Below, piece by piece: positions 1 to 64,000 of a stretch of DNA of 64,000 nt. The translations under genes were made by a program, and so were the position numbers. The stretch spans positions 4,268,501-4,332,500 of the forward strand of contig NZ_CP112874.1 in assembly GCF_029910235.1 (NCBI RefSeq), written 5' to 3'. The stretch is from Pseudanabaena galeata CCNP1313 (GTDB lineage: Bacteria > Cyanobacteriota > Cyanobacteriia > Pseudanabaenales > Pseudanabaenaceae). Positions within the stretch are counted from its first letter, which is position 1. Each line of letters begins with the position of its first letter. The notes under the pieces are model-generated. The model worked only from the letters and a program-made list of their open reading frames with translations, did no database searches and was not told the DNA's origin.

Positions 1-1053
1 CTCATCAATCCACAATACACAGGGGGCAGTTGCCTCAGCAAGTTGGATCATCTGCCGCATCCGACTCTCACTCTCACCTACAAAACTCCCAAATAGCCTG
101 CCGATATCCAGACGCAATAATGGTAATCGCCATTCATTAGCGATCGTTTTTGCTGATAAAGATTTGCCAGTACCTTGAATGCCGACCAATAAAACACCCT
201 TGGGCGTGGGAATACCATAGCGCTTTGCCTCTTCCGTAAAAGCATCCCGTCGAATCCTTACCCATTGCTTGAGATTGTCTAAACCGCCCACATTTTTCAG
301 CGATTCGTTAACGGTAAAAAATTCTAAAATTCCCGTCTGTCTGATCGCTTGTTGCTTTTCGGCAAGGACAGCATCAATGTCAGCATCGTTAACTTGCTCT
401 TTTTCGGCGATCGCCTTAGCTAAAACTCTTTGAATACGGGTACGGCTCAAACCCTGACAAGCCTTGACTAGTTGCTCCAAGGCTAATTTAGACAAATTCA
501 GTTTATTTGGTGAGATTTTTTGCTTGATTAAATATTCGATTTCGGCGATCGCAGGCAAAGGAAAATCGATGGCTGTAATTTCTTCGGTCAATTCAGGCGG
601 TATTTCTAGGACATGACTAGTTAAAGCGATAGTGCGGCGATCAAGTTTCAGATCCCGAGCAAGATTTTTTAACTCACGAATAATCGGAATGTGGCGATCG
701 TGATGGGGATATTTAAGAATCGGATGCAAATCTCGCAACACATATAAGACATTATCGCCATCCTTAGTTGCCTTATCCCGTTGAGCAATCCGTGACAAAG
801 CCGCCATCACCGATCCTTTATCCGCATTATTGTCGTTCCAGCCTCTGGCAATGTCCCAAAACAAGATTCTGCGGCTAGGACTAGATTGCAAAGCTACCTC
901 TGTCAAAATGTCTTCAACAGGCTCTTCTTCGGCTGTAACTATATATATCAGTGGATATTTGGCGCGGAGTAATAAATCAAACTGCTCTATCAGAGCTTGA
1001 TAGACTCTGCTTTTGAGGGGAGATACTGGAATTATTGGCGATTGTGGCGACAT
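1..1053 (-). CDS. Ycf46-like AAA ATPase, 3' part missing
   Basis: 351 codons are visible from an ATG at 1053; the gene runs off the left edge just after Walker B (APCVLWIDE). Walker A is GIQGTGKS. The N-terminal half has the features of the Ycf46 family: a degenerate P-loop-like region beginning LLLRAKYPLIYIVT, then a segment ending in ILEFF before the AAA core. It is a clear paralogue of the AAA gene at 17282-18919, sharing its order of motifs and many identical stretches. Ycf46 proteins are soluble cyanobacterial/plastid AAA proteins linked in the literature to CO2 use and stress; the role of this copy is unknown. Transaldolase lies upstream on the same strand, with two hairpins between. 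Confidence 0.85.
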   Translation of the reverse strand, partial: MSPQSPIIPVSPLKSRVYQALIEQFDLLLRAKYPLIYIVTAEEEPVEDILTEVALQSSPSRRILFWDIARGWNDNNADKGSVMAALSRIAQRDKATKDGDNVLYVLRDLHPILKYPHHDRHIPIIRELKNLARDLKLDRRTIALTSHVLEIPPELTEEITAIDFPLPAIAEIEYLIKQKISPNKLNLSKLALEQLVKACQGLSRTRIQRVLAKAIAEKEQVNDADIDAVLAEKQQAIRQTGILEFFTVNESLKNVGGLDNLKQWVRIRRDAFTEEAKRYGIPTPKGVLLVGIQGTGKSLSAKTIANEWRLPLLRLDIGRLFGSFVGESESRMRQMIQLAEATAPCVLWIDE

Positions 1054-1078
1054 ATTGGCAAGTATAGCAATAAGCAAA

Positions 1079-1144
1079 GTAGGGTGGGCAATGCCCACCC
1101 TACTTCTGGAATAAAAATCAATGTTTTCAGCGCCTTCGGCGCTG
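1079..1144. terminator. Two hairpins after tal
   Basis: A perfect 11-bp stem (GTAGGGTGGGC, loop AAT) lies at 1079-1103. A second short GC-rich stem, CAGCGCC-TTC-GGCGCTG, lies at 1128-1144. Both fall between the transaldolase stop and the AAA gene start, so they can end the tal transcript. No clear U-run follows either one, so they may instead be intergenic palindromic repeats. Confidence 0.4.
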
Positions 1145-1153
1145 GGAACATTA

Positions 1154-2170
1154 TTAGGCTGCTGCGAGTACTTGCTCTTCGAGTTTGGCTAGTCTGTCAG
1201 TGAGTAGCTCCTCTAAGGTAACTAGTGCTTTAGAAAAACCCTTGATTCCTTCATCAAGCTTTTCGGCTGCCATGCGATCGCTAGCGTGCATCGCTTCAAA
1301 AGTCGCCTTATCCATGGGGATTTGGGCAATATCGGCATGAGAAGCAATTTCGGGATCAAGTTTGCGGACTAGTTCGCCTTGGGTATGGTGTAGCTCATCC
1401 AGTAAAGCAGGGGAAATTGTCAACAAATCACAGCCCGCCAGCTCAACGATCTCGCCCATATTGCGAAAACTTGCGCCCATGATTTCGGTTTTATAACCAA
1501 ACTTTTTGTAGTAGTTATAAATTCTCGCCACTGATAATACCCCTGGGTCTTCGGCAGCAGGATAGCTATCTCTACCTGTATCTTTTTTGTACCAATCGAG
1601 AATCCGTCCTACAAAGGGTGAAATTAATTTCACGCCTGCCTCAGCACAGGCGATCGCTTGGTGTAACCCAAATAGCAAGGTCAAATTGCAATGAATACTT
1701 TCTTTTTCAAGTGATTCGGCAGCTTTGATCCCTTCCCAAGTTGAGGCGATTTTGATCAAGATGCGATCGCGGGAAATCCCATGAGCCTCATACTGTGAAA
1801 TTAAATAATGCGCCTTAGCGATCGTTGCTTCGGTGTTGTAAGACAAACGCGCATCTACCTCAGTGGAAACACGACCAGGAATAATTTGCAAAATCCTCAT
1901 CCCAAAGGCGATCGCTAAGCGATCAAAAGCTAAAGAAACCACTTGAGTTGGTAGAGCCTCTTTACCTAGATCTTTTCTAGCTTCTAGTAAGGTCTCGTCA
2001 ACAATCTCTTGATATTGGGGCATCTGAGCCGCCGCAGTAATCAAGGATGGGTTTGTGGTTGCATCTTGAGGTTTCACCATCTCAATCGCATGGATATCAC
2101 CTGTATCGGCAACCACTACAGTCATTTCACGCAACTGATCGAGAAAACTTTTGGGCAAATCATTAGGCAT
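1154..2170 (-). CDS. tal: Transaldolase (TalB type)
   Basis: Pentose phosphate pathway enzyme that moves a dihydroxyacetone unit from sedoheptulose-7-P to glyceraldehyde-3-P in the cytosol. Recognised from [11 protein letters not shown] near the N-terminus, DATTNPSLI, and the Schiff-base lysine in [12 protein letters not shown] (about residue 140). With this start it is 338 aa, somewhat longer than E. coli TalB (317 aa). Two further in-frame ATG clusters upstream extend it to 2197. The start at 2170 was chosen because a GGAGG (2176-2180) sits 5 nt before it. The usual cyanobacterial neighbours (zwf, opcA) are not seen here. Confidence 0.93.
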
Positions 2171-2594
2171 CATGTCCTCCATAGCACCAGTCATCACTGG
2201 CTACCTTTGCACGCCTATCTTAACCTTAACAATTTTGAGGGTTAGGCAACCTTTAGGGAAACTACAAGATCACTGCCTGAATAGGGGAGAAAACATGATG
2301 TTTGCGAATTTAATAAAGTTTTATTAAGAAAAATGTAGATCTCATTGACTTAATAAACTGAGCTAATTTGTCTAAATTTATTGCAGAGTCAAGGATTGAG
2401 CTGATTTGAGACATTCTAAACAATTGTTACAAAGACTCTAGAGCGACACAAACGTAAATCTATAATTACGACATCGTGGCTTAGGTTCTCTTGTTAAAGC
2501 AGTACTTATCTCATTCATAGATTCAGCACTATGAGAGAACTAGCCTAATCGTTTAATCTACTTTGTCTTAACAGTCTGAGAGAGGAAAATTTTC
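2171..2594 (+). promoter_or_regulatory. psaA upstream region and leader
   Basis: About 400 bp without a gene lie between divergent tal and psaA. A TATAAT hexamer is at 2461 but has no good -35 at 16-18 bp. One GTTACAAA half-site at 2426 resembles half of an HLR1 (RpaB-binding) motif, but the second half is not clear. A purine-rich GAGAGAGG precedes the psaA ATG by about 8 nt and is a plausible ribosome binding site. The transcription start cannot be fixed from sequence. Confidence 0.35.
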
Positions 2595-4847
2595 ATGACA
2601 ATGACTCCTCAAAAGCCAGACACAGAGGTAAAGGTATCGGTTGATCGTGATGTAGTACCTACTTCCTTCGAGAAGTGGGGACAACCTGGTCACTTCGATC
2701 GCACCCTTAAGAAGGGACCAAAAACCACCACATGGATTTGGGATCTTCATGCCAATGTGCATGACTTTGACAGTTTCACAACCGAAGAAGATACTGCCCG
2801 TAAGATCTTCTCCGCTCACTTTGGGCACCTAGGTATTATCTTTATCTGGCTCAGTGGTATGTATTACCACGGAGCAAAATTCTCTAACTACACTGGTTGG
2901 CTTGCCGATCCAGTCAACATCAAACCCAGCGCCCAAGTGGTCTGGAATGTTGTCGGACAAGATATCTTGAATGGCGATGTTGGCGGCGGTTTCCAAGGTA
3001 TTCAAATCACTTCTGGTTTGTTCCACCTTTGGAGAGCATCTGGTATCACTACCGAGTATCAACTCCTCTGCACCGCAATTGGCGGTTTGGTGATGGCAGG
3101 TTTGATGTTCTTCGCTGGTTGGTTTCACTACCACAAGGCAGCTCCTAAACTTGAGTGGTTTAAGAATGCTGAATCGATGATGAACCACCACTTGGCTGGT
3201 TTGCTCGGTTTAGGTTCTCTTGGTTGGGCTGGTCATCAGATCCACGTATCGATTCCTGTCAACTATTACCTTGACAAAGGCGTAGCTGCGACTCAGATAC
3301 CTGCACCCCATGAGTTCATTCTTAATCCTTCCTTAATGTCGGATATTTTCCCAAGCTTTGCTCAAGGTTTGACTCCTTTCTTTTCCTTGAACTGGGGCGT
3401 TTATGCGGACTTCTTGACCTTTAAGGGTGGTTTGAATCCTCAAACTGGTGCTTTGTGGTTGACTGACCAAGCTCACCATCACCTTGCGATCGCTACACTT
3501 TTCATCATCGCTGGTCATATGTACCGCACCAACTGGGGTATCGGTCACAGCATGAAGGAAATGCTTGAAGCTCACAAGGGACCTCTAACTGGAGAAGGTC
3601 ACAAGGGCTTGTATGAAATCTTCACAACCTCTTGGCACGCTCAGTTATCTTGGAACTTAGCTTTGATGGGTTCTTTGAGCATCATCGTTGCACAACACAT
3701 GTATGCAATGCCTGCTTATCCCTACATTGCTACTGACTACGCAACTCAAGTTTCACTATTTACACATCACATGTGGATTGGCGGCTTCTTGATCTGTGGT
3801 GGTGCTGCTCACGCTGGTATCTTCATGGTTCGTGATTACGATCCTGCTAAGAATGTAAACAACTTGCTTGATCGCGTGCTTCGTCATCGTGATGCAATTA
3901 TTTCTCATCTCAACTGGGTATGTATATTCCTTGGCTTCCACAGCTTTGGTCTCTACATCCACAACGACACCATGCGTGCGTTGGGTCGTCCTCAAGACAT
4001 GTTCTCTGACACTGCAATTCAGTTGAAGCCTGTATTCGCTAATTGGATTCAAGGTATTCATGCTGCTGCTGCTGGTACAACTGCTCCTTATGCAGGCGCT
4101 AGTGTTAGCCCCATCTTCGGTGGTGAAACCCTCGTTGTCGGCGGTAAAGTTGCAGTTGCACACATGGCTCTTGGTACGGCTGACTTCTTGGTTCACCACA
4201 TCCATGCATTCACCATTCACGTTACTGTCTTAATTTTGTTGAAAGGCGTGCTTTATGCGCGTAGCTCTCGCTTAATTCCAGACAAAGCTGAACTCGGCTT
4301 CCGCTTCCCTTGCGACGGTCCTGGTCGTGGCGGTACATGTCAAGTTTCGGCATGGGATCACGTATTCCTAGGTCTTTTCTGGATGTACAACTGTATTTCC
4401 GTTGTCATCTTCCACTTCTCTTGGAAAATGCAGTCCGACATTTTCGGTACTGTTGATGCAAGCGGCACAATCACCAATATGGCTGGTGGTAACTTTGCAC
4501 AGAGTGCATTGACCATCAATGGCTGGTTGCGTGACTTCTTGTGGGCGCAAGCTTCTAACGTAATCCAATCCTACGGCTCGGCATTGTCGGCTTACGGTTT
4601 GATCTTCTTAGGCGCTCACTTCATCTGGGCATTTAGCCTCATGTTCCTGTTCAGTGGTCGTGGCTACTGGCAAGAATTGATCGAGTCAATCGTTTGGGCT
4701 CACAACAAGCTCAACGTTGCTCCTGCTATTTCTCCTCGCGCTTTGAGCATTACTCAAGGTCGTGCAGTGGGTCTAGCTCACTACCTATTAGGTGGAATTG
4801 CCACAACTTGGGCATTCTTCCTAGCCCGTTACGGTGCACTTGGCTAA
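2595..4847 (+). CDS. psaA: Photosystem I P700 apoprotein A1
   Basis: Core subunit of photosystem I in the thylakoid membrane. With PsaB it binds P700, most antenna chlorophylls, the phylloquinones and the shared 4Fe-4S cluster FX. At 750 aa it has normal family length. The FX-binding loop [10 protein letters not shown] is present near residue 578, followed by the last trans-membrane helices and [15 protein letters not shown]. Many His-rich trans-membrane stretches (for example [11 protein letters not shown] and [10 protein letters not shown]) are antenna ligand sites. psaB follows after 25 nt on the same strand, so the two are co-transcribed. Nothing is missing or odd. Confidence 0.99.
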
Positions 4848-4872
4848 TATTAACGGAGAAATTGAAGTAATT

Positions 4873-7101
4873 ATGGCAACGAAATTTCCTAAGTTTAGCC
4901 AGGCTCTCGCACAGGATCCAACAACCCGTCGGATCTGGTATGCGATCGCCACAGCGAACGATTTTGAAAGTCACGATGGTGTTACCGAAGAAAGTCTTTA
5001 CCAAAAGATTTTTGCTTCTCACTTCGGACATCTGGCAATCATCTTCCTGTGGACATCTGGCAACCTGTTTCACGTAGCGTGGCAGGGTAACTTCGAGCAA
5101 TGGATTCAAAATCCTCTCACTACACGTCCGATCGCCCATGCGATTTGGGACCCTCATTTCGGTAAAGCGGCTGTTGAAGCATTCACTCAAACTGATGCTG
5201 CTGGCCCCGTAAACATCGCTTATTCGGGTGTTTACCATTGGTGGTACACCATCGGTATGCGTACCAACGCTGAACTATTCACTGGCGCAATCTGGATGCT
5301 AGTTTTTGCCGCCGTCTTGCTATTTGCAGGTTGGTTGCACCTTCAGCCCAGCTTCCGTCCTAGCCTTTCTTGGTTCAAGAATGCTGAGTCTCGTCTAAAC
5401 CACCACTTGGCTGGTTTGTTCGGAGCTAGCTCCTTGGCATGGACTGGTCACATGGTTCACGTTGCGATTCCTGAATCTCGCGGTATCCATGTCGGTTGGG
5501 ATAACTTCTTGAGCGTTCCTCCTCATCCAGCTGGTCTTGCACCTTTCTTCACTGGCAACTGGGGCGTATATGCTCAGGATCCCGATACCGCAGGGCATGT
5601 GTTTGGTACATCTCAAGGTGCTGGTACTGCAATCCTGACCTTCCTTGGTGGTTTCCATCCTCAAACTGAATCTCTTTGGATGACTGATATCGCGCATCAC
5701 CACTTGGCGATCGCGGTTCTGTTCATCGTTGCTGGTCACATGTACCGTACCAACTTTGGCATCGGTCACAGCATGAAGACCATCATGGAAGCCCACAATC
5801 CTCCTAAAGGTACTCCTTTTGGTGGCATGATCGGTGAAGGTCACAAGGGTATGTATGACACTTACAATAACTCGCTTCATTTCCAACTTGGTTGGCATTT
5901 GGCTTGCTTGGGTGTTGTAACTTCCTTGGTTGCTCAGCACATGTACTCAATGCCTTCGTATGCATTCATTGCTAAAGACTTCACCACACAGGCTGCTTTG
6001 TATACTCATCACCAATACATTGCTGGCTTCTTGATGGTTGGTGCATTTGCTCACGGTGCGATCTTCTTCGTTCGTGACTACGATCCTGAGGCTAACAAGA
6101 ATAACGTTCTTGCACGGATGCTTGAGCATAAGGAAGCTCTAATTTCTCACTTAAGTTGGGTTTCCTTGTTCTTAGGCTTCCACACCCTTGGCATCTACGT
6201 CCACAATGACGTAATGCAAGCTTTTGGAACTCCTGAAAAGCAAATCTTGATCGAGCCTGTTTTCGCTCAATGGATTCAAGCTGCTCACGGTAAAGCATTG
6301 TATGGATTTGATGTCCTACTTTCTAACCCTGATAGCATTGCTGCAACAGCTTGGCCAAATAGCGGTAACGTTTGGTTGTCTGGTTGGTTGGCTGGTATTA
6401 ACGCTGGTGATAACTCTTTGTTCCTCACCGTTGGTCCTGGCGACTTCCTAGTTCACCATGCGATCGCTTTAGGTCTACACACCACCACCTTGATTTTGGT
6501 TAAGGGCGCGTTGGATGCTCGCGGTTCTAAGCTCATGCCAGACAAAAAAGACTTTGGCTACAGCTTCCCTTGCGACGGTCCTGGTCGTGGCGGTACTTGT
6601 GATATCTCTGCATGGGATTCCTTCTACCTCGCTATGTTCTGGATGTTGAATACCATCGGTTGGACAACCTTCTACTGGCACTGGAAACACCTCGGTGTAT
6701 GGCAAGGTAACGTTGCTCAGTTCAACGAATCCTCTGTCACAATCATGGGCTGGCTCCGTGACTACCTATGGCTCAACTCTGCACAGTTGATCAATGGCTA
6801 TAATCCCTATGGTATGAACAATATCTCTGTTTGGGCTTGGATGTTCCTCTTTGGACACCTCGTTTGGGCAACTGGATTCATGTTCTTGATCTCTTGGCGT
6901 GGTTACTGGCAAGAATTGATCGAAACCCTTGTATGGGCGCACCAACGCACTCCTCTTGCAAGTTTGGTTCAGTGGAAAGACAAGCCTGTGGCTCTCTCCA
7001 TCGTTCAAGCTCGTTTGGTTGGCTTGGCTCACTTCACGATTGGCTACATTGTCACCTATGCAGCATTCTTGATTGCGTCTACTTCAACGGCTTTTGGTTA
7101 A
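4873..7101 (+). CDS. psaB: Photosystem I P700 apoprotein A2
   Basis: Partner of PsaA in the photosystem I core heterodimer. The start is the ATG at 4873 ([10 protein letters not shown], the universal PsaB N-terminus), preceded by AACGGAG at 4852-4858. The open frame extends 13 codons further up, overlapping psaA, but that extension is not part of the family. The protein is 742 aa. The FX loop [10 protein letters not shown] is intact, followed by [17 protein letters not shown]. The gene ends in a strong intrinsic terminator 20 bp after the stop codon, closing a two-gene operon. Confidence 0.99.
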
Positions 7102-7120
7102 TACTAGACTGCTAGTTAAT

Positions 7121-7156
7121 AAAAAACTCCCTCACGGTAACGTGGGGGAGTTTTTT
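7121..7156 (+). terminator. psaAB terminator
   Basis: Stem ACTCCCTCACG / CGTGGGGGAGT (one G-T pair, loop GTAA), flanked by an A-run upstream and TTTTTT downstream. This is a classic rho-independent terminator directly after psaB. Confidence 0.93.
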
Positions 7157-7202
7157 ATTACAGAAATTACCAATCAAATCCAAACCCAGTAAGATTTTTA
7201 AG

Positions 7203-7309
7203 TTATACCAAAACAAAAAATGGCTACGCCATTTTTTGTTTTTAAAACCCTTACTGGGTTTGGTTTTCAATTCACAAAAGTGTTGCTACACTTTCGTGAA
7301 TTGGTATTA
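7203..7309. repeat. 107-bp palindromic repeat, copy 1
   Basis: Ends are TTATACCAA and TTGGTATTA (inverted). Inside are two smaller hairpins: AAAAAATGGC...GCCATTTTTT and CACAAAAGTGT...ACACTTTCGTG. A second copy of exactly the same length is at 19782-19888. The shared ends and length suggest a non-autonomous mobile element. It is part of the 593-bp gene-free stretch between psaB and the next gene. Confidence 0.7.
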
Positions 7310-7380
7310 ACTCTCATCATGAAAACGATTCTAGTGTTTTCAGCACCAAAGGTTAAATATATGGCTGTCGCCATTCTTGT

Positions 7381-7452
7381 TAGGACATAAAACCCAAATA
7401 GCGTGAGGCAATGCTTCGCACCGCCTCACGCTATTTGGGTTTTGAGTTGTCT
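7381..7452. repeat. Core of the 116-bp repeat, lacking its ends
   Basis: GGACATAAAACCCAAATAGCGTG... pairs with ...CACGCTATTTGGGTTTTGA, giving a near-perfect hairpin of about 25 bp. The flanks match the inner part of the 116-bp element (GGACATAAAACC / GGTTTTGA.TTGTC), but the terminal TATAGCAA arms are absent or altered. It lies just before a complete copy in the opposite orientation. Confidence 0.55.
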
Positions 7453-7471
7453 TAATACAGGTGGCTATAGC

Positions 7472-7587
7472 TATAGCAACGCAAGAGATAGATATGACAA
7501 ATCAAAACTAAAAAGATAAGTGACGGCGTGAAGCGCCGCCACTCATCTTTTTGGTTTTATGTCCTAAGCAAAACTTACATTGCTATA
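7472..7587 (-). mobile_element. 116-bp MITE-like element, copy 1 (inverted)
   Basis: Begins TATAGCAACGCAAGAG and ends ACTTACATTGCTATA; the centre is a GC-rich hairpin (GGCG..GAAGCGCCGCC). It is the reverse complement of the copies at 38143, 38563 and 41449, and all four are 116 bp long. Ends in TA at both sides fit TA target duplication as in IS630/Tc1-type elements. No transposase is encoded. Confidence 0.75.
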
Positions 7588-7694
7588 TAACAAAAAATCG
7601 GTTTTTATAATGAGAACTGATGCTAATTATGGAGATAATTAATTTAAAAATGCTCAATACTAATTTCTACTGATATCAGTAAACCAATAAACAC

Positions 7695-9749
7695 ATGTCA
7701 AAATTGTCACAACATCTTGCATCTAAGTTGAGGAGCTTTGTTTTTGCATTTGGCTCAATCTCTTTAACGGCAGCACTTACCGATCAGGCGATCGCCCAGT
7801 CTGTTATTCCTAAAGCCCCACATCGCAGCGATGAATGTGAAATTCTAATTGTGGGTGGTGGTGTCGCAGGCACAGCAGCCGCCTATGAAGGATTGCTAGC
7901 AGGACGAACTGTTTGCATGACTGAGATTACGGATTGGGTCGGTGGACAGATAACTGCTCAAGGTACATCGGCTTTAGATGAAGCGAAAAAACAGCGCAAT
8001 CTCTGGTTTTTCCCTCAAGGTTACACAGAATTTCGGAAGAGGATTGAGCAGAACTATGGCAAATTGAACGCGGGAGATTGTTGGGTAAGTGTATCATGTT
8101 TCATTCCCAATACTGCTCAGAAAATATTAGTGGGAATGTTGCAGGAAGTAGCACAAAAGGGAAATGGCAAATTGAAATGGTTCCCGAATACAGTAATTAA
8201 AAAGTTGGAAATGAGTCCTGACGGGAAACAGATTGATGGCGCGATCGCAATACAACATAGTCCCGCACCAAATACACCACCGCTAAATACTGAGCCACTT
8301 TCATCAATCATTGAAGATGCTTATCGCTACGAAAATTCATCACGATTAAACAAACAAATTATTCGATTCATTCCGCTTGCCAGTACTGAAAAGCGTCCTA
8401 CTGATTGGTTTGTGATTGATTCGACGGAAACAGGGGAAATTATTGCTTTAGCTGATGTTCCTTATCGTTTGGGTATCGATCCGCGATCGCACCTCAATCC
8501 ATCATCGCCCGTCACCGAGAATGATCCATACTGCACACAAGGCTTTACCTATACCTTTGCAATGGAGCAAACTGCTGAGGCTCAACCACAGCAAAAGCCC
8601 AGTTTTTACGATCGCTACTTGCCCTATTACGGCTCTGACCCTAAGCCTAATCTGGCTAACTTTGATACGATCTTTACCTATCGCCGTATTTGGAGCGCTG
8701 CCACTGAAAATCCGAAAAAGAATGCCTTTGGGGTTTCGCCCATGAAAGCAGGTGATATCTCCATGCAGAACTGGGTTTGGGGTAATGATTATCGTCCAGG
8801 GACTGACAAAGATAATCTTATTTATTCGAGAGCGCAGTTATTGCGATCGGGACAATTGGAGCCAAATGGATGGATGGGAGGTTTAAGAACGGAAACTCTC
8901 AAAAGTGGTGAAGAAATTGCCCTTGGTTTTTACTATTGGCTAGTTGCAGGCACAACCGACTCACAGCAAAAAACTGATTGGAAAAAGCCTTTCCCTAATC
9001 ATCGTTTGCTGACTGGCTTCGATTCGCCAATGGGAACTTCGCATGGACTGTCCAAATATCCCTACATTCGCGAGTCCCGTAGAATCATCGGTCGTCCATC
9101 CTACGGTTATCCTGAAGGCTTCAGCATGTCTGAAATCGATGTATCACAAGTAGATTTTAGTACTGAACTATATCGCACGAAACTCTCTGAGCAAACCTAT
9201 CGCAGTTTATGGAAAGCACTAGCAGGTTTAGAGTCAGCTAGTGCCATTAGAAATAATACTGAGCCGCAAAAGATTTCCCGCCGCACTCGTTCTACGATTT
9301 ATCCTGATGCGATCGGGATTGCTCAATATTATCTAGATTTCCATCCTTGCCTAACCGAATATCCTGTCGAAAAAGCTGGTAACACAGAAAGAGCAGGAGT
9401 TCGTAACGGTCACGGGCCAGCGTTCCCAGGACAAATTCCTTTGCGATCGCTAATTCCTCAAAAAGTCGATAATCTGATCGTGTCTGGTAAAAACATCGCC
9501 TTTAGTTACATCGTTGCCGCAGGTTATCGTGTCCATTCCTACGAGTGGTCAGTGGGAGCCGCTGCTGCAACAACTGCATCCTTTGCACTAGCCGAAGGTA
9601 TGCTTCCCTATCAACTAGTTGAAGATTTGCCGCGAGTGAGTCCTAAGCTTTCGCAATTACAACAAATGCTAGTGAAAAATAATAATGCGATCGCTTTCCC
9701 AGACACTTCTATTTTTAATCTCAATTGGAGTGATTGGAAGATTTGGTAA
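7695..9749 (+). CDS. Exported FAD-dependent oxidoreductase
   Basis: 684 aa. An N-terminal signal-like segment (basic MSKLSQHLASKLR, then a hydrophobic stretch ending AIAQS) is followed by a dinucleotide-binding motif, CEILIVGGGVAGTAAAYE, with the acidic/aromatic follow-up TEITDWVGGQ. The C-terminal part keeps a second FAD-contact region, DNLIVSGKNIAFSYIVAAGYRVHSYEWSVGAAAA. This order matches the FAD_oxidored family (PF12831) common in cyanobacteria. The substrate is unknown. The gene is monocistronic: repeats lie upstream and a terminator starts at its stop codon. Confidence 0.82.
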   Translation: MSKLSQHLASKLRSFVFAFGSISLTAALTDQAIAQSVIPKAPHRSDECEILIVGGGVAGTAAAYEGLLAGRTVCMTEITDWVGGQITAQGTSALDEAKKQRNLWFFPQGYTEFRKRIEQNYGKLNAGDCWVSVSCFIPNTAQKILVGMLQEVAQKGNGKLKWFPNTVIKKLEMSPDGKQIDGAIAIQHSPAPNTPPLNTEPLSSIIEDAYRYENSSRLNKQIIRFIPLASTEKRPTDWFVIDSTETGEIIALADVPYRLGIDPRSHLNPSSPVTENDPYCTQGFTYTFAMEQTAEAQPQQKPSFYDRYLPYYGSDPKPNLANFDTIFTYRRIWSAATENPKKNAFGVSPMKAGDISMQNWVWGNDYRPGTDKDNLIYSRAQLLRSGQLEPNGWMGGLRTETLKSGEEIALGFYYWLVAGTTDSQQKTDWKKPFPNHRLLTGFDSPMGTSHGLSKYPYIRESRRIIGRPSYGYPEGFSMSEIDVSQVDFSTELYRTKLSEQTYRSLWKALAGLESASAIRNNTEPQKISRRTRSTIYPDAIGIAQYYLDFHPCLTEYPVEKAGNTERAGVRNGHGPAFPGQIPLRSLIPQKVDNLIVSGKNIAFSYIVAAGYRVHSYEWSVGAAAATTASFALAEGMLPYQLVEDLPRVSPKLSQLQQMLVKNNNAIAFPDTSIFNLNWSDWKIW

Positions 9750-9809
9750 ATAAAAACGAGAAGACGAATAACGGCGCTTCGCGCCGCCACGCATCTTCTG
9801 GTTTTATTT
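9748..9809 (+). terminator. Hairpin at the end of the oxidoreductase gene
   Basis: AAATAAAAACGAGAAGA...GGCGCTTCGCGCC...TCTTCTGGTTTTATTT forms a long, nearly perfect inverted repeat beginning inside the stop codon. It resembles the core of the 116-bp element, so the terminator may be repeat-derived. Confidence 0.65.
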
Positions 9810-9831
9810 ACTAACAAGACTGGCGACAGTT

Positions 9832-9867
9832 ATTAAAAACAGCCATGCAAAGCATGGCTGCTTTTAA
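9832..9867. terminator. Bidirectional hairpin between converging genes
   Basis: ATTAAAAaCAGCCATGC-aaa-GCATGGCTGcTTTTAAT carries A/T-runs on both sides, suiting a shared terminator for the oxidoreductase (+) and the cupin gene (-). Its right arm is abutted by the 168-bp element. Confidence 0.65.
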
Positions 9868-9869
9868 TA

Positions 9870-10037
9870 ACTGATGTTACGTGGAAGGAATTCCTGTCAT
9901 AGCAAAGGTCTAGGGCTGGCACGGGGGCACAGCCCCTACAGTAACCTCTAAATTTTGAGGTAGGGGCAATCCCCCCGTGGTTGCCCTGTCGTGCTAGCAA
10001 CAAGAGATTCATTATCTGAGTTCCACGTAACATCAGT
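9870..10037. mobile_element. 168-bp MITE with 17-bp perfect terminal repeats
   Basis: Terminal inverted repeats ACTGATGTTACGTGGAA (9870-9886) and its exact complement (10021-10037) are flanked by a 5-bp direct repeat TAATA at 9865-9869 and 10038-10042. The inside is GC-rich (GGGGGCACAGCCCC, GTAGGGGC) and has no meaningful ORF. It inserted at the stop codon of the cupin gene; removing it and one TAATA still leaves TAA as the stop. Confidence 0.85.
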
Positions 10038-10396
10038 TAATAAATGGTTTCGTCTTCTTTCCGCCAAGCAGGATCGACGATACAGATAAATACAATTGGC
10101 TCATCACCGATATTCTTGAGAAATTGTTTAGCATCTGGTGGAATATATACTGCATCACCAGACTCGATCTCACGAATCTCTTCATCAATGTGCATTTCTC
10201 CTCTGCCACTGAGAATGTAATACACCTCAGAAGTTGTCAGAGAATGTCGCTGCGAAGTCTCGCCCACAGGCAAAATGGCATGGGCTAGGCTATAACGCAG
10301 GTTAATCGCCTGTTTGTCAGGATGCAATAATTCGCGCAATATGGTCGAATCGCCAGCGATGAACTCTGGACAATCCAGCAATTTTTGGATCAACAT
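10037..10396 (-). CDS. Small cupin-domain protein
   Basis: 119 aa, one double-stranded beta-helix domain. Cupin motif 1 is degenerate (RHSLTTSEVYYILSGRGEMHID). Motif 2 follows as GDAVYIPPDAKQFLKNIGDEPIVFICIVDP, with the second metal-ligand His replaced by Lys/Gln. Single-domain cupins bind metals or small sugars and amino acids; no specific role can be given. Its stop codon is formed at the junction with the adjacent MITE. Peptide deformylase lies 58 bp upstream on the same strand, so the two may be co-transcribed. Confidence 0.8.
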   Translation of the reverse strand: MLIQKLLDCPEFIAGDSTILRELLHPDKQAINLRYSLAHAILPVGETSQRHSLTTSEVYYILSGRGEMHIDEEIREIESGDAVYIPPDAKQFLKNIGDEPIVFICIVDPAWRKEDETIY

Positions 10397-10454
10397 TGAA
10401 ACATCTTAAATAAATTTTCTGAGCAATAGAGCGACGCTTTGCGCCGCCCTAGAA

Positions 10455-11021
10455 TTACTTGATCGCTTGGACATCCTTAGTAGCAAAACCGTGGGCGCTT
10501 AATTCTTTATTGAGGGCGATCGGATTCTTGACGCGATCAACAAACAAGACCCCATTCAAGTGATCCATTTCATGCTGAATTACTCTTGCTAGCAATCCAT
10601 CGGCAATAAGATGCTTCGGTCTACCATCTTCATCGCGATAAGAGACTTCAATGCGATCGGGACGCACAACATCAAGAAATACTTCAGGAATGCTCAAACA
10701 GCCTTCTTCGCCAGTAACAAGATCACCACCCGAAGACTTCACTTCAGGATTAATCATTACTAAAGGCGGCTTACTTTCATCCTTGAGTTCAATATCAATG
10801 ACAAGTAATTGTTTGTTAATCCCCACCTGTGGTGCAGCCAGACCGATGCCATCGTTGCTATACATGGTCTGGAGCATTTCCACAATAGTCTGACGAATCT
10901 CGTCGTTGACTTTGCTAATGCGCTTAGCTGGCTGACGTAATACGCGATCGCCTAGGGTATGGACTTGCAGTGGTGGATTTTTGAGTTTTTGCTTAGGGAC
11001 TTTTATGGAAATTGCAGACAT
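10455..11021 (-). CDS. def: Peptide deformylase
   Basis: Removes the formyl group from the N-terminal methionine of new proteins. All three signature motifs are present: GIGLAAPQVG, EGCLSIP (metal-binding Cys) and QHEMDHLNG (HExxH). At 188 aa it has normal length for a type 1B bacterial enzyme. A degenerate GGCGCAAAGCG hairpin (10433-10450) separates it from the cupin gene. Confidence 0.97.
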   Translation of the reverse strand: MSAISIKVPKQKLKNPPLQVHTLGDRVLRQPAKRISKVNDEIRQTIVEMLQTMYSNDGIGLAAPQVGINKQLLVIDIELKDESKPPLVMINPEVKSSGGDLVTGEEGCLSIPEVFLDVVRPDRIEVSYRDEDGRPKHLIADGLLARVIQHEMDHLNGVLFVDRVKNPIALNKELSAHGFATKDVQAIK

Positions 11022-11108
11022 TGCCGATCAGCTTGTAAATATAAGCTTGTAGTTAACTACCTATATTTTGGCATATTGCATTGCTTGTTCGACAATTAAC
11101 GTACTTTG

Positions 11109-11141
11109 ACAGAATGGCGGCGCAAAGCGCCGCCATTCTGT
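11109..11141 (-). terminator. Hairpin after hflX
   Basis: Perfect palindrome ACAGAATGGCGGCGC-AAA-GCGCCGCCATTCTGT between hflX and def on the minus strand. No long T-run follows. It belongs to the GGCGC-AAA-GCGCC core family seen throughout the window. Confidence 0.55.
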
Positions 11142-11147
11142 TAACTT

Positions 11148-12818
11148 TTATAGTTTACCGATCGCATATTCGATGAGTTTGAGCAAAGACTTACTCATCT
11201 GCTCAAAGCCTTGGCGTTTAAGTGCGGATATGGCGATCGCATCGGGATATTTCTCTAAGATTGCCTTGGGATCTTCAACAGCATCGATTTTATTGAAAAC
11301 CAACAGGATTGGACCAACGGCGATCGGCATATCTTTGAGGATTTTATCCACCGATTTAAGTTGATCTTCCCAAGCAGAATGAGAAGCATCCACTAAATGC
11401 ACTAGTACATCGGCTTCTGAGACTTCCTCAAGGGTGGCACGAAAGGCATCAACCAGCGATTTAGGAAGTTCGTGAATGAATCCTACGGTGTCGGTGAGTA
11501 GCACCGTGTGCATTTGATCATTCTCTCCCGTGAGCGTGAGGCGGCGCGTGGTGGGGTCGAGGGTGGCGAACAACTTGTCAGCAGCATAGACCTCGGCTTT
11601 AGTCATCGCATTAAGTAAGGTTGATTTGCCTGCGTTGGTATAGCCTACGATCGCGACGGTGGGGACTTCTTGATCAACTCGTTTTTGGCGAATGCGCGAT
11701 CGCTGTGCTTGCAGATGATTAACCTGCTGCTGAAGGAAGGTGATGCGCTTCTGGATCACACGGCGATCGGTTTCTAATTTGGTTTCACCTGGGCCGCGTG
11801 TACCTATACCGCCGCCGAGTCTAGAGAGGGCTTGCCCATGCCCAGCTAAGCGCGGTAACCGATATTCTAGCTGAGCTAGCTCAACTTGTAGCTTCCCTTC
11901 CGATGACTGGGCGCGTTGAGCAAAAATATCGAGAATTACTTCGGTGCGATCGCTAACTCGTAAACCGATCATTCGTTCGATATTGCGGGTTTGGGAAGCC
12001 GTGAGTTCACGATCAAATACGACCAAATTTGCACCTTTAGTTTGGGCAGCGATCGCGAGTTCTAATACTTTGCCTTCACCGAGAACGGTTTGAGGATGGG
12101 GACGTTCGCGTTTTTGCCAGAGAGCATCTAGCACTTTACCGCCTGCGCTTTCTACAAGTTGACCAAGTTCAATCATCGTAAAAGGCATCGAGTCAGACTT
12201 TTCTTTTTGATGCATTAGCCCGACTAGCACTACGCGATCGCGATCATCATCAGTGGCTCGACCTGCAAAGTTGCGGCTAAATTCTTCTTCTAGCCCTTCT
12301 ACTAATTCTAAGAAATCTTGCTTGGATAGCGCCTCGATGGTCATCGGTGTTGATACCCGCCAAGCATTCTGCTGTTCAGGCAGTTCTGTATCAGTAGCTG
12401 GTAATAAATGCGCCAAATATCCCCGCTCAGCATAGCCTTTGGGATTAACTGGCAAAATTATCAAGGCATCAAGGCGCTGCATCAACATCGCCGTTAAGTC
12501 CGTGGGATTGGGTGGCAGCGCATCAGGACTGGCACAAATACAGCGCAATCCACTGAGGCGATCGCTACCATAGCGCGGCAATTCAAGGGGTGGGATTTTG
12601 GTTTGATTCGGTGTTCCGATCGCCACGCGGATCACCTGTCCGCGCCTATTGATATATATGCAGATAGATTCCTTTAGCTCAGCACTAACTGCGGCAAGAC
12701 GTTGAGCTAATTCAGGCGTGGTGAGGCTATCTTGAGGCAATCGCGATCGATACAATCGATCTAATTGCTTTAATTGATGCGCCTTCAGTCCTTGGGTTTT
12801 TCCGTAAATAGTTTCGAT
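11148..12818 (-). CDS. hflX: GTPase HflX, apparent ATC start
   Basis: Ribosome-associated GTPase that splits stalled or hibernating 70S ribosomes. G1 is VGYTNAGKS, G3 is TDTVGFIHELP and G4 is FNKID. The HflX N-domain motif (GGGIGTRGPGETKLETDRR) is present. The first canonical start in frame is TTG at 12755 (535 aa). The 21 codons before it (IETIYGKTQGLKAHQLKQL..) read like the conserved cyanobacterial HflX N-terminus, which normally opens METIYG. Here the Met position is ATC (12816-12818) and an in-frame TGA stands 3 codons further up. Either ATC/ATT is used, the protein starts at the TTG, or the base is an error. Confidence 0.9.
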   Translation of the reverse strand: METIYGKTQGLKAHQLKQLDRLYRSRLPQDSLTTPELAQRLAAVSAELKESICIYINRRGQVIRVAIGTPNQTKIPPLELPRYGSDRLSGLRCICASPDALPPNPTDLTAMLMQRLDALIILPVNPKGYAERGYLAHLLPATDTELPEQQNAWRVSTPMTIEALSKQDFLELVEGLEEEFSRNFAGRATDDDRDRVVLVGLMHQKEKSDSMPFTMIELGQLVESAGGKVLDALWQKRERPHPQTVLGEGKVLELAIAAQTKGANLVVFDRELTASQTRNIERMIGLRVSDRTEVILDIFAQRAQSSEGKLQVELAQLEYRLPRLAGHGQALSRLGGGIGTRGPGETKLETDRRVIQKRITFLQQQVNHLQAQRSRIRQKRVDQEVPTVAIVGYTNAGKSTLLNAMTKAEVYAADKLFATLDPTTRRLTLTGENDQMHTVLLTDTVGFIHELPKSLVDAFRATLEEVSEADVLVHLVDASHSAWEDQLKSVDKILKDMPIAVGPILLVFNKIDAVEDPKAILEKYPDAIAISALKRQGFEQMSKSLLKLIEYAIGKL

Positions 12819-12825
12819 ATGCGTT

Positions 12826-13195
12826 ACTCAGTATAATTGTGATAACTGCCTAAGAAACCAATTGAGAATCACTTTTTGCGGTCAAAAGCTCTAAGAGATC
12901 CCCCTCAATCCCCCTTAAAAAGGGGGAAGAATTTAAATTCTCCCTCCTTTTTTAAGCTACCGTGTACACACAAGTCTCTCTGTCTATGTTTGATGGTTTA
13001 GAGCCCCCCAGCCCCCCTTAAAAAGGGGGGAGAATTATCTTCTTCCCCCTTTTTAAGAGGGATTGAGGGGGATCATTAGTAACTCACGCTATAGCTGATG
13101 ACTTGTGTGTACACCGTAGCCTTTTTAAGGGGGGCTGGGGGGATCTAGATAATTCTTAAAGGGGTTCTAAGATAGCTATCACAATTATACTGAGT
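12826..13195. mobile_element. 370-bp composite MITE upstream of hflX
   Basis: Terminal inverted repeats ACTCAGTATAATTGTGATA (12826-12844) and its exact complement (13177-13195). The body is made of inverted CCCCTTAAAAAGGGGG-type repeats and contains a second element at 12956-13120. It fills the whole space between the divergent hflX and CbiX genes and so holds or replaces both promoters. No clear target duplication was found. Confidence 0.75.
12956..13120. mobile_element. Nested 165-bp element, GTGTACACACAAGTC family
   Basis: Ends are GCTAC-C-GTGTACACACAAGTC and the inverse with one mismatch. A related element with the same ends lies at 53541-53697. It sits inside the AAAAAGG-rich body of the 370-bp element, so it inserted later. 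Confidence 0.7.
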
Positions 13196-13202
13196 CAGAA
13201 CT

Positions 13203-13973
13203 ATGAACGCTACAGCGCTTTTTTTAGTAACCCACGGCAGTAGAGATCGCCGTTCATGGTTAGCTTTGCAAAATCTTGTAGCCGTAGCGCGATCGCGAAA
13301 AAATGTTGATGGCAATGATTATAGCGATCGCTATATTAGCGGTGGTTGTCTAGAAGGACAGGAACTCAACTTATCGCAGCAATTAGTCCAATTTGCAACT
13401 GAGGTGATCCCATCAGGGGTTTCCGAAATTGTGATTTTGCCTCTGTTTTTGCTAGAAGGAGTTCATGTCAGCGAAGATATTCCCGAACAAGTAGCGATCG
13501 CGGAAAATAAGTTAACAGATAAACTAGCAGAAAAATTTCCTGATAGATCCCCAGATCGGTCAATATTTCGGCTTAAGGCTCATGTAGGTACAGATAAGCA
13601 GATTCCGAGTCTACTATTGCAGCACTTTGAGAAATATAGCGACGAAAGCAGCTTAGAAAAACAGGGGCGGATTCTCATGGCGCATGGTAGTCGTAGGTTT
13701 GGGGCAAATCAGGTAGTTGAGGACTTAGCAGCCCAGAGTCAGGCGATCGCCGCTTATTGGGGAGTTGAACCAAAAATAGAAACTCAAATCGAGAATTTAT
13801 TAGCACAGGGCATTCGTAAAATTAAGATGTTGCCATATTTTTTGACTGAAGGTGGTCTTACTGAAGCGATCGCCAATAAGCTAGAATCCTATCGCGATCG
13901 CATCCAGATTCAGCAGTTACCTGTACCATTATCGAATGAGCAGATTGTAGATTTAGCATTGAAATTCATGTAG
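13203..13973 (+). CDS. CbiX/SirB-type sirohydrochlorin chelatase
   Basis: 256 aa with two tandem chelatase half-domains. Domain 1 has LVTHGSRDRRSW and ILPLFLLEGVHVSEDIP, with the two metal-handling His residues. Domain 2 has LMAHGSRRFGANQ and MLPYFLTEGGLTEAIA. The family inserts Fe (siroheme) or Co (cobalamin) into sirohydrochlorin. Siroheme is needed by nitrite and sulfite reductase; which metal is used cannot be decided from sequence. The start is the ATG just beyond the right end of the composite MITE, so its promoter must lie in that element. Confidence 0.85.
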   Translation: MNATALFLVTHGSRDRRSWLALQNLVAVARSRKNVDGNDYSDRYISGGCLEGQELNLSQQLVQFATEVIPSGVSEIVILPLFLLEGVHVSEDIPEQVAIAENKLTDKLAEKFPDRSPDRSIFRLKAHVGTDKQIPSLLLQHFEKYSDESSLEKQGRILMAHGSRRFGANQVVEDLAAQSQAIAAYWGVEPKIETQIENLLAQGIRKIKMLPYFLTEGGLTEAIANKLESYRDRIQIQQLPVPLSNEQIVDLALKFM

Positions 13974-14023
13974 CTGACGTTAGGCAGATTGTTATAAGAT
14001 TGAAAGCTGAATCACCGATGTAA

Positions 14024-14066
14024 TAGGAATTGCCAAAAGTGTCGCCACACTTTTGGCAATTCCTAT
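14024..14066. repeat. Perfect hairpin between CbiX and the PAS-GGDEF gene
   Basis: ATAGGAATTGCCAAAAG..ACACTTTTGGCAATTCCTAT forms a stem of about 19 bp with a CGC-type loop. There is no T-run on either strand, so it is more likely an intergenic repeat than a terminator. The motif AAAGTGT..ACACTTT also occurs in the 107-bp elements. Confidence 0.5.
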
Positions 14067-14155
14067 AAGAGCCTTCAAAACATAAAAAGACCTAGCCGTT
14101 TTTTGTTTTGGCATAGAAAACTGCAATTTCACTAAGACCGACAAGGTAAAAAAAG

Positions 14156-16696
14156 TTGGCTGAAAGATATCAAAATCTTAATCCCATATATCAAGACATT
14201 CTTAAACAAGAGCGTCTTAAAAACTTAATGCGAATTGCTAAATGTATTGAAAATAGTACAGTTGGTATTTTTGAAACAACTCTAGCTGATCAAATTGGGG
14301 GGATTAGCGTATCTTTTTGTGATTTATTAGGATACAGCGCTGAGCAAGTCTGTCAGCTTAGGTATCAGCAGATTTGTCACCCTGATGATTTGTCTGCGTA
14401 TTATTTTCTCAAGGAGAGATTACTATCGGGAGAAATCGATCATTGCTATATCAATGTGCGTTATATTCGCGAAGACGGTCAAATCGTCCAAGTGCTTCAA
14501 AGTACTGATCTTGATATTGGAGGCTCTAAGGAACCTCACTTTGTGAATCGATTTGAAGATATTACTGATTGGGAACAGACAGCGAAGAACAAGCAAGATG
14601 TTGAGAACCGAACTCGCTATCTATTTGAGAACAACCCCAATCCGATGTGGATTTATGATCTCGCAACATTAAAGTTTTTGGCAGTGAATCAGGCGGCCAT
14701 AAATCACTATGGCTTTAGCGAAGAGGAATTTCTGTCCATGACTTTACAGGATATTCGTCCTGCCGAAGATATTCCGATGCTTTTGGAGGCTCTCTCCAAG
14801 GTATCCCTAGGATTTAGCGTGCCTGAAGTATGGAGACATCGCAAAAAAGATGGTACACAGATATTTGTCGAAGTTTCAGCCCACACCCTTGACTATCAAA
14901 ATCATAAATGCGAACTGATTTTGATCAACGATATTACCCAAAAAATGCAGGCTGAAGAAGCCCTCAAACGTGCTGAAGCTAAGTATCGTAGTATTTTTGA
15001 GAATGCAATTGAAGGGATTTTTCAATCAACTGTTGATGGTAGGTTCTTGATGTCAAATCCAATGCTTGCCAAAATCTATGGATATGATTCTCCTGAAGAT
15101 TTGATTGCTAATCTTACTGATATCAAAGAGCAACTGTATATCGATTCTCAGCGCCGTTTGGAATTAATCAAACTTTTGGAAGCACAAGAGGAAGTTAAAT
15201 TTTTTGAGTCTGAAATTTATCGTAAAGATGGCTCCATTATTTGGACTTCGGAAAATGTCCATGCGATTTATGATATTGCTGGTCATATTCTCTATTTTGA
15301 AGGAACAGTTGAAGATATTACGGCAAGTAAACGGGCTAAAGCGGAAATTGAACATCTTGCTTTTCATGATTCTTTAACAAATTTACCGAATCGCGTGTTG
15401 TTTCGCGATCGCCTATCAACGGCTTTAGTCAACGCTTCAGTACAACTCCAAATCTATCTCGATCAAAATAACTTCACTGAAATCAAAGTAATTCCACCAT
15501 TACTAGCAGTGCTGTTTTTGGATTTAGATCGCTTTAAGTTAGTAAACGACACCATGGGACATGCCGCAGGCGATCGCCTGCTAATTGAAGTTGCTAAAAG
15601 GTTAAATGAGTGCATGATTGAAAGTACTTTTTTAGCAAGGATGGGTGGAGATGAGTTTATGATCTTTGTGCCTGAATTGCAGAGTGTAGAGTCAATTCAG
15701 CAATTTGCCCAACTAATTTTACAATCCTTTGAAAGTCCTTTCTTTGTTGAAGAAATGGCTCTTTATATTGGTACGAGTATCGGTATTAGTCTTTTTCCCA
15801 ATGATGGTATGGATGAAGAGACTTTGATGAAAAATGCTGATACAGCTATGTTTCGCGCTAAAGAGCGTGGTCGTAATCATTATCAACTCTACAACCATGC
15901 GATCGGTGCAAAAGTGAAGGAATATGTAGCGATCGAGAATGGAATTCGCCAAGCTCTCGATCGCGCAGAGTTTCAGGTGTTCTATCAACCACAAATTAAT
16001 CTGGTTACAGGTGAGATTGATTGTATGGAGGCTTTAGTACGTTGGCTACATCCTGAATTAGGATGGGTTCCTCCCAATCAGTTTATCCCTGCGGCGGAAG
16101 AGCATGGCTTGATTGTCCGCTTGGGCGAATGGGTATTGCGAACAGCATGCACCCAAAATCGCACTTGGCAAAGAGAAGGCTTACCACCGATTCGGATGGC
16201 TGTAAATTTCTCTGCAAAACAATTTCAAGTTGCCGATCTTTGCGATCGCATTATGCAAATTCTAGTAGAAACAGATCTAGAACCGCAATATTTAGAATTG
16301 GAAATTACCGAAAGCTTGGTAATGCAAGACCAAAATACAACAATTGCGATGCTGAAGCAATTACAATCACGAGGCATGAGGGTATCGATTGATGATTTCG
16401 GCACTGGTTATTCTTCATTGAGTTATTTAAGACTCTTGCCTGTGAGTAAGGTCAAAATTGATGCTAGTTTTATTCGCGAAACTCCTCAAAATAAGGATGA
16501 TGCCGCCATTACATCCGCAATTATTGCGATGGCTCATAATCTTAATCTCAAGGCGATCGCCGAAGGTGTAGAGCGTAAAGAGCAATTGGAATTTTTGCGC
16601 TCGCATAATTGTGACGCGGTGCAGGGTTATCTATTTAGCCGCCCTGTGCCTGCGCCTGAAGCGACTTTATTGTTACAAGCCCATAAAATAACGTGA
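14156..16696 (+). CDS. PAS-PAS-PAS-GGDEF-EAL signalling protein
   Basis: Cyclic di-GMP metabolic enzyme of 846 aa. Three PAS segments (about residues 20-145, 150-265 and 270-395) each end near an ITDW/ITQK/ITAS-type motif. The GGDEF domain (about 400-575) keeps RMGGDEF. The EAL domain (about 590-840) keeps MEALVRW, NFSAKQF, LEITES, DDFGTGYSSLSYL, KIDASF and EGVERKEQ. All metal and substrate residues expected of an active phosphodiesterase are present, and cyclase activity is also possible. The start is a TTG at 14156; the next ATG is at residue 25 or so (MRIAKC). No membrane segment is seen. The stop lies in a repeated motif CGTGAGTTCGA also found at 38268. Confidence 0.93.
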   Translation: MAERYQNLNPIYQDILKQERLKNLMRIAKCIENSTVGIFETTLADQIGGISVSFCDLLGYSAEQVCQLRYQQICHPDDLSAYYFLKERLLSGEIDHCYINVRYIREDGQIVQVLQSTDLDIGGSKEPHFVNRFEDITDWEQTAKNKQDVENRTRYLFENNPNPMWIYDLATLKFLAVNQAAINHYGFSEEEFLSMTLQDIRPAEDIPMLLEALSKVSLGFSVPEVWRHRKKDGTQIFVEVSAHTLDYQNHKCELILINDITQKMQAEEALKRAEAKYRSIFENAIEGIFQSTVDGRFLMSNPMLAKIYGYDSPEDLIANLTDIKEQLYIDSQRRLELIKLLEAQEEVKFFESEIYRKDGSIIWTSENVHAIYDIAGHILYFEGTVEDITASKRAKAEIEHLAFHDSLTNLPNRVLFRDRLSTALVNASVQLQIYLDQNNFTEIKVIPPLLAVLFLDLDRFKLVNDTMGHAAGDRLLIEVAKRLNECMIESTFLARMGGDEFMIFVPELQSVESIQQFAQLILQSFESPFFVEEMALYIGTSIGISLFPNDGMDEETLMKNADTAMFRAKERGRNHYQLYNHAIGAKVKEYVAIENGIRQALDRAEFQVFYQPQINLVTGEIDCMEALVRWLHPELGWVPPNQFIPAAEEHGLIVRLGEWVLRTACTQNRTWQREGLPPIRMAVNFSAKQFQVADLCDRIMQILVETDLEPQYLELEITESLVMQDQNTTIAMLKQLQSRGMRVSIDDFGTGYSSLSYLRLLPVSKVKIDASFIRETPQNKDDAAITSAIIAMAHNLNLKAIAEGVERKEQLEFLRSHNCDAVQGYLFSRPVPAPEATLLLQAHKIT

Positions 16697-16733
16697 GTTC
16701 GATAAACAAAATGGTATCTACGGTGCAAAGCGC

Positions 16734-17285
16734 TCAGTGCGATCGCTCAAATAAGGCTACCCACAAACGACGCGATCCGATTTGGGAGCTATAAAATAAT
16801 AAATCTATTAATAGTTTTAAAGCTAAGCGTTGGATTTCATCGGGTTTAGCCTGTTCCTCCTCAGCCATCCGCTCTTGATACAAACTATTAAAGCGATCGA
16901 GATAATCACCCAAAATTGGTTCGCGATGAGGCGCACGCTTTAGAGCCGTGCTTTTCTCTAACTGAGCAACTGCGTTACGGATTGCAAATTGTTGCTGAGC
17001 CGCCAAAGTGCAACTGATTAAAGTCATCGCTCTCGCCTCATCCACATCCAGTTTCTTGCGTCCCTTGCCCTTGCGTAAGGGGCTAGCCTGACGTAAGCGC
17101 CACAGCGTAATGCGATCGCTTAAAATCTCTTCTAAGCCCAATTTCTCGGCAACGGCAAGCATTTCATCGGAGCCAAGCCCCGTTAATGCTTCTAAAGACA
17201 GCAGCACTAAATCCAAATGCGCCTTGATCGCCTGCAACTGAGGCAAATCTGGATTATCAAAGGATGGCGCAGGTTGGGATGTCAT
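16734..17285 (-). CDS. DUF3038-like cyanobacterial protein
   Basis: 183 aa, soluble and mainly helical. It resembles the DUF3038 family (LDLVLLSLEALTGLGSDEML.. and WRLRQASPLRKG...), found in cyanobacteria. The start codon overlaps the stop of the Ycf46-like gene by 4 bp (ATGA), so translation is coupled and the two products probably work together. The function is unknown. The family name is from memory and not checked. Confidence 0.7.
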   Translation of the reverse strand: MTSQPAPSFDNPDLPQLQAIKAHLDLVLLSLEALTGLGSDEMLAVAEKLGLEEILSDRITLWRLRQASPLRKGKGRKKLDVDEARAMTLISCTLAAQQQFAIRNAVAQLEKSTALKRAPHREPILGDYLDRFNSLYQERMAEEEQAKPDEIQRLALKLLIDLLFYSSQIGSRRLWVALFERSH

Positions 17286-18919
17286 GAGTCAGAGCTGGAT
17301 TTAATTTGTGGCAAAGGGGGTAAAGGTAAAGGACGATGCTTACCTCTTGACTTCTCGACTAAGGCTTTAGTTGCCTTGTCAACTACACTAATATCGCTTA
17401 ATTTATCACTTGTGATATCAATTACTTCACCACGAGAAGCACTTCTTGCCCTACCTTGGGTCGCCCATGCTTGCATAAAGCTAATCTGCTCCCTCGCAGT
17501 ACTAGCCAAGGGATAGGTTTCCTTGATCGCTCCTAAAATATCTTCAGTACTCACATCCCGTTGTTCATGGAAAGCGCGATACATGCCTTCAACGATCGCC
17601 TGTTCGATTTCCGCACCACTAAACTCCTTAGAAATGGCTGCCATTTGATCGATATCAAAACTGCGTAATTCCATTGGACGAAAACGTTTCAAATGGAGTA
17701 AGAAGATCTCCTTGCGCTCTTCATAGGTAGGTAGATTAATAAAGAACAATTCATCAAATCTCCCTTTGCGTAACAGTTCAGGGGGCAATGCATGGATATT
17801 ATTGGCTGTGGCAACCACAAATACAGGACTCGATTTCTCCTGCATCCATGTGAGTAATGTTCCTAATACGCGCTGGCTAGTTCCCGAATCGCCCATGCTA
17901 TTGGAAATACCTCCAAAAGCCTTGTCAATTTCATCAATCCAGAGAATGCAAGGTGCAAGGGCTTCCGCTAGCTGAATAGTTTGACGAGTGCGGCTCTCAG
18001 ACTGCCCCACAAGGCTACCAAACAAGCGCCCAACATCCAATCGTAGTAATGGGAGCCGCCAAAGATTGGCGATCGCCTTGGCACAGAGACTTTTCCCTGT
18101 TCCTTGAATACCCAGCAGCAAAACCCCCCGTGGATTCGGCAATCCAAATGCTCTAGCTTCATCGGAAAAGGCTTGCTGACGTTGCATCAGCCACAGCTTG
18201 AAATTATCTAATCCCCCAATACTATCAAGGGTTTCATTGGGGGTAAAAAATTCTAAAAATTCGGTTTGACGAATTCTTTTTTGCTTCTCAACTAAAACCC
18301 GATCAATATCTGATTCATTGAGAAAATGCTTCTGTACTATTGACTTAGAGAGGGTGTGACAGATGCGATCGCGGGTCATGCCCATACAAGCTTTGATCAG
18401 TTGTTCAAGGCTATTCCCTTCCATTCGCAACTGTTCAGGCGGAATCATCTGCTCGATAATATGGCGAATTTCCGTAGTTTCAGGTAATGGGAAATAGAGT
18501 ACGGCAACCTGTTCTTCGAGTTCCGATGGCATCTCTAGTAAAGGACTCAACAAAATCAAAGTCTTACGGGAATTGCGAAAACTCCGATAGAGATTGCGAA
18601 GTTGGCGCACTAAAATCTCATCCAGTCGCTGCGATGCTAAGCGGCGATGCAAATCGCGAAATATATAAATAGTCGCCGTTTGGCGATCGCTGTTTTCAAC
18701 AATTTGCAAAGCTTGCAGCAAATTGTTTTTGCCTTCCTGATTATGCTCAAAACCACGCACCAAATCATAATAAAGGGTTTGGCGCGGTGGTCCACATTCC
18801 TGAGCAACTTGAGCGATCGCCTTTTCAGCACGCTCTTCTTCCCATGTCACGACATAAATAATCGGGCATTTGGCGCGGATCAGGAGACTAAGTTCTTCTT
18901 TAAAGTTGAGAGATTTCAT
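17282..18919 (-). CDS. Ycf46-like AAA ATPase
   Basis: 545 aa. An N-terminal degenerate ATPase-like half (IRAKCPIIYVVTWEEERAEKA..) is followed by a full AAA module: Walker A LGIQGTGKSLCAKA, Walker B CILWIDEIDKAF, sensor VVATANN and an arginine finger in LLRKGRFDELFFI. This is the architecture of plastid-encoded Ycf46. It overlaps the DUF3038-like gene by 4 bp and follows a hypothetical gene by 67 bp on the same strand, so a three-gene operon is likely. A paralogue lies at 1-1053. Confidence 0.9.
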   Translation of the reverse strand: MKSLNFKEELSLLIRAKCPIIYVVTWEEERAEKAIAQVAQECGPPRQTLYYDLVRGFEHNQEGKNNLLQALQIVENSDRQTATIYIFRDLHRRLASQRLDEILVRQLRNLYRSFRNSRKTLILLSPLLEMPSELEEQVAVLYFPLPETTEIRHIIEQMIPPEQLRMEGNSLEQLIKACMGMTRDRICHTLSKSIVQKHFLNESDIDRVLVEKQKRIRQTEFLEFFTPNETLDSIGGLDNFKLWLMQRQQAFSDEARAFGLPNPRGVLLLGIQGTGKSLCAKAIANLWRLPLLRLDVGRLFGSLVGQSESRTRQTIQLAEALAPCILWIDEIDKAFGGISNSMGDSGTSQRVLGTLLTWMQEKSSPVFVVATANNIHALPPELLRKGRFDELFFINLPTYEERKEIFLLHLKRFRPMELRSFDIDQMAAISKEFSGAEIEQAIVEGMYRAFHEQRDVSTEDILGAIKETYPLASTAREQISFMQAWATQGRARSASRGEVIDITSDKLSDISVVDKATKALVEKSRGKHRPLPLPPLPQIKSSSDS

Positions 18920-18986
18920 TCACAGATGCCTTGGATTTGCAAAAACTCACTTAGCAAGTTTTGATAGCGATTTTTAATAGCTAATT

Positions 18987-19745
18987 TTAGAAGAAATCGT
19001 CATTTGCTACCTGTCGATGTGGGGTTGGTAGCGATTTTAAATGACTGAGAAATTGTAATAACTCGTCATTAGTTAATTGCTGACGCGACTTTTTATCAAA
19101 AGTCCTTACCAAATAATCACGTCCCTGTGTTTTTGTCCAACTTAGACGCTCCATCTCCACATCAATTTTAGAAATTGCATCTGATAAATCCACAGGCTCA
19201 GGCGAGATTTGAGGCGATGAAGGCTTGCTCATTGGTGCATCAGTTGCATGAGGTAATGAAGATAAAGCTACATCAGCTTCGGGTAGATGCTCATTCCCTC
19301 CATACTCACTGGTATAGTCTATGGCTGACTCAGCGTGAATGGTTTGTGTAGTATGGGTCACGGGATGCGAATCACTAGTAGAGAGATTACTAGCTCCCAA
19401 ACTGCCTAACGTATTAAAGTTTGCCGATGGTAATGAGGTGATCGTGGATGGCTCTCGTGATACTTGGGTGAGCATCGGCGATCGCCCCCCATAGTTGCCA
19501 TAGTTATTATCAAATCCATTGTCAAAGGCTAGCCCTGCGATCGCGAGGGCGCGTTTTACAGCCCGATCTTCAGCGATTTCAAGATCGCTATCGACAGCCG
19601 TAGCCGTACCCATGATCGCATCTCCTTCAGAAACGATCGCTCTAAAAGCATGAAGACCATCTATTTTTGGTAGCATCTCTGTTTGGATACGACCTTGGGG
19701 ATATTGAGCGCGAAACTGAGCGAACATAAATAGGTACAAAATCAA
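18987..19745 (-). CDS. Conserved cyanobacterial protein of unknown function
   Basis: 252 aa. A folded N-terminal domain (about 1-90: FRAQYPQGRIQTEMLPKIDG and AEDRAVKRALAIAG) is joined by a Ser/Thr/Asn-rich linker to a short C-terminal domain (about 205-245: MERLSWTKTQGRDYLVRTF and SRQQLTNDELLQFLSHLKS). The C-terminal motif looks like one shared by several cyanobacterial proteins, but I cannot name it. Met7 (MFAQF) is an equally good start. It is probably the first gene of an operon with the Ycf46-like and DUF3038-like genes. Confidence 0.65.
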   Translation of the reverse strand: MILYLFMFAQFRAQYPQGRIQTEMLPKIDGLHAFRAIVSEGDAIMGTATAVDSDLEIAEDRAVKRALAIAGLAFDNGFDNNYGNYGGRSPMLTQVSREPSTITSLPSANFNTLGSLGASNLSTSDSHPVTHTTQTIHAESAIDYTSEYGGNEHLPEADVALSSLPHATDAPMSKPSSPQISPEPVDLSDAISKIDVEMERLSWTKTQGRDYLVRTFDKKSRQQLTNDELLQFLSHLKSLPTPHRQVANDDFF

Positions 19746-19781
19746 TTTTTTGTGGAAATAATCTGTAAAACACAGAATATC

Positions 19782-19888
19782 TTATACCAAAGCTAAAAAT
19801 GGCAACGCCATTTTTAGCTTTTAAAATCTTTACTGGGTTTAGTTTTTAATTTGCAAAAGTATTGGTAGACTTTCGTGAATTGGTATTA
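19782..19888. repeat. 107-bp palindromic repeat, copy 2
   Basis: Same ends (TTATACCAA / TTGGTATTA), same internal ATGGCAACGCCAT hairpin and same TTACTGGGTTT segment as the copy at 7203-7309, and identical length. Confidence 0.7.
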
Positions 19889-19989
19889 TGGTGGTTTTCC
19901 AATGAGTATAGCTGTCAGTACAAGTATTAGCACGCAAGTGGCAACGTTTGGAAACGTCACTTGACTTTTAGGCAACAGCTATATCAAGT

Positions 19990-21648
19990 CTAAGTATCGA
20001 AAAAGTAAGCAAAAGGTGGCGTATAACCTGGAATCTTATTTTCATCGACTTCATCAATCTGATCGGGATCAAGATATTCATTGGCATAGCGCATATAGAC
20101 TTTTTCGCTAACAAAGAGATCGAAGACATCGGGATCAATATGGTTATTGATTTTCATGTTACCGAGGATTTGCAGGCATTCAGTCAAAGTTTTACCTTTT
20201 TTATAGGGGCGATCCTTCGCGCTGAGGGCTTCAAAAATATCTGCAATTCCCATCATTCTTGCAGGTAAAGACATTTGTTCGCGGGTTAATCCCTTCGGAT
20301 AGCCTTTGCCATCCATCCGTTCATGGTGACCACCAGCATATTCGGGGACACGACGGAGATTGCGGGGATAGGGGAGCTGCTCCAGCATCTCAATCGTGAC
20401 TACGATGTGATCATTAATAATTTTGCGTTCTTCCGCAGTAAGGGTTCCTCTAGAAATATTCAGGTTGTATACTTCATTTTCCGTTAAGAAATTCGTTTCG
20501 ACACCTTGGGGATCATTCCAGCGATAGGTGGCAATTATTTGCAGGCGCTCCTTATATTCATCACGCATAAACTCACCACCAATATTACAAATGCGGAGAA
20601 AATCTTGATCGCTAGAATATTGGGCAAGTTTCTGCTGAAATGCATCTTCTAGTTCAGGAATAATACTGAGATTGCCCGACTCGATCGCTGCTATTTTTTG
20701 ATTGAGAAAAATAATTTCGGCATCGCGCTTCAGTACTTCAAAGCGAGTATTGATTAAGTGAATGCGATCAAAAATTGTTTCTAGCTTTGTTGCTTTATCA
20801 ATTACATGGACAGGTGTTGTAACTTTTCCGCAATCATGCAGTAATCCTGCTATTTTCAGTTCGTACCTTTCATCATCATCTAAGTTGAAATTCTTGAAAA
20901 TGCCATAATCTGCTTGACAAGCGGCATCGGCAATCATCATCGTTAAAGTGGGAACACGGCGGCAGTGAGCGCCGTTATAGGGCGATTTTTTATCGATCGC
21001 CTCAGACATCAGATTGATAAATGACTCGAACAGTTCTCGAAACTGACCAATTAGTTTGTTATTGGTTAAAGCGATCGCGGCTTGAGATGCTAAGGATTCA
21101 CCGATACGTTGGGCTACCTTCGAGAACTCGATGATCTTATTGTCAATACTTTTGGCATTAATAAGTTGCAGCACCCCAATCAACTCATTTTCGTGATTGA
21201 GCATTGGCAGCGTTAAAAACGACTGCGATCGGTAGCCAGTTTTTGTGTCAAAGGTTCTAGTCCCTGCAAAGTCAAATCCTTCAGCAATATAGGCATCAGG
21301 TATATTAATCGTCTTTTTGTGTAGAGCAGAGTGAGCCGCCACCATTGTATTGTTCGGCTTCCCAAATTCATCGTAGAGTGGCAAAGGATCAAAGGGAATC
21401 GCCTCTCCTAGATTGGCTCCCATCATAATGCCGAGGGAGTCATTCATGATAATTTCAAACTGAAGGTATTTTTTGTCCTCAGTTGCTAGATACAGTGTTC
21501 CCCCATCAGCATTTAAGATTGTCTTGGCTCCTCTTAAAATCATCTCTAGCAATTTGGGCGTATTTTTCTCAGCCGAGAGGGCAATGCCAATCTCATTTAA
21601 TTTTTCGATTAATTCAAAGGATTCTGTTTTAGTATCGCCCATGTCCAT
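19990..21648 (-). CDS. GAF-HD-GYP protein, probable c-di-GMP phosphodiesterase
   Basis: 552 aa. An N-terminal GAF domain (about residues 5-195, with LNADGGTLYLATEDK and GVLQLINAK) precedes an HD-GYP domain (about 210-530). The HD pair is LLHDCGK and the GYP motif is HHERMDGKGYPKGL, followed by RMMGIADIFEALSAKDRPYK. All metal ligands appear intact, so c-di-GMP hydrolysis is expected. There is no membrane segment, so the GAF domain probably senses a cytosolic ligand. About 85 residues between the HD and GYP parts form an insertion (DRIHLINTRFEVLKRDAEIIFL...). Confidence 0.9.
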   Translation of the reverse strand: MDMGDTKTESFELIEKLNEIGIALSAEKNTPKLLEMILRGAKTILNADGGTLYLATEDKKYLQFEIIMNDSLGIMMGANLGEAIPFDPLPLYDEFGKPNNTMVAAHSALHKKTINIPDAYIAEGFDFAGTRTFDTKTGYRSQSFLTLPMLNHENELIGVLQLINAKSIDNKIIEFSKVAQRIGESLASQAAIALTNNKLIGQFRELFESFINLMSEAIDKKSPYNGAHCRRVPTLTMMIADAACQADYGIFKNFNLDDDERYELKIAGLLHDCGKVTTPVHVIDKATKLETIFDRIHLINTRFEVLKRDAEIIFLNQKIAAIESGNLSIIPELEDAFQQKLAQYSSDQDFLRICNIGGEFMRDEYKERLQIIATYRWNDPQGVETNFLTENEVYNLNISRGTLTAEERKIINDHIVVTIEMLEQLPYPRNLRRVPEYAGGHHERMDGKGYPKGLTREQMSLPARMMGIADIFEALSAKDRPYKKGKTLTECLQILGNMKINNHIDPDVFDLFVSEKVYMRYANEYLDPDQIDEVDENKIPGYTPPFAYFFDT

Positions 21649-21711
21649 ATTTTGCGTCCCTATTTGTCAACAGTGTCTTTTTTTTGGAAATGTCATGAGG
21701 GAATAACTTTG

Positions 21712-22515
21712 TCAATTTTGCTTGGGTTGAGTGGGTTGAACCAATATTTGTGGTAAAGGTGGCAAACCAGTTTTTTTCCAGAACTGTTGAAATTGTTGGG
21801 GCTGAGCTAGCCGCCATCCAAACAATAAGATCGTAGCTAAAAAAGTTGTTGTCAGACCAAATTTCACAAGACTTATCGCAATTTGTCTATAGTTTGATTT
21901 TTTTTGTGGATTCTCGTGATTATCTTTTATCTTTTGTTCAGGGCTGTTTTTTAAGCTAGAAGTAGTTAAACCTATAGTATCGGTTTGATGTAAGGATTGA
22001 TTAATTGGTTGAGATATTTGTTTTTGTAAATATTCGATAGACTGATGCACAATTGGTGGGGCTTGATTGGTTCTAGACCATTGACGGGCGATCGCAGAGG
22101 GAATAGCACAGAGATTTTTGTGTTCTAGCTTGGCGATGCGATCGCGTAAGAATATTTCATCGGAAATTAAAACCACACATTTTTGTGGATGAGCATTAGC
22201 GACTCCCACTGCACTTTGAGCAACGTTAATCATTAATTTTGCCTTACGACTTAGATTTTGGGTAGCCCTAACTACTAAGTCATCATGTTTGTCAGTGAGA
22301 TCTGTAATTGGCCACTTGAGTCCAGACAAGTTTTGGAATTGTTTGGCAACAGCCTCGTTACCTTCAGCTTTGCCATTAGCAATATTTTTAATTTCGAGAG
22401 CTACAACTTCTGGCAAAAGACATTCACCTAATTTTGCGATCGCCTGCCAAGTATGGGGATCAGTGTCAATAATGACGCTAGTTTCGACAAGCAGAAGATA
22501 AGGAGAGTTAGTCAT
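21712..22515 (-). CDS. PIN-like domain protein with C-terminal membrane anchor
   Basis: 267 aa. The N-terminal half (1-150) has the layout of a PIN nuclease: LLVETSVIID, LLPEVVALEIKNI, HDDLVVRATQN and CVVLISDEIFLRDR, which would place acidic residues as in the family. After a linker, one trans-membrane helix lies near residues 225-247 (FGLTTTFLATILLFGWRL). A membrane-tethered PIN-like RNase fits the sequence, but the substrate is unknown and the first Asp of the canonical motif is Glu (VETS). The next gene downstream on this strand is the HD-GYP gene. Confidence 0.65.
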   Translation of the reverse strand: MTNSPYLLLVETSVIIDTDPHTWQAIAKLGECLLPEVVALEIKNIANGKAEGNEAVAKQFQNLSGLKWPITDLTDKHDDLVVRATQNLSRKAKLMINVAQSAVGVANAHPQKCVVLISDEIFLRDRIAKLEHKNLCAIPSAIARQWSRTNQAPPIVHQSIEYLQKQISQPINQSLHQTDTIGLTTSSLKNSPEQKIKDNHENPQKKSNYRQIAISLVKFGLTTTFLATILLFGWRLAQPQQFQQFWKKTGLPPLPQILVQPTQPKQN

Positions 22516-22580
22516 AGCAAAAAATACAGATTATGTGGTGGATGGCGCAAATCTGCCCCATCCACCTGATTTAAAAAGGA

Positions 22581-23183
22581 TTATTTTGTCAATCGCGAGC
22601 CTTGCCAGTTGCCAAAATTGTTGGTGCTTTCACCAGTGCCATAGCTGCCATAAAATTCTTTGCATCCTTCCCCGAAGACCAGAATTCCTTTCCCCTGTTG
22701 TTTTGGTTGCTGTTTGGGAGTTTCCGTCCAGTCGAAGGTAACGATATTATTGCTCAATGTACCTGTTAGTTCACCCGTAATTTTGCCACGCTCAAAATTG
22801 GCATACTCATATTTCCCTGAAACTAGATTTTCGCTTTCTTCTCGCAAAGTTAACTTGCCAAAGGGGGTTTGCCATTCTCCGCTGATTTTGGATTTACACG
22901 CAAGGTTACTATCGGGAGTTGCTTCAGGAGCTGTGAGATATTGCAATCCAAATATGGTGGTTAAGACAACTCCGCCTACTCCACAAAGCAAAAATAACCA
23001 AGACCAAGAAACTTGCTTTTGCCAAGGTGTCTTTAGCAGCTTTGAGAAATATTTCAAACGACCCTGCTCAGAAGTAGTAGTATCTTCTGTCTCTAAGATC
23101 TCTGTTTCTGGAGAAGATGGATCTTCATCTTCTGGAGGCAATGGCTGCGATCGCTTGCTTTTACTAGACCAAAGTTTTTGCAT
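22581..23183 (-). CDS. Hypothetical single-span membrane protein
   Basis: 200 aa. A Pro/Glu/Asp-rich cytoplasmic N-terminus of about 50 residues precedes one trans-membrane helix (WSWLFLLCGVGGVVLTTIFG, about 59-80). The outer domain of about 105 residues alternates short beta-like segments (SGEWQTPFGKLTL, SGKYEYANF, ITGELTGTLS, NNIVTFDWTE). This pattern suggests a small beta-sheet domain. It has two cysteines that could pair. The family is not recognised. It is transcribed in the same direction as the PIN-like gene, 65 bp away. Confidence 0.6.
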   Translation of the reverse strand: MQKLWSSKSKRSQPLPPEDEDPSSPETEILETEDTTTSEQGRLKYFSKLLKTPWQKQVSWSWLFLLCGVGGVVLTTIFGLQYLTAPEATPDSNLACKSKISGEWQTPFGKLTLREESENLVSGKYEYANFERGKITGELTGTLSNNIVTFDWTETPKQQPKQQGKGILVFGEGCKEFYGSYGTGESTNNFGNWQGSRLTK

Positions 23184-23352
23184 AGTTAAGGCAAATATTC
23201 TAATGCCAATATCTAGTAGTACTAGTATTACATTGTTGCATGATGATAAAACTCATGCCTATTGATCTCTTCAGCGATTATGCTTAGCAATGGTGTATAT
23301 GGGTGTTGCACTTACATACATCATGGCTAAGTTTTAGATTTTAGGTAACACC

Positions 23353-24060
23353 ATGTCTCAACCTTCGGAAACTGATATTCAACAGATTTTCGATCGCATT
23401 GCGCCAGTTTACGATCGCTTTAATGATCTGCTCAGCTTAGGTCAGCATCGGATTTGGAAAAAAATGGCTTTGCGTTGGTGTGAACCACAACAGGGTGAAA
23501 AATGGTTGGATCTTTGCTGTGGATCGGGTGATATGACGGCTCTAGTTGCTCAGAAAGTTGCTCCCACTGGTCAAGTAATCGGTGTGGACTTTTCTAAGGA
23601 GCTATTAGCGATCGCTGCCGATAAAGCCAAAAACTACTCTCCCAAAATTCAAAAATGTCTGACATGGCAACAGGGTAATGTTTTGCATCTACCCTTTGCT
23701 GACAATAGTTTTAATGGAGCCACCTTAGCCTATGGTTTGCGAAATGTGGCGAGTATTCCTCAATGTCTATCTGAGTTACATCGTGTTTTGCAAAATGGAT
23801 CAAAGGTAGCGATTTTAGATTTTCATCGTCCTAGTGATCGCTTGATGCAAACCTTTCAAGATTTTTATTTGGCGCAGGTGGTTGTGCCACTAGCTGATCG
23901 CTTTGAGATGACCGATGAATATGCTTACATTGCACCAAGTTTGGCAAGATTTCCCATTGGTTCGGAGCAGGTCAAACTAGCTAAAGCCGCAGGATTTAGT
24001 CAGGCAAAACATTACGCGATCGCCAATGGCATGATGGGAATATTAGTTTTACAAAAATAG
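23353..24060 (+). CDS. menG: Demethylphylloquinone methyltransferase (UbiE/MenG)
   Basis: SAM-dependent methyltransferase for the last step of phylloquinone (vitamin K1) synthesis, the cofactor bound by PsaA/PsaB. 235 aa. It keeps FDRIAPVYDRFNDLLSLGQHRIWKKM, the SAM motif LDLCCGSGDMT, GNVLHLPFADNSFNGATLAYGLRNV and FHRPS. Plastoquinone methylation uses a different enzyme in cyanobacteria. A terminator begins at its stop codon. Confidence 0.93.
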   Translation: MSQPSETDIQQIFDRIAPVYDRFNDLLSLGQHRIWKKMALRWCEPQQGEKWLDLCCGSGDMTALVAQKVAPTGQVIGVDFSKELLAIAADKAKNYSPKIQKCLTWQQGNVLHLPFADNSFNGATLAYGLRNVASIPQCLSELHRVLQNGSKVAILDFHRPSDRLMQTFQDFYLAQVVVPLADRFEMTDEYAYIAPSLARFPIGSEQVKLAKAAGFSQAKHYAIANGMMGILVLQK

Positions 24061-24089
24061 AGGCGGCGCTTTGCGCCGCCTCTATTTTT
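24060..24089 (+). terminator. menG terminator
   Basis: AGAGGCGGCGC-TTT-GCGCCGCCTCT followed by ATTTTT, starting at the last base of the menG stop codon. Same GC core as many other hairpins in the window, here with a proper T-run. Confidence 0.85.
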
Positions 24090-24200
24090 GGTTTTTATAT
24101 CATGATCCCCATATTTATCTCGTTTTTTGAATCCTGTGATACCAAACTTTAGATATCACTAGCTGTAGATTTAAAAGCATCGGGAAAAAGAGATGGAAAT

Positions 24201-24374
24201 ATGACACAAGCCAATCTTGAGAAAATTAGAACTCTCCGTCAACAAATTATTGCTGAAACTAAGTATGGTTTTGCTGACTGGAACCTAGTCCAGAAACTCT
24301 TAGATGACTTAATGATCAATCATCGACAATATAAACAGTTTGCGATCAAAGAAAATATCACTCTTTATAAATAA
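24201..24374 (+). CDS. Small hypothetical protein, 57 aa
   Basis: Not recognised. ATG at 24201, with GATGGAAAT upstream as a weak ribosome site. The product MTQANLEKIRTLRQQIIAE...ends ENITLYK. It is predicted helical and charged, and ends directly at an intrinsic terminator. The position of the terminator and normal codon use support a real gene. It could be a small regulator or a photosynthesis-related accessory peptide, but nothing shows this. Confidence 0.55.
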   Translation: MTQANLEKIRTLRQQIIAETKYGFADWNLVQKLLDDLMINHRQYKQFAIKENITLYK

Positions 24375-24408
24375 AAAAGAATCGGCGCAAAGCGCCGATT
24401 CTCTTTTT
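24374..24408. terminator. Bidirectional terminator between small ORF and nadA
   Basis: AAAAAAGAATCGGCGC-AAA-GCGCCGATTCTCTTTTTT has A-run and T-run on both sides and lies between two converging genes. Confidence 0.85.
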
Positions 24409-25403
24409 TAAACAGACATTTCTAGCATCCTTTGCATGGGTTTCAGTGCGGCTTGCCGAATTTGCTCATTGAGAATTATTTCAGGAGAACGATTCTTCAT
24501 TGTCAGATAGACCTTCTCCAAGGTGTTCAGACGCATATAGGGACATTCATTGCAAGCACAATTGCTATTGGGGGGAGCAGGAATAAACTTTTTAAATGGT
24601 GTGGCTTTTTGCATTTGATGAATCACCCCCGACTCCGTAACCACGATAAATTCTTGACGATCGCTCTGTTGGACATACTTTAATAAGCCCGTTGTCGAGC
24701 CGATAAAATCCGCATGTCGTAATACATTAGCTTCACATTCAGGATGGGCAATGATTTCCGCATTGGGATAACTTAGCTTGAGTTCCACTAATTTGCGTTC
24801 AGAAAAAATTTCATGAACCATGCAAGCCCCATCCCATAACAACATCTCGCGTCCTGTTTGCTCGATCACATAGCGTCCAAGGTTGCGATCGGGGGCAAAA
24901 ATAATTGGCTGATCTTTGGGAATTTGATTGACGATCGCTACCGCATTCGCGCTAGTACAGATAATATCGCTGAGGGCTTTGCTTTCGGCGGAGCAATTTA
25001 TGTAGGAAATTACCAAATGATCGGGGTGATCAGCTTTAAACTGGGCAAAGCGATCGGGGGGACAACTATCGGCAAGGGAGCAACCAGCGTCAAGATCGGG
25101 CAGTAATACCAATTTATGAGGATTCAAGATTTTGGCAGTTTCAGCCATGAAATGCACGCCCAGAAACACGATCACATCTGCTTGGCAATTGGCGGCGGCT
25201 TGTGACAGTCCGAGGGAGTCACCGATATAATCGGCAATGTCTTGTAGATCAGGATCTTGGTAATAATGCGCCAAAATCACTGCATTTAAGTCTTTTTTAA
25301 GATCAGCGATCGCCTTGAATAGGTCGATGGGAATGGAATTATTGATAACTTGGCGATCAAGTTGTTCAGGTTTGGGGGCGGCGAGAAACACAGGTTGCCT
25401 CAC
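24408..25403 (-). CDS. nadA: Quinolinate synthase A
   Basis: Condenses iminoaspartate and dihydroxyacetone phosphate to quinolinate for NAD synthesis, using a 4Fe-4S cluster. 331 aa. It has [30 protein letters not shown] and the three expected cluster cysteines in [20 protein letters not shown] and [14 protein letters not shown]. It ends in a shared terminator. nadB is not in the window. Confidence 0.97.
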
Positions 25404-25752
25404 AAAAATAAAAATAGTGAGTAATAGTGAAAATTATTCATTTCCTATATGTAATTATAGTAGAAATCACCAAAAATATATCTGTCAAACGAAAGAAATA
25501 AAACATAAAAGAGAATGGTGGCGCATCGCGCCGCCATCCTCTTTCTATGGAGATTAATTTTTCGCAACTTTTTCTATAGGTTTTTCGTCAACGTTATTCA
25601 ATAAAATAGTGACAATAGCAATTCTTACTGCATATCGTTATTGTTAAATCAGCGCTCTAATTTTTGTGGTGGTGGCTCTAGTGGGGATCTAGCCTAAATA
25701 TTGTTCACAGTAGATAAACATCAGACCAGTAAAGCTTGAGGTAATTATAAAT
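25404..25752. other. Divergent intergenic region with a palindrome
   Basis: 349 bp between the divergent nadA and M48 protease genes. It holds one hairpin at 25507-25545 (AAAGAGAATGG.GGCGCatcGCGCC.CCATcCTCTTT). Because no gene ends here, the hairpin is not a gene terminator and is better read as an inserted repeat. No clear promoter boxes were identified. Confidence 0.5.
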
Positions 25753-26652
25753 ATGAAAATATCGATCGCTAAGTTATCAAATTTAGTTAGTCAGAAAGTT
25801 GTCGCATCAATGGTTAACAGACTTCAGCATTACTGGAAATTTGCGATCGCTTTGCTGATGTCTGTATTGTTAGCAGTTACTCTTAATCCTTTTGCGGTTA
25901 AAGCCTTTAACTTATCTGACCTGTTTCGGGTGCTGCCATCCGCTATTCAAATTATTCAGCTTTCTAGTATTGGCGACAATGAGGAAGTTTCTCTAGGTCA
26001 ACAAATTGATCGGCAGATTCAACAGGAAGTCCGCATCAGTCGCGATCCTGCGGCTAATGCCTTGGTGAGCCGCCTAGGACAAATTTTAGTACCCACTAGC
26101 GATCGCCCAAATATCCCCTATACTTTTCGTGTTGTTGATGATAACAATCTCAATGCCTTCGCGACTATGGGCGGATTTGTTTACATCAATACTGGCACGA
26201 TCGCTGCTGCGGATAATGTCGCTCAACTAGCCAGTGTCATCGGTCATGAAATGGGGCATATCTCAGGTCGTCATGCGCTAGAGCAAATGAGACAAATGGC
26301 GATCGCTCAAGGGATTGCCACAATTGCGGGTGTTGGTGATGATCGCTTAGTTGGGATTGGTGTTAATCTCGCCTTGCGGTTGCCCAATAGCCGTGAAGCG
26401 GAATTTGATGCTGATCGACGAGGTTTACTCAATATTACAAGAGCAGGTTTTGCTGCAAGAGCGATGCCAGCCTTTATGCAAAAACTAGCTAGTTCCCGTG
26501 GTGGTGGCGCTCCCACTTTCTTGAGTACTCACCCTGCAACTGGAGAACGTATTGCTGCACTTAATCAATCCATTCAAGCTAATAACTTAAATACTTCAGG
26601 TGGTTTGAATGATAGTGAATATCAAAGAATTTGGCGATCGCGCTTCCGTTAA
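25753..26652 (+). CDS. M48-family metalloprotease
   Basis: 299 aa. An N-terminal hydrophobic segment (FAIALLMSVLLAVTLNPFAVKA, about 30-52) may be a signal peptide or anchor. The zinc site is GHEMGH with the third ligand in REAEFDADRRG. The domain opens with EEVSLGQQIDRQIQQEVRISRDPAANA, typical of the BepA/LoiP-like M48 group that handles outer-membrane or envelope proteins. Localisation to the periplasm is inferred. It ends in an intrinsic terminator. Confidence 0.9.
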   Translation: MKISIAKLSNLVSQKVVASMVNRLQHYWKFAIALLMSVLLAVTLNPFAVKAFNLSDLFRVLPSAIQIIQLSSIGDNEEVSLGQQIDRQIQQEVRISRDPAANALVSRLGQILVPTSDRPNIPYTFRVVDDNNLNAFATMGGFVYINTGTIAAADNVAQLASVIGHEMGHISGRHALEQMRQMAIAQGIATIAGVGDDRLVGIGVNLALRLPNSREAEFDADRRGLLNITRAGFAARAMPAFMQKLASSRGGGAPTFLSTHPATGERIAALNQSIQANNLNTSGGLNDSEYQRIWRSRFR

Positions 26653-26661
26653 ATCATAATC

Positions 26662-26704
26662 AAAAACAAAAGAGACCGCATATTGTGCGGTCTCTTTTGT
26701 TTTT
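26662..26704 (+). terminator. M48 protease terminator
   Basis: AAAAACAAAAGAGACCGCA / TGCGGTCTCTTTTGTTTTT, a perfect 19-bp stem ending in T-runs. Confidence 0.85.
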
Positions 26705-26967
26705 GAAATCATCCATCCAAAAGGACAACGAGATCGCATATCCATCTCCATAACCAGTGATCGCCCCTCAAAAAAAACTAACCAACCAGCGATCGCCTAT
26801 CTTTCAAAAATTAAACCAAGACGATCGCTTCAAGCAAATAATTCAGAATTTGTAAGATTTGGAGAGTTGAGAGATTGCGCCCCTTCGGGGCGCAATCTCT
26901 CAACCCATTTAGGATTGCTATATAATTACAAGAGGATTTATATCAATTCCTAGCCTAAACTAATACG
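26705..26967. repeat. HIP1-rich repeats and hairpin
   Basis: Contains degenerate copies of an ACCAGCGATCGCCTAT-type unit (near 26735-26810) and a perfect hairpin at 26866-26904 (GTTGAGAGATTGCGCCCC-TTC-GGGGCGCAATCTCTCAAC). No gene is seen. The same short unit recurs at 27430-27505 and 28225-28330. Confidence 0.55.
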
Positions 26968-26976
26968 GTGAGTATC

Positions 26977-27423
26977 ATGACATCAACAGTACTTTATGAA
27001 TCTGATTTTTATAACTGGACAGTTGAACAGGTCAAGAGTTTGCGATTAGGTAAGTTGGATAGTTTAGATTTAGAGAATTTAGCGGAAGAGATTGAATCTT
27101 TGGGTAATCAGAAAAGGGCTGAGTTGGAAAATCGTTTGGCAGTTTTGCTAGGGCATTTACTCAAGTGGGATTTGCAGCCGAATTTGCGTGGTAAGAGTTG
27201 GCGAGCAACAATTAGGGAACAACGCCGCGAAATCAAAAAATTAATTAGAAAAAATCCTAGCTTGAAGTCTTATTTGGATGAAGCAATGACAGATGGTTAT
27301 GAGTCGGCTTTGGATCTAGTAGTGCGAGAAACTCCATTTGATTACAAGGATTTATCAAAAGAATGTCCTTATGCGATTGCTCAAGTTTTTGATGACAGTT
27401 TTCCTATTGGTGTAGATGTTTGA
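26977..27423 (+). CDS. DUF29 family protein
   Basis: 148 aa. Matches the DUF29 pattern common in cyanobacteria: YESDFYNWTVEQVKSLR, LDLENLAEEIESLGNQKRAELENRL, LLKWDLQP, SWRATIREQRREIKKLI, LDEAMTDGYESALDL and CPYAIAQVFDDSFPIG. Function is unknown. The ATG at 26977 is preferred over the GTG at 26968, since GGTGAG before it can act as ribosome site. Confidence 0.85.
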   Translation: MTSTVLYESDFYNWTVEQVKSLRLGKLDSLDLENLAEEIESLGNQKRAELENRLAVLLGHLLKWDLQPNLRGKSWRATIREQRREIKKLIRKNPSLKSYLDEAMTDGYESALDLVVRETPFDYKDLSKECPYAIAQVFDDSFPIGVDV

Positions 27424-27507
27424 TAAATAGGCGATCGCCCCTCAAAAAATCAATCAACCAGTGATCGCCTATCCATGCTCAACAAACAGCGATCGCCTAT
27501 TTTTATA

Positions 27508-27880
27508 TTAAAAAGAACCATTACGGAGTTGTTCTATAGCAATTTTGAAAGGTTCTATTTCGTTAAAACACAACCGATAGGTTTCTTCAGCATCAATACT
27601 AAAGTAATTGTGAGCAAGTATATTTCTTAATCCCTTAATCCCCTCCCAATCAATATTTAGGATGTTGCTCAAATAATTTCGGATTGATTAATTTATCAAG
27701 TTTCTGTGTGTTTTCACCAATCGCAACTAACATCATCGCGATCGCATCAAGGCGATCTAGTCCATCGTCATTACGAATAAAATCATACGCTGTGTCGATC
27801 CCAGAAAAACGGCGTTCAATCCTTCTAATTCCTTCTTGAATTTCTAAAAATAATTCTAAAAGCATTAAGCGATCATGCAT
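27508..27880 (-). pseudogene. HEPN (DUF86) toxin gene, frameshifted
   Basis: The reading frame from the ATG at 27880 (MHDRLMLLEL) stops at 27650 after ..LFEQHPKY. The next frame, from about 27656, continues the family: NIDWEGIKGLRNILAHNYFSIDAEE..QLRNGSF, stopping at 27508. One extra A in an AAA run (27655-27657) explains the break. The HEPN RNase motif Rx4H (RNILAH) lies in the disconnected part, so the frame-1 product lacks its active site. The start overlaps the MNT antitoxin gene by 8 bp. It could be natural decay, phase variation or a base-calling error. Confidence 0.85.
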
Positions 27881-28175
27881 ATACAGCCTCACGATCAATT
27901 CGCGCTTTTAGATGCTTATTCATTCCGTACCAATATCGAATCACATCAACTTTTCTACCAAATCTTTTTTCTAATTCAATTTTTAAGTTAACTCGCTTTA
28001 AGATATTTGGCTTCATATCTACGACAATATCAATGTCACTATTCTCATTTGCTTCATTTCTTGCGACCGATCCGAAAACACCAATTTTGTTGACTTCATA
28101 ACGAGTAGTCAAGTCTTCTTTTAGGGCGCTTAACTCGCTCAATATACTCTCTTTATCTAATGAATGTACAATCAT
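27873..28175 (-). CDS. MNT-type nucleotidyltransferase antitoxin
   Basis: 100 aa minimal nucleotidyltransferase with GVFGSVARNEANENSDIDIVVD (GSx10DxD catalytic motif intact). In HEPN-MNT modules this protein neutralises the HEPN RNase, in studied cases by adding AMP to it. It is upstream of and overlaps the frameshifted HEPN gene. The protein seems complete. Confidence 0.88.
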   Translation of the reverse strand: MIVHSLDKESILSELSALKEDLTTRYEVNKIGVFGSVARNEANENSDIDIVVDMKPNILKRVNLKIELEKRFGRKVDVIRYWYGMNKHLKARIDREAVYA

Positions 28176-28199
28176 TACTAGTACCTTTTTCGGGAAGAG

Positions 28200-28370
28200 A
28201 TAATGGACTTCTATTGTACCATAACCAGCGATCGCCTATTCATCTCCATAACCAGCGATCGCCTATCCAATCACCACAACCAGCGCTCTAAAATGTAAAT
28301 CAAACTGCGATCGCCTATCCAATCCTCACAAACAGTCATCAAAAGTTAAAGTATAGCGATCACCCCATTA
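28200..28370. repeat. Clustered HIP1-containing repeats
   Basis: Three or four imperfect direct copies of an ACCAGCGATCGCCTATyCAATC unit, each 25-30 bp, centred on or derived from HIP1. Copies differ too much, and spacing varies too much, for a CRISPR array. Confidence 0.6.
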
Positions 28371-28398
28371 GTAAAGTTTTTCATTAATCTCGTACATA

Positions 28399-28850
28399 TT
28401 ACATTGGAATAGTAGAAATCCCTTTGTATTGCTTCCACATTTCATTCCTTATTCCTCTCGCAATTTTAACTTTTTTTGTCTCTCCAACACTTGTTGTTAG
28501 AAAAATATTGAATGTGTTTATTCTGTAGAAGGCTATAATCGCATTCTTTGCAAATAAAAACTCATCACTGTTATCTATACTTTTAAAGAAATCTATAGGA
28601 TGAAACACCTGACCTTGTTCTCCATCAGTTAGCTTGGCTGGAAGTTTTGTACATAAGAGAGAAAACCTTCTATCCATATGAGGAAATGTTATTTTCCTTT
28701 GAAGTCTTCCTAATGGATGTGATTTATGATGCCACTCAAAATAAGTAATAGTTACAGGTCTTGCTCCTATATTTATAAAACTAATCTGATAAGCCCAGCG
28801 ATTAAGTGTTGTCGGATCATTGCCTGCGAGTTGAGCAATACTTAATCTAG
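28399..28850 (-). pseudogene. 3' part of a gene split by IS1380
   Basis: Codes for RLSIAQLAGNDPTTLNRW through KGISTIPM-stop (149 residues). Joined to the 5' part at 30480-30616 by removing the IS and one CTAG, it forms a continuous 194-aa frame. The protein has an N-terminal membrane helix and a beta-rich domain (YQISFINIGARPVTITYFEW). No function is recognised; similar proteins are simple membrane-anchored hypotheticals. Confidence 0.85.
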
Positions 28851-28888
28851 CCTGAATTATGCATGACAAGGGGAACGAGAACAAGAAA

Positions 28889-28920
28889 AAGAGCCTAAAA
28901 GCTATTAGAATTAGGCTCTT
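28889..28920 (+). terminator. Hairpin upstream of the transposase, inside the IS
   Basis: AAGAGCCTAA / TTAGGCTCTT with a 12-nt loop, lying between the left end and the transposase start. It would limit read-through from outside or sequester the transposase start region, a usual safeguard in IS elements. Confidence 0.5.
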
Positions 28921-28946
28921 CAGAATAATAATAGATGTATTTTCTC

Positions 28947-30299
28947 ATGACAGAGTGTAATCAAGAAGCAAAGATCGAATTTTATAAAAAAAAGCGACTA
29001 GAAGTAAAGTTTAGTGGCGAACAATTGAGTAGTGAAGGTGGAATACTGCTGGTGAGACAAGCAGAAGAGAAAGTTAAAATTATCGAAGAGATGGCAGAGA
29101 GAATCGAGGATAAGCGAGACCAGAATAAAATCAGACACAGCATGGAACAGTTAATCCAGCAAAGGGTATTGCAAATAGCCAGTGGCTATGAAGATGCCAT
29201 CGATAGCAATCAGCTGAGAAAAGACCCAATTTTAAAAATTGCCTGCAATCGGTTGCCAATAGATGAAGAAGAGGAACTACTGGCAAGTCAGTCAACCATG
29301 ACGCGGTTAGAGAATCGGATTGCGAAATCAGAGAACAAAGCCATGAGGCGGTTATTTATCGAGAAATATATCGAACAGCACAAGACCCCTCCCAAACAAA
29401 TCGTACTAGACATAGATGGGTGGGATGCGCCAACGCACGGAGAGCAACAGATGAGCTTTTTTCATGGATACTATGATCATCATATCTACTATCCCGTATT
29501 GATCAATGAAGCAAAAAGTGGATATCCTCTAGTATTGCAACTGAGAGCAGGGAATAGTCATGCAGGGAAAGGAGTCGCACCAATATTACGTTGGCTATTC
29601 TGGCGATTAAAACGGGAATGGGCAGGAGTCGAAATCATTTTGCGGGGTGATGGAGGATTCTCCTTACCCGAAATCATCAAAGTCTGCGAGCGTTCGGGTG
29701 TTGGCTATGTTTGTGGATTTTCTAGTAATGCTGTTTTAAAGCGCAAGGTAGCTAATTTGCTGGAACGCGCAAGATTGCAATATTGTCAGACGAGAGAAAA
29801 AGCGCGGTTGTTTGATGATGTTTACTACCAATCTAGTTCATGGTCAGAACCACGACGCTTAGTAATGAAAGCGGAATGGCTAGAAAAAGGCGCTAATCCA
29901 CGTTTTCTGATTACCAATTTGGCGTTACCACCCCAAGAACTTTACGATAAATTTTATGTCTATAGAGGGGCGGATTCTGAGCATCGTATCAAGGAATTGA
30001 AATTGGGTATCAAGGCAGGTCGCCTCAGTTGTCATAGTTTTACGGCTAACCAGTTTCGGCTGCTTCTGGCTCAGGCTGCCTATATTCTCATGTTAACGAT
30101 TCGACAAGCGGCGGCGGCAACGACATTAGCCAAAGCTCAAGTAATTCGCTTACGCGATTCTTTGCTCAAATGTGCGGCTCATGTCAAAGTGTCGGTTAGG
30201 CGGGTGCTGGTAGAATTGCCAAATTTCTTTCCCTTTGCTAAAGAATTCTGTCTGATTTCTCAGCGTTTATCCGAGCCTAACTTCTGTATTTTTGATTAG
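28947..30299 (+). CDS. IS1380-family DDE transposase
   Basis: 450 aa from ATG 28947 (an in-frame ATG also lies at 28935). N-terminal GGILLVRQAEEK and QRVLQIASGYEDAID..LRKDPILKIA are typical of IS1380. The catalytic acids are visible in VLDIDGWDAPTHGEQ, ILRGDGGFSLPE and GADSEHRIKELKLG. The frame is open throughout, so the element may still be active. Confidence 0.93.
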   Translation: MTECNQEAKIEFYKKKRLEVKFSGEQLSSEGGILLVRQAEEKVKIIEEMAERIEDKRDQNKIRHSMEQLIQQRVLQIASGYEDAIDSNQLRKDPILKIACNRLPIDEEEELLASQSTMTRLENRIAKSENKAMRRLFIEKYIEQHKTPPKQIVLDIDGWDAPTHGEQQMSFFHGYYDHHIYYPVLINEAKSGYPLVLQLRAGNSHAGKGVAPILRWLFWRLKREWAGVEIILRGDGGFSLPEIIKVCERSGVGYVCGFSSNAVLKRKVANLLERARLQYCQTREKARLFDDVYYQSSSWSEPRRLVMKAEWLEKGANPRFLITNLALPPQELYDKFYVYRGADSEHRIKELKLGIKAGRLSCHSFTANQFRLLLAQAAYILMLTIRQAAAATTLAKAQVIRLRDSLLKCAAHVKVSVRRVLVELPNFFPFAKEFCLISQRLSEPNFCIFD

Positions 30300-30479
30300 T
30301 TTTTGACCTCTCATAGGATTAATCTATCTCTTTGTAGCCATTTAAGTCCATTTTTGCCATTAATTCTTGTTTCTGTTGCTTTTTCTTCTTTTAATTGATG
30401 CAAATCTCTCCATTCTTAACTTAACGATCTGTTTTTGCTTGGATTTCGTTTCTCTTTCCCATCTCGTGAATAATACAGG

Positions 30480-30616
30480 CTAGAATCTACACGAATTACT
30501 TTATCTCTTACAGATAACCAAAATGCAAGCCCAGAGATAGTTATATTACCAAATGCAGCTATCCAAGGAGCAAAGCTATTTACACATTGCCATGTGTTAC
30601 AACTTTCCATATTCAT
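30480..30616 (-). pseudogene. 5' part of the gene split by IS1380
   Basis: Codes for 45 residues: MNMESCNTWQCVNSFAPW, then a membrane helix (IAAFGNITISGLAFWLSV) and RDKVIRVDS up to the CTAG target site. Beyond that the frame runs into the IS. The remainder is at 28399-28850. Confidence 0.85.
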
Positions 30617-30682
30617 TCAATATTTATTTTTTGTCTGTAAAGTTTGATTATATCCAGTTGTCTTGATTGATAGCAACAATTT

Positions 30683-30910
30683 CTAAGCTGCAATCTGTTG
30701 ATAATCGATCTCTGGAATACCCACCCATTCCTTAGCGTGTTCAATTGTCATACTGCAAAGCTGACCATCCTCATCTAAATCCAATAAAGTATTCTCATCT
30801 AAATCTCGCGTTTCCGCAGGTGTTTTCTGAAAAAAGACGATGTACAGAGTGTCAGCATCTGCAAAATATCTTATTTTCATGCTTTTGTCTTTTAAATTTT
30901 GGCAATTCAT
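30683..30910 (-). CDS. DUF2283 family protein
   Basis: 75 aa. MKIRYFADADTLYIVFFQKTPAETRDLDENTLLDLDEDG..IEHAKEW is the DUF2283 pattern. The ATG at 30910 overlaps the hicA stop in TAATG, so this start is likely and translation is coupled; the family usually begins at the internal MKIRYF (30880). DUF2283 genes often sit beside toxin-antitoxin genes; their job is unknown. Confidence 0.8.
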   Translation of the reverse strand: MNCQNLKDKSMKIRYFADADTLYIVFFQKTPAETRDLDENTLLDLDEDGQLCSMTIEHAKEWVGIPEIDYQQIAA

Positions 30911-31107
30911 TAAAACGCCTTTACTAACCCTGCTTGCTTTAAAACAGCATTAGCCGTATGTCGAGACTTGATCGCTTTATCGACAACAAACCTCCGTTCG
31001 GTAATTGGGCTATACCAAATCTCATGATCCCCCTTCCCATGACGCTCAAAGTAGCAACTTGCCTCTAGAAGCAGTTTCTTTAATTCGGGAGTAAAGGAAC
31101 TTGCCAT
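30910..31107 (-). CDS. HicA-type mRNA interferase toxin
   Basis: 65 aa, HicA/YcfA fold: KKLLLEASCYFERHGKGDHEIWYSP (catalytic His in GDHEIW) and RFVVDKAIKSRHTANAVLKQAGL. HicA toxins cleave mRNA on ribosomes or free. The frame is intact, in contrast to the other toxin genes nearby. A HicB-like partner lies 3 bp upstream and a DUF2283 gene directly downstream. Confidence 0.88.
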   Translation of the reverse strand: MASSFTPELKKLLLEASCYFERHGKGDHEIWYSPITERRFVVDKAIKSRHTANAVLKQAGLVKAF

Positions 31108-31110
31108 ACT

Positions 31111-31353
31111 TTAAGCCACCTGAATTAATTCTTGCCGATGAGTTACTAATTCAAACGAGATCACCTTCCGTTGATCATCAATAGCCATGTGATGATTAGC
31201 GGCAAGTAATTCGGGAATCATCTGCTTGAGCTTATTAGTCAGCCGATCGAGGTTATCAGCTTCCGTCACCAAGCCAAGAATATCTGGACTCTCAGCAACC
31301 CAGACCTGAGCCTCTTGATCCCAAAACGCCTCAATTTTGTAATGACTAGTCAT
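31111..31353 (-). CDS. HicB-like antitoxin (DUF1902)
   Basis: 80 aa from ATG 31353 (MTSHYKIEAFWDQEAQVWVAESPDI). This is the partial RNase-H-like fold of HicB/DUF1902 proteins (VAESPDILGLVTEADNLDRLTNKLKQMIPELL). No DNA-binding domain follows. It lies immediately upstream of hicA, antitoxin first, as usual for this subtype. Confidence 0.82.
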   Translation of the reverse strand: MTSHYKIEAFWDQEAQVWVAESPDILGLVTEADNLDRLTNKLKQMIPELLAANHHMAIDDQRKVISFELVTHRQELIQVA

Positions 31354-31401
31354 GCACAACAACCGATTAACTTAGTTTTTATTATAGCTATTGATGAAGA
31401 C

Positions 31402-31476
31402 GCGATCGCCTTACTCATAAGCCCGTCAACAAGCAATCAAGTGATTTTTCCAAAGAAATGAATAGGCGATCGCCTT
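31402..31476. repeat. 75-bp repeat bounded by HIP1, copy A
   Basis: GCGATCGCC..ACTCATAA..CAAGCAATCAAG..GAAATGAATAGGCGATCGCCTT. A close copy is at 32041-32116 and a shorter relative at 33228-33277. The ends are HIP1 octamers. Confidence 0.65.
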
Positions 31477-31555
31477 GTATATTTCTTTGGATGACGTTAA
31501 ATAGCTAATATCTAAGTAAAATAGGTAACAAATTAAAAATCTAAAGGTGTCAATT

Positions 31556-31771
31556 ATGACCCAAGCATTACACACCGCCATTGAGTCAGTTAACGCGCTG
31601 AGTCTAGAAGAAAAACACCAACTCTGGTTAATTCTTGACGAAGCGATCGCCCAAGCTGAAGAACAAGACTGGTTAGAAGACGACGAAACTGTTGAAGAAA
31701 TTCAGCAAGTGCGCGAGGAATATCGAAAAGGTGAATACATCACATTTCATCAGTATCTTGCTCAGAACTAG
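31556..31771 (+). CDS. Antitoxin of a RelE/ParE-type pair
   Basis: 71 aa, helical and acidic: LHTAIESVNALSLEEKHQLWLILDEAIAQAEEQDWLEDDETVEEIQQVREEYRKGEYITF. This is the usual layout of cyanobacterial antitoxins that pair with RelE/ParE toxins, with a C-terminal toxin-wrapping segment. ATG 31556 is preferred over the GTG at 31547. A toxin gene starts 2 nt after its stop codon. Confidence 0.8.
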   Translation: MTQALHTAIESVNALSLEEKHQLWLILDEAIAQAEEQDWLEDDETVEEIQQVREEYRKGEYITFHQYLAQN

Positions 31772-31773
31772 TC

Positions 31774-32037
31774 ATGACTTACACAATCATCGTCACCAAG
31801 TCTATCCAAAAAGATCTGGACAATCTTCCTAATGACATAAAATCTAGAGTTTACAGCTAGATATCACAACTATCTGAAGATCCGCGTCCTGATGGCGTAA
31901 CCAAGTTAAAAGGTTATGAAAATGAATATCGGATTAGAATCGGTGATTATCGAATTCGTTATGAAATTCTTGATAAAGATGAAACTATTTTGTTGCTGCA
32001 ATGTAAACATAGACGAGAAGTTTACAAAAATCGTTAA
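31774..32037 (+). pseudogene. RelE/ParE toxin with amber stop at codon 29
   Basis: Continuous homology in one frame: MTYTIIVTKSIQKDLDNLP.., then TAG at 31858-31860, then ISQLSEDPRPDGVTKLKGY..YRIRIGDYRIRYEILDKDE..LLLQCKHRREVYKNR-stop. The stop is where CAG/Gln would fit by one substitution. The remaining residues (RIRIGDYRIRYE, HRREVY) are typical RelE. The toxin is therefore dead unless the stop is suppressed, while its antitoxin is intact. Confidence 0.9.
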
Positions 32038-32040
32038 ATA

Positions 32041-32116
32041 GCGATCGCCACACTCATAACCCTGTCAGCAAGCAATCAAGCGATTTTACCCGTGAAATGA
32101 ATAGGCGATCGCCTTT
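32041..32116. repeat. 76-bp repeat bounded by HIP1, copy B
   Basis: Same unit as 31402-31476, with GCGATCGCC at the left and AATAGGCGATCGCCTT at the right. It forms the C-terminal coding part of the short ORF at 32054-32212. Confidence 0.65.
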
Positions 32117-32212
32117 TGTCAATCTCTGATTTTGAGCAATCTCTAAAAGCACCTGATAGAGAATAATTTCAGGAGATTCTTTGATATCATCACCAAAATA
32201 AGTCTCAATCAT
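32054..32212 (-). pseudogene. Truncated partner gene ending in a repeat
   Basis: 52 codons: MIETYFGDDIKESPEIILYQ.. then, from about residue 33, sequence supplied by the HIP1-bounded repeat. The start overlaps the stop of the upstream gene in ATGA, so it is the second gene of a coupled pair. The repeat seems to have replaced the rest of the gene. The family is not recognised. Confidence 0.55.
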
Positions 32213-32517
32213 CTCAATTCGCTAAGCTGCATCTGATTGAGACAAAGCATTTCGTACAAGCCTGACCAAATCATAAAATCTGCATCATCTCCTAAAACAC
32301 CTTGAGAGAATCTCTCTTGAAAATCTTCAGAGGTCATTTGGTATTTCTGTTCAAATTCTTTTAGATCCAATCGCAAGTTTAAGCTCCCTTTCTGTAATTC
32401 TGCAATTTGATAGGAAATAATATTCCTTGCAAACATCTCAGTATCTTGTACCTGACTTAAAATTTTTCTAAGTCTTTGTTCTGTTTGCGGTTGAACAGAT
32501 AGATGAAAGTCAATCAT
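32209..32517 (-). CDS. Hypothetical protein, possible antitoxin
   Basis: 102 aa, helical: VQPQTEQRLRKILSQVQDTEMFARNIISYQIAELQKG..LDLKEFEQKYQMTSEDFQERFSQG. The first half reads like a short dimerising antitoxin, and the second half has the form of a toxin-binding tail. It is coupled by ATGA to a truncated downstream gene. An antitoxin role is inferred only from size and context. Confidence 0.55.
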   Translation of the reverse strand: MIDFHLSVQPQTEQRLRKILSQVQDTEMFARNIISYQIAELQKGSLNLRLDLKEFEQKYQMTSEDFQERFSQGVLGDDADFMIWSGLYEMLCLNQMQLSELR

Positions 32518-32589
32518 AGGTTTTTTGTTTTTGAAATCAGGATGATAAACTTTATTTTAAACTTTAAGATAACGCATAAACCGCGATCG

Positions 32590-32931
32590 CTAAGCCACGG
32601 CAAACTCAGTTAACTTCCGAGTCTCAGGATCATGAAAAGCCAAAACAATATCAGACTTAGGGATACCTTCCGTTAACAACTCATTAGCAATCCCCTCCTC
32701 AGTCCAATCATCCTCAATATAAATCTTTTGATTCTTAATACGGATATGCACCTGAATATTCCTATATTTCCTCTCCCCTTGCCAACCCATTAAAAACCAA
32801 AAATACTGATCGTGAACATCATCAAAAACTAGACAACTCTCTCTTTCTCTAATATTAGAATTAGTAGCCCAGCTATGATACTCAGTCAAGATCTTTTTGA
32901 TGACATCACGATACTTATCTAATCTATCCAT
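32590..32931 (-). CDS. xisI: XisI protein (fdxN element excision controlling factor)
   Basis: 113 aa from ATG 32931, preceded by GGAGGAAA. It matches XisI along its length: MDRLDKYRDVIKKILTEY, FLMGWQGERKYRNIQVHIRI, IYIEDDWTEEGIANELL and GIPKSDIVLAFHDPETRKLTEFAVA. In Anabaena XisH and XisI are needed with XisF to excise the fdxN element. Outside that setting xisH/xisI pairs are frequent in cyanobacteria with unknown function. Its partner xisH is truncated here. Confidence 0.92.
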   Translation of the reverse strand: MDRLDKYRDVIKKILTEYHSWATNSNIRERESCLVFDDVHDQYFWFLMGWQGERKYRNIQVHIRIKNQKIYIEDDWTEEGIANELLTEGIPKSDIVLAFHDPETRKLTEFAVA

Positions 32932-32956
32932 TGTAAGATTTCCTCCTGCATTGTAT

Positions 32957-33148
32957 TCACAACCAACAACTAACCTCAACCACAATTTTTTTGCCCTGTC
33001 GTTCGGCAGCGATCGGCTTTTCAGCAGCCAAATCAGCAAACAAATCCACATCTTTATAGCGAATCAGATAAGGATCAGCCGTGATCATCCAGCCATCTTT
33101 GATAAGAGCATTTTTAACTGCTTCATGATAAATGTCTTTGGCTGGCAT
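32957..33148 (-). pseudogene. xisH: XisH, C-terminal half deleted
   Basis: Codes for MPAKDIYHEAVKNALIKDGWMITADPYLIRY..DLAAEKPIAAERQGKKIVVEV, then breaks off as SCWL-stop. XisH is normally about 138 aa with a PD-(D/E)xK-like nuclease fold; 63 remain, ending just where the catalytic ExK strand (VEVKSF in relatives) begins. The deletion brings the stop to 25 bp before xisI. Confidence 0.85.
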
Positions 33149-33227
33149 AGCAATAAAAGCAAGAAAAGATGGTAAACAAGCTCAATCCAATCCCATTATA
33201 GATACTTGTTACAGCAATTTGTGAGGT

Positions 33228-33277
33228 GCGATCGCTATACCTATACACAAATCAGCAAGCAATCAAGCGATCGCACA
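33228..33277. repeat. HIP1-bounded repeat, short copy C
   Basis: GCGATCGC..ATACACAAATCAGCAAGCAATCAAGCGATCGC, a shortened relative of copies A and B. It lies in the 291-bp region upstream of clpB, where no CIRCE element or clear promoter boxes were found. Confidence 0.5.
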
Positions 33278-33439
33278 TATGCATAGAACAAAAGTCGCCT
33301 TAGCTGACGTACTGTAAGAGGTAAATGTAATGCCAATGTACGGAAACACGCACCCTTTAGCGAGGTAGAACCGATCCCGTTTAAAAGCCTTACGCTCTAA
33401 GATATTCACAGACGTTGAAACTACAGGAGGTAACTGGCG

Positions 33440-36061
33440 ATGCAACCAACTAATCCCAATCAATTTACCGAAAAAGCATGGGCAGCGATCGCAAGGACAC
33501 CCGATGTGGTGAAAGCGGCTCAGCAGCAGCAAATTGAACCCGAACATTTACTCAAGGCTCTCCTAGAAGAAGAAGGGCTAGCAGCTAGTATCTTTAGTAA
33601 AGTGGGGATCAATATTCAAAAATTGCGCGATCGCACTGATGAATTTATTAACCGTCAGCCCAAAGTATCAAGTTCTAATAGCTCTGTATATTTGGGCAAA
33701 AATTTAGAAGTATTGTTTGATCGTGCTGAAAAGGAACGTAAAAGTTTTGGCGATGATTTTATCTCGATTGAACATATCCTCTTGCCCTACTGCAAAGACG
33801 ATCGCTTCGGCAAACCTCTCTATCAGGAAATGGGACTCGATGAGGCAAAACTCCGTAATGTGATTCAGCAAGTAAGAGGCAACCAAAAAGTGACCGATCA
33901 AACCCCCGAAAATAAATATGAAGCGCTTACAAAATATGGGCGTGATCTCACAGAATTAGCCCGTGAAGGCAAACTCGATCCCGTGATTGGACGCGATGAC
34001 GAAATCCGCCGCACGATTCAGATTTTGTCACGACGCACCAAAAACAATCCCGTTCTCATTGGTGAACCAGGGGTGGGTAAAACAGCGATCGCTGAAGGTT
34101 TGGCGCAACGCATTCTCAGTGGTGATGTACCTGAATCACTGCAAGGTCGTAAGTTAATCGCTCTGGATATGGGCGGACTGATTGCAGGGGCAAAATATCG
34201 TGGTGAATTTGAAGAAAGACTAAAAGCCGTTCTGAAGGAAGTTACAGAATCAAGCGGTCAATTCATTCTCTTTATCGATGAAATCCATACCGTCGTTGGT
34301 GCGGGAGCCACACAGGGAGCCATGGATGCAGGTAACTTGCTGAAGCCAATGCTAGCTCGCGGTGAGTTGCGCTGTATTGGTGCAACGACATTGGATGAAT
34401 ATCGTAAATATATTGAGAAAGATGCCGCCCTTGAGCGCCGTTTCCAACAGGTTTATATTGATCAACCCAATGTCGAAGATACAATCTCAATTTTGCGTGG
34501 TTTGCGCGATCGCTACGAGTTACATCATGGCGTAAAAATTTCTGACAATGCGTTGGTAGCAGCCGCAACGCTTTCTAATCGCTATATTAGCGATCGCTTC
34601 TTGCCAGACAAAGCGATCGATCTCGTTGATGAAGCCGCCGCTAAGCTAAAAATGGAAATCACCTCTCAACCCGAAGCCCTTGATGAAATTAATCGCAAGG
34701 TGATTCAGCTTGAAATGGAATGTCTCTCACTCAAAAAAGAAAATGATCGTGAGTCTTTAGATCGTCTAGAAAAACTGAACAAAGAACTAGGAGACTTAAA
34801 GGAAGAGCAAACCACCCTCAAGGCACAATGGGAAGCGGAGAAACAGGTGATCGATAATATTCGCAAACTCAAGGAATCCATTGAGCATGTGAATGTGGAA
34901 ATCCAACAAGCTGAGCGTGACTACGATCTGAATAAAGCTGCGGAACTCAAATATGGCAAGCTTACTGATTTACAGCGCCAATTAGAAGTTGCTGAGGTCA
35001 ATCTTGAAGAAGCGAAAACTTCAGGGCGATCGCTATTGCGTCAAGAAGTTACAGAAGAAGACATTGCGGAGATTATCTCGAAATGGTCAGGCATTCCGAT
35101 CAGTAAGCTAGTGGAATCTGAGAAAGAGAAGCTGCTGCAATTGGAAGATGTGCTACACGATCGCGTCGTTGGTCAAGAAGAAGCCGTCACTGCGATCGCA
35201 GATGCCATTCAACGTTCCCGTGCAGGACTCGCCGATCCCAATCGTCCGATCGCTAGCTTTATCTTCTTAGGTCCCACTGGTGTTGGTAAAACTGAATTAG
35301 CCAAAGCGCTCGCCGCCTATCTCTTCGATACCGAAGACTCGATGGTGCGGATCGACATGTCGGAATATATGGAGAAACATAGCGTTTCCCGTTTGGTGGG
35401 CGCACCTCCCGGCTATGTCGGTTACGAAGAAGGTGGACAATTAACCGAAGCAGTGCGTCGTCGTCCCTATGCCGTAATTCTCTTTGATGAAATCGAGAAA
35501 GCACATCCCGATGTATTTAACATTATGTTACAAATCCTTGATGATGGTCGCGTTACCGATTCCCAAGGTCGCACCGTTGATTTTAAGAACTCGATTATCA
35601 TCATGACCAGTAACGTCGGTTCGCAGTTTATTCTTGATATTGCTGGCGATGACTCTAAATATGAAGAAATGCGCGATCGGGTGATGGAATCTATGCGATC
35701 GAGCTTCCGTCCCGAGTTCTTAAATCGTATTGATGAAATTGTGATCTTCCATGCTTTACGTCGTGATGAACTCCGCCGTATTGTGAAGCTGCAAGTCCAG
35801 CGTTTAGAACAACGTTTAGGCGATCGCCGCATGACCTTGAAAATTGCTGATGCTGCTCTAGATTTCATTGCGGAAGTTGGCTACGATCCAGTTTATGGAG
35901 CGCGTCCACTGAAGCGAATCATCCAGCGTCAACTGGAAACCCAAATCGCAAAAGGAATCCTACGCGGCGACTATAGCGACGGCGACACCATCTTTGTCGA
36001 TATTGAAAACGAGCGTCTCGCCTTCAAACGACTTTCAAACGATTTGATTACTGTTTCCTAA
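33440..36061 (+). CDS. clpB: ClpB disaggregase
   Basis: Hexameric AAA+ chaperone that, with DnaK, pulls proteins out of aggregates. 873 aa, normal length. An N-terminal double Clp-N domain (1-145) precedes NBD1 with [15 protein letters not shown] and [12 protein letters not shown], the coiled-coil M-domain (about 400-530), and NBD2 with [27 protein letters not shown] and the arginine-finger region [13 protein letters not shown]. There is no ClpP-binding IGF loop. A purine-rich AGGAGG precedes the ATG by about 9 nt. Confidence 0.98.
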
Positions 36062-36095
36062 AAGAGAAGGGGCGCAATGCGCCCCTTCTCTTTGT
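36062..36095 (+). terminator. clpB terminator
   Basis: AAAGAGAAGGGGCGC-AAT-GCGCCCCTTCTCTTT followed by GTTTTTG, directly after the stop codon. Confidence 0.85.
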
Positions 36096-36136
36096 TTTTG
36101 TCTTAGAATACTTTTAAGCAGAGTTATGGTTAACAC

Positions 36137-36847
36137 ATGGTTATCACCGTTTCACCACCAGAAGTACAACCTTTAACTTCATCAGTTACCGCAGTAGCGA
36201 GACAAGGTGAAAATCGAGTTGCGCTACGAGGAATTAGCTGGCTGTCATACCAACAGATTCTTAATGCTCTACCACAGAGTCGCGCTGCACGGCTTACCTA
36301 CGATCGCGGCATCCTTGAGATTACTATGCCATTAATTAAACATGAATTTTCACGATGCTTAATTGAAGTTTTTATTAGGATTTTAGTTATGGAACTAGGG
36401 ATGAAGCTCAAAACAATGGGATCAACCACGATGGATTGTGAAGATTTGCAACGTGGTGCTGAGCCAGACTGTGCTTACTACATCCAGAATCAACCGAAAG
36501 TTGCAGGAAAAACTGTTGATTTTAGCCAAGATCCCCCGCCCGATCTCGTAGTTGAAGTGGATATTACTCACACTGATATTGATAAAAATAGGCTTTATGC
36601 TAGCCTTGGTGTCCCTGAATTTTGGCGATATAATGGACAAGAATTAAAGATTTATACATTACAGGAATCAGAACAGGAATCTCAATATGTAGAGTGCGAT
36701 CGCAGTCCTACCTTTCCTTGGATGCAAAAGGAATATTTATATAACTTTCTCGAAGAAGCACAACAAGACGAGATTGCTGCTGAAGTTAAGTTTCGTGATT
36801 TTGTCAAAACTAATGGTACTGGGCTACAGCCCAGCACCATTAGTTAA
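36137..36847 (+). CDS. Uma2 family (DUF820) putative endonuclease
   Basis: 236 aa. PD-(D/E)xK-type fold: LTYDRGILEITMPLIKHE, EPDCAYYIQN, PPPDLVVEVDITHTDIDKNRLYASLGVPEFWRY. The family is hugely expanded in cyanobacteria and its role is unknown. The last 12 codons (NGTGLQPSTIS) are read through one arm of a perfect hairpin, so the C-terminus is repeat-derived and the original end may be lost. Confidence 0.9.
   Translation: MVITVSPPEVQPLTSSVTAVARQGENRVALRGISWLSYQQILNALPQSRAARLTYDRGILEITMPLIKHEFSRCLIEVFIRILVMELGMKLKTMGSTTMDCEDLQRGAEPDCAYYIQNQPKVAGKTVDFSQDPPPDLVVEVDITHTDIDKNRLYASLGVPEFWRYNGQELKIYTLQESEQESQYVECDRSPTFPWMQKEYLYNFLEEAQQDEIAAEVKFRDFVKTNGTGLQPSTIS
36809..36844. terminator. Hairpin shared by Uma2 and DAHP synthase genes
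   Basis: ACTAATGGT-a-CTGGGCT-ac-AGCCCAG-c-ACCATTAGT. It lies over the last codons of the Uma2 gene and next to the stop of the converging DAHP synthase gene. There is no strong T-run. Confidence 0.55.
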
Positions 36848-37977
36848 AAGCGTCCTGATCGCACTGCATTAGCGAGATCTGTCAAAACTTCAACAGTGGT
36901 CTCAAAGTTAATGCAACCATCGGTAATACTCTTGCCATATTCCAATTTTGACAATTCTTTCAAAGGTTGCTTGCCTCGATTGAGATGACTTTCGAGCATG
37001 ATGCCAACAATATGTTCTGAGCCATTACGCACCTGCTCAGCGATATCTTGCAGTACAGTTGGCTGAAGATTGTAATCTTGTCCACTATTGTCGTGACTGC
37101 AATCAATCATCATGTAAGGCAGTAGCTTGCGATCGCTAAGACGATGGGCGATCGCCTCTACATGAACGTTGTCATAATTAGGCCCCTGTTTACCGCCACG
37201 TAAGACGATATGTCCATCAGGATTGCCTGTCGTCGTGACAATGCTTGCCATACCTTCGTTATTGACACCCAGAAAACGGTGGGGCTGACGTGCTGACAAT
37301 AGGGCGTTAATCGCTACATCAATGCTGCCATCAGTGCCATTTTTAAAACCCACAGGCATCGATAAGCCAGAGGACATTTCGCGGTGAGTTTGGCTCTCAG
37401 TTGTCCGTGCCCCGATCGCTGTCCAAGAGATCAGATCAGCAAGATACTGTGGCACAATCGGATCAAGCAGTTCGGTAGCACTGGGTAAGCCCAACTTCGC
37501 CACATCCAGCAATAGCCCCCGCGCCATGCGGATACCGTAATTAATATCAAATGTACCGTTGAGATGTGGATCGTTGATCAGCCCTTTCCAGCCCACTGTA
37601 GTGCGTGGCTTCTCGAAATAAACACGCATCACAATTTCGAGGGCATCGCTGACCTGATCGCGGAATTTGGCTAACTTTTCGGCATACTCACGGGCTGCTT
37701 TGACATCGTGAATTGAGCAAGGTCCAACTACCACCAATAAACGGCGATCGCTACCATTCAAAATATTTCTGATTCTGGCTCTCGCATTCGAGACTACCTT
37801 CGCGATCGCGGGGGTAATTGGTAATTCTGTTTTTACCTCGACGGGTGCTAATAGTGGGCAAGTTTCGACCACATGCAGATCGCTGGTCTTAAGTTGCTCT
37901 AAATTTTCATCTAATACTGATATTCCTTGCCCAGATTTCTGGGCGCTATCGGTTGATGACACGCTATTGAACTCCAT
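36844..37977 (-). CDS. aroF: Class I DAHP synthase
   Basis: First enzyme of the shikimate pathway (PEP + erythrose-4-P). 377 aa. It has VVGPCSIHDVKAAREYAEKLA, RVYFEKPRTTVGWKGLINDPHL, GARTTESQTHREMSSGLSMPVGFKNGTDG and MIDCSHDNSGQ, all typical of the AroF/AroG/AroH alpha group. Which feedback type it is (Phe or Tyr) cannot be told. The paralogue letter in the symbol is nominal. Confidence 0.94.
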   Translation of the reverse strand: MEFNSVSSTDSAQKSGQGISVLDENLEQLKTSDLHVVETCPLLAPVEVKTELPITPAIAKVVSNARARIRNILNGSDRRLLVVVGPCSIHDVKAAREYAEKLAKFRDQVSDALEIVMRVYFEKPRTTVGWKGLINDPHLNGTFDINYGIRMARGLLLDVAKLGLPSATELLDPIVPQYLADLISWTAIGARTTESQTHREMSSGLSMPVGFKNGTDGSIDVAINALLSARQPHRFLGVNNEGMASIVTTTGNPDGHIVLRGGKQGPNYDNVHVEAIAHRLSDRKLLPYMMIDCSHDNSGQDYNLQPTVLQDIAEQVRNGSEHIVGIMLESHLNRGKQPLKELSKLEYGKSITDGCINFETTVEVLTDLANAVRSGRF

Positions 37978-38142
37978 ATAAATATCTACTTATACTTTAG
38001 CCTCCCAGTGGGGCAAAAGTATCCTAGGGATGGACTTTTGTTACAACAATCTAAAAAACTATCTCTAGTCCTAATTTGCACAGATACTTACAGAATATTC
38101 TTAAGGAACATTCAGCGATGAAATTACCTTTGTATATCGTTC

Positions 38143-38258
38143 TATAGCAATGTAAGTTTTGCTTAGGACATAAAACCCAAAAGATGGGTGGCGGCGCGAA
38201 GCGCCGCCACTCATCTTTTGGGTTTTGATTTGTCCTATCTATCTCTTGCGTTGCTATA
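38143..38258 (+). mobile_element. 116-bp MITE-like element, copy 2
   Basis: TATAGCAATGTAAGTTTTGC..GGACATAAAACCC at the left and GGGTTTTGATTTGTCC..GCGTTGCTATA at the right, with a central GATGGGTGGCGGCGC-gaa-GCGCCGCCACTCATC hairpin. It lies in the 749-bp gene-free stretch upstream of acnB, which also holds copy 3 and a 115-bp element. Confidence 0.8.
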
Positions 38259-38410
38259 TTTTTGTTTAACGTGAGTTCGATATAGCCATTTGTTTAGTCT
38301 CGCGATCTCTTAAACTATTTACTTCTATCCATTACTACCAATTGTCATTGGTTCGCATTGCGTTGTGATAGGTAAGGTCAAAGGAAATTCTCCTAAGCTG
38401 ACCTACTTTA

Positions 38411-38525
38411 GAGCGTGTTTGAGAAGTCTCTTATTTAGCTTTAGCGTAAATTTCTGTTTTTACCCCCTCTAACTCCCCCTTTACAAGGGGGAGTTAGAGG
38501 GGGTAAAAACTTCTCAAACACGCTC
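38411..38525. mobile_element. 115-bp MITE with 17-bp perfect ends
   Basis: Terminal inverted repeats GAGCGTGTTTGAGAAGT and exact complement, flanked by TTA on both sides (a possible 3-bp target duplication). The inside is one perfect hairpin of TACCCCCTCTAACTCCCC with an 8-nt loop. Confidence 0.75.
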
Positions 38526-38562
38526 TTATTCTCTGTCGATACACGAACATTTAGGAGTGCTA

Positions 38563-38678
38563 TATAGCAAAGCAAGTTTTGCTTAAGACATAAAACCGAA
38601 GAAGTGAGGGGCAGTGCAAAGCGCCGCCCCTCACTTCTTCGGTTTTGGTTTATACTAGCTAACTCTTTTTTTGTTATA
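38563..38678 (+). mobile_element. 116-bp MITE-like element, copy 3
   Basis: TATAGCAAAGCAAGTTTTGC..GGACATAAAACCG-like left end and TTGTTATA right end; the central hairpin is GAAGTGAGGGGC..GCCCCTCACTTC. The middle differs from copies 2 and 4, but compensating changes keep the hairpin paired. It ends 48 bp before the acnB start. Confidence 0.75.
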
Positions 38679-38726
38679 GGATCGATAATAAGTTAAATAT
38701 CCGTCAAGAATTAAAAATAACAACGT

Positions 38727-41327
38727 ATGTTATCAGCCTACCGTGATCATGTTGCCGAACGCGCTCAGCAAGGGATTCCGCCTTTGCCTTTGAATGCTCA
38801 GCAAACCTCGGAGCTTTGTGAGCTATTGCAAAATCCCCCCACAGGCGAAGAGGAATTTTTATTATCGTTACTGCGCGATCGCATTCCCCCAGGAGTCGAT
38901 CAAGCAGCCTATGTCAAAGCAGGATGGCTAACAGCGATCGCTAAGGGTGAACATACATCACCTCTCGTTTCGCCATTATATGCAGTGGAACTGCTTGGTA
39001 CAATGGTGGGCGGTTATAACGTGCAGACCTTGATTGATTTGTTAACTAATGACCAATTGGGTGATCTCGCCGCCACAGCTTTAAAGAAAACCCTGTTAGT
39101 ATTTGATGCGTTTAACCAAGTTTTAGACCTATCTAAGGCTAATGCTAGAGCGCGATCGGTGATTGAGTCATGGGCTGCTGCCGAATGGTTTACTAGTCGT
39201 CCTGTATTGCCTGAAACTGTAACTGTGACAGTTTTTAAAGTCACAGGTGAAATCAATACTGATGACTTCTCACCTGCTTCTCAAGCTTTCTCTCGCCCCG
39301 ACATTCCTCTACACGCTCTAAGCATGTTGGAATCAATGATGCCTGAAGGTTTGCAAAAGATTGCAGAACTCAAGCAAAAAGGACATCCCATAGCCTTCGT
39401 TGGTGATGTTGTAGGTACAGGTTCTTCGCGCAAATCAGCGATTAACTCGGTATTATGGCACATTGGCAATGATATTCCGTTTATTCCCAATAAGCGATCG
39501 GGTGGTGTGATTATCGGTAGCACGATCGCCCCGATTTTCTTTAATACTGCTGAAGATGCGGGAGCCTTACCAATTCAGTGTGATGTCTCGAAGTTGGGAA
39601 TGGGTGACGTAATTACGATTCACACTCGTGATGGCAAAATTACCAACGCCGCAGGAGAAACCCTCTCTACTTTCAACCTCACTCCTGACACGATCGCGGA
39701 TGAAGTTCGCGCAGGTGGACGGATTCCCCTCCTAATTGGACGCAGTTTAACTGCCAAAACTCGCCATGCGATCGGGCTTCCCGCCAGCGATGTATTTATC
39801 CTTCCATCTACTCCTGCGGACACTGGTAAAGGCTATACCCTCGCCCAAAAGATGGTCGGTAAAGCTTGCGGCGTAGTTGGTGTGCGCCCCTATACTTCCT
39901 GTGAACCACTGATGACCACCGTTGGTTCTCAGGATACAACTGGCCCGATGACCCGTGATGAGTTGCAAGAGCTTGCTTGCCTAGGGTTTAGTGCTGACTT
40001 GGTAATTCAGAGTTTCTGTCACACGGCAGCTTATCCCAAGCCCACCGACATTAAGACCCATAAGGAACTTCCTGATTTCTTTTCTAATCGTGGCGGTGTG
40101 GCTCTGCGTCCCAATGACGGCATTATCCACTCTTGGCTAAATCGGATGCTCTTGCCTGATACCGTTGGTACTGGTGGCGATTCCCATACTCGTTTTCCAT
40201 TAGGCATTTCTTTCCCCGCAGGTTCAGGGCTAGTCGCCTTCGCTGCGGCTCTTGGCATTATGCCTTTGGATATGCCTGAATCTGTACTAGTGCGCTTCTC
40301 TGGTGAATTGCAAGCGGGTGTTACCCTGCGCGATGTCGTCAATGCGATTCCCTATATCGCCATTCAAAGAGGTTTGCTGACGGTCGAGAAGAAGAACAAA
40401 AAAAATGTCTTTGCAGGTCGGATTATGGAAATTGAAGGTTTACCCGATCTCAAAGTAGAGCAAGCCTTTGAACTCACCGATGCCACTGCCGAGCGTTCCT
40501 GCTCTGGTAGCACCATTAAGCTCAGTACTGAGACAGTTGCTGAGTACTTGCGCTCAAACATTGCCTTGATGAAGAACATGATCGCTCGTGGCTATAGCGA
40601 TCCCAAGACTCTCTTGCGACGCATTGCCAAAATGGAAGAATGGCTTGCTAATCCTGTCCTCATGGAAGCTGATCCTGATGCTGAATATGCGGAAATCATT
40701 GAGATTGATCTTAATGAAATTAAGGAACCAATTGTTGCTGCACCTAACGATCCTGACAATGTGAAGTTACTCTCAGAAGTAGCAGGCGATCGCGTGGATG
40801 AGGTCTTTATCGGCTCTTGCATGACCAACATCGGTCATTACCGCGCTGCTGCCAAGGTTCTCGAAAAAGAAGCCGCCGTCAAAGCTCGTCTCTGGGTCGC
40901 GCCACCCACCCGCATGGATGAATTCCAACTCAAGGAAGAAGGAATTTACAGCACCTTTGGTGTCGCAGGAGCCAGAACTGAAGTTCCTGGATGCTCTCTC
41001 TGCATGGGTAATCAAGCGCGTGTTGGCGATGGTACAACGGTATTCTCAACTTCCACTCGTAACTTCAATAATCGCATGGGCAAGGATGCTCAGGTGTATC
41101 TTGGTTCAGCAGAACTAGCGGCGGTCTGTGCTTTGCTAGGTAAGATTCCGACAGTAGAAGAGTATCAAGCGATCGTCACCAAGAAGATCGATCCTTTTGC
41201 TAGTGATCTCTATCGCTATCTCAACTTCGATCAGATTGCCAATTTTGAGGATCAAGGTCGAGTGATTCCCCTAGACCAAATGCCGCGTATTGAGGATATT
41301 TTAGGTATGCCTGTGGGCGCGAAGTAG
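38727..41327 (+). CDS. acnB: Aconitate hydratase B
   Basis: TCA-cycle enzyme (citrate to isocitrate); the family also dehydrates 2-methylisocitrate. 866 aa, normal for AcnB, opening [22 protein letters not shown] with HEAT-like helices. The swivel domain is [28 protein letters not shown]. Cluster ligands are visible in [14 protein letters not shown] and [13 protein letters not shown]. Two short repeat elements fill its upstream region. No IRP1-like or other regulator is near. Confidence 0.97.
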
Positions 41328-41370
41328 CTATTTGATTTTCTTATTTAACTTTAACGTCAGTTCGACGAAG

Positions 41371-41415
41371 GCGGAAGATGGTAAGAACCGCTTAGCGATT
41401 CTTGCCATCTTCCGC
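41371..41415. repeat. Hairpin after acnB
   Basis: GCGGAAGATGGTAAGAA-CCGCTTAGCG-ATTCTTGCCATCTTCCGC, a stem of about 16 bp. It has no T-run but lies 45 bp after the acnB stop. It is preceded by AACGTCAGTTCGA, related to the motif at 38268 and 16692. Confidence 0.55.
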
Positions 41416-41448
41416 GATTTGCATCGTGCGAAGCACGCCGCAAATGGC

Positions 41449-41564
41449 TATAGCAATGTAAGTTTTGCTCAGGACATAAACCCCAAAAGATGAGTGGCGG
41501 CGCTTCGCGCCGCCACTCATCTTTTGGGGTTTGATTTGTCCTATCTATCTCCTGCGTTGCTATA
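41449..41564 (+). mobile_element. 116-bp MITE-like element, copy 4
   Basis: TATAGCAATGTAAGTTTTGC at the left, GCGTTGCTATA at the right, central GGCGGCGC-ttc-GCGCCGCC. Nearly identical to copy 2 except that the loop and part of the core are inverted. Confidence 0.8.
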
Positions 41565-41598
41565 AGTACAAAACTACAGTTCTCTATGAAGAAGGGAT

Positions 41599-42189
41599 TC
41601 AGCAATAAATCATTGATTCTGTGCCGATCGCCTCTAATGGCACGTCCCAAATATCAATGGGAATCTCATCTAAATAGAACTCTTCAAAAACAATTCCGAC
41701 TTTAAGCCCTGTCGAGTTAGGTAACCAGCGATCGTAAAAGCCGCCACCATAGCCCAGTCGATAACCTCGGCGATCGCAAGCCACCGCAGGGATCAAGATC
41801 AGATCGATATTCTGCAAATCCATAAGGGGCAAGTCATGGCGCGGCTCCAGAATACCAAAGGCTCCCGATCGCATATTGTTGTCAAAATCAGCGATCGTCA
41901 CTTGATGCCAAATTAGATCTTTGTCCACACAGCGCGAAAAGCCCCAATTTTTGTCAGGGAATATTTGCCACAGGGGGCTTAAATCTGGTTCTTGTCGAAA
42001 ACTGCTAAAAGTTAATATATTTCGCGCCTGTTGAAAAATCTGCCAATCGGAGAGGCGATCGCATAATACTTGACTTTTTTGTTGCCAAATTTCTTTAGGT
42101 ATCTGAAGGCGGTTAGCTAAGAACTCCTTTCTTATTCGTTTTTTGCTTTTTTGTTCTTTTTTTTCAAAATCCACAATCTTTGTATGCAA
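41599..42189 (-). CDS. 5-formyltetrahydrofolate cyclo-ligase
   Basis: 196 aa. ATP-dependent conversion of 5-formyl-THF to methenyl-THF, rescuing folate from a storage or inhibitory form. It has KKRIRKEFLANR at the N-terminus (ATP/folate-binding Arg), LTFSSFRQEPDL and the signature VACDRRGYRLGYGGGFYDRWL. The N-terminal MHTKIVDFEKKEQKS extension may be dispensable; other starts are possible. Confidence 0.92.
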   Translation of the reverse strand: MHTKIVDFEKKEQKSKKRIRKEFLANRLQIPKEIWQQKSQVLCDRLSDWQIFQQARNILTFSSFRQEPDLSPLWQIFPDKNWGFSRCVDKDLIWHQVTIADFDNNMRSGAFGILEPRHDLPLMDLQNIDLILIPAVACDRRGYRLGYGGGFYDRWLPNSTGLKVGIVFEEFYLDEIPIDIWDVPLEAIGTESMIYC

Positions 42190-42247
42190 AATATTCGTTA
42201 ATCAGAAAATATTTAGAAAAATTGCTAATGGTAAAATACATCGCAAA

Positions 42248-44830
42248 TTACACTTGCACTTGTTGTTGTATTTGTAGAGATACTTGAGCTTGGACAAATG
42301 CGTTGTAAATGGGTATTTCTGAATTGATAATCTCAAAACTAGCAGTTAAAGCGTAAGGTACTTGAGCATCTGGATCGTTATTCCAGCCTTTATGAGCTAC
42401 AACTGCTATGCAAAAGGCATCCCGTAAATCGAATGACTTCACAATTGCCCAATCTTTCTGAATTGTTCCATTTCCCCTAGATGTATCCCTAACACGCTTA
42501 CCATGATTTTTGTATTTTCCAAGAGTCCAATCAAATAGACCTGATCCATCTTCTTGTTCTTCAGAAGCCTCATATTTATCAAGAATTCCTTTCAGAAATT
42601 TATCTGGAGATTCTCCTTTTTGACTACATTCCCAATGTAGCCAAGTAGATAAATATTTACGTTTACTACGCCTTGTTCTTCTAGGTTCAGCTTTGTAGGC
42701 AAGTGTAATCTCAACTAGAATATCAAATTCCTCCGCTGGCGATTGCAAGTCTTTAGGAATTACTACTTGATAGATATCTGCTTGTTTAGCTTTAATGTAA
42801 GTATCGCCGCTAGTAATTAACGTCACACGATTAGGGGCATTGCCGATCGCTCGATCAAGGTTAGGTAAACCATAGCCCATCATCCGAATAATTGATGAGA
42901 GATCTGATTCATTGTTTGCCCATGTAGGTAGCCGTGCTGATTGGACAATCAAGGCTTTATATAGCAAGCAATTTTCCTGTGGAAAACTAGCAGCTAATGC
43001 GGCAGCAATATGGGTAACTTTAGGTGCTGCAAAGGATGTCCCCACAGTGTCTGATGCGATTGCTGATGTTCCTCCCATTGTTGTTCTCACTAATTCAGGA
43101 CAAACTTCCTTATTAGTAGTAAAACTAGGCGGATCACCTTCATCTTTAATGAAGTCACCGCCATATTCCACAACTTCAGGTTTAATCGAATCCCAGATTC
43201 CATAACCTGTGCAAGAAAATGATGACGGATGATCTTTAGATGCAATTGAAGTTAGCGGTGGTTGATTATAGGTAGTATGAGCAATTGAACCAACTGTAAG
43301 CGCTTGAAGGCTTTGAGCAGGATTGGCAATACGAGATGACTTTTCCAACAAATAATCTGGATATGGACAGTCATCTTGAAAATGCTCTGTGAGAGTTTTT
43401 CGAGTTATGCTAAGACCTAAGCCACGATTTAATGATAGATTTCCAGCAGAAACAACAAAAAGAATATCATTTAGCCAGCAAAGGTTATCTATTTCCGCAG
43501 CCCAAGCACTCATATAAGTTATTCTACAAGGACTAGAGCTAGTAATGGAATGATTAAAGATACGAGTACCTGTTTGGCGATAGAAGTCTACAATTTCTTT
43601 AAGAATTTCAGGCATATAGAGATTTTCTGGAAGTTTACGATCCCGTCCCAACACTCTAGCGTTTTGAAGCCAGCAGATTCCTGATTGACTAGCTGGAGGA
43701 ATTCCTTGAGGGTATAAAATTGCTCCTGCAACTCTTGTCCCATGTCCTCCACCTTGTACATAATCTGCCGTCAGATCTGTCTCACTAGGAACCCAAGATC
43801 GTGAATTATTGCTATCCATAGCAACACGTAATAATGCATGGCTTTCTTGAATACCACTATCGATAATGCAGACTTTTGGGGCTATTGGCGATGGAGGCTC
43901 AAGAGTAAAAACAGATTCCTGAAGACTTGGAGTACGATTAGCTAAGATTTCTGAAATTTGATCGGGTTCACTAATTTCAAAAACATATGGATAATTAGTT
44001 GCTAAATCTTTTAGAGCTTTGCCAGATATTTCAACCCGACAGGAGAAACTATCTGGTAAAAGAGCAAGGTGAGAACGATCATCATATGAGGCTTCTTGTA
44101 AAATTGTTCCGCTAATATCTGAAATAAATTTTTTGAATTCTAATTCTCTATCCCACTGTAGATCATCCCATTCTTGAATAGTATGATCGCGTCTGTCGCT
44201 CCACCTAGCAAACTTGCGTGCGTATTTCTCTGGATCTTCATTCTCTTTTGGCGGAGGACAATTAGAAAATTTAGAGTTTAGTCCAACACAAGCAATACTG
44301 ACATCAACTATATACATTTGATTGTCTAGGATCTGTTCCCAACGAGCAAGTAAATCAGGTGATAGAATATATTCTAACCGCTTAAATTTACCTTCAAGAA
44401 TTTCCCATATTTCAGCAACTTTTCCACCACCATACTCTTCAGCAATAAACTTCTCTATCTTTTGCTGAAGATTGGTCAACTCAGCATCAGCCGCAGCACC
44501 AAGAATATATCCATCCTCAAGCTCTAGGACAACCTCAATTCCAAAGCTTTTGAGAGTATCTGCATCAAATGATTGTGGGTCGACCTGTAATAGAAATGAT
44601 GGAATATTGGGAATCTCTGGCAATCCTTCTTGCTGACGTTCTTCAAATCTAGTTTTCCAATCACTCAGAATTGTGAACGCAGAAGACTGGAGCCTGCGAC
44701 CATGATTACCTGCATCCCCACGATTGCTAGTAGAACGGCTTGATTGTCGAGGTGGAGTTCCAGAACGAGCAAAACCTGTATGTGTAAGACTTAATGGAAT
44801 ATGATTGAACTGTTGAGAGCTATCAGACAT
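42248..44830 (-). CDS. S8 subtilisin-like protease, IetS-like
   Basis: 860 aa. The catalytic triad is visible: Asp324 in VCIIDSGIQESH, His363 in GGHGTRVAG and Ser599 in GTSFAAPKVTH, with the oxyanion Asn in VVSAGN (464). There is no signal peptide, so it is cytosolic. The N-terminal 300 residues and the C-terminal 200 residues are not assigned to a domain. Its start overlaps the end of an AAA ATPase gene by 8 bp. This AAA-subtilase arrangement matches IetAS, described as an anti-phage system and earlier as a plasmid-stability locus. The role here is inferred from that layout. Confidence 0.88.
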   Translation of the reverse strand: MSDSSQQFNHIPLSLTHTGFARSGTPPRQSSRSTSNRGDAGNHGRRLQSSAFTILSDWKTRFEERQQEGLPEIPNIPSFLLQVDPQSFDADTLKSFGIEVVLELEDGYILGAAADAELTNLQQKIEKFIAEEYGGGKVAEIWEILEGKFKRLEYILSPDLLARWEQILDNQMYIVDVSIACVGLNSKFSNCPPPKENEDPEKYARKFARWSDRRDHTIQEWDDLQWDRELEFKKFISDISGTILQEASYDDRSHLALLPDSFSCRVEISGKALKDLATNYPYVFEISEPDQISEILANRTPSLQESVFTLEPPSPIAPKVCIIDSGIQESHALLRVAMDSNNSRSWVPSETDLTADYVQGGGHGTRVAGAILYPQGIPPASQSGICWLQNARVLGRDRKLPENLYMPEILKEIVDFYRQTGTRIFNHSITSSSPCRITYMSAWAAEIDNLCWLNDILFVVSAGNLSLNRGLGLSITRKTLTEHFQDDCPYPDYLLEKSSRIANPAQSLQALTVGSIAHTTYNQPPLTSIASKDHPSSFSCTGYGIWDSIKPEVVEYGGDFIKDEGDPPSFTTNKEVCPELVRTTMGGTSAIASDTVGTSFAAPKVTHIAAALAASFPQENCLLYKALIVQSARLPTWANNESDLSSIIRMMGYGLPNLDRAIGNAPNRVTLITSGDTYIKAKQADIYQVVIPKDLQSPAEEFDILVEITLAYKAEPRRTRRSKRKYLSTWLHWECSQKGESPDKFLKGILDKYEASEEQEDGSGLFDWTLGKYKNHGKRVRDTSRGNGTIQKDWAIVKSFDLRDAFCIAVVAHKGWNNDPDAQVPYALTASFEIINSEIPIYNAFVQAQVSLQIQQQVQV

Positions 44831-45869
44831 GAGCAGTTACAATATCCTGTATTGATTCTTCTAAATGTTCTTGAATAACAAGCTCTTCTCGGTCTAAAAT
44901 TGCCCGTTTTGCAGCATCTTGGGCAACTCGCACAACTTGAGCCGCCGAGAAACCATTCATCTTCTGTACAATTAAGTTCCAGTCAATTGAACCAACTGCA
45001 ACAGAACATAAAGTTTGCTTTAATATAGCCCTAATTTCTGATTCTGATGGCTTTGGCACTTCAATAGCATCGTCAAATCTTCGCCACACGGCTTCATCTA
45101 AGAACTTAGTTAAGTTAGTAGCAGCTACCAGTAAACCATTTGAAACTTCATATTCATCAAGGAGTTGCAGGAAAGTATTAACTACCCGTTTGATTTCTCC
45201 AACCTCCTGATTATCCTCACGCGACTTGGCAAGAGCATCACATTCATCAATGAAAAGTAAACAAGGGGTTGCTGCCGCAGTTTCAAAGACTTCGCGCAAA
45301 TTAGTAGCAGTTTCACCTAGAAATGAAGATACCATTGCATCAAAACGAATTTTAATCAAAGTTAAGCCCGTATTCCAAGCAATTCTCTCTGCTCCCATAG
45401 TCTTACCGCAACCAGGGGAACCATAAAGTAATATTTTTTGGCGATAACGTAAACCATGATGAGCAAGGCGATCACGAGCAGCATATTCCCGTTCGATGCG
45501 ACGAAATCTAGTTTCCACAGCATCTGAAAGAACCATGTGATGCCGTAAGCGATCGCGAGGAACAGTAACAATAAAAGGGTGATTGAATCGATGCTTGCTT
45601 GATAAAAGAGTTAGTGTGCGCGAATCTTGATTTTTTGAAATTCCAACATCAGAAGCGGTTAAATCCACTCCTTTTTGATTTATTACTGATGAGGTTTCTG
45701 TTTTACTAAAACGAGTACTTTTACGGAGAATGTTTTCGAGTTGCTCAGCAAGGGTGGTATGTCCTTGTTTTCGTTCTTCCTCAACAACTACAGACAGCAT
45801 ACTCTGTATCGCCTGTGAATCTTCACTGGCGACAACCCGAAACAACCGCTTGAGTACATCTCCTTTCAT
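44823..45869 (-). CDS. AAA ATPase, IetA-like partner of the subtilase
   Basis: 348 aa from ATG 45869 (a TTG at 45893 would add 8). The N-terminal helical part (MKGDVLKRLFRVVASED..LAEQLENILRK) is followed by an AAA module: Walker A LLYGSPGCGKTMGAERIAW, Walker B LLFIDECDALAKSRED, sensor 1 VAATNL and WRRFDDAIEVPKPSESE. It overlaps the subtilase gene by 8 bp, indicating coupled expression and a physical complex. A likely job is to sense or present a substrate to the protease. Confidence 0.88.
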   Translation of the reverse strand: MKGDVLKRLFRVVASEDSQAIQSMLSVVVEEERKQGHTTLAEQLENILRKSTRFSKTETSSVINQKGVDLTASDVGISKNQDSRTLTLLSSKHRFNHPFIVTVPRDRLRHHMVLSDAVETRFRRIEREYAARDRLAHHGLRYRQKILLYGSPGCGKTMGAERIAWNTGLTLIKIRFDAMVSSFLGETATNLREVFETAAATPCLLFIDECDALAKSREDNQEVGEIKRVVNTFLQLLDEYEVSNGLLVAATNLTKFLDEAVWRRFDDAIEVPKPSESEIRAILKQTLCSVAVGSIDWNLIVQKMNGFSAAQVVRVAQDAAKRAILDREELVIQEHLEESIQDIVTAHV

Positions 45870-45893
45870 TTGACAACCTAATTTTCTATACAA

Positions 45894-46218
45894 ACTTTCT
45901 GCACTTGCTATGATGCATAAGTCTTATCTCACTATAGAATATTTATGTGGGTTGTCAACTTTATCAAACCCTTGTATTGATTTGATTACAGCATTTTGAG
46001 TTAAGATGCAACACAAAACTTTACTGAGATTAGCTTGTGAGTTGGTTGAGCAATGTTTGTCTAAGTTGTTTTTTGGTTTGCGGAAAATCTGTCATTTGGG
46101 AAGGCTTGCGCTGACAAAGGCTGCGAACTTAAGCCCAAGAATCAGTGTTGTGGCGCTTCGTGCCGCAACACTGATTCTTGGGCTTTAATGTCTATTTTCA
46201 GACTGGGAAGAGAGTAAT
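45894..46218. other. Gene-free region with a large palindrome
   Basis: 325 bp between the IetAS-like pair and ilvD. A nearly perfect 59-bp palindrome lies at 46131-46189 (TTAAGCCCAAGAATCAGTG..GGCGC-ttc-GTGCC..CACTGATTCTTGGGCTTTAA). It can terminate ilvD on the minus strand. A 60-codon open frame at 46006-46188 runs into this palindrome and is not convincing. Confidence 0.5.
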
Positions 46219-47904
46219 TTAGAACAAATCTAAATCAGTTACCGCACCTTTGCTGCTAGTCGAAACAAGGGTGGCATATTTTGCTAAAACCCCTTTAGTG
46301 TAGCGAGGAGCAGGAGCCTTCCAATTCGCACGACGGCTTGCTAGTTCCTCATCACTGACATTGAGTTGAATCAAGCGCTGATGGGCATCAATGGTGATCG
46401 AGTCGCCTTCCTTTACTAAGGCGATCGCCCCACCCACAAAAGCTTCAGGAGCAACGTGACCAACTACCATGCCGTAAGTACCACCAGAGAAACGTCCATC
46501 AGTAATTAAACCCACGGAATCTCCCAAACCAGCACCGATAATTGCACTTGTTGGCGCAAGCATTTCGCGCATCCCCGGACCACCCTTAGGTCCTTCGTAA
46601 CGAATGACCAGAATATCACCTGCATTGATCTTGTTAGCAAGAATCGCTGCAAGGGAATCTTCTTCTGATTCAAAAACGCGAGCAGGGCCAGTGATGATCG
46701 GATTCTTTACGCCCGAAATTTTGGCAACGGCTCCTTCTTCAGCAAGATTGCCTCTCAGAACGGCGAGATGTCCTTGCTTATACATAGGGCGATCCCAAGG
46801 GCGGATCACATCTTGATTAGCGCGAGGTTCATCAGGAATATCTTTGAGAACTTCCTCAACAGTTTGTCCAGTAATCGTGATGCAATCACCATGTAATAGA
46901 CCACGTACTAAGAGCATCTTCATCACTTGAGGAATACCACCTGCTTTGTGGAGGTCAGTGGCTACATACCTTCCTGATGGCTTAAGGTCACAGATTACGG
47001 GAACACGTTCACGAATACGCTCGAAATCATCGAGATTCCATTCCACACCTGCGGAATGGGCGATCGCTAAAAAGTGTAAGACAGCATTGGTTGAACCACC
47101 GACAGCCATAACTACGGAAATAGCGTTCTCAATCGATTTACGGGTGATGATATCGCGAGGTAATAGATTATTGCGAATTGCATTGACTAAAACCGTACCA
47201 GCAAGTTCTGTATTCGCGGCTTTTTCGGGCGCAACAGCCGACATGGTGGAGGAATACATCAAGCTCATACCCATGGCTTCAAATGCTGAAGACATGGTAT
47301 TTGCCGTATACATACCACCGCAGGAGCCAGCTCCGGGACAAGCATTGCGCTCAACTGAGTTGAGTCTGACTTCATCAATGCGACCTGCACTATATTGACC
47401 AACGGCTTCAAAGGAACTAACCACGGTCAAATCTTCGCCATCAAGATGTCCTGGTTCGATTGTGCCACCGTAGACAAATATAGCGGGAATATTCATTCTT
47501 GCCATTGCGATCATTGCCCCTGGCATATTCTTATCACAGCCGCCGATCGCCAAAATGCCATCCATACTCTGAGCGCTACAGGCGGTTTCGATCGAATCGG
47601 CAATTACATCACGGGACACAAGAGAATATTTCATTCCCTCAGTTCCCATGGAGATTCCGTCGCTAACGGTGATTGTGCCGAAAACTTGGGGCATCCCGTT
47701 ACCAGCGCGAATTCCTGCTTCAGCGCGGATTGCTAAGGGTGCAATTCCCATATTACAGGGGGTAATTGTGCTGTGGGCGCTTGCAACACCGACAATAGGT
47801 TTTGTAAAATCCGAGTCTTGGAAACCAACGGCGCGTAACATGGCGCGGTTAGGCGATCGCTGAACGCCTTCGGTAATTGCACGACTTCTGCGATTGTCGG
47901 ACAT
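46219..47904 (-). CDS. ilvD: Dihydroxy-acid dehydratase
   Basis: Third common step of valine and isoleucine synthesis, an Fe-S dehydratase. 561 aa. The cluster cysteines appear in [21 protein letters not shown] and [60 protein letters not shown] is also conserved. Full length, with start [28 protein letters not shown] as in other cyanobacteria. Confidence 0.97.
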
Positions 47905-47986
47905 AGTTCACTTCTCTGCTATTAGCTTTATAAACTAAAACATTTTAGAATTTTTAGACACTAGAAAATACGTTTGAGTGAAAGTA

Positions 47987-48406
47987 ATGTTTTCAGATGA
48001 AGAAATTTCTCAACTAGCCGCAGAAATTGATGCTCAATTATTGGAGGTGCGATCGCTATCTGGTGATGCGTCTCTAAAATCTGGTGATAAAGAGGCACAA
48101 CTAGTTAAGCAAAATCAGGCGATCGCGACAGTCACTAAGGAACCAGCAAAGAGTTTTTTACAAAAGTTTTGGAAAGCATCCAAGGCGGATCTTTGTGAGG
48201 AAGATGGAGTGCTGTATAAGCAATGGAAGAAGTGGGGCGATCTGGATAATAAGGAGACAATTTCTAAGTTTGGTGGGTTGCTTGCAGGTATGGGCTTTTC
48301 AGGAGAATTTATCACGCCGATAGTGGTATCTGTTTCGGTGATTGTTTTGCATATTGGGGTGAAGGCTTTTTGTGATGAATATGGCGATCGCAAGGAAAAT
48401 TCGTAA
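47987..48406 (+). CDS. Small membrane protein upstream of the CHAT gene
   Basis: 139 aa from ATG 47987 (a GTG at 47978 is also in frame). A charged, helical N-terminal half (FSDEEISQLAAEIDAQLLEV) and a Lys/Trp-rich middle (FLQKFWKASKADL..YKQWKKWGDL) precede one hydrophobic segment near residues 100-125 (FITPIVVSVSVIVLHIGVKAFC). Not recognised. Its place directly before a CHAT protease gene makes it a candidate partner, substrate or membrane effector, as in other CHAT systems. That is inference. Confidence 0.6.
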   Translation: MFSDEEISQLAAEIDAQLLEVRSLSGDASLKSGDKEAQLVKQNQAIATVTKEPAKSFLQKFWKASKADLCEEDGVLYKQWKKWGDLDNKETISKFGGLLAGMGFSGEFITPIVVSVSVIVLHIGVKAFCDEYGDRKENS

Positions 48407-48417
48407 AATTAAAATTG

Positions 48418-48601
48418 TGTAGGGGCAAAGCATTCCCACAGAAATCTTTGTGTTTTTAGACTATTTTAATTTGGGAATGCTTTGCCCTAAACTCTCAACG
48501 CAGGGACAACTTATCGGTTAATGCGAAAAGGGTTTAGCATTTGCATTTTGAGATTATTGTGGGAAATATAAAAATATTGGCGCAAATGCTAAACCCCTAC
48601 A
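48418..48601. repeat. Nested palindromic repeat, GTAGGGGC family
   Basis: Outer ends are TGTAGGGG / CCCCTACA. Inside are two hairpins: GGGCAAAGCATTCCCA..TGGGAATGCTTTGCCC and GGTTTAGCATTTGC..GCAAATGCTAAACC. It lies between the small membrane protein gene and the CHAT gene, so they may not share one transcript. Confidence 0.65.
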
Positions 48602-48655
48602 AGTTTGTTGTTATAAATCATTCATGGCGATCGCCATTAACAACGAGGTTGATTG

Positions 48656-51600
48656 ATGATTGAGCTAAATGTGCGGTTTACGAGTAGCGATCGCTTTGTG
48701 ATCAAGTTCGACGATCGCGAGACGGATGCTTTGGAATTTGTAGCGCCTGTGAATGATAGCGATCGCGCTGAGATTCGCTGGTATTTGGAGAGCTATGCGG
48801 CGCATTACATGATGGATGTGGACGATCGCAGGGCAGAGAGGATTGAGGCGCAATTGCCTGAGTGGGGCAAGGCTTTGTTTGAGGCGATTTTTGGCGATCG
48901 GGCGGCGGCGAGGATATTTAATGATTTTCAGGACGATCAAGAACGGGGCAAGATTTTAACCATTGGTGCAAGTCATCCGCTTATTTTGTCTTTGCCTTGG
49001 GAATTGTTGCGCGATCCGACGGGGACTTATTTGCTGCATGACAATCCGCGTATTGCGATCAGGCGGAAGTTTGCGGGTGTGGGTGGTGGACGCAGGGCGG
49101 CACAGGTAAAACCTAAAGATCAAGTACGGGTGTTGATGGTGGTCAGTCGTCCCAGTGATGCGGGGTTTCTCGATCCGAGGGCGGAGGGGTTGGCATTGTT
49201 GGAAGCGATCGGTGATGTGCGCGAACACTCCGTGGCGCTGCGCGAGCGCGTAGCCGTAGAATTTTTGCGTCCTGCGACTTTGGATAAGTTGATCGATCGC
49301 TTAGAAGATGATCGCTTGCCTGCGGTGGATATTGTGCATTTTGATGGACATGGGGCGTTTGATCCTGATGGTAGGTTGCATGAACGGGCAAAGATGAGTG
49401 ATCCTGTTGCCGCGACTAAGGCGGATGCAACGGCGGCGGCGAATACGGGCTATTTGTTGTTTGAGGATGGTGATGGCAAATCGGCGCTGATTACAGCGGA
49501 AACTTTGGGGGATATGCTGAATCGGCAAAGGGTGAGTGCAATTATTTTGTCGGCTTGTCAGTCGGCGGCGGTCGGTGGTGATGATGCTTTGGGTAGTGTA
49601 GCAGCGCGGTTGACTCAGGCGGGGATGCCATCGGTATTGGCGATGCAATATTCGGTGTTGGCGGTGACGGCGCGGCAGTTGTTTGGTAAGTTTTATGGCT
49701 TTTTGCTGCGGGGTCAGGGTGTGGGTGAGGCGTTGGAAAATGCGCGGCGGGATCTGTATCTGAATAAGGAAAGGGGCGATCGCCCAAGGGGTAAGGAACG
49801 GGTGGTTTTGAAGGTACAGGATTGGTTCTTACCTGCTTTGTATCAGGTGGGGAATGATGGGGCGTTATTCAACCCTCACCCCCAGCCCCTCTCCCAAGGG
49901 GCGAGGGGAGAAATTAGCCCTCACCCCCAGCCCCTCTCCCAAGGGGCGAGGGGAGAAAGAGGGGAAAGGGGAGATGGAGAAGAGAATCCAGATCTCTTGT
50001 CCCCCTCTCCCAGAGGTAGAGGGGCTAGGGGTGAGGGCAATCTACGTGAATTGCAGGAGGCGGGTTTTTGGGGTAGGTCGCGAGAATTGTGGGCGATCGA
50101 GAGGGCGTTTGTGCGGGGGACGCGGCGAATTACGATTTCGGGGTTTGGGGGGATGGGGAAAACCTATCTGGCTGAGGAGGCGGGGCGGTGGCTATTGCGG
50201 ACGGGGATGTTTGCGCGGGTGTGTTTTATCAGTTTTGCGGATTTTCAGGGTGTCGATCCTGTGAGTTATGCGGTGAGTGTGTTGGCGACGGTGTTGGATA
50301 CCAATTTGATCGATGGGGCGGCGGCGACTAGTGCGCTAAGGGAACAGGCTGTATTGGTGATTTTGGATAATTTGGAGACTTTGAGATCCCCCCTAACCCC
50401 CCTTGTAAAGGGGGGCAAAGAAGAAGATTCCGATCAAGCCCCCCTTTCTAAGGGGGGTAGGGGGGATCAAAGCCTACAAAGTTTAGAAGGAACTCAAGCC
50501 CCCCTTAGTAAGGGGGGTAGGGGGGATCAAGCCCTGCTCGACATCGCAAAAGAATGGTCGGAGGCGGGAAATAGTCGGGTGTTGCTGACGACGAGGGTGG
50601 CGGATTTGCAGCATCCTGATTATCCTAATCAGGGGAGTTTGAAGCATATTCCTTTGCCGTTGCGGGGTTTGTCGGAGGGTGATGCGCTGGACTATTTCCA
50701 GAGTTTGATTAAGTTGCCACCAGAGCCGCAGTTTGGGTTGCCGCCCCGTGAGGGTTTGTTGGAGTTGTTTGGGTTGCTGGACTGTCATCCTTTGTCGTTG
50801 GGGTTGTTGGCGGGGCAATTGAAGCAAAGAAGGGCGCTAGAGGTGCATCGGGAGTTAGCGCAGTTAGTGGCGGATACTCCTAATAATGCTTTGCTGGCTT
50901 CGCTGAATCTGTCGGTGAGTCGGCTCGATCCTCAAGCACAGGAATGGATTAAGCGGTTGGGAGTGTTTCAGGGTGGAGCATTGGAAGTTAATTTACTAGA
51001 GATTACGGAAATTGCGGAAACGGAATGGCATGAACTCAGAACACAGCTAGAGGCAACGGGACTGATACAGTCAGAATCTTTGAGTCATTTGGGTGTGGGT
51101 ATGCCTTTTCTCAAGTTTCATCCGACCCTTGCCCCTGCGATATGGTCACGACTGACCGAACTCGAACAACAGCAACTCCTCATCCGCCATCGACAACGCT
51201 ATTACCAACTGTCGAGTTATTTGTATGGTGAGGATAGTAAAAATCCCTTTGCAGTGAGAGCCATAGCCCAACGGGAACTGCCGAATCTGCTCTATGCCGT
51301 GCGGGGCAGCATCGCCGCAGGTGAAGACTTTGCGGTGAATTTTGTGGATAACGTTAACCGCTTCTTGTTTGTCTTCGGGCTGAATCAAGATCGAGAAAAT
51401 TTGACAGAAATGGCGCAACATATCGGCGGTGAGGTTGGCTCCCAAACTTGGTTTATGACGCGCAGTAATACAGGCGAACAGTTATGGAATGCAGGACGCT
51501 ATGCCGAAGCCAAGGCGGTGTTTCAGGAGATTTTGGCAGGCTTGGGCGCGACTCCTAGTTTTAACAAATGTACAATACTTGTCAATCTTGGACGTTGCTA

Positions 51601-52663
51601 TAAGGCAGTAGGAAATCTACAATTTGCAAAAGAAGCTTACCTTGATGGATTAACAGTTGCAGCAAAACTTGAGCAATCTAAAGGCGTACAGCAAAAGATC
51701 GGAGTATTACAGGCAGACTTAGCAGATGTGTTGAGTGATATGGGGGACTACGATCGCGCCCGTGAGTCCTACGAGGAATCGTTAGCGATTAAGAAAGAAA
51801 TTGGAGGCTCTTTCCGAGAGGAAGCCGTTGTCCAAGTGCAACTAGGAACCTTAGCACTGTTGCAGAACAACCTCACCGAAGTCGCCCAACGCTATCAAGA
51901 AGCACTGAAAATCTTTCAGCAACTCAACGAACCCGCATCAGAAGCAACTGTATGGCATCAGTTGGGCATGACCTTTGAAAAATCGCGTCAATGGGAAGCC
52001 GCAGAGCAAGCCTATCGCCAGTCCGCCCAGATTAGTGAAGCGCAGGGTGATTTAACAAGGGCAGTAATGACTTGGAATCAGTTGGCGATCGTGAGCGAAG
52101 GTGCGGGGAAACTGACGGAGGCGGAGGCATGGTGGCAGAAAGTGATCGCGGCAGATCGAAAACAGAGCGATCACACTCTGCTATGTGGACATCTCAATAA
52201 CCTTGCCAATCTCCTCCAACAAGATTACGATCGTCTCAACGAAGCCCAACAATTAGCCGAAGAGTCCCTAGCCATTAAGCAAACCCTCGATCCTGCGGCG
52301 GCTAATATTTGGAATACTTACGGGATTTTGGCAGAGATTAGCGATAAACAAGGCGATCCAGCCAAAGCGAAGGAATATCGCCGCCTTTCTCGCACCGCCC
52401 GCGCCAACTTTGCAGGCACTGAGTACGAGCTACGCAAACACGCCCAGCTTATCGAGGGTGTAGTGAGAGCAGTTGACGATGCCGAGGTCAGACAGCAATT
52501 AGAGCCAATTTTAGAAAACAGGATCTCGAATGGTTGGCAAAATCTCATCGCAGCAATTCAGCAAATTCTCAACGGAGAACGCGATGAAGATATTCTCTGC
52601 GAAAGATTGGATATAAGAGAGTCTCAAATTGTCCTTGCCATCCTTGGACAAGTAAAAAGGTAA
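48656..52663 (+). CDS. CHAT protease - NTPase - TPR protein
   Basis: 1335 aa from ATG 48656, with GAGG about 8 nt upstream. Residues 1-395 are a CHAT caspase-like domain with the catalytic dyad His232 (VHFDGHG) and Cys301 (LSACQS). A repeat-encoded linker (about 405-463) follows. An NB-ARC/NACHT-like NTPase has P-loop ISGFGGMGKTYLAEE (about 497-510) and Walker B AVLVILDNLE (about 566). About 50 residues of repeat-encoded sequence lie right after Walker B. The C-terminal 450 residues are TPR repeats (NAGRYAEAKAVFQEIL, MGDYDRARESYEESLAIKKE and more). This is the architecture of bacterial NLR-like immune receptors. No trans-membrane segment is seen. Confidence 0.93.
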   Translation: MIELNVRFTSSDRFVIKFDDRETDALEFVAPVNDSDRAEIRWYLESYAAHYMMDVDDRRAERIEAQLPEWGKALFEAIFGDRAAARIFNDFQDDQERGKILTIGASHPLILSLPWELLRDPTGTYLLHDNPRIAIRRKFAGVGGGRRAAQVKPKDQVRVLMVVSRPSDAGFLDPRAEGLALLEAIGDVREHSVALRERVAVEFLRPATLDKLIDRLEDDRLPAVDIVHFDGHGAFDPDGRLHERAKMSDPVAATKADATAAANTGYLLFEDGDGKSALITAETLGDMLNRQRVSAIILSACQSAAVGGDDALGSVAARLTQAGMPSVLAMQYSVLAVTARQLFGKFYGFLLRGQGVGEALENARRDLYLNKERGDRPRGKERVVLKVQDWFLPALYQVGNDGALFNPHPQPLSQGARGEISPHPQPLSQGARGERGERGDGEENPDLLSPSPRGRGARGEGNLRELQEAGFWGRSRELWAIERAFVRGTRRITISGFGGMGKTYLAEEAGRWLLRTGMFARVCFISFADFQGVDPVSYAVSVLATVLDTNLIDGAAATSALREQAVLVILDNLETLRSPLTPLVKGGKEEDSDQAPLSKGGRGDQSLQSLEGTQAPLSKGGRGDQALLDIAKEWSEAGNSRVLLTTRVADLQHPDYPNQGSLKHIPLPLRGLSEGDALDYFQSLIKLPPEPQFGLPPREGLLELFGLLDCHPLSLGLLAGQLKQRRALEVHRELAQLVADTPNNALLASLNLSVSRLDPQAQEWIKRLGVFQGGALEVNLLEITEIAETEWHELRTQLEATGLIQSESLSHLGVGMPFLKFHPTLAPAIWSRLTELEQQQLLIRHRQRYYQLSSYLYGEDSKNPFAVRAIAQRELPNLLYAVRGSIAAGEDFAVNFVDNVNRFLFVFGLNQDRENLTEMAQHIGGEVGSQTWFMTRSNTGEQLWNAGRYAEAKAVFQEILAGLGATPSFNKCTILVNLGRCYKAVGNLQFAKEAYLDGLTVAAKLEQSKGVQQKIGVLQADLADVLSDMGDYDRARESYEESLAIKKEIGGSFREEAVVQVQLGTLALLQNNLTEVAQRYQEALKIFQQLNEPASEATVWHQLGMTFEKSRQWEAAEQAYRQSAQISEAQGDLTRAVMTWNQLAIVSEGAGKLTEAEAWWQKVIAADRKQSDHTLLCGHLNNLANLLQQDYDRLNEAQQLAEESLAIKQTLDPAAANIWNTYGILAEISDKQGDPAKAKEYRRLSRTARANFAGTEYELRKHAQLIEGVVRAVDDAEVRQQLEPILENRISNGWQNLIAAIQQILNGERDEDILCERLDIRESQIVLAILGQVKR
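49869..50038 (+). repeat. In-frame palindromic repeats in the CHAT gene linker
   Basis: Two direct copies of a CCTCACCCCCAGCCCCTCTC..GGGGCGAGGGG unit, about 52 bp apart, and an inverted third copy (CCCTCTCCCAGAGG..GGGTGAGGG). They are translated as PHPQPLSQGARGE twice, then LLSPSPRGRGARGEG. The same kind of sequence is normally intergenic in cyanobacteria. Here it separates CHAT and NTPase without breaking the frame. Confidence 0.85.
50383..50535 (+). repeat. In-frame GGGGG-rich repeats after Walker B of the NTPase
   Basis: One CCCCCCTAACCCCCCTTGTAA-type unit and two near-identical CAAGCCCCCCTT..AAGGGGGGTAGGGGGG units, translated SPLTPLVKGG and twice QAPLSKGGRGDQ. The same palindrome type (CCCCTTAAAAAGGGGG) is intergenic at 12900-13140. 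The insertion lies inside the ATPase core, between Walker B and the next strand. Confidence 0.85.
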
Positions 52664-52861
52664 AAGTAAAAAGTAAAAAGGAAATGCCCAGATCTCCGAC
52701 TTTTTCTTTGCTATCAAAGGGGATTTGTGCATTCACAAAAAAAGTCGGAGATCTAAATCTCTGCTACGGTATCAAGTAAAAGGGAAAAAGGAAAAAGGAA
52801 AAATTGGAGGTAAAGATCAAGTAAAAAGGTAAAAGGTAAAAGGAAAAACTGGAGATGAATT
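52664..52861. repeat. Purine-rich short tandem repeats and inverted repeat
   Basis: Runs of AAGTAAAAAGG / GGAAAAAGGAAAA-type heptamers (52664-52682 and 52775-52850) flank a perfect inverted repeat AGATCTCCGACTTTTT (52690-52705) with its complement at 52739-52754. Similar heptamer tracts are known between genes in filamentous cyanobacteria. No gene is seen. Confidence 0.6.
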
Positions 52862-53077
52862 ATGGAAACCATCAGCTTTGAAGTCGAGCCAGAAATTGCT
52901 AGAGCCTATAGAGCATTCAAACCACAGAGCCAGCAACAATTTCAAGCACTAATGACATCTATCTTGAAACGTTCATTAGAAGAATCCTTAGAAGATATAG
53001 TAGCCGATCTTAGAGACGAAGCCCAAGCCAACGGACTAACCCCAGAAATACTAGAGAAACTTCTAGAAGATGAATAA
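52862..53077 (+). CDS. Antitoxin of a PIN toxin pair
   Basis: 71 aa: METISFEVEPEIARAYRAFKPQSQQQFQALMTSILKRSLEESLEDIVADL..LTPEILEKLLEDE. Short N-terminal strand and helices resemble ribbon-helix-helix style antitoxins, with a C-terminal acidic helix. The gene overlaps the downstream PIN toxin gene by 8 bp. GGAGATGAATT precedes the ATG. Confidence 0.8.
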   Translation: METISFEVEPEIARAYRAFKPQSQQQFQALMTSILKRSLEESLEDIVADLRDEAQANGLTPEILEKLLEDE

Positions 53078-53484
53078 CCTACGCTTTGTCCTCGAAACAA
53101 ACGTCCTTATCAGTAGTATCTTGAGCAAAAATACACCACCTCAAAAACTATTTGATTACAGCATGGCTCATGGAATTATCTTAATGTCAGAAGCCACAGT
53201 CACAGAAATAACCGAAGTCCTCACCCGTAAAAAATTTGATCGTTATGCCCCATTAGTCAAACGCTCAAAATTTTTGCAAACCCCTAGCATCCAAAATAGA
53301 AGTGATCGAGATTACTGAGTCAATAACCATCTGTCGCGATCGCAAAGACGATAAATTTCTAGAATTAGCCATAAATCGCAAAGCTGACTATTTGATTACA
53401 GGCGATCGCGATTTGCTCGTTCTCCATCCCTTTAGAAATATCCAGATTCTCACCCCAGCCGACTTCCTAACCCAAATTCTCTAA
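53070..53484 (+). pseudogene. PIN-domain toxin, frameshifted
   Basis: Frame 1 (53070 on) reads RFVLETNVLISSILSKNTPPQKLFDYSMAHGIILMSEATVTEITEVLTRKKFDRY..KFLQT, then leaves the family. Frame 3 from 53284 continues LASKIEVIEITESITICRDRKDDKFLELAINRKADYLITGDRDLLVLHPFRNIQILTPADF. Removing one C from the run at 53281-53284 joins the two. The catalytic DDKFLELA and TGDRDLL are in the disconnected part. The first PIN Asp is Glu (LETN). Confidence 0.9.
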
Positions 53485-53540
53485 GATGGCACAAGTCCAA
53501 AAACAAATAACATCTCAGCAAAACTATATTGCTCAACGCA

Positions 53541-53697
53541 GCTACAGTGTACACACAAGTCGGACTTACCCCCTTTAATTCCCCCTTGGAAAGGGGGAAG
53601 ACTAGAAATCTTGTTCCCTCCCCTTTGCTAGGGGAGCGTTAGGGTGGGGTAATTTCTTTGATTTCACACACAAACTGAGATGTGTGTACACAGTAGC
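53541..53697. mobile_element. 157-bp element, GTGTACACACAAGTC family
   Basis: Left end GCTAC-A-GTGTACACACAAGTC, right end GATGTGTGTACAC-A-GTAGC. The interior is CCCCCTTT..AAAGGGGG palindromes. Same family as the nested element at 12956-13120. It occupies half of the 335-bp gap before the lipoprotein gene. Confidence 0.7.
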
Positions 53698-53819
53698 GGG
53701 GGATCGTTTGCAAAATCAACAAACCCTGCAACTGATTTCTGCCTAGTGATATAAACACCAAAACATTTTAGAATTTTTAGACACTCGAATAATCACCTTG
53801 GACTATCGGCAATTACCAA

Positions 53820-54281
53820 ATGCAACTTCAAACGCAATTTTCTAAGCACTTGTCTGATCGTTTGCCAACTCATCTCAATCGTCGCGCAGCCTTTGGCTCA
53901 ATGGCTCTGACCATCGGACTCGTTCTCAATGGTTGTGGAGAAAGTAAGATTTCTCAATGTAACAAAGTTGTTACGATTGCTAATAAAACTAATGCTCTGG
54001 CGGTTCCCAAGGATCTTACAGGCTTCGACTCATTCGCTGAAAATATCGATCAAATTCGCACAGAAGTACAGGCGATCGCGGTTCAAGACTCAAAGCTTAA
54101 GGAATTGCAAACACAGTTACTAGGTGTATATGGTGATGCTTCTCAAGCTCTAAAGGGACAAGTAAAAGCGTCCGAGGCTAAAGATGCCAATGCGATGACT
54201 AAAGCCACGCAAGATTTAGAAACTGCATCAACTAAGGAAAGTGAGATTGTTGATCAAATTAATGCTTTATGTACCAAATAG
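53820..54281 (+). CDS. Putative lipoprotein
   Basis: 153 aa. An N-terminal signal (RRAAFGSMALTIGLVLNGC) ends in a lipobox LNGC near residue 39, so the mature protein would be lipid-anchored at Cys. The mature part is helical and charged (FAENIDQIRTEVQAIAVQDSKLKELQTQLLGVYGDASQALKGQ) with two more cysteines (SQCNK, ALCTK) that may pair. No family is recognised. Confidence 0.65.
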   Translation: MQLQTQFSKHLSDRLPTHLNRRAAFGSMALTIGLVLNGCGESKISQCNKVVTIANKTNALAVPKDLTGFDSFAENIDQIRTEVQAIAVQDSKLKELQTQLLGVYGDASQALKGQVKASEAKDANAMTKATQDLETASTKESEIVDQINALCTK

Positions 54282-54282
54282 A

Positions 54283-54318
54283 AGATAAGGAGGAGCGCAA
54301 AGCGCTCCTCCTTATTTT
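54283..54318. terminator. Bidirectional terminator of lipoprotein gene and tadA
   Basis: AGATAAGGAGGAGCGC-AAA-GCGCTCCTCCTTATTTT between two converging genes. The stop codon of tadA is inside the right arm. Confidence 0.8.
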
Positions 54319-54776
54319 CTGAGATTCTGAAACCAAACCTGCAATAATTCTTGGCATTCTCTTTCGCGGATTCCTGCGATCGCCTCTAGCTTGTGAAAAG
54401 ACACAGGACTATCAGGCAAATTAGCCACGGTACGAACTGCTCCTGCTTTAGGATCGTCAGCACCATAGACTAGAGTGCTAATCCGCGCCTGCAAAATTGC
54501 CCCCGCACACATCGGACAGGGTTCTAAAGTCACATATAAAGTGCATCCGTTTAAATGCCAATCCTGTAATACTCGCGCCGCCTCACGAATCGCTACTATT
54601 TCTGCATGGGCAGTGGGATCTTGATCGCGTTCTTTACGGTTTACCCCAGTGGCGATCGCTTCTCCTAGACTATTCACAATTACCGCCCCCACAGGAATTT
54701 CCCCAAAATTCCCTGCATCTTTTGCCAAGGCGATCGCCTGATCCATCCAAATTTGATGCACTTCTAAATTTTTCAT
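54312..54776 (-). CDS. tadA: tRNA-specific adenosine deaminase
   Basis: Converts A34 to inosine in tRNA-Arg(ACG). 154 aa with zinc and catalytic residues in DPTAHAEIVAIREA (HAE) and TLEPCPMCAGAILQARI (PCxxC). ARISTLVYGADDPKAGA is conserved. Normal length. Confidence 0.95.
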   Translation of the reverse strand: MKNLEVHQIWMDQAIALAKDAGNFGEIPVGAVIVNSLGEAIATGVNRKERDQDPTAHAEIVAIREAARVLQDWHLNGCTLYVTLEPCPMCAGAILQARISTLVYGADDPKAGAVRTVANLPDSPVSFHKLEAIAGIRERECQELLQVWFQNLRK

Positions 54777-54820
54777 CGTTTATGGCTTATCAAAACCCCA
54801 AAAATTATCGACGGCGTATC

Positions 54821-54942
54821 AGCAATTCTCATTATGAAACCGATTTTGGTGTTTCTAGCGCCTTTGGCGCTAGAAACACCAAAATCGGTTTTTTGAAAAA
54901 GTAAAGGCTTTCAAAAAACCGATTTTTACAATTAGAATTGCT
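54821..54942. repeat. 122-bp palindromic repeat upstream of metG
   Basis: Outer ends are AGCAATTCT / AGAATTGCT. Inside is a 25-bp-arm perfect hairpin (54838-54890: AACCGATTTTGGTGTTTCTAGCGCC and complement) and a second AAAACCGATTTTT segment. Related fragments occur near 1119-1150, 7318-7350 and 7595-7625. Confidence 0.65.
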
Positions 54943-55036
54943 AGCGGCATATCGAGCCATCGATAATTTTTGGGTTTAATGTTACATTTACCACCATTTT
55001 TTTGCAAAATGGTATTAGTCCTGAATTGAGTTACCC

Positions 55037-56605
55037 ATGCCCTTAGAACCGATCGCTTTAACCACACCACTTTTTTACGTCAACGATCGCCCACATATTG
55101 GTAGCGCCTACCCCACGATCGCTGCGGATGCCTTTGCACGGTTTTATCGGCTCAAAGGACATCCAGTCATGTTTGTCACAGGCACAGATGAACATGGACA
55201 AAAAATTCAGCGCACCGCCGAAAAAAATAATCTATCGCCCCAAGAACATTGCGATCGCACCGTTGCCGAATTTTATAGTCTCTGGGAAAAGTTTAATATT
55301 CGCTTCGATAGCTTTACACGCACCACTGCACCAAAACATCAAGCGATCGTCAATGAATTTTTTCAGCGGGTTTACGATTCAGGGGACATTTACCTAAATC
55401 AGCAAAAGGGTTGGTACTGCGTCGCTTGCGAAGAATTTAAAGAAGAGCGTGAACTCCCCGAAAGCCATCATTGTCCGATCCATACCAATGTTGTCTGTGA
55501 ATGGCGCGACGAACCAAATTATTTCTTTCGCCTCTCCAAATATCAAGAAGCATTAGATCAATTTCACGAGGCGCACCCCAACTTTATCCAACCTGAAAGT
55601 CGTCGTAATGAAGTCCTTGGCTTTATGAAGCAAGGCTTACAGGATTTTTCGATCTCTCGCGTTAACCTCGATTGGGGATTCCCAATTCCCATCGATCCTA
55701 CCCATACAATTTATGTCTGGTTCGATGCTTTACTAGGATATGTCACGGCTTTGCTCGATCCTGATGATGAACCGACTCTCGCAAATGCTCTCAAAAAGTG
55801 GTATCCCTTCAACCTCCATATCATTGGCAAAGATATCTTAAGATTTCATGCAATTTACTGGCCAGCCATGCTCATGTCTGCGGGATTAGAATTGCCAAAG
55901 CGAGTATTTGGTCACGGTTTGTTGACAAAAGATGGGCTAAAAATGGGAAAAACCCTAGGCAATACCATTGATCCCTACGATCTAGTTGATCGTTTTGGCG
56001 CAGATCCCATACGATATTATTTCTTAAAAGAAATTGAATTTGGCAAGGATGGTGACTTTAACGAAGAGCGATTTGTGGCAATCATTAATGCCGATCTCGC
56101 CAATAGTCTTGGTAATTTACTTAATCGTAGTCTTGGCATGGCTAATAAATATTGCCAACAAACTATTCCTGTACATGATCCCAGCGATCGCACTGAAGTC
56201 TCAGATTTGATGAAACCAGTGATCGAACAAGCAAAAAGCTTAGGCGATCGCGTCGCCCTTGATTACCAAAATCTTAACTTTCGATCCGCTTGCGAGAAAA
56301 TCCTTGAACTCATCTGGAATTGCAACAAGTTAATCGATGAAACCACTCCTTGGAAACTATTTAAAGCAGGTAAACAAAACGAAGTTAACGAAACTTTATA
56401 CACTTTGCTGGAATCTGTAAGGATTGCAGTTTACTTACTATCACCGATTACACCAACTCTCAGCATTTCTGCTTATCAGCAACTCGGTTTAAATTTTAAT
56501 GAAACATCTCCCCCTGATTGGAGTCACACAAATTGGGGAATACTTGAATCAAGTAAAGCCCTATCTACACCTACTCCAATCTTTCAACGGATTGAAAAGT
56601 CATGA
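55037..56605 (+). CDS. metG: Methionyl-tRNA synthetase
   Basis: 522 aa, class I synthetase without the C-terminal tRNA-binding extension. HIGH-like motif: PLFYVNDRPHIGSAYPTIAADAFARF. KMSKS-like motif: LLTKDGLKMGKTLGNTIDP, a variant KMGKT usual for this short bacterial type. A Cys-containing knuckle is WYCVACEEFKEERELPESHHC. The anticodon-binding helical domain fills the last 150 residues. The start is the ATG at 55037. Confidence 0.97.
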   Translation: MPLEPIALTTPLFYVNDRPHIGSAYPTIAADAFARFYRLKGHPVMFVTGTDEHGQKIQRTAEKNNLSPQEHCDRTVAEFYSLWEKFNIRFDSFTRTTAPKHQAIVNEFFQRVYDSGDIYLNQQKGWYCVACEEFKEERELPESHHCPIHTNVVCEWRDEPNYFFRLSKYQEALDQFHEAHPNFIQPESRRNEVLGFMKQGLQDFSISRVNLDWGFPIPIDPTHTIYVWFDALLGYVTALLDPDDEPTLANALKKWYPFNLHIIGKDILRFHAIYWPAMLMSAGLELPKRVFGHGLLTKDGLKMGKTLGNTIDPYDLVDRFGADPIRYYFLKEIEFGKDGDFNEERFVAIINADLANSLGNLLNRSLGMANKYCQQTIPVHDPSDRTEVSDLMKPVIEQAKSLGDRVALDYQNLNFRSACEKILELIWNCNKLIDETTPWKLFKAGKQNEVNETLYTLLESVRIAVYLLSPITPTLSISAYQQLGLNFNETSPPDWSHTNWGILESSKALSTPTPIFQRIEKS

Positions 56606-56991
56606 ATGCTAAGGCTTTCTAACTTTTTACGTAATGTTATGTAATTTATTAACTTGCATACCTGTCAGCATCTATACCTCTAAGTATATTTACTTATGGT
56701 GTATAGTTAGATGTAGGTTATAAAAATAAAATTCTTGTTTTTGTATTCTTATATTATAAAAAACTCGTTTTATAATTCTAAGTTCATTTGAGATTTATCT
56801 TGGATCTACCTAGAAGCAATCATTATTTATTCTCAAATAGTCTTGGGACAAAGCTGGTGTCTTTTCTTTATTGAAAGCTACTTTTAACGTCCAATACTAG
56901 CTTTATACAAATAAGCTACGTGTGAGTTTATTAAAAAGTTTTAAGAGGTTCTTCTGAATTAGGTAAACACTTAGGACGGTTTTAAGTATCA
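56606..56991. other. AT-rich gene-free region
   Basis: 386 bp between metG and the NYN gene, more AT-rich than its surroundings. No ORF, long repeat or terminator was found. It probably holds the promoter and leader of the NYN gene; I see no box that can be supported. Confidence 0.4.
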
Positions 56992-57684
56992 ATGCTAATA
57001 CCAAAGCTTCATCCCGCAGCACTAGATAACAAGCGTTCTATAGGCAAAAATATGTTACCTTTTGAGCAAGATTCTGGTTTTAAACCAGACCAAATTTTAG
57101 AAAATCGAGGGCGAGTCGCCATCTTCATTGATGGCTCTAATCTTTTCTATGCCGCCCTGCAATTGGGAATTGAAATCGACTACACCAAATTGCTCCTCTG
57201 CCTTACGGATGGTTCGCGTTTACTACGCGCATTCTTCTATACAGGAGTCGATCGCACCAATGAAAAGCAGCAGGGGTTTCTGTTGTGGATGCGACGCAAT
57301 GGCTATCGAGTTATTTCTAAAGAACTAGTACAACTACCCGATGGCTCCAAAAAAGCTAACCTTGATGTCGAGATTGCTGTAGACATGATGGCGCTAATTG
57401 GTTCCTATGATACGGCTGTACTTGTCAGTGGCGATGGGGATCTTGCCTATGCGGTTGATGCGGCAAGTTATCGCGGTGTACGTGTTGAAGTGGTCAGTTT
57501 GCGATCGATGACTAGCGATCATCTGATTAATGTTGCCGATCGCTACGTCGATCTCGAAGCGATCAAAGAAGATATCATGAAAATATCACGACCTCAATCC
57601 TCAAGCACATCACCATCGATCGCTACCTATAGCTATCGTCCAATTTCAGGAGTTGCATCCATAGATAGCGATCGTGACATTTAA
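56992..57684 (+). CDS. LabA-like NYN-domain protein
   Basis: 230 aa (a start at Met21, 57052, is also possible). NYN/PIN-like RNase fold: GRVAIFIDGSNLFYAALQLGIEIDY, RAFFYTGVDRTNEKQQGFL, KANLDVEIAVDMM and LVSGDGDLAYAVDAASYRGVRVEVVSL, all acidic positions present. LabA in Synechococcus affects clock-controlled expression, but most members are uncharacterised. It stands directly before the ribosomal operon but is separated by a new promoter. Confidence 0.88.
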   Translation: MLIPKLHPAALDNKRSIGKNMLPFEQDSGFKPDQILENRGRVAIFIDGSNLFYAALQLGIEIDYTKLLLCLTDGSRLLRAFFYTGVDRTNEKQQGFLLWMRRNGYRVISKELVQLPDGSKKANLDVEIAVDMMALIGSYDTAVLVSGDGDLAYAVDAASYRGVRVEVVSLRSMTSDHLINVADRYVDLEAIKEDIMKISRPQSSSTSPSIATYSYRPISGVASIDSDRDI

Positions 57685-57766
57685 GCTTTTAAGTTAGTGC
57701 CATGTTCATGATGTGGGGCTTAGACTAACATCGTGAAGTTTAAAACCCAGATTAATTGCAAAAATA

Positions 57767-57795
57767 TTGACAGAAGTTGCCATTGTCAATATATT
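57767..57795 (+). promoter_or_regulatory. Sigma-70 promoter of the rpsM operon
   Basis: TTGACA at 57767-57772, a 17-bp spacer, then TATATT at 57790-57795. This is close to consensus. It leaves a leader of about 200 nt before rpsM, long enough for autogenous control. The -35 box and spacer contain an inverted repeat TTGACA..TGTCAA. Confidence 0.7.
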
Positions 57796-58004
57796 ATAGA
57801 GTTCGCTGTAAAATATTACGTCTTCGTAATTTGCTTCTGTCGATTGTAGCTAACCCACTGCATAGAACGCACGCTCTCGCGAAGATAGTGTTGTACAGCC
57901 ATCCGTCCCGAAATTTGCTCATGAAACACCTGAAAAGGTTTGTCAATAAGTACTTTTAGGGAAACCATAAAATTGAAAACTGACAACAAATTGGGAGACT
58001 TATA

Positions 58005-58388
58005 GTGGCTCGCATTGCAGGAGTTGACCTTCCGCGTGACAAGCGCATCGAAATAGGACTAACGTACATATACGGAATCGGTCTAACTAGCGCCAAAAAA
58101 ATCTTAGCAGCTACCAAAATAAACCCTGACACAAGGGTTAAAGAACTTACTGATCCTGAAGTAACAACTTTACGCCAAGAGGTAGAATCCAACTTTCAAG
58201 TAGAAGGCGATCTGCGTCGTCTCGAAGGTTTAAGTATCAAACGCCTAGTAGACATCGGTTGCTACCGAGGTCGTAGACATCGTATGGGTCTTCCTGTCCG
58301 TGGACAACGTACTCGCACCAATGCGCGTACTCGCCGTGGCGGTCGTCGTACTGTCGCAGGTAAGAAGAAGGCTCCAGGTAAGAAGTAA
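58005..58388 (+). CDS. rpsM: Ribosomal protein S13
   Basis: 127 aa, starts with GTG (58005) after GGGAGA. It reads [33 protein letters not shown] and ends [28 protein letters not shown]. Small-subunit head protein. First gene of the operon here; the usual upstream genes secY, adk, infA and rpmJ are absent. Confidence 0.98.
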
Positions 58389-58408
58389 GTAAGGATTAAT
58401 ACGAAACA

Positions 58409-58804
58409 ATGGCTCGTCAAACAACTCGTAGAACTGGCGCACGTAAGAATAAGCGCAATGTCCCTAATGGAGTCGCTTACATCCAGTCTACTTTTAACAA
58501 CACTATCGTCACGATCGCAGACACCGTTGGAGATGTGATCTCATGGTCTTCGGCTGGTGCTAGTGGCTTTAAGGGCGCTAAGAAGGGCACTCCATTTGCA
58601 GCCCAAACTGCTGCCGAATCGGCGGCTAGAAGAGCGATGGAACAAGGAATGCGTCAGGTTGAAGTAATGGTTACAGGTCCTGGGTCGGGTCGCGAAACCG
58701 CAGTGAGAGCATTACAAGCTGCTGGGCTAGAGATCACCCTTATTCGTGATATTACTCCTATTCCTCACAATGGCTGCCGTCCTCCAAAGCGCAGACGTGT
58801 GTAA
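58409..58804 (+). CDS. rpsK: Ribosomal protein S11
   Basis: 131 aa. [39 protein letters not shown] and the C-terminal [18 protein letters not shown] are diagnostic. 20 bp after rpsM. Confidence 0.98.
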
Positions 58805-58805
58805 C

Positions 58806-58873
58806 CAATTACGAATTAGAAATTACGAATTAGAAACTAATCTCATAATTCGTAACTCGTAATTCGTAATTCC
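58806..58873. repeat. Palindromic repeat inside the ribosomal operon
   Basis: Two ATTACGAATTAGAA direct units followed by their inverse (AATTCGTAACTCGTAATTCGTAATT). The whole forms one long imperfect hairpin between rpsK and rpoA. It has no T-run and is unlikely to be a full terminator. Confidence 0.65.
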
Positions 58874-58934
58874 CCAATTCTCAAATTTCTCCCTTTGATT
58901 TTCGTTTACTCTTGCAGACTAAGTCGGTACAAAT

Positions 58935-59888
58935 ATGGCACAGTTTCAGGTTGAGTGCGTTGCATCCCACACAGAAAAAGACAATAGCCAGTACAGTCAA
59001 TTTGTACTGGAACCACTAGATCGGGGGCAAGGCATTACCATTGGAAATGCGCTCAGACGGGTATTGCTCTCCAATCTTGAGGGTGCGGCCGTCACTGCTG
59101 TTCGCATTGCTGGTGTCAACCATGAGTTTGCGACGATTCCAGGCGTGCGGGAAGACGTTTTGGATTTGATGCTCAACTTGAAAGAACTAGTGTTGAAGTC
59201 CTATAGCTCAGCACCACAGATCATTCGTTTGGTAGAGCGCGGTTCAAAATTAGTTACGGCTACCAGTTTCCATTCTTTGCCATCGGATATCGAGATTGTC
59301 AACCCTAACCAATACATTGCGACTCTCAGTGAGGGTGCAACCTTGGAGATGGAACTCACAATCGAACGTGGTAAAGGCTATCGCTCGGTAGACCGCTCTA
59401 AGGAGGATCACAGTTCTCCGATTGATACACTCAAGATTGATGCTGTGTTTATGCCTGTGCGTAAGGTCAAGTATGAGATTAAAGACGCTCGGATCGGTGA
59501 TGCGATCAACAAAGAGAGTCTGCTAATCGATATTTGGACAAATGGCAGCATTACACCTCAAGAAGCACTTAGCCAAGCTGCTAGTGTGTTGGTGAATTTG
59601 TTCTCGCCCTTGCAAGAAATCACTCTTGCGCCTTCGTTGCCCCAAGAACGTGATGAGCAAGACGAAACTAAGCAAATTCACATTGAAGAATTGCAACTAT
59701 CTGTTAGAGCTTATAACTGTCTCAAACGCGCTCAGATTAACACTGTTGCGGATTTGTTGGAATACACCCAAGACGATTTACTGGAAATCAAAAACTTTGG
59801 TCAAAAGTCGGCTGAGGAAGTTATGGATGCCCTTAAACAGCATCTTGGCTTGACCTTAACTGAGTCCAAAGCTTCTAAAGTTCTGTAA
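58935..59888 (+). CDS. rpoA: RNA polymerase alpha subunit
   Basis: 317 aa. The N-terminal dimerisation domain (GNALRRVLLSNLEGAAVTAVRIAGVNHEF) and the C-terminal alpha-CTD (IEELQLSVRAYNCLKRAQINTVADLLEYTQDDLLEIKNFGQKSAEEVMDAL) are both complete. Its 130-bp upstream gap holds the palindromic repeat. Confidence 0.98.
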   Translation: MAQFQVECVASHTEKDNSQYSQFVLEPLDRGQGITIGNALRRVLLSNLEGAAVTAVRIAGVNHEFATIPGVREDVLDLMLNLKELVLKSYSSAPQIIRLVERGSKLVTATSFHSLPSDIEIVNPNQYIATLSEGATLEMELTIERGKGYRSVDRSKEDHSSPIDTLKIDAVFMPVRKVKYEIKDARIGDAINKESLLIDIWTNGSITPQEALSQAASVLVNLFSPLQEITLAPSLPQERDEQDETKQIHIEELQLSVRAYNCLKRAQINTVADLLEYTQDDLLEIKNFGQKSAEEVMDALKQHLGLTLTESKASKVL

Positions 59889-59947
59889 AAAAGCAAAATC
59901 TCTTTATCTCTAAAGAGTTTGGTTTCATATCCATCTAGTACACACCT

Positions 59948-60382
59948 ATGCGTCACCGTTGTAAAACCCCCCAGCTTAACAAGGCTGCCGATCAGCGCAA
60001 AGCTCTCCTAAGGGCTTTGACCACTGAGCTAATCCTCAGAGGCGAAATTAAGACCACCAGAGCTAAGGCTGATGCCGTTCGTAGCAGCGTTGATCACATG
60101 ATCACCCTTGCTAAAGATGGTTCTCTGCACGCTCGTCGTCAAGCGATCGCCTACTTATACGATATTTCGGTCAAAGATGGCGAACCCGTGAGCGATCGTC
60201 CTCAGACTAAGACTAAACAAGAACAATTACCTGAAGAAGATCGCGTAACTACCTTGGTTGACTTGTTGTTCACCCAAGCTAAAGATCGCTATGCTGAGCG
60301 TAATGGTGGTTATACCCGTATCGTTCGCACAGTTAGCCGTCGTGGTGATAACTCTGAAATGGCGATCTTGCAACTTGTGTAA
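59948..60382 (+). CDS. rplQ: Ribosomal protein L17 with an internal insertion
   Basis: 144 aa against about 116 in most cyanobacteria. The start [29 protein letters not shown] and end [31 protein letters not shown] are standard. About 28 extra residues ([20 protein letters not shown]..) lie between YLYDISVKD and the [13 protein letters not shown] part. The insertion is charged and in frame. Located by the exit tunnel. Confidence 0.95.
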
Positions 60383-60390
60383 GCATCAAG

Positions 60391-61230
60391 ATGTTTTCTG
60401 CTGATTCTGAGTCTCCCCATCGTATTGCTTTAGTTATTCAATATCTAGGTACATACTTTTACGGGTGGCAAAGGCAGCCAAATCATCCCAGTGTGCAGCA
60501 AACGATTGAAGAAGCGATCGCTAAGATCTGCGGAAAACCAACCGTTTTGCATAGTGCAGGTAGGACTGATACAGGAGTTCATGCTGCGGCTCAAGTAGCG
60601 CATTTTGATACGTCAAGCTTGATCCCTCCCCATCGTTGGGCAAAGGTACTTAATAGTTATTTGCCTGAAGGAATCTTGATCTGTGGATCTGCGAAAGTAG
60701 CTGGTGACTGGCACGCAAGATTTTCGGCAACATGGCGGCGTTATCGTTACACGATTTATACCGCAGCTATCCCGAATCTCTTTGTAAAGCCGTTTAGCTG
60801 GCACTACTACCACGATCACCTTGATGAAAAGCTGATCCATCAAGCCTTGCAGCCGATGTTAGGTGAGCAAGACATGGCAGCATTTCAGAGAGCAGGTTCA
60901 AGCCGTCCCCATAGTCGCCTTGAGCTTCAAGAAGCACTATGTTGGCGAGATGGTGATTTTGTCCATGTGGAAGTCCAAGCAAGTGGTTTTTTGTACGGCA
61001 TGATTCGCTTGTTAGTAGGGCAATTAGTCGAAGTAGGGCGTTCGCGCCTGAGTGTCGAAGCCTTTACAAACATTTGGCAAGAAAAACGTCGTATTGAAGT
61101 TAAGTATGCTGCTCCCCCACAAGGATTGTGCCTATTAGCGATCGGCTATGCCGATCATCCCTTTGCAGAGTTCGCATCGCGCAAGCAAACACTAGGTTTA
61201 AATGACAGCCATGTACTTAACTTGGTCTGA
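60391..61230 (+). CDS. truA: tRNA pseudouridine(38-40) synthase
   Basis: 279 aa. Makes pseudouridine in the tRNA anticodon stem. YLGTYFYGWQRQPNHPSVQQTIEEAI and the catalytic Asp in SAGRTDTGVHAAAQVAHF are present, as is VQASGFLYGMIRLLVGQLVEVG. It starts 8 bp after rplQ, in the usual cyanobacterial order. Confidence 0.96.
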   Translation: MFSADSESPHRIALVIQYLGTYFYGWQRQPNHPSVQQTIEEAIAKICGKPTVLHSAGRTDTGVHAAAQVAHFDTSSLIPPHRWAKVLNSYLPEGILICGSAKVAGDWHARFSATWRRYRYTIYTAAIPNLFVKPFSWHYYHDHLDEKLIHQALQPMLGEQDMAAFQRAGSSRPHSRLELQEALCWRDGDFVHVEVQASGFLYGMIRLLVGQLVEVGRSRLSVEAFTNIWQEKRRIEVKYAAPPQGLCLLAIGYADHPFAEFASRKQTLGLNDSHVLNLV

Positions 61231-61341
61231 AGTTTAAAAGCTAAAGCTAACCTGTCCCAAACTCAAAAGTTTGATAAATATATTTCCCCAATATATTTCC
61301 CAGATAAATATCATAGATAAATCTCGTTTGTAGAGAAACTA

Positions 61342-61809
61342 ATGACTACAACTACACTTACTCCCAATAAAAGCTACTTACCAAAAGATCCTGATCGCAA
61401 ATGGTATGTCATTGATGCGGAAGGTCAGCGCCTAGGAAGACTTGCTAGCGCGATCGCGGTAATCCTACGCGGCAAAAATAAGCCCATCTATACGCCCCAT
61501 CTAGATACTGGCGATTTCGTCGTTGTGATCAACGCCGAAAAAATTGCTGTAACTGGCAAAAAATCCACCCAAAAGCTATACAGAAGACATTCTGGTCGTC
61601 CAGGTGGGATGAAGGAAGAGACCTTTGACAAAGTAATTGCGCGTGTGCCTGAACGTATTCTTGAAACTGCCATTAAAGGTATGTTGCCGAAAAATACCCT
61701 CGGTCGTCAGCTTTTCACTAAGCTCAAGGTATATAAGGGTGCTAGCCATCCCCATGAGGCTCAACAGCCTGAGACCTTGGTCATCAACACCATTCCATCG
61801 CTGAAGTAG
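61342..61809 (+). CDS. rplM: Ribosomal protein L13
   Basis: 155 aa. [39 protein letters not shown] and [21 protein letters not shown] are typical. One of the primary 50S assembly proteins. 12 bp before rpsI. Confidence 0.98.
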
Positions 61810-61821
61810 GAGAAATCACAG

Positions 61822-62235
61822 ATGTCAGATACTGAACGTTCTAATCGTGCTGTTTACTGGGGAACTGGTCGTCGTAAAAGAGCGATCGCCCGTGTCCGCC
61901 TCGTCCCGGGCGAAGGCAAAATCGTAATCAATGATAAGCCAGGTGATTTGTATTTGCAGTTTAACCCTAGCTATATTTCAGGTGTAAAGGCTCCTCTAGA
62001 AACCTTAGGCTTGGAAAATGAGTACGATGTTCTGGTTAATGCCCATGGTGGCGGTGTGACTGGTCAAGCGGATGCAATTCGTTTGGGCGTAGCTCGTGCT
62101 TTGGTAGAACTTGCTCCTGAAAATCGTAAGCCTCTCAAGGTTGAAGGTTACTTAACCCGCGATCCTCGTTCTAAGGAACGTAAGAAATACGGACTTAAGA
62201 AAGCTCGTAAGGCTCCTCAATACTCGAAACGGTAA
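61822..62235 (+). CDS. rpsI: Ribosomal protein S9
   Basis: 137 aa. [25 protein letters not shown] and the tail [25 protein letters not shown], which reaches the P-site tRNA. Last gene of the operon, followed by a terminator. Confidence 0.98.
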
Positions 62236-62248
62236 TCATTTACCTCAC

Positions 62249-62279
62249 AAAAAAGCCTCGCATTGCGAGGCTTTTTTTA
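62249..62279 (+). terminator. Terminator of the ribosomal operon
   Basis: AAAAAAGCCTCGC-ATT-GCGAGGCTTTTTTT, 14 bp after rpsI. Confidence 0.92.
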
Positions 62280-62283
62280 TTTT

Positions 62284-62318
62284 AAACATAGGATAGCGCG
62301 AAGCACTATCCTATGTTT
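62284..62318 (-). terminator. Terminator of the secreted hypothetical gene
   Basis: AAACATAGGATAG-cgcgaagca-CTATCCTATGTTTT overlaps the stop codon at 62311 and gives a T-run on the minus strand. Confidence 0.6.
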
Positions 62319-62844
62319 TTTCAATGCCATGATCTAAAACTTCGTAGTAAAGAGGTAAATATCCTGACTTGATGCCACCTTCCTCTTTAGCTTTATCCAA
62401 GTTACCGCGCAAAGTATGGCTGTTATGAACGCTGTAGATTTCGTAGCGATCGCCTATAAACACATAGTCAGCAACATCGGTAAACTCTTCACCTTTAACT
62501 AGTTGCCAGCGATCGTCTACATAGACAAAATGATAATCTGCTAGATCTGGGCTTGAGGATGGTCGTTCGACCGCCGCCGAGATTTCGGCAGTGTAATGGG
62601 CATTTTTATCGTTAGGTGGGATAACTTTACTGGTAACGTTGCGATAGTAACAGCTCTCGTTATAGCAAAATCTTAGTTTTGCCATTTTGTTTTTGATAAT
62701 CTCAAAGCGCTCGATGATCTGAGTTGAAGAAAGCTCACTTGCTGCGGAAACATTTGGCACAAGCGTGTTAGCAAAGGTTATGCCAAGGCAAATTACACAA
62801 ATTAAAAAAATATTGGCAAGCGATCGCCATTTCTTACTGGTCAT
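62311..62844 (-). CDS. Secreted hypothetical protein
   Basis: 177 aa from ATG 62844. The start was chosen because it yields a good signal peptide (MTSKKWRSLANIFLICVICLGITFANTLVPNVSAASE). Further-upstream starts at 62877 and 62940 would read into the right end of the TnpB element. The mature domain (about 140 aa) has two cysteines in LRFCYNESCYYRN and a beta-rich stretch (YHFVYVDDRWQLVKGEEFTDVADYVFIGDRYEIYSV). Not recognised. Confidence 0.6.
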   Translation of the reverse strand: MTSKKWRSLANIFLICVICLGITFANTLVPNVSAASELSSTQIIERFEIIKNKMAKLRFCYNESCYYRNVTSKVIPPNDKNAHYTAEISAAVERPSSSPDLADYHFVYVDDRWQLVKGEEFTDVADYVFIGDRYEIYSVHNSHTLRGNLDKAKEEGGIKSGYLPLYYEVLDHGIEKT

Positions 62845-62903
62845 AAAGTTTATAGTTCTTAAAACTATATTATCCATGGATAAGAGTGAACTACCAGACG
62901 CTG

Positions 62904-62917
62904 ACCGCTTAGGCGGT
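62904..62917 (-). promoter_or_regulatory. Hairpin at the 3' end of tnpB (likely element right end)
   Basis: ACCGC-CTAA-GCGGT contains the tnpB stop codon. Subterminal hairpins of this kind mark the right end of IS200/IS605-type elements, and transcripts covering it serve as the omega RNA. The exact end of the element cannot be fixed without a second copy. Confidence 0.45.
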
Positions 62918-64000
62918 ACAGAGCTGGCTTCCTGATTCAACGGGGATAGCGTCCAACAAAACCGAAGTTTTACCAGATCGACTTACATCTCCTCCACAGG
63001 CAGACTCGCTAGTTCCTAACGAGATAACTCGTACTGAGCCGAGTCGAAGTATCCGCAAGGCTTCATTTCTAATGTTTATCGCTGCATTTACATCACGGTC
63101 ATGGTGAGTACCACAATGCTTACAAGTCCATGCCCTAACATCAAGAGTGAGGTTATCAACTCGATTTAGGCATACATGGCAAGTTTTAGAGCTAGGGAAC
63201 CATCGATCAATCTCGATATATTGCCTTCCTTCACTTTCAGCCTTGTATTTGAGCATTGTGCAGAACATACCCCAGCCAACATCGCTAATCGCTTTGGCTA
63301 GATTATGATTTTTGACCATGCCCTTGACATTGAGATTTTCTACTGCAATAACTTGGTTTTCGTTTACTATCTTGCGGGACAGCTTGTGCAGAAAATCTTC
63401 GCGACATCTGGCAATTTTGGAGTGAACTTTTGCCACAGCCAATCTTGCTTTTTTACGGTTTTGGCTACCCTTCTTTTTCTTGGATAGCTTTTGCTGTTTA
63501 CGCTTTAAGTTGCGTTGATGTTTGATAAAAAATCTAGGATTATCAAATTTAGAGCCGTCACTGGTAATCGCAAAATGGGTTAATCCCACATCAATACCAA
63601 TAGCTTTATCCACTGGCATTAATTCAGGATTACCTTTGCCATCGTCAACCAAGACGGAAACAAAATGTTTACCATCGGGATTGCGAGAAACAGTGACAGT
63701 TTTAATAGTTCCATCAAAGCCACGATGGCGCTGACAGTGGACTAATCCAATCTTAGGTAAACTAATCTTGTCACCGTCAAACTTGACGTTTTGGGGATAA
63801 CTAATTGACTGCTTACCATGCTTTGACTTGAATTTAGGCAGCATTGCCCGTTTGTCAAAGAAATTTTTGTAGGCAGTGGATAGATTCAATGCGACTACTT
63901 GCAAGCATTGAGAATACGGCTCGGTTAACCATTCGTATTCCTTCTTGAGTGCAGGGAGTAAGCCTTGTATATACCCTCTAGTTAACCCCTTGACAGTATT
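62909..64000 (-). CDS. tnpB: TnpB RNA-guided nuclease, 5' end outside window
   Basis: 364 codons are visible; the frame is open to the right edge (NTVKGLTRGYIQGLLPALKKEYEW..), so the first part lies outside. RuvC residues are intact: Asp in AIGIDVGLTHFAIT, Glu in VIAVENLNVKGM and Asp in HDRDVNAAINIRNEALR. The zinc finger is CHVCLNRV..CKHCGTHHD. TnpB proteins of IS200/IS605 elements cut DNA guided by an RNA from the element end. No TnpA lies in the window, so the element may be TnpB-only. Confidence 0.93.
   Translation of the reverse strand, partial: NTVKGLTRGYIQGLLPALKKEYEWLTEPYSQCLQVVALNLSTAYKNFFDKRAMLPKFKSKHGKQSISYPQNVKFDGDKISLPKIGLVHCQRHRGFDGTIKTVTVSRNPDGKHFVSVLVDDGKGNPELMPVDKAIGIDVGLTHFAITSDGSKFDNPRFFIKHQRNLKRKQQKLSKKKKGSQNRKKARLAVAKVHSKIARCREDFLHKLSRKIVNENQVIAVENLNVKGMVKNHNLAKAISDVGWGMFCTMLKYKAESEGRQYIEIDRWFPSSKTCHVCLNRVDNLTLDVRAWTCKHCGTHHDRDVNAAINIRNEALRILRLGSVRVISLGTSESACGGDVSRSGKTSVLLDAIPVESGSQLCTA

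Follow-up and report, generated by a model that had tools for sequence, protein, structure and literature searches.

The gene that we analysed encodes a receptor-like protein of Pseudanabaena galeata CCNP1313 with a CHAT domain, an NB-ARC-like STAND NTPase and a TPR region (Table 1). It lies in a window of 64,000 nucleotides, which is the whole stretch of DNA that was studied. The start of the protein, MIELNVRF, is also found in relatives. The initial annotation described an intact CHAT dyad, an intact P-loop and many TPRs, and this is borne out: Pfam identifies both the CHAT domain (which has the His/Cys dyad expected of a CHAT family member) and the TPRs, and His232, Cys301, GFGGMGKT and D571 are invariant in all five of the aligned receptor sequences. 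Judging by the dyad, the P-loop, and Walker B, the gene is apparently intact.

Table 1. Features of the receptor locus, with positions counted from the first nucleotide of the window.
Feature	Position	Strand	Details
Upstream partner gene	47978..48406	+	142 aa; one hydrophobic C-terminal segment
CHAT - NB-ARC-like STAND NTPase - TPR gene	48656..52663	+	1335 aa ORF
CHAT domain, residues 71-373	48866..49774	+	Pfam PF12770, E = 5e-29
His232	49349-49351	+	CHAT dyad
Cys301	49556-49558	+	CHAT dyad
Block A, family-A palindromes	49873..50038	+	CHAT/NTPase linker; in frame
P-loop GFGGMGKT, residues 496-503	50141..50164	+	
Walker B region around D571 (LVILDNLE)	50354..50377	+	
Block B, family-B palindromes	50385..50528	+	loop after Walker B; in frame
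SRVLLTTR stretch	50573..50596	+	3' of the block B insert; we take this to be the RNBS-B/sensor-1 position
TPR region	51458..52414	+	many TPRs (Pfam)

In the NTPase, AAA_16 and NACHT match residues 471-591 with scores below the curated Pfam cut-offs, and in the close homologues NB-ARC, NACHT, and AAA_16 all fall below these cut-offs. NB-ARC is above its curated cut-off in a more distant homologue (L160), and a profile of the NTPase built from nine sequences matches the NB-ARC of the plant receptor Roq1 (7jlv; E = 1.8e-9). The sole PADLOC match to the receptor was a generic TPR model. The protein is most likely an NLR-like switch, with the TPRs as the sensor, the NTPase as the switch, and CHAT as the protease. 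STAND/NB-ARC receptors such as Roq1 share this layout of effector, switch, and repeats; unlike Roq1, the Pseudanabaena receptor has a CHAT protease as its effector and TPRs as its repeats, and its role in defence is putative. (Structure predictions for residues 1-930 and for the NTPase part, each with five sequences, gave a mean pLDDT of 36.5 and 34.9, and were discarded.) The gene for the small hydrophobic-tailed protein is conserved: five relatives have an orthologue of it 5' of their receptor gene; we infer that this protein may be the target or the effector of the receptor.

Block A has a left arm that is present as two identical copies, at a spacing of 45 nt, and a single right arm that is inverted. 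It includes an exact 41-nt direct repeat (at 49873/49918) and a 45-nt inverted pair (at 49917/49994) that is 80% complementary. Block B has a single left arm and a pair of right arms spaced by 60 nt, with a 42-nt repeat (90%, at 50434/50494) and a 30-nt inverted pair (83%, at 50385/50439). Both blocks fold as a long hairpin of inverted arms (z = -4.5 for A and -6.5 for B), and 100 shuffles for each unit gave no chance matches. Of the six frames of the family-A arm of the receptor gene, five have no stop codon, which allows many insertions to be read through. In the receptor, conceptual translation of family A gives peptides that are rich in Pro, Gly, and Ser, such as PHPQPLSQGARGE; PSPSGRGAGGEG is an example of a peptide predicted from translated family-A repeats in Pseudanabaena. 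In the cell, such peptides are presumably translated and would probably be disordered.

Both families are spread across the genome. The strict family-A pattern occurs at 59 distinct places (48 forward and 43 reverse matches) and the strict family-B pattern occurs at 54, while the same patterns read backwards had no matches in the genome. The arms are roughly 30-45 nt and are mostly single outside of the receptor gene; by an outer-arm test, only 9 of the 59 family-A places and 7 of the 54 family-B places have an inverted pair of arms of the sort that defines a REPIN (REP doublet). The initial annotation viewed the two blocks as translated repeats of an intergenic type. They do belong to two genome-wide families that occur in frame, but family A is not mainly intergenic: 35 of its 59 places are inside ORFs of at least 120 aa (8 of 54 for family B). 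If we consider only places that are at least 40 amino acids away from either end of an open ORF ("deep" copies), there are 31 for family A and 8 for family B, or 39 of 113 places, in several frames and in 23 open genes. Because 22 genes besides the receptor have elements deep inside them, the receptor is not special. These hosts include LigA, PolA, UvrA, LeuRS, MnmE, and two other STAND NTPases.

The list of hosts looks non-random. Counting the receptor, 3 of the 23 hosts are STAND NTPases, and 6 of the 23 are of replication or repair type (binomial tail of 2e-5 to 2e-3, if such genes are assumed to make up 2.5-6% of coding sequence and with host length uncontrolled). We also sampled 25 family-A copies from 23 sister genomes: 17 of them were deep inside ORFs, and for 10 of these 17 the ORF was an orthologue of one of six hosts already seen in the source genome (as judged by eye from the flanking peptides). 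PolA, LeuRS, and CobB have their copies in more than one species, so some of them may be kept. In LigA, 6 of 24 genomes have a family-A element in one loop, where two different sites are occupied, and there is also one degenerate case.

We examined the feet of the 88 hairpins whose stem is at least 8, which represent 34 of the 59 family-A places and all 54 of the family-B places (the other 25 family-A places lack such a perfect stem and were not scored). C[CT]A[GA] was present at a foot of 76 of the 88 hairpins and GT[AG]G at none of them. CGTC, which was not counted separately, was not among the printed commonest feet. The genome has six Y1_Tnp genes above the cut-off, and the stretches of 4-5.5 kb around them contain no strict family-A or family-B elements, so this search did not find a mobiliser, and we rejected a link to RAYT (TnpA_REP). 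At the four Y1_Tnp loci where we looked for inverted repeats, those present are different from families A and B.

Relatives within Pseudanabaena indicate that the blocks were inserted, as the receptor gene is found with and without block B. This block has about three arms in the source genome (G000) and in G019, two arms in G022 and G007, and none in G023 and G001. The linker contains family A in G000 and G022, and a family-B-type remnant (DPPQPPLEKGE) in G007, G019, G023, and G001. In a more distant cyanobacterium (G524), the linker contains a third repeat, as one of 13 exact copies in that genome; the same short pattern matches 19 times in G000. The initial annotation had specified in advance that an alignment of homologues could refute its reading. 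Block B is absent from all ten of the aligned homologues from outside the genus (the orthologue from G524 and nine more distant proteins), which speaks against ordinary conserved sequence. As for an assembly artefact, which the annotation wanted to see checked in reads, the same junctions recur in a second genome, G022, which is a single contig. We found nothing to support either conserved sequence or an artefact as the explanation, and this idea is hardly credible given that block B is also missing from two relatives.

The initial annotation also considered the insert in the ATPase core to be exceptional, which is not supported, as the length of the Walker-B loop differs among homologues without these repeats as well, and as 22 other genes harbor elements of the two families. 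A rival reading is that the inserts tune the switch, with the number of arms in the linker and in the Walker-B loop setting the threshold for activation. The inserts do lie at the joint between effector and switch and beside Walker B, with arm numbers that differ between species; the same linker holds three different types of repeat; elements are present in two further STAND NTPases that the genome encodes; and the only strict family-B match in all of G022 (by the strict pattern only) is the receptor insert. But alleles without block B retain the same motifs, the same families occur in LigA, LeuRS, PolA, MnmE, and others, and both the linker and the loop vary in length in homologues without these repeats. 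We found no evidence for the tuning that was originally suggested, and we consider it quite unlikely.

Another proposal was a recombination hotspot that gives rise to length variants. The exact 41-nt and 90% 42-nt duplications within the gene fit with this. The G007 allele is a chimera, with a CHAT half like that of G023 and an NTPase-TPR half like that of G000. The change-over, however, is around or after the P-loop, at least about 50 residues past the linker remnant, so we rejected a breakpoint at the repeat. Length variants between species are supported, but it is unlikely that the repeats serve chiefly as homologous sequence through which the two halves of the gene are shuffled and its length is altered.

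The initial annotation also raised the possibility that the repeats mark the onset of decay, here of a dispensable gene. In favour of it, the G022 copy is broken near its C-terminus, and the halves of the G001 gene are on two separate contigs. The DNA that interrupts the G022 copy is not one of these repeats and contains a 422-aa ORF. The catalytic motifs in G000 are intact and the gene has no signs of decay; outside of block B, the NTPase part has an uncorrected dN of about 0.01-0.04 and a dS of about 0.09-0.15 (five pairs); and LigA and LeuRS, among other genes, contain the same families. Decay is therefore very improbable. Within block B, dN is 0.03-0.07 as compared to 0.01-0.04 for the core (among G000, G022, and G007), which is level or higher, with too few sites to say more.

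We consider it probable that the blocks are selfish REP-like palindromes that survive in loops and linkers, with varying numbers of arms, much as the Rickettsia palindromic elements (RPE) do, and that they are nearly neutral for the protein. Two families of short, presumably mobile palindromes would have spread through the genome and sometimes landed in genes, where a copy would persist only if it was in frame and at a site that the fold tolerates. Here, the tolerant sites would be the linker between CHAT and the NTPase and, in the NTPase, the loop of variable length that connects Walker B to the helix after it. After insertion, arms would be duplicated or lost, perhaps by slippage or recombination, which would explain why arm number differs between species. 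Our confidence is slightly lowered by G022, whose insert is not accompanied by abundant strict family-B elements. The failure to find a mobiliser, the seemingly non-random set of hosts, and the copies that recur in several species also count against this reading.

A review that covers RPE (PMC10969869) describes palindromes that have entered numerous unrelated genes in frame and are read through into peptides, and families A and B are like them in this placement. As expected of elements of the RPE kind, they are also absent from orthologues, with such empty orthologues demonstrated for the receptor and LigA only. Unlike RPE, the host is a cyanobacterium and the blocks are made of arms of roughly 30-45 nt, which mostly stand singly elsewhere in the genome; the likeness is one of description. 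REP hairpins with GTAG/CGTC feet, as singles and dimers, also occur inside genes, many of them for replication or repair and others for tRNA synthetases or pseudouridine synthases (PMC3733652); unlike these, the 88 hairpins of families A and B that were examined lack the GT[AG]G foot. Finally, for subclass 2.4 of tnpA_REP, which is abundant in cyanobacteria, PMC6006769 reports REP insertions that preserve the frame in a peripheral region of the protein. The insertions of families A and B likewise keep the frame in peripheral regions, but their hosts are unrelated genes and no transposase could be tied to them. Among the papers listed by our literature searches, none was about these families in Pseudanabaena, which is a weak negative because most subscription journals were not covered.

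In-frame palindromes in Rickettsia and intragenic REPs were already known, and the leaning towards repair genes resembles that reported for other REPs. A broader idea is that unrelated palindromes settle time after time in fixed loops of a few protein classes, namely STAND immune-type switches, DNA-repair enzymes, and restriction enzymes. They would thereby supply selectable variation in loop length in the immune-type receptors and repair enzymes, driven by a class of REP with C[CT]AG feet and its own mobiliser; we view this as unlikely. Because filled and empty orthologues coexist, whether the inserts are neutral, tolerated, or used is directly testable on LigA or the receptor. What is added here is the setting in a cyanobacterial genus, where in one genome over half of the strict copies of one family are intragenic, and that different elements have come to occupy the same loops on more than one occasion.

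The receptor gene contains two blocks of palindromic repeats, one (block A) in the linker between its CHAT and NTPase domains and the other (block B) in the loop after Walker B, and behind each is a repeat family that occurs genome-wide. Strict patterns for the families identified 59 distinct places for family A and 54 for family B in P. galeata CCNP1313 (G000); the same patterns read backwards, as a control, had no matches. As single strands, the doublets folded far better than shuffled sequences (z = -4.5 for A and -6.5 for B), and the four single arms (an arm is a unit of roughly 30-45 nt) folded alone had z of -0.1 to -2.1. Within the genus, 24 of 25 genomes have the family-A pattern, and the count is highest in G000 (91 strand matches; the next genome has 51). 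The family-B pattern is present in 76 of 386 genomes sampled across the phylum, all 76 from the same class. Just past a 1255-aa TPR gene is a run of four copies at a spacing of about 204 nt, each of which contains family-B arms as an inverted pair (G000:C1:2385881-2386525; stretches L069 and L129).

Coordinates of the receptor gene, its repeat blocks and the small-protein gene upstream (L numbers are stretches from relatives' genomes)
Feature	Position	Description
Receptor gene	window 48656-52663 (+)	ORF; CHAT, P-loop NTPase and TPRs; 1335 aa
Block A	window 49873-50038	two identical left arms, 45 nt apart, and one inverted right arm
Block B	window 50385-50528	one left arm and two right arms
Small-protein gene	window 47978-48406	
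Small-protein gene	L020:7359-7775	
Small-protein gene	L083:5530-5985	
Small-protein gene	L084:4904-5332	
Small-protein gene	L086:4416-4880	
Small-protein gene	L190:1672-2097	

The receptor's His232/Cys301 dyad, P-loop and Walker B do not vary across five aligned sequences. A profile of nine homologous NTPases, the receptor's own included, matched the NB-ARC domain of Roq1 from plants (E = 1.8e-9). Pfam's NB-ARC model scored the NTPases of G023 (a genus relative) and G524 (from another family) below the cut-off and the more distant L160 above it. Because the NB-ARC evidence consists of the match to Roq1 and of Pfam scores that are partly below the cut-off, "NLR-like receptor" is a term for the layout, and the function is putative. 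In G022, DNA that carries a 422-aa ORF on the opposite strand breaks the gene close to its C-terminal end (L020:2680-3948). The G007 allele is chimeric (L021 and L086): its CHAT half resembles G023 and its NTPase-TPR half resembles G000, with the switch around or after the P-loop.

As judged from orthologous sequences, the receptor's blocks are insertions. Block B has no arms in G023 or G001, two in G022 and G007, and about three in G000 and G019. The linker shows the more striking pattern: family A is present in G000 and G022; G007, G019, G023 and G001 have what appears, from a short sequence, to be a remnant of family-B type; and G524 has, again judged from a short sequence, one copy of a third repeat that matches its genome exactly at 13 places. 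No repeats were found in the Walker-B loop of the G524 orthologue or of nine more distant homologues that we aligned. (A search of 194 genomes of the class gave matches in 15, of which five belong to the genus; one short match, L151, was omitted from the alignment.) The length of this loop varies on its own among these ten, and length differences in the Roq1 alignment also fall there. Assembly error is very unlikely as the source of the blocks because G022, which is a single contig, has the same block junctions as G000. The strict family-B counts fit the insertion reading less well: the sole match in the whole genome of G022 is the insert in its receptor gene (L020:5621), versus 54 places in G000, and G019 has three matches, none within the stretch around its receptor gene.

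The repeats are not special to the receptor gene. Within G000, ORFs of at least 120 aa contain 43 of the 113 strict elements (35 of 59 for family A against 8 of 54 for family B; Fisher p = 1e-6). Excluding four family-A elements at most 40 residues from an ORF end leaves 39 elements, spread over 23 genes; the ORFs of some of these genes extend past the stretch analysed. Host families above the cut-off were MenE, LigA, LeuRS and CobB; those below it were a UvrD/PcrA-like helicase, an slr1306-type GTPase and a PglX-like methylase. Further hosts are an RluA-type synthase, two nSTAND1 proteins, UvrA, PolA, a UvrB_inter/CarD/DEAD protein (Mfd layout), a DUF1156/DUF559 protein, a hydantoinase, MnmE, a PriA-type helicase and two Eco57I/MmeI-type methylases. 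Pfam gave no match for hosts L104 and L106, nor NCBIfam for L046. Several inserts are between domains (in PolA, UvrA, CobB and the PriA-type helicase), and others are inside catalytic domains. The insert falls between DEAQD and GDPNQA in the UvrD-like protein and precedes DTQG in the GTPase. Of the family-A elements in the two nSTAND1 proteins (L092 residues 490-536 and L099 residues 328-370), one is in the ATPase domain immediately before Walker B and the other is N-terminal to that domain.

The same landing sites recur in other genomes. Across LigA from 24 genomes, with loop states assigned by eye, family A follows FFAYTIH in G000, G018 and G024 (and in degenerate form in G009) or lies a few residues downstream in G006, G022 and G014. 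Among the remaining 17, short LPSP/FPSS sequences in G010 and G002 may be remnants, the insertion in G025 is a different and longer one, and no element is recognisable in the others. We also sampled family A in 23 sister genomes, which gave 25 copies (loci came from the pattern search; two genomes gave two). ORFs of at least 120 aa contain 19 of these copies, of which 17 have at least 40 residues on each side; the other six copies are in no such ORF. By their flanking peptides, 10 of the 17 deep copies are in orthologues of PolA, LeuRS, UvrA, the Mfd-type protein, CobB or the UvrD-like helicase.

Of the six reading frames, five are stop-free in the receptor's family-A arm, four in a CTAG variant of that arm, four in the main family-B arm and three in the receptor's right family-B arm. 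With arms open in most or several frames, many insertions can be read through, and the copies that selection would retain are those in loops and linkers. Single arms are duplicated within the receptor gene, exactly or nearly so, which shows how arm number changes. The inserts are putatively neutral. Three points count against reading the inserts as neutral and tolerated: repair genes and STAND NTPases are prominent among the hosts, some in-gene copies are shared by several species, and G022 has no further strict family-B copy.

No mobiliser for the families was found: the stretches analysed around the genome's six Y1-transposase genes contain no strict A or B element. One 469-aa Y1-transposase protein (L131:2207-3613) has several TRGLSPLLP-type units in frame, apparently from another repeat family. 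Beside a Y1-transposase gene, a long repeat array (L132:621-2109) reads PRSPTSST... in one frame, with other repeats in a different frame; it also has short inverted AAGAAGTCGGGGATCT motifs, and a similar inverted pair is at window 52690-52754.

In-gene palindromes are a known phenomenon: REPs have been described inside genes, many of which serve replication and repair (PMC3733652), and inside tnpA_REP genes of a subclass that is abundant among cyanobacteria, where the insertions preserve the frame (PMC6006769), and there are the elements of Rickettsia (PMC10969869). As far as literature searches could tell, the additions here are the repeat families, their occurrence in this genus, the large share of copies inside genes and the landing sites held in common. 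Unlike classical REPs, which have a GT[AG]G foot, families A and B had this foot in none of 88 scored hairpins (scoring omitted 25 of the 59 family-A places, which lack a perfect stem of 8). A C[CT]A[GA] foot was present in 76 of the 88 and may merely reflect a C-rich flank.

A gene for a protein of about 140 aa with one hydrophobic C-terminal segment precedes the receptor gene in G000, G007, G019, G022 and G023 (80-92% identity to the window copy among the relatives), and G524 has it upstream as well (46% identical, E = 3e-42). This protein is a candidate membrane effector or substrate of the protease; that a CHAT protease is paired with a small partner of membrane type suggests, by inference only, protease-triggered membrane damage. 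The interval between the two genes is a variable slot: up to the receptor's ATG it spans just 15 nt in G022 and G023, against 249 nt in G000, it holds two other small ORFs in G524, and in G007 it contains a MafB19-type deaminase and an Imm1 immunity gene (L086:5095-5992).
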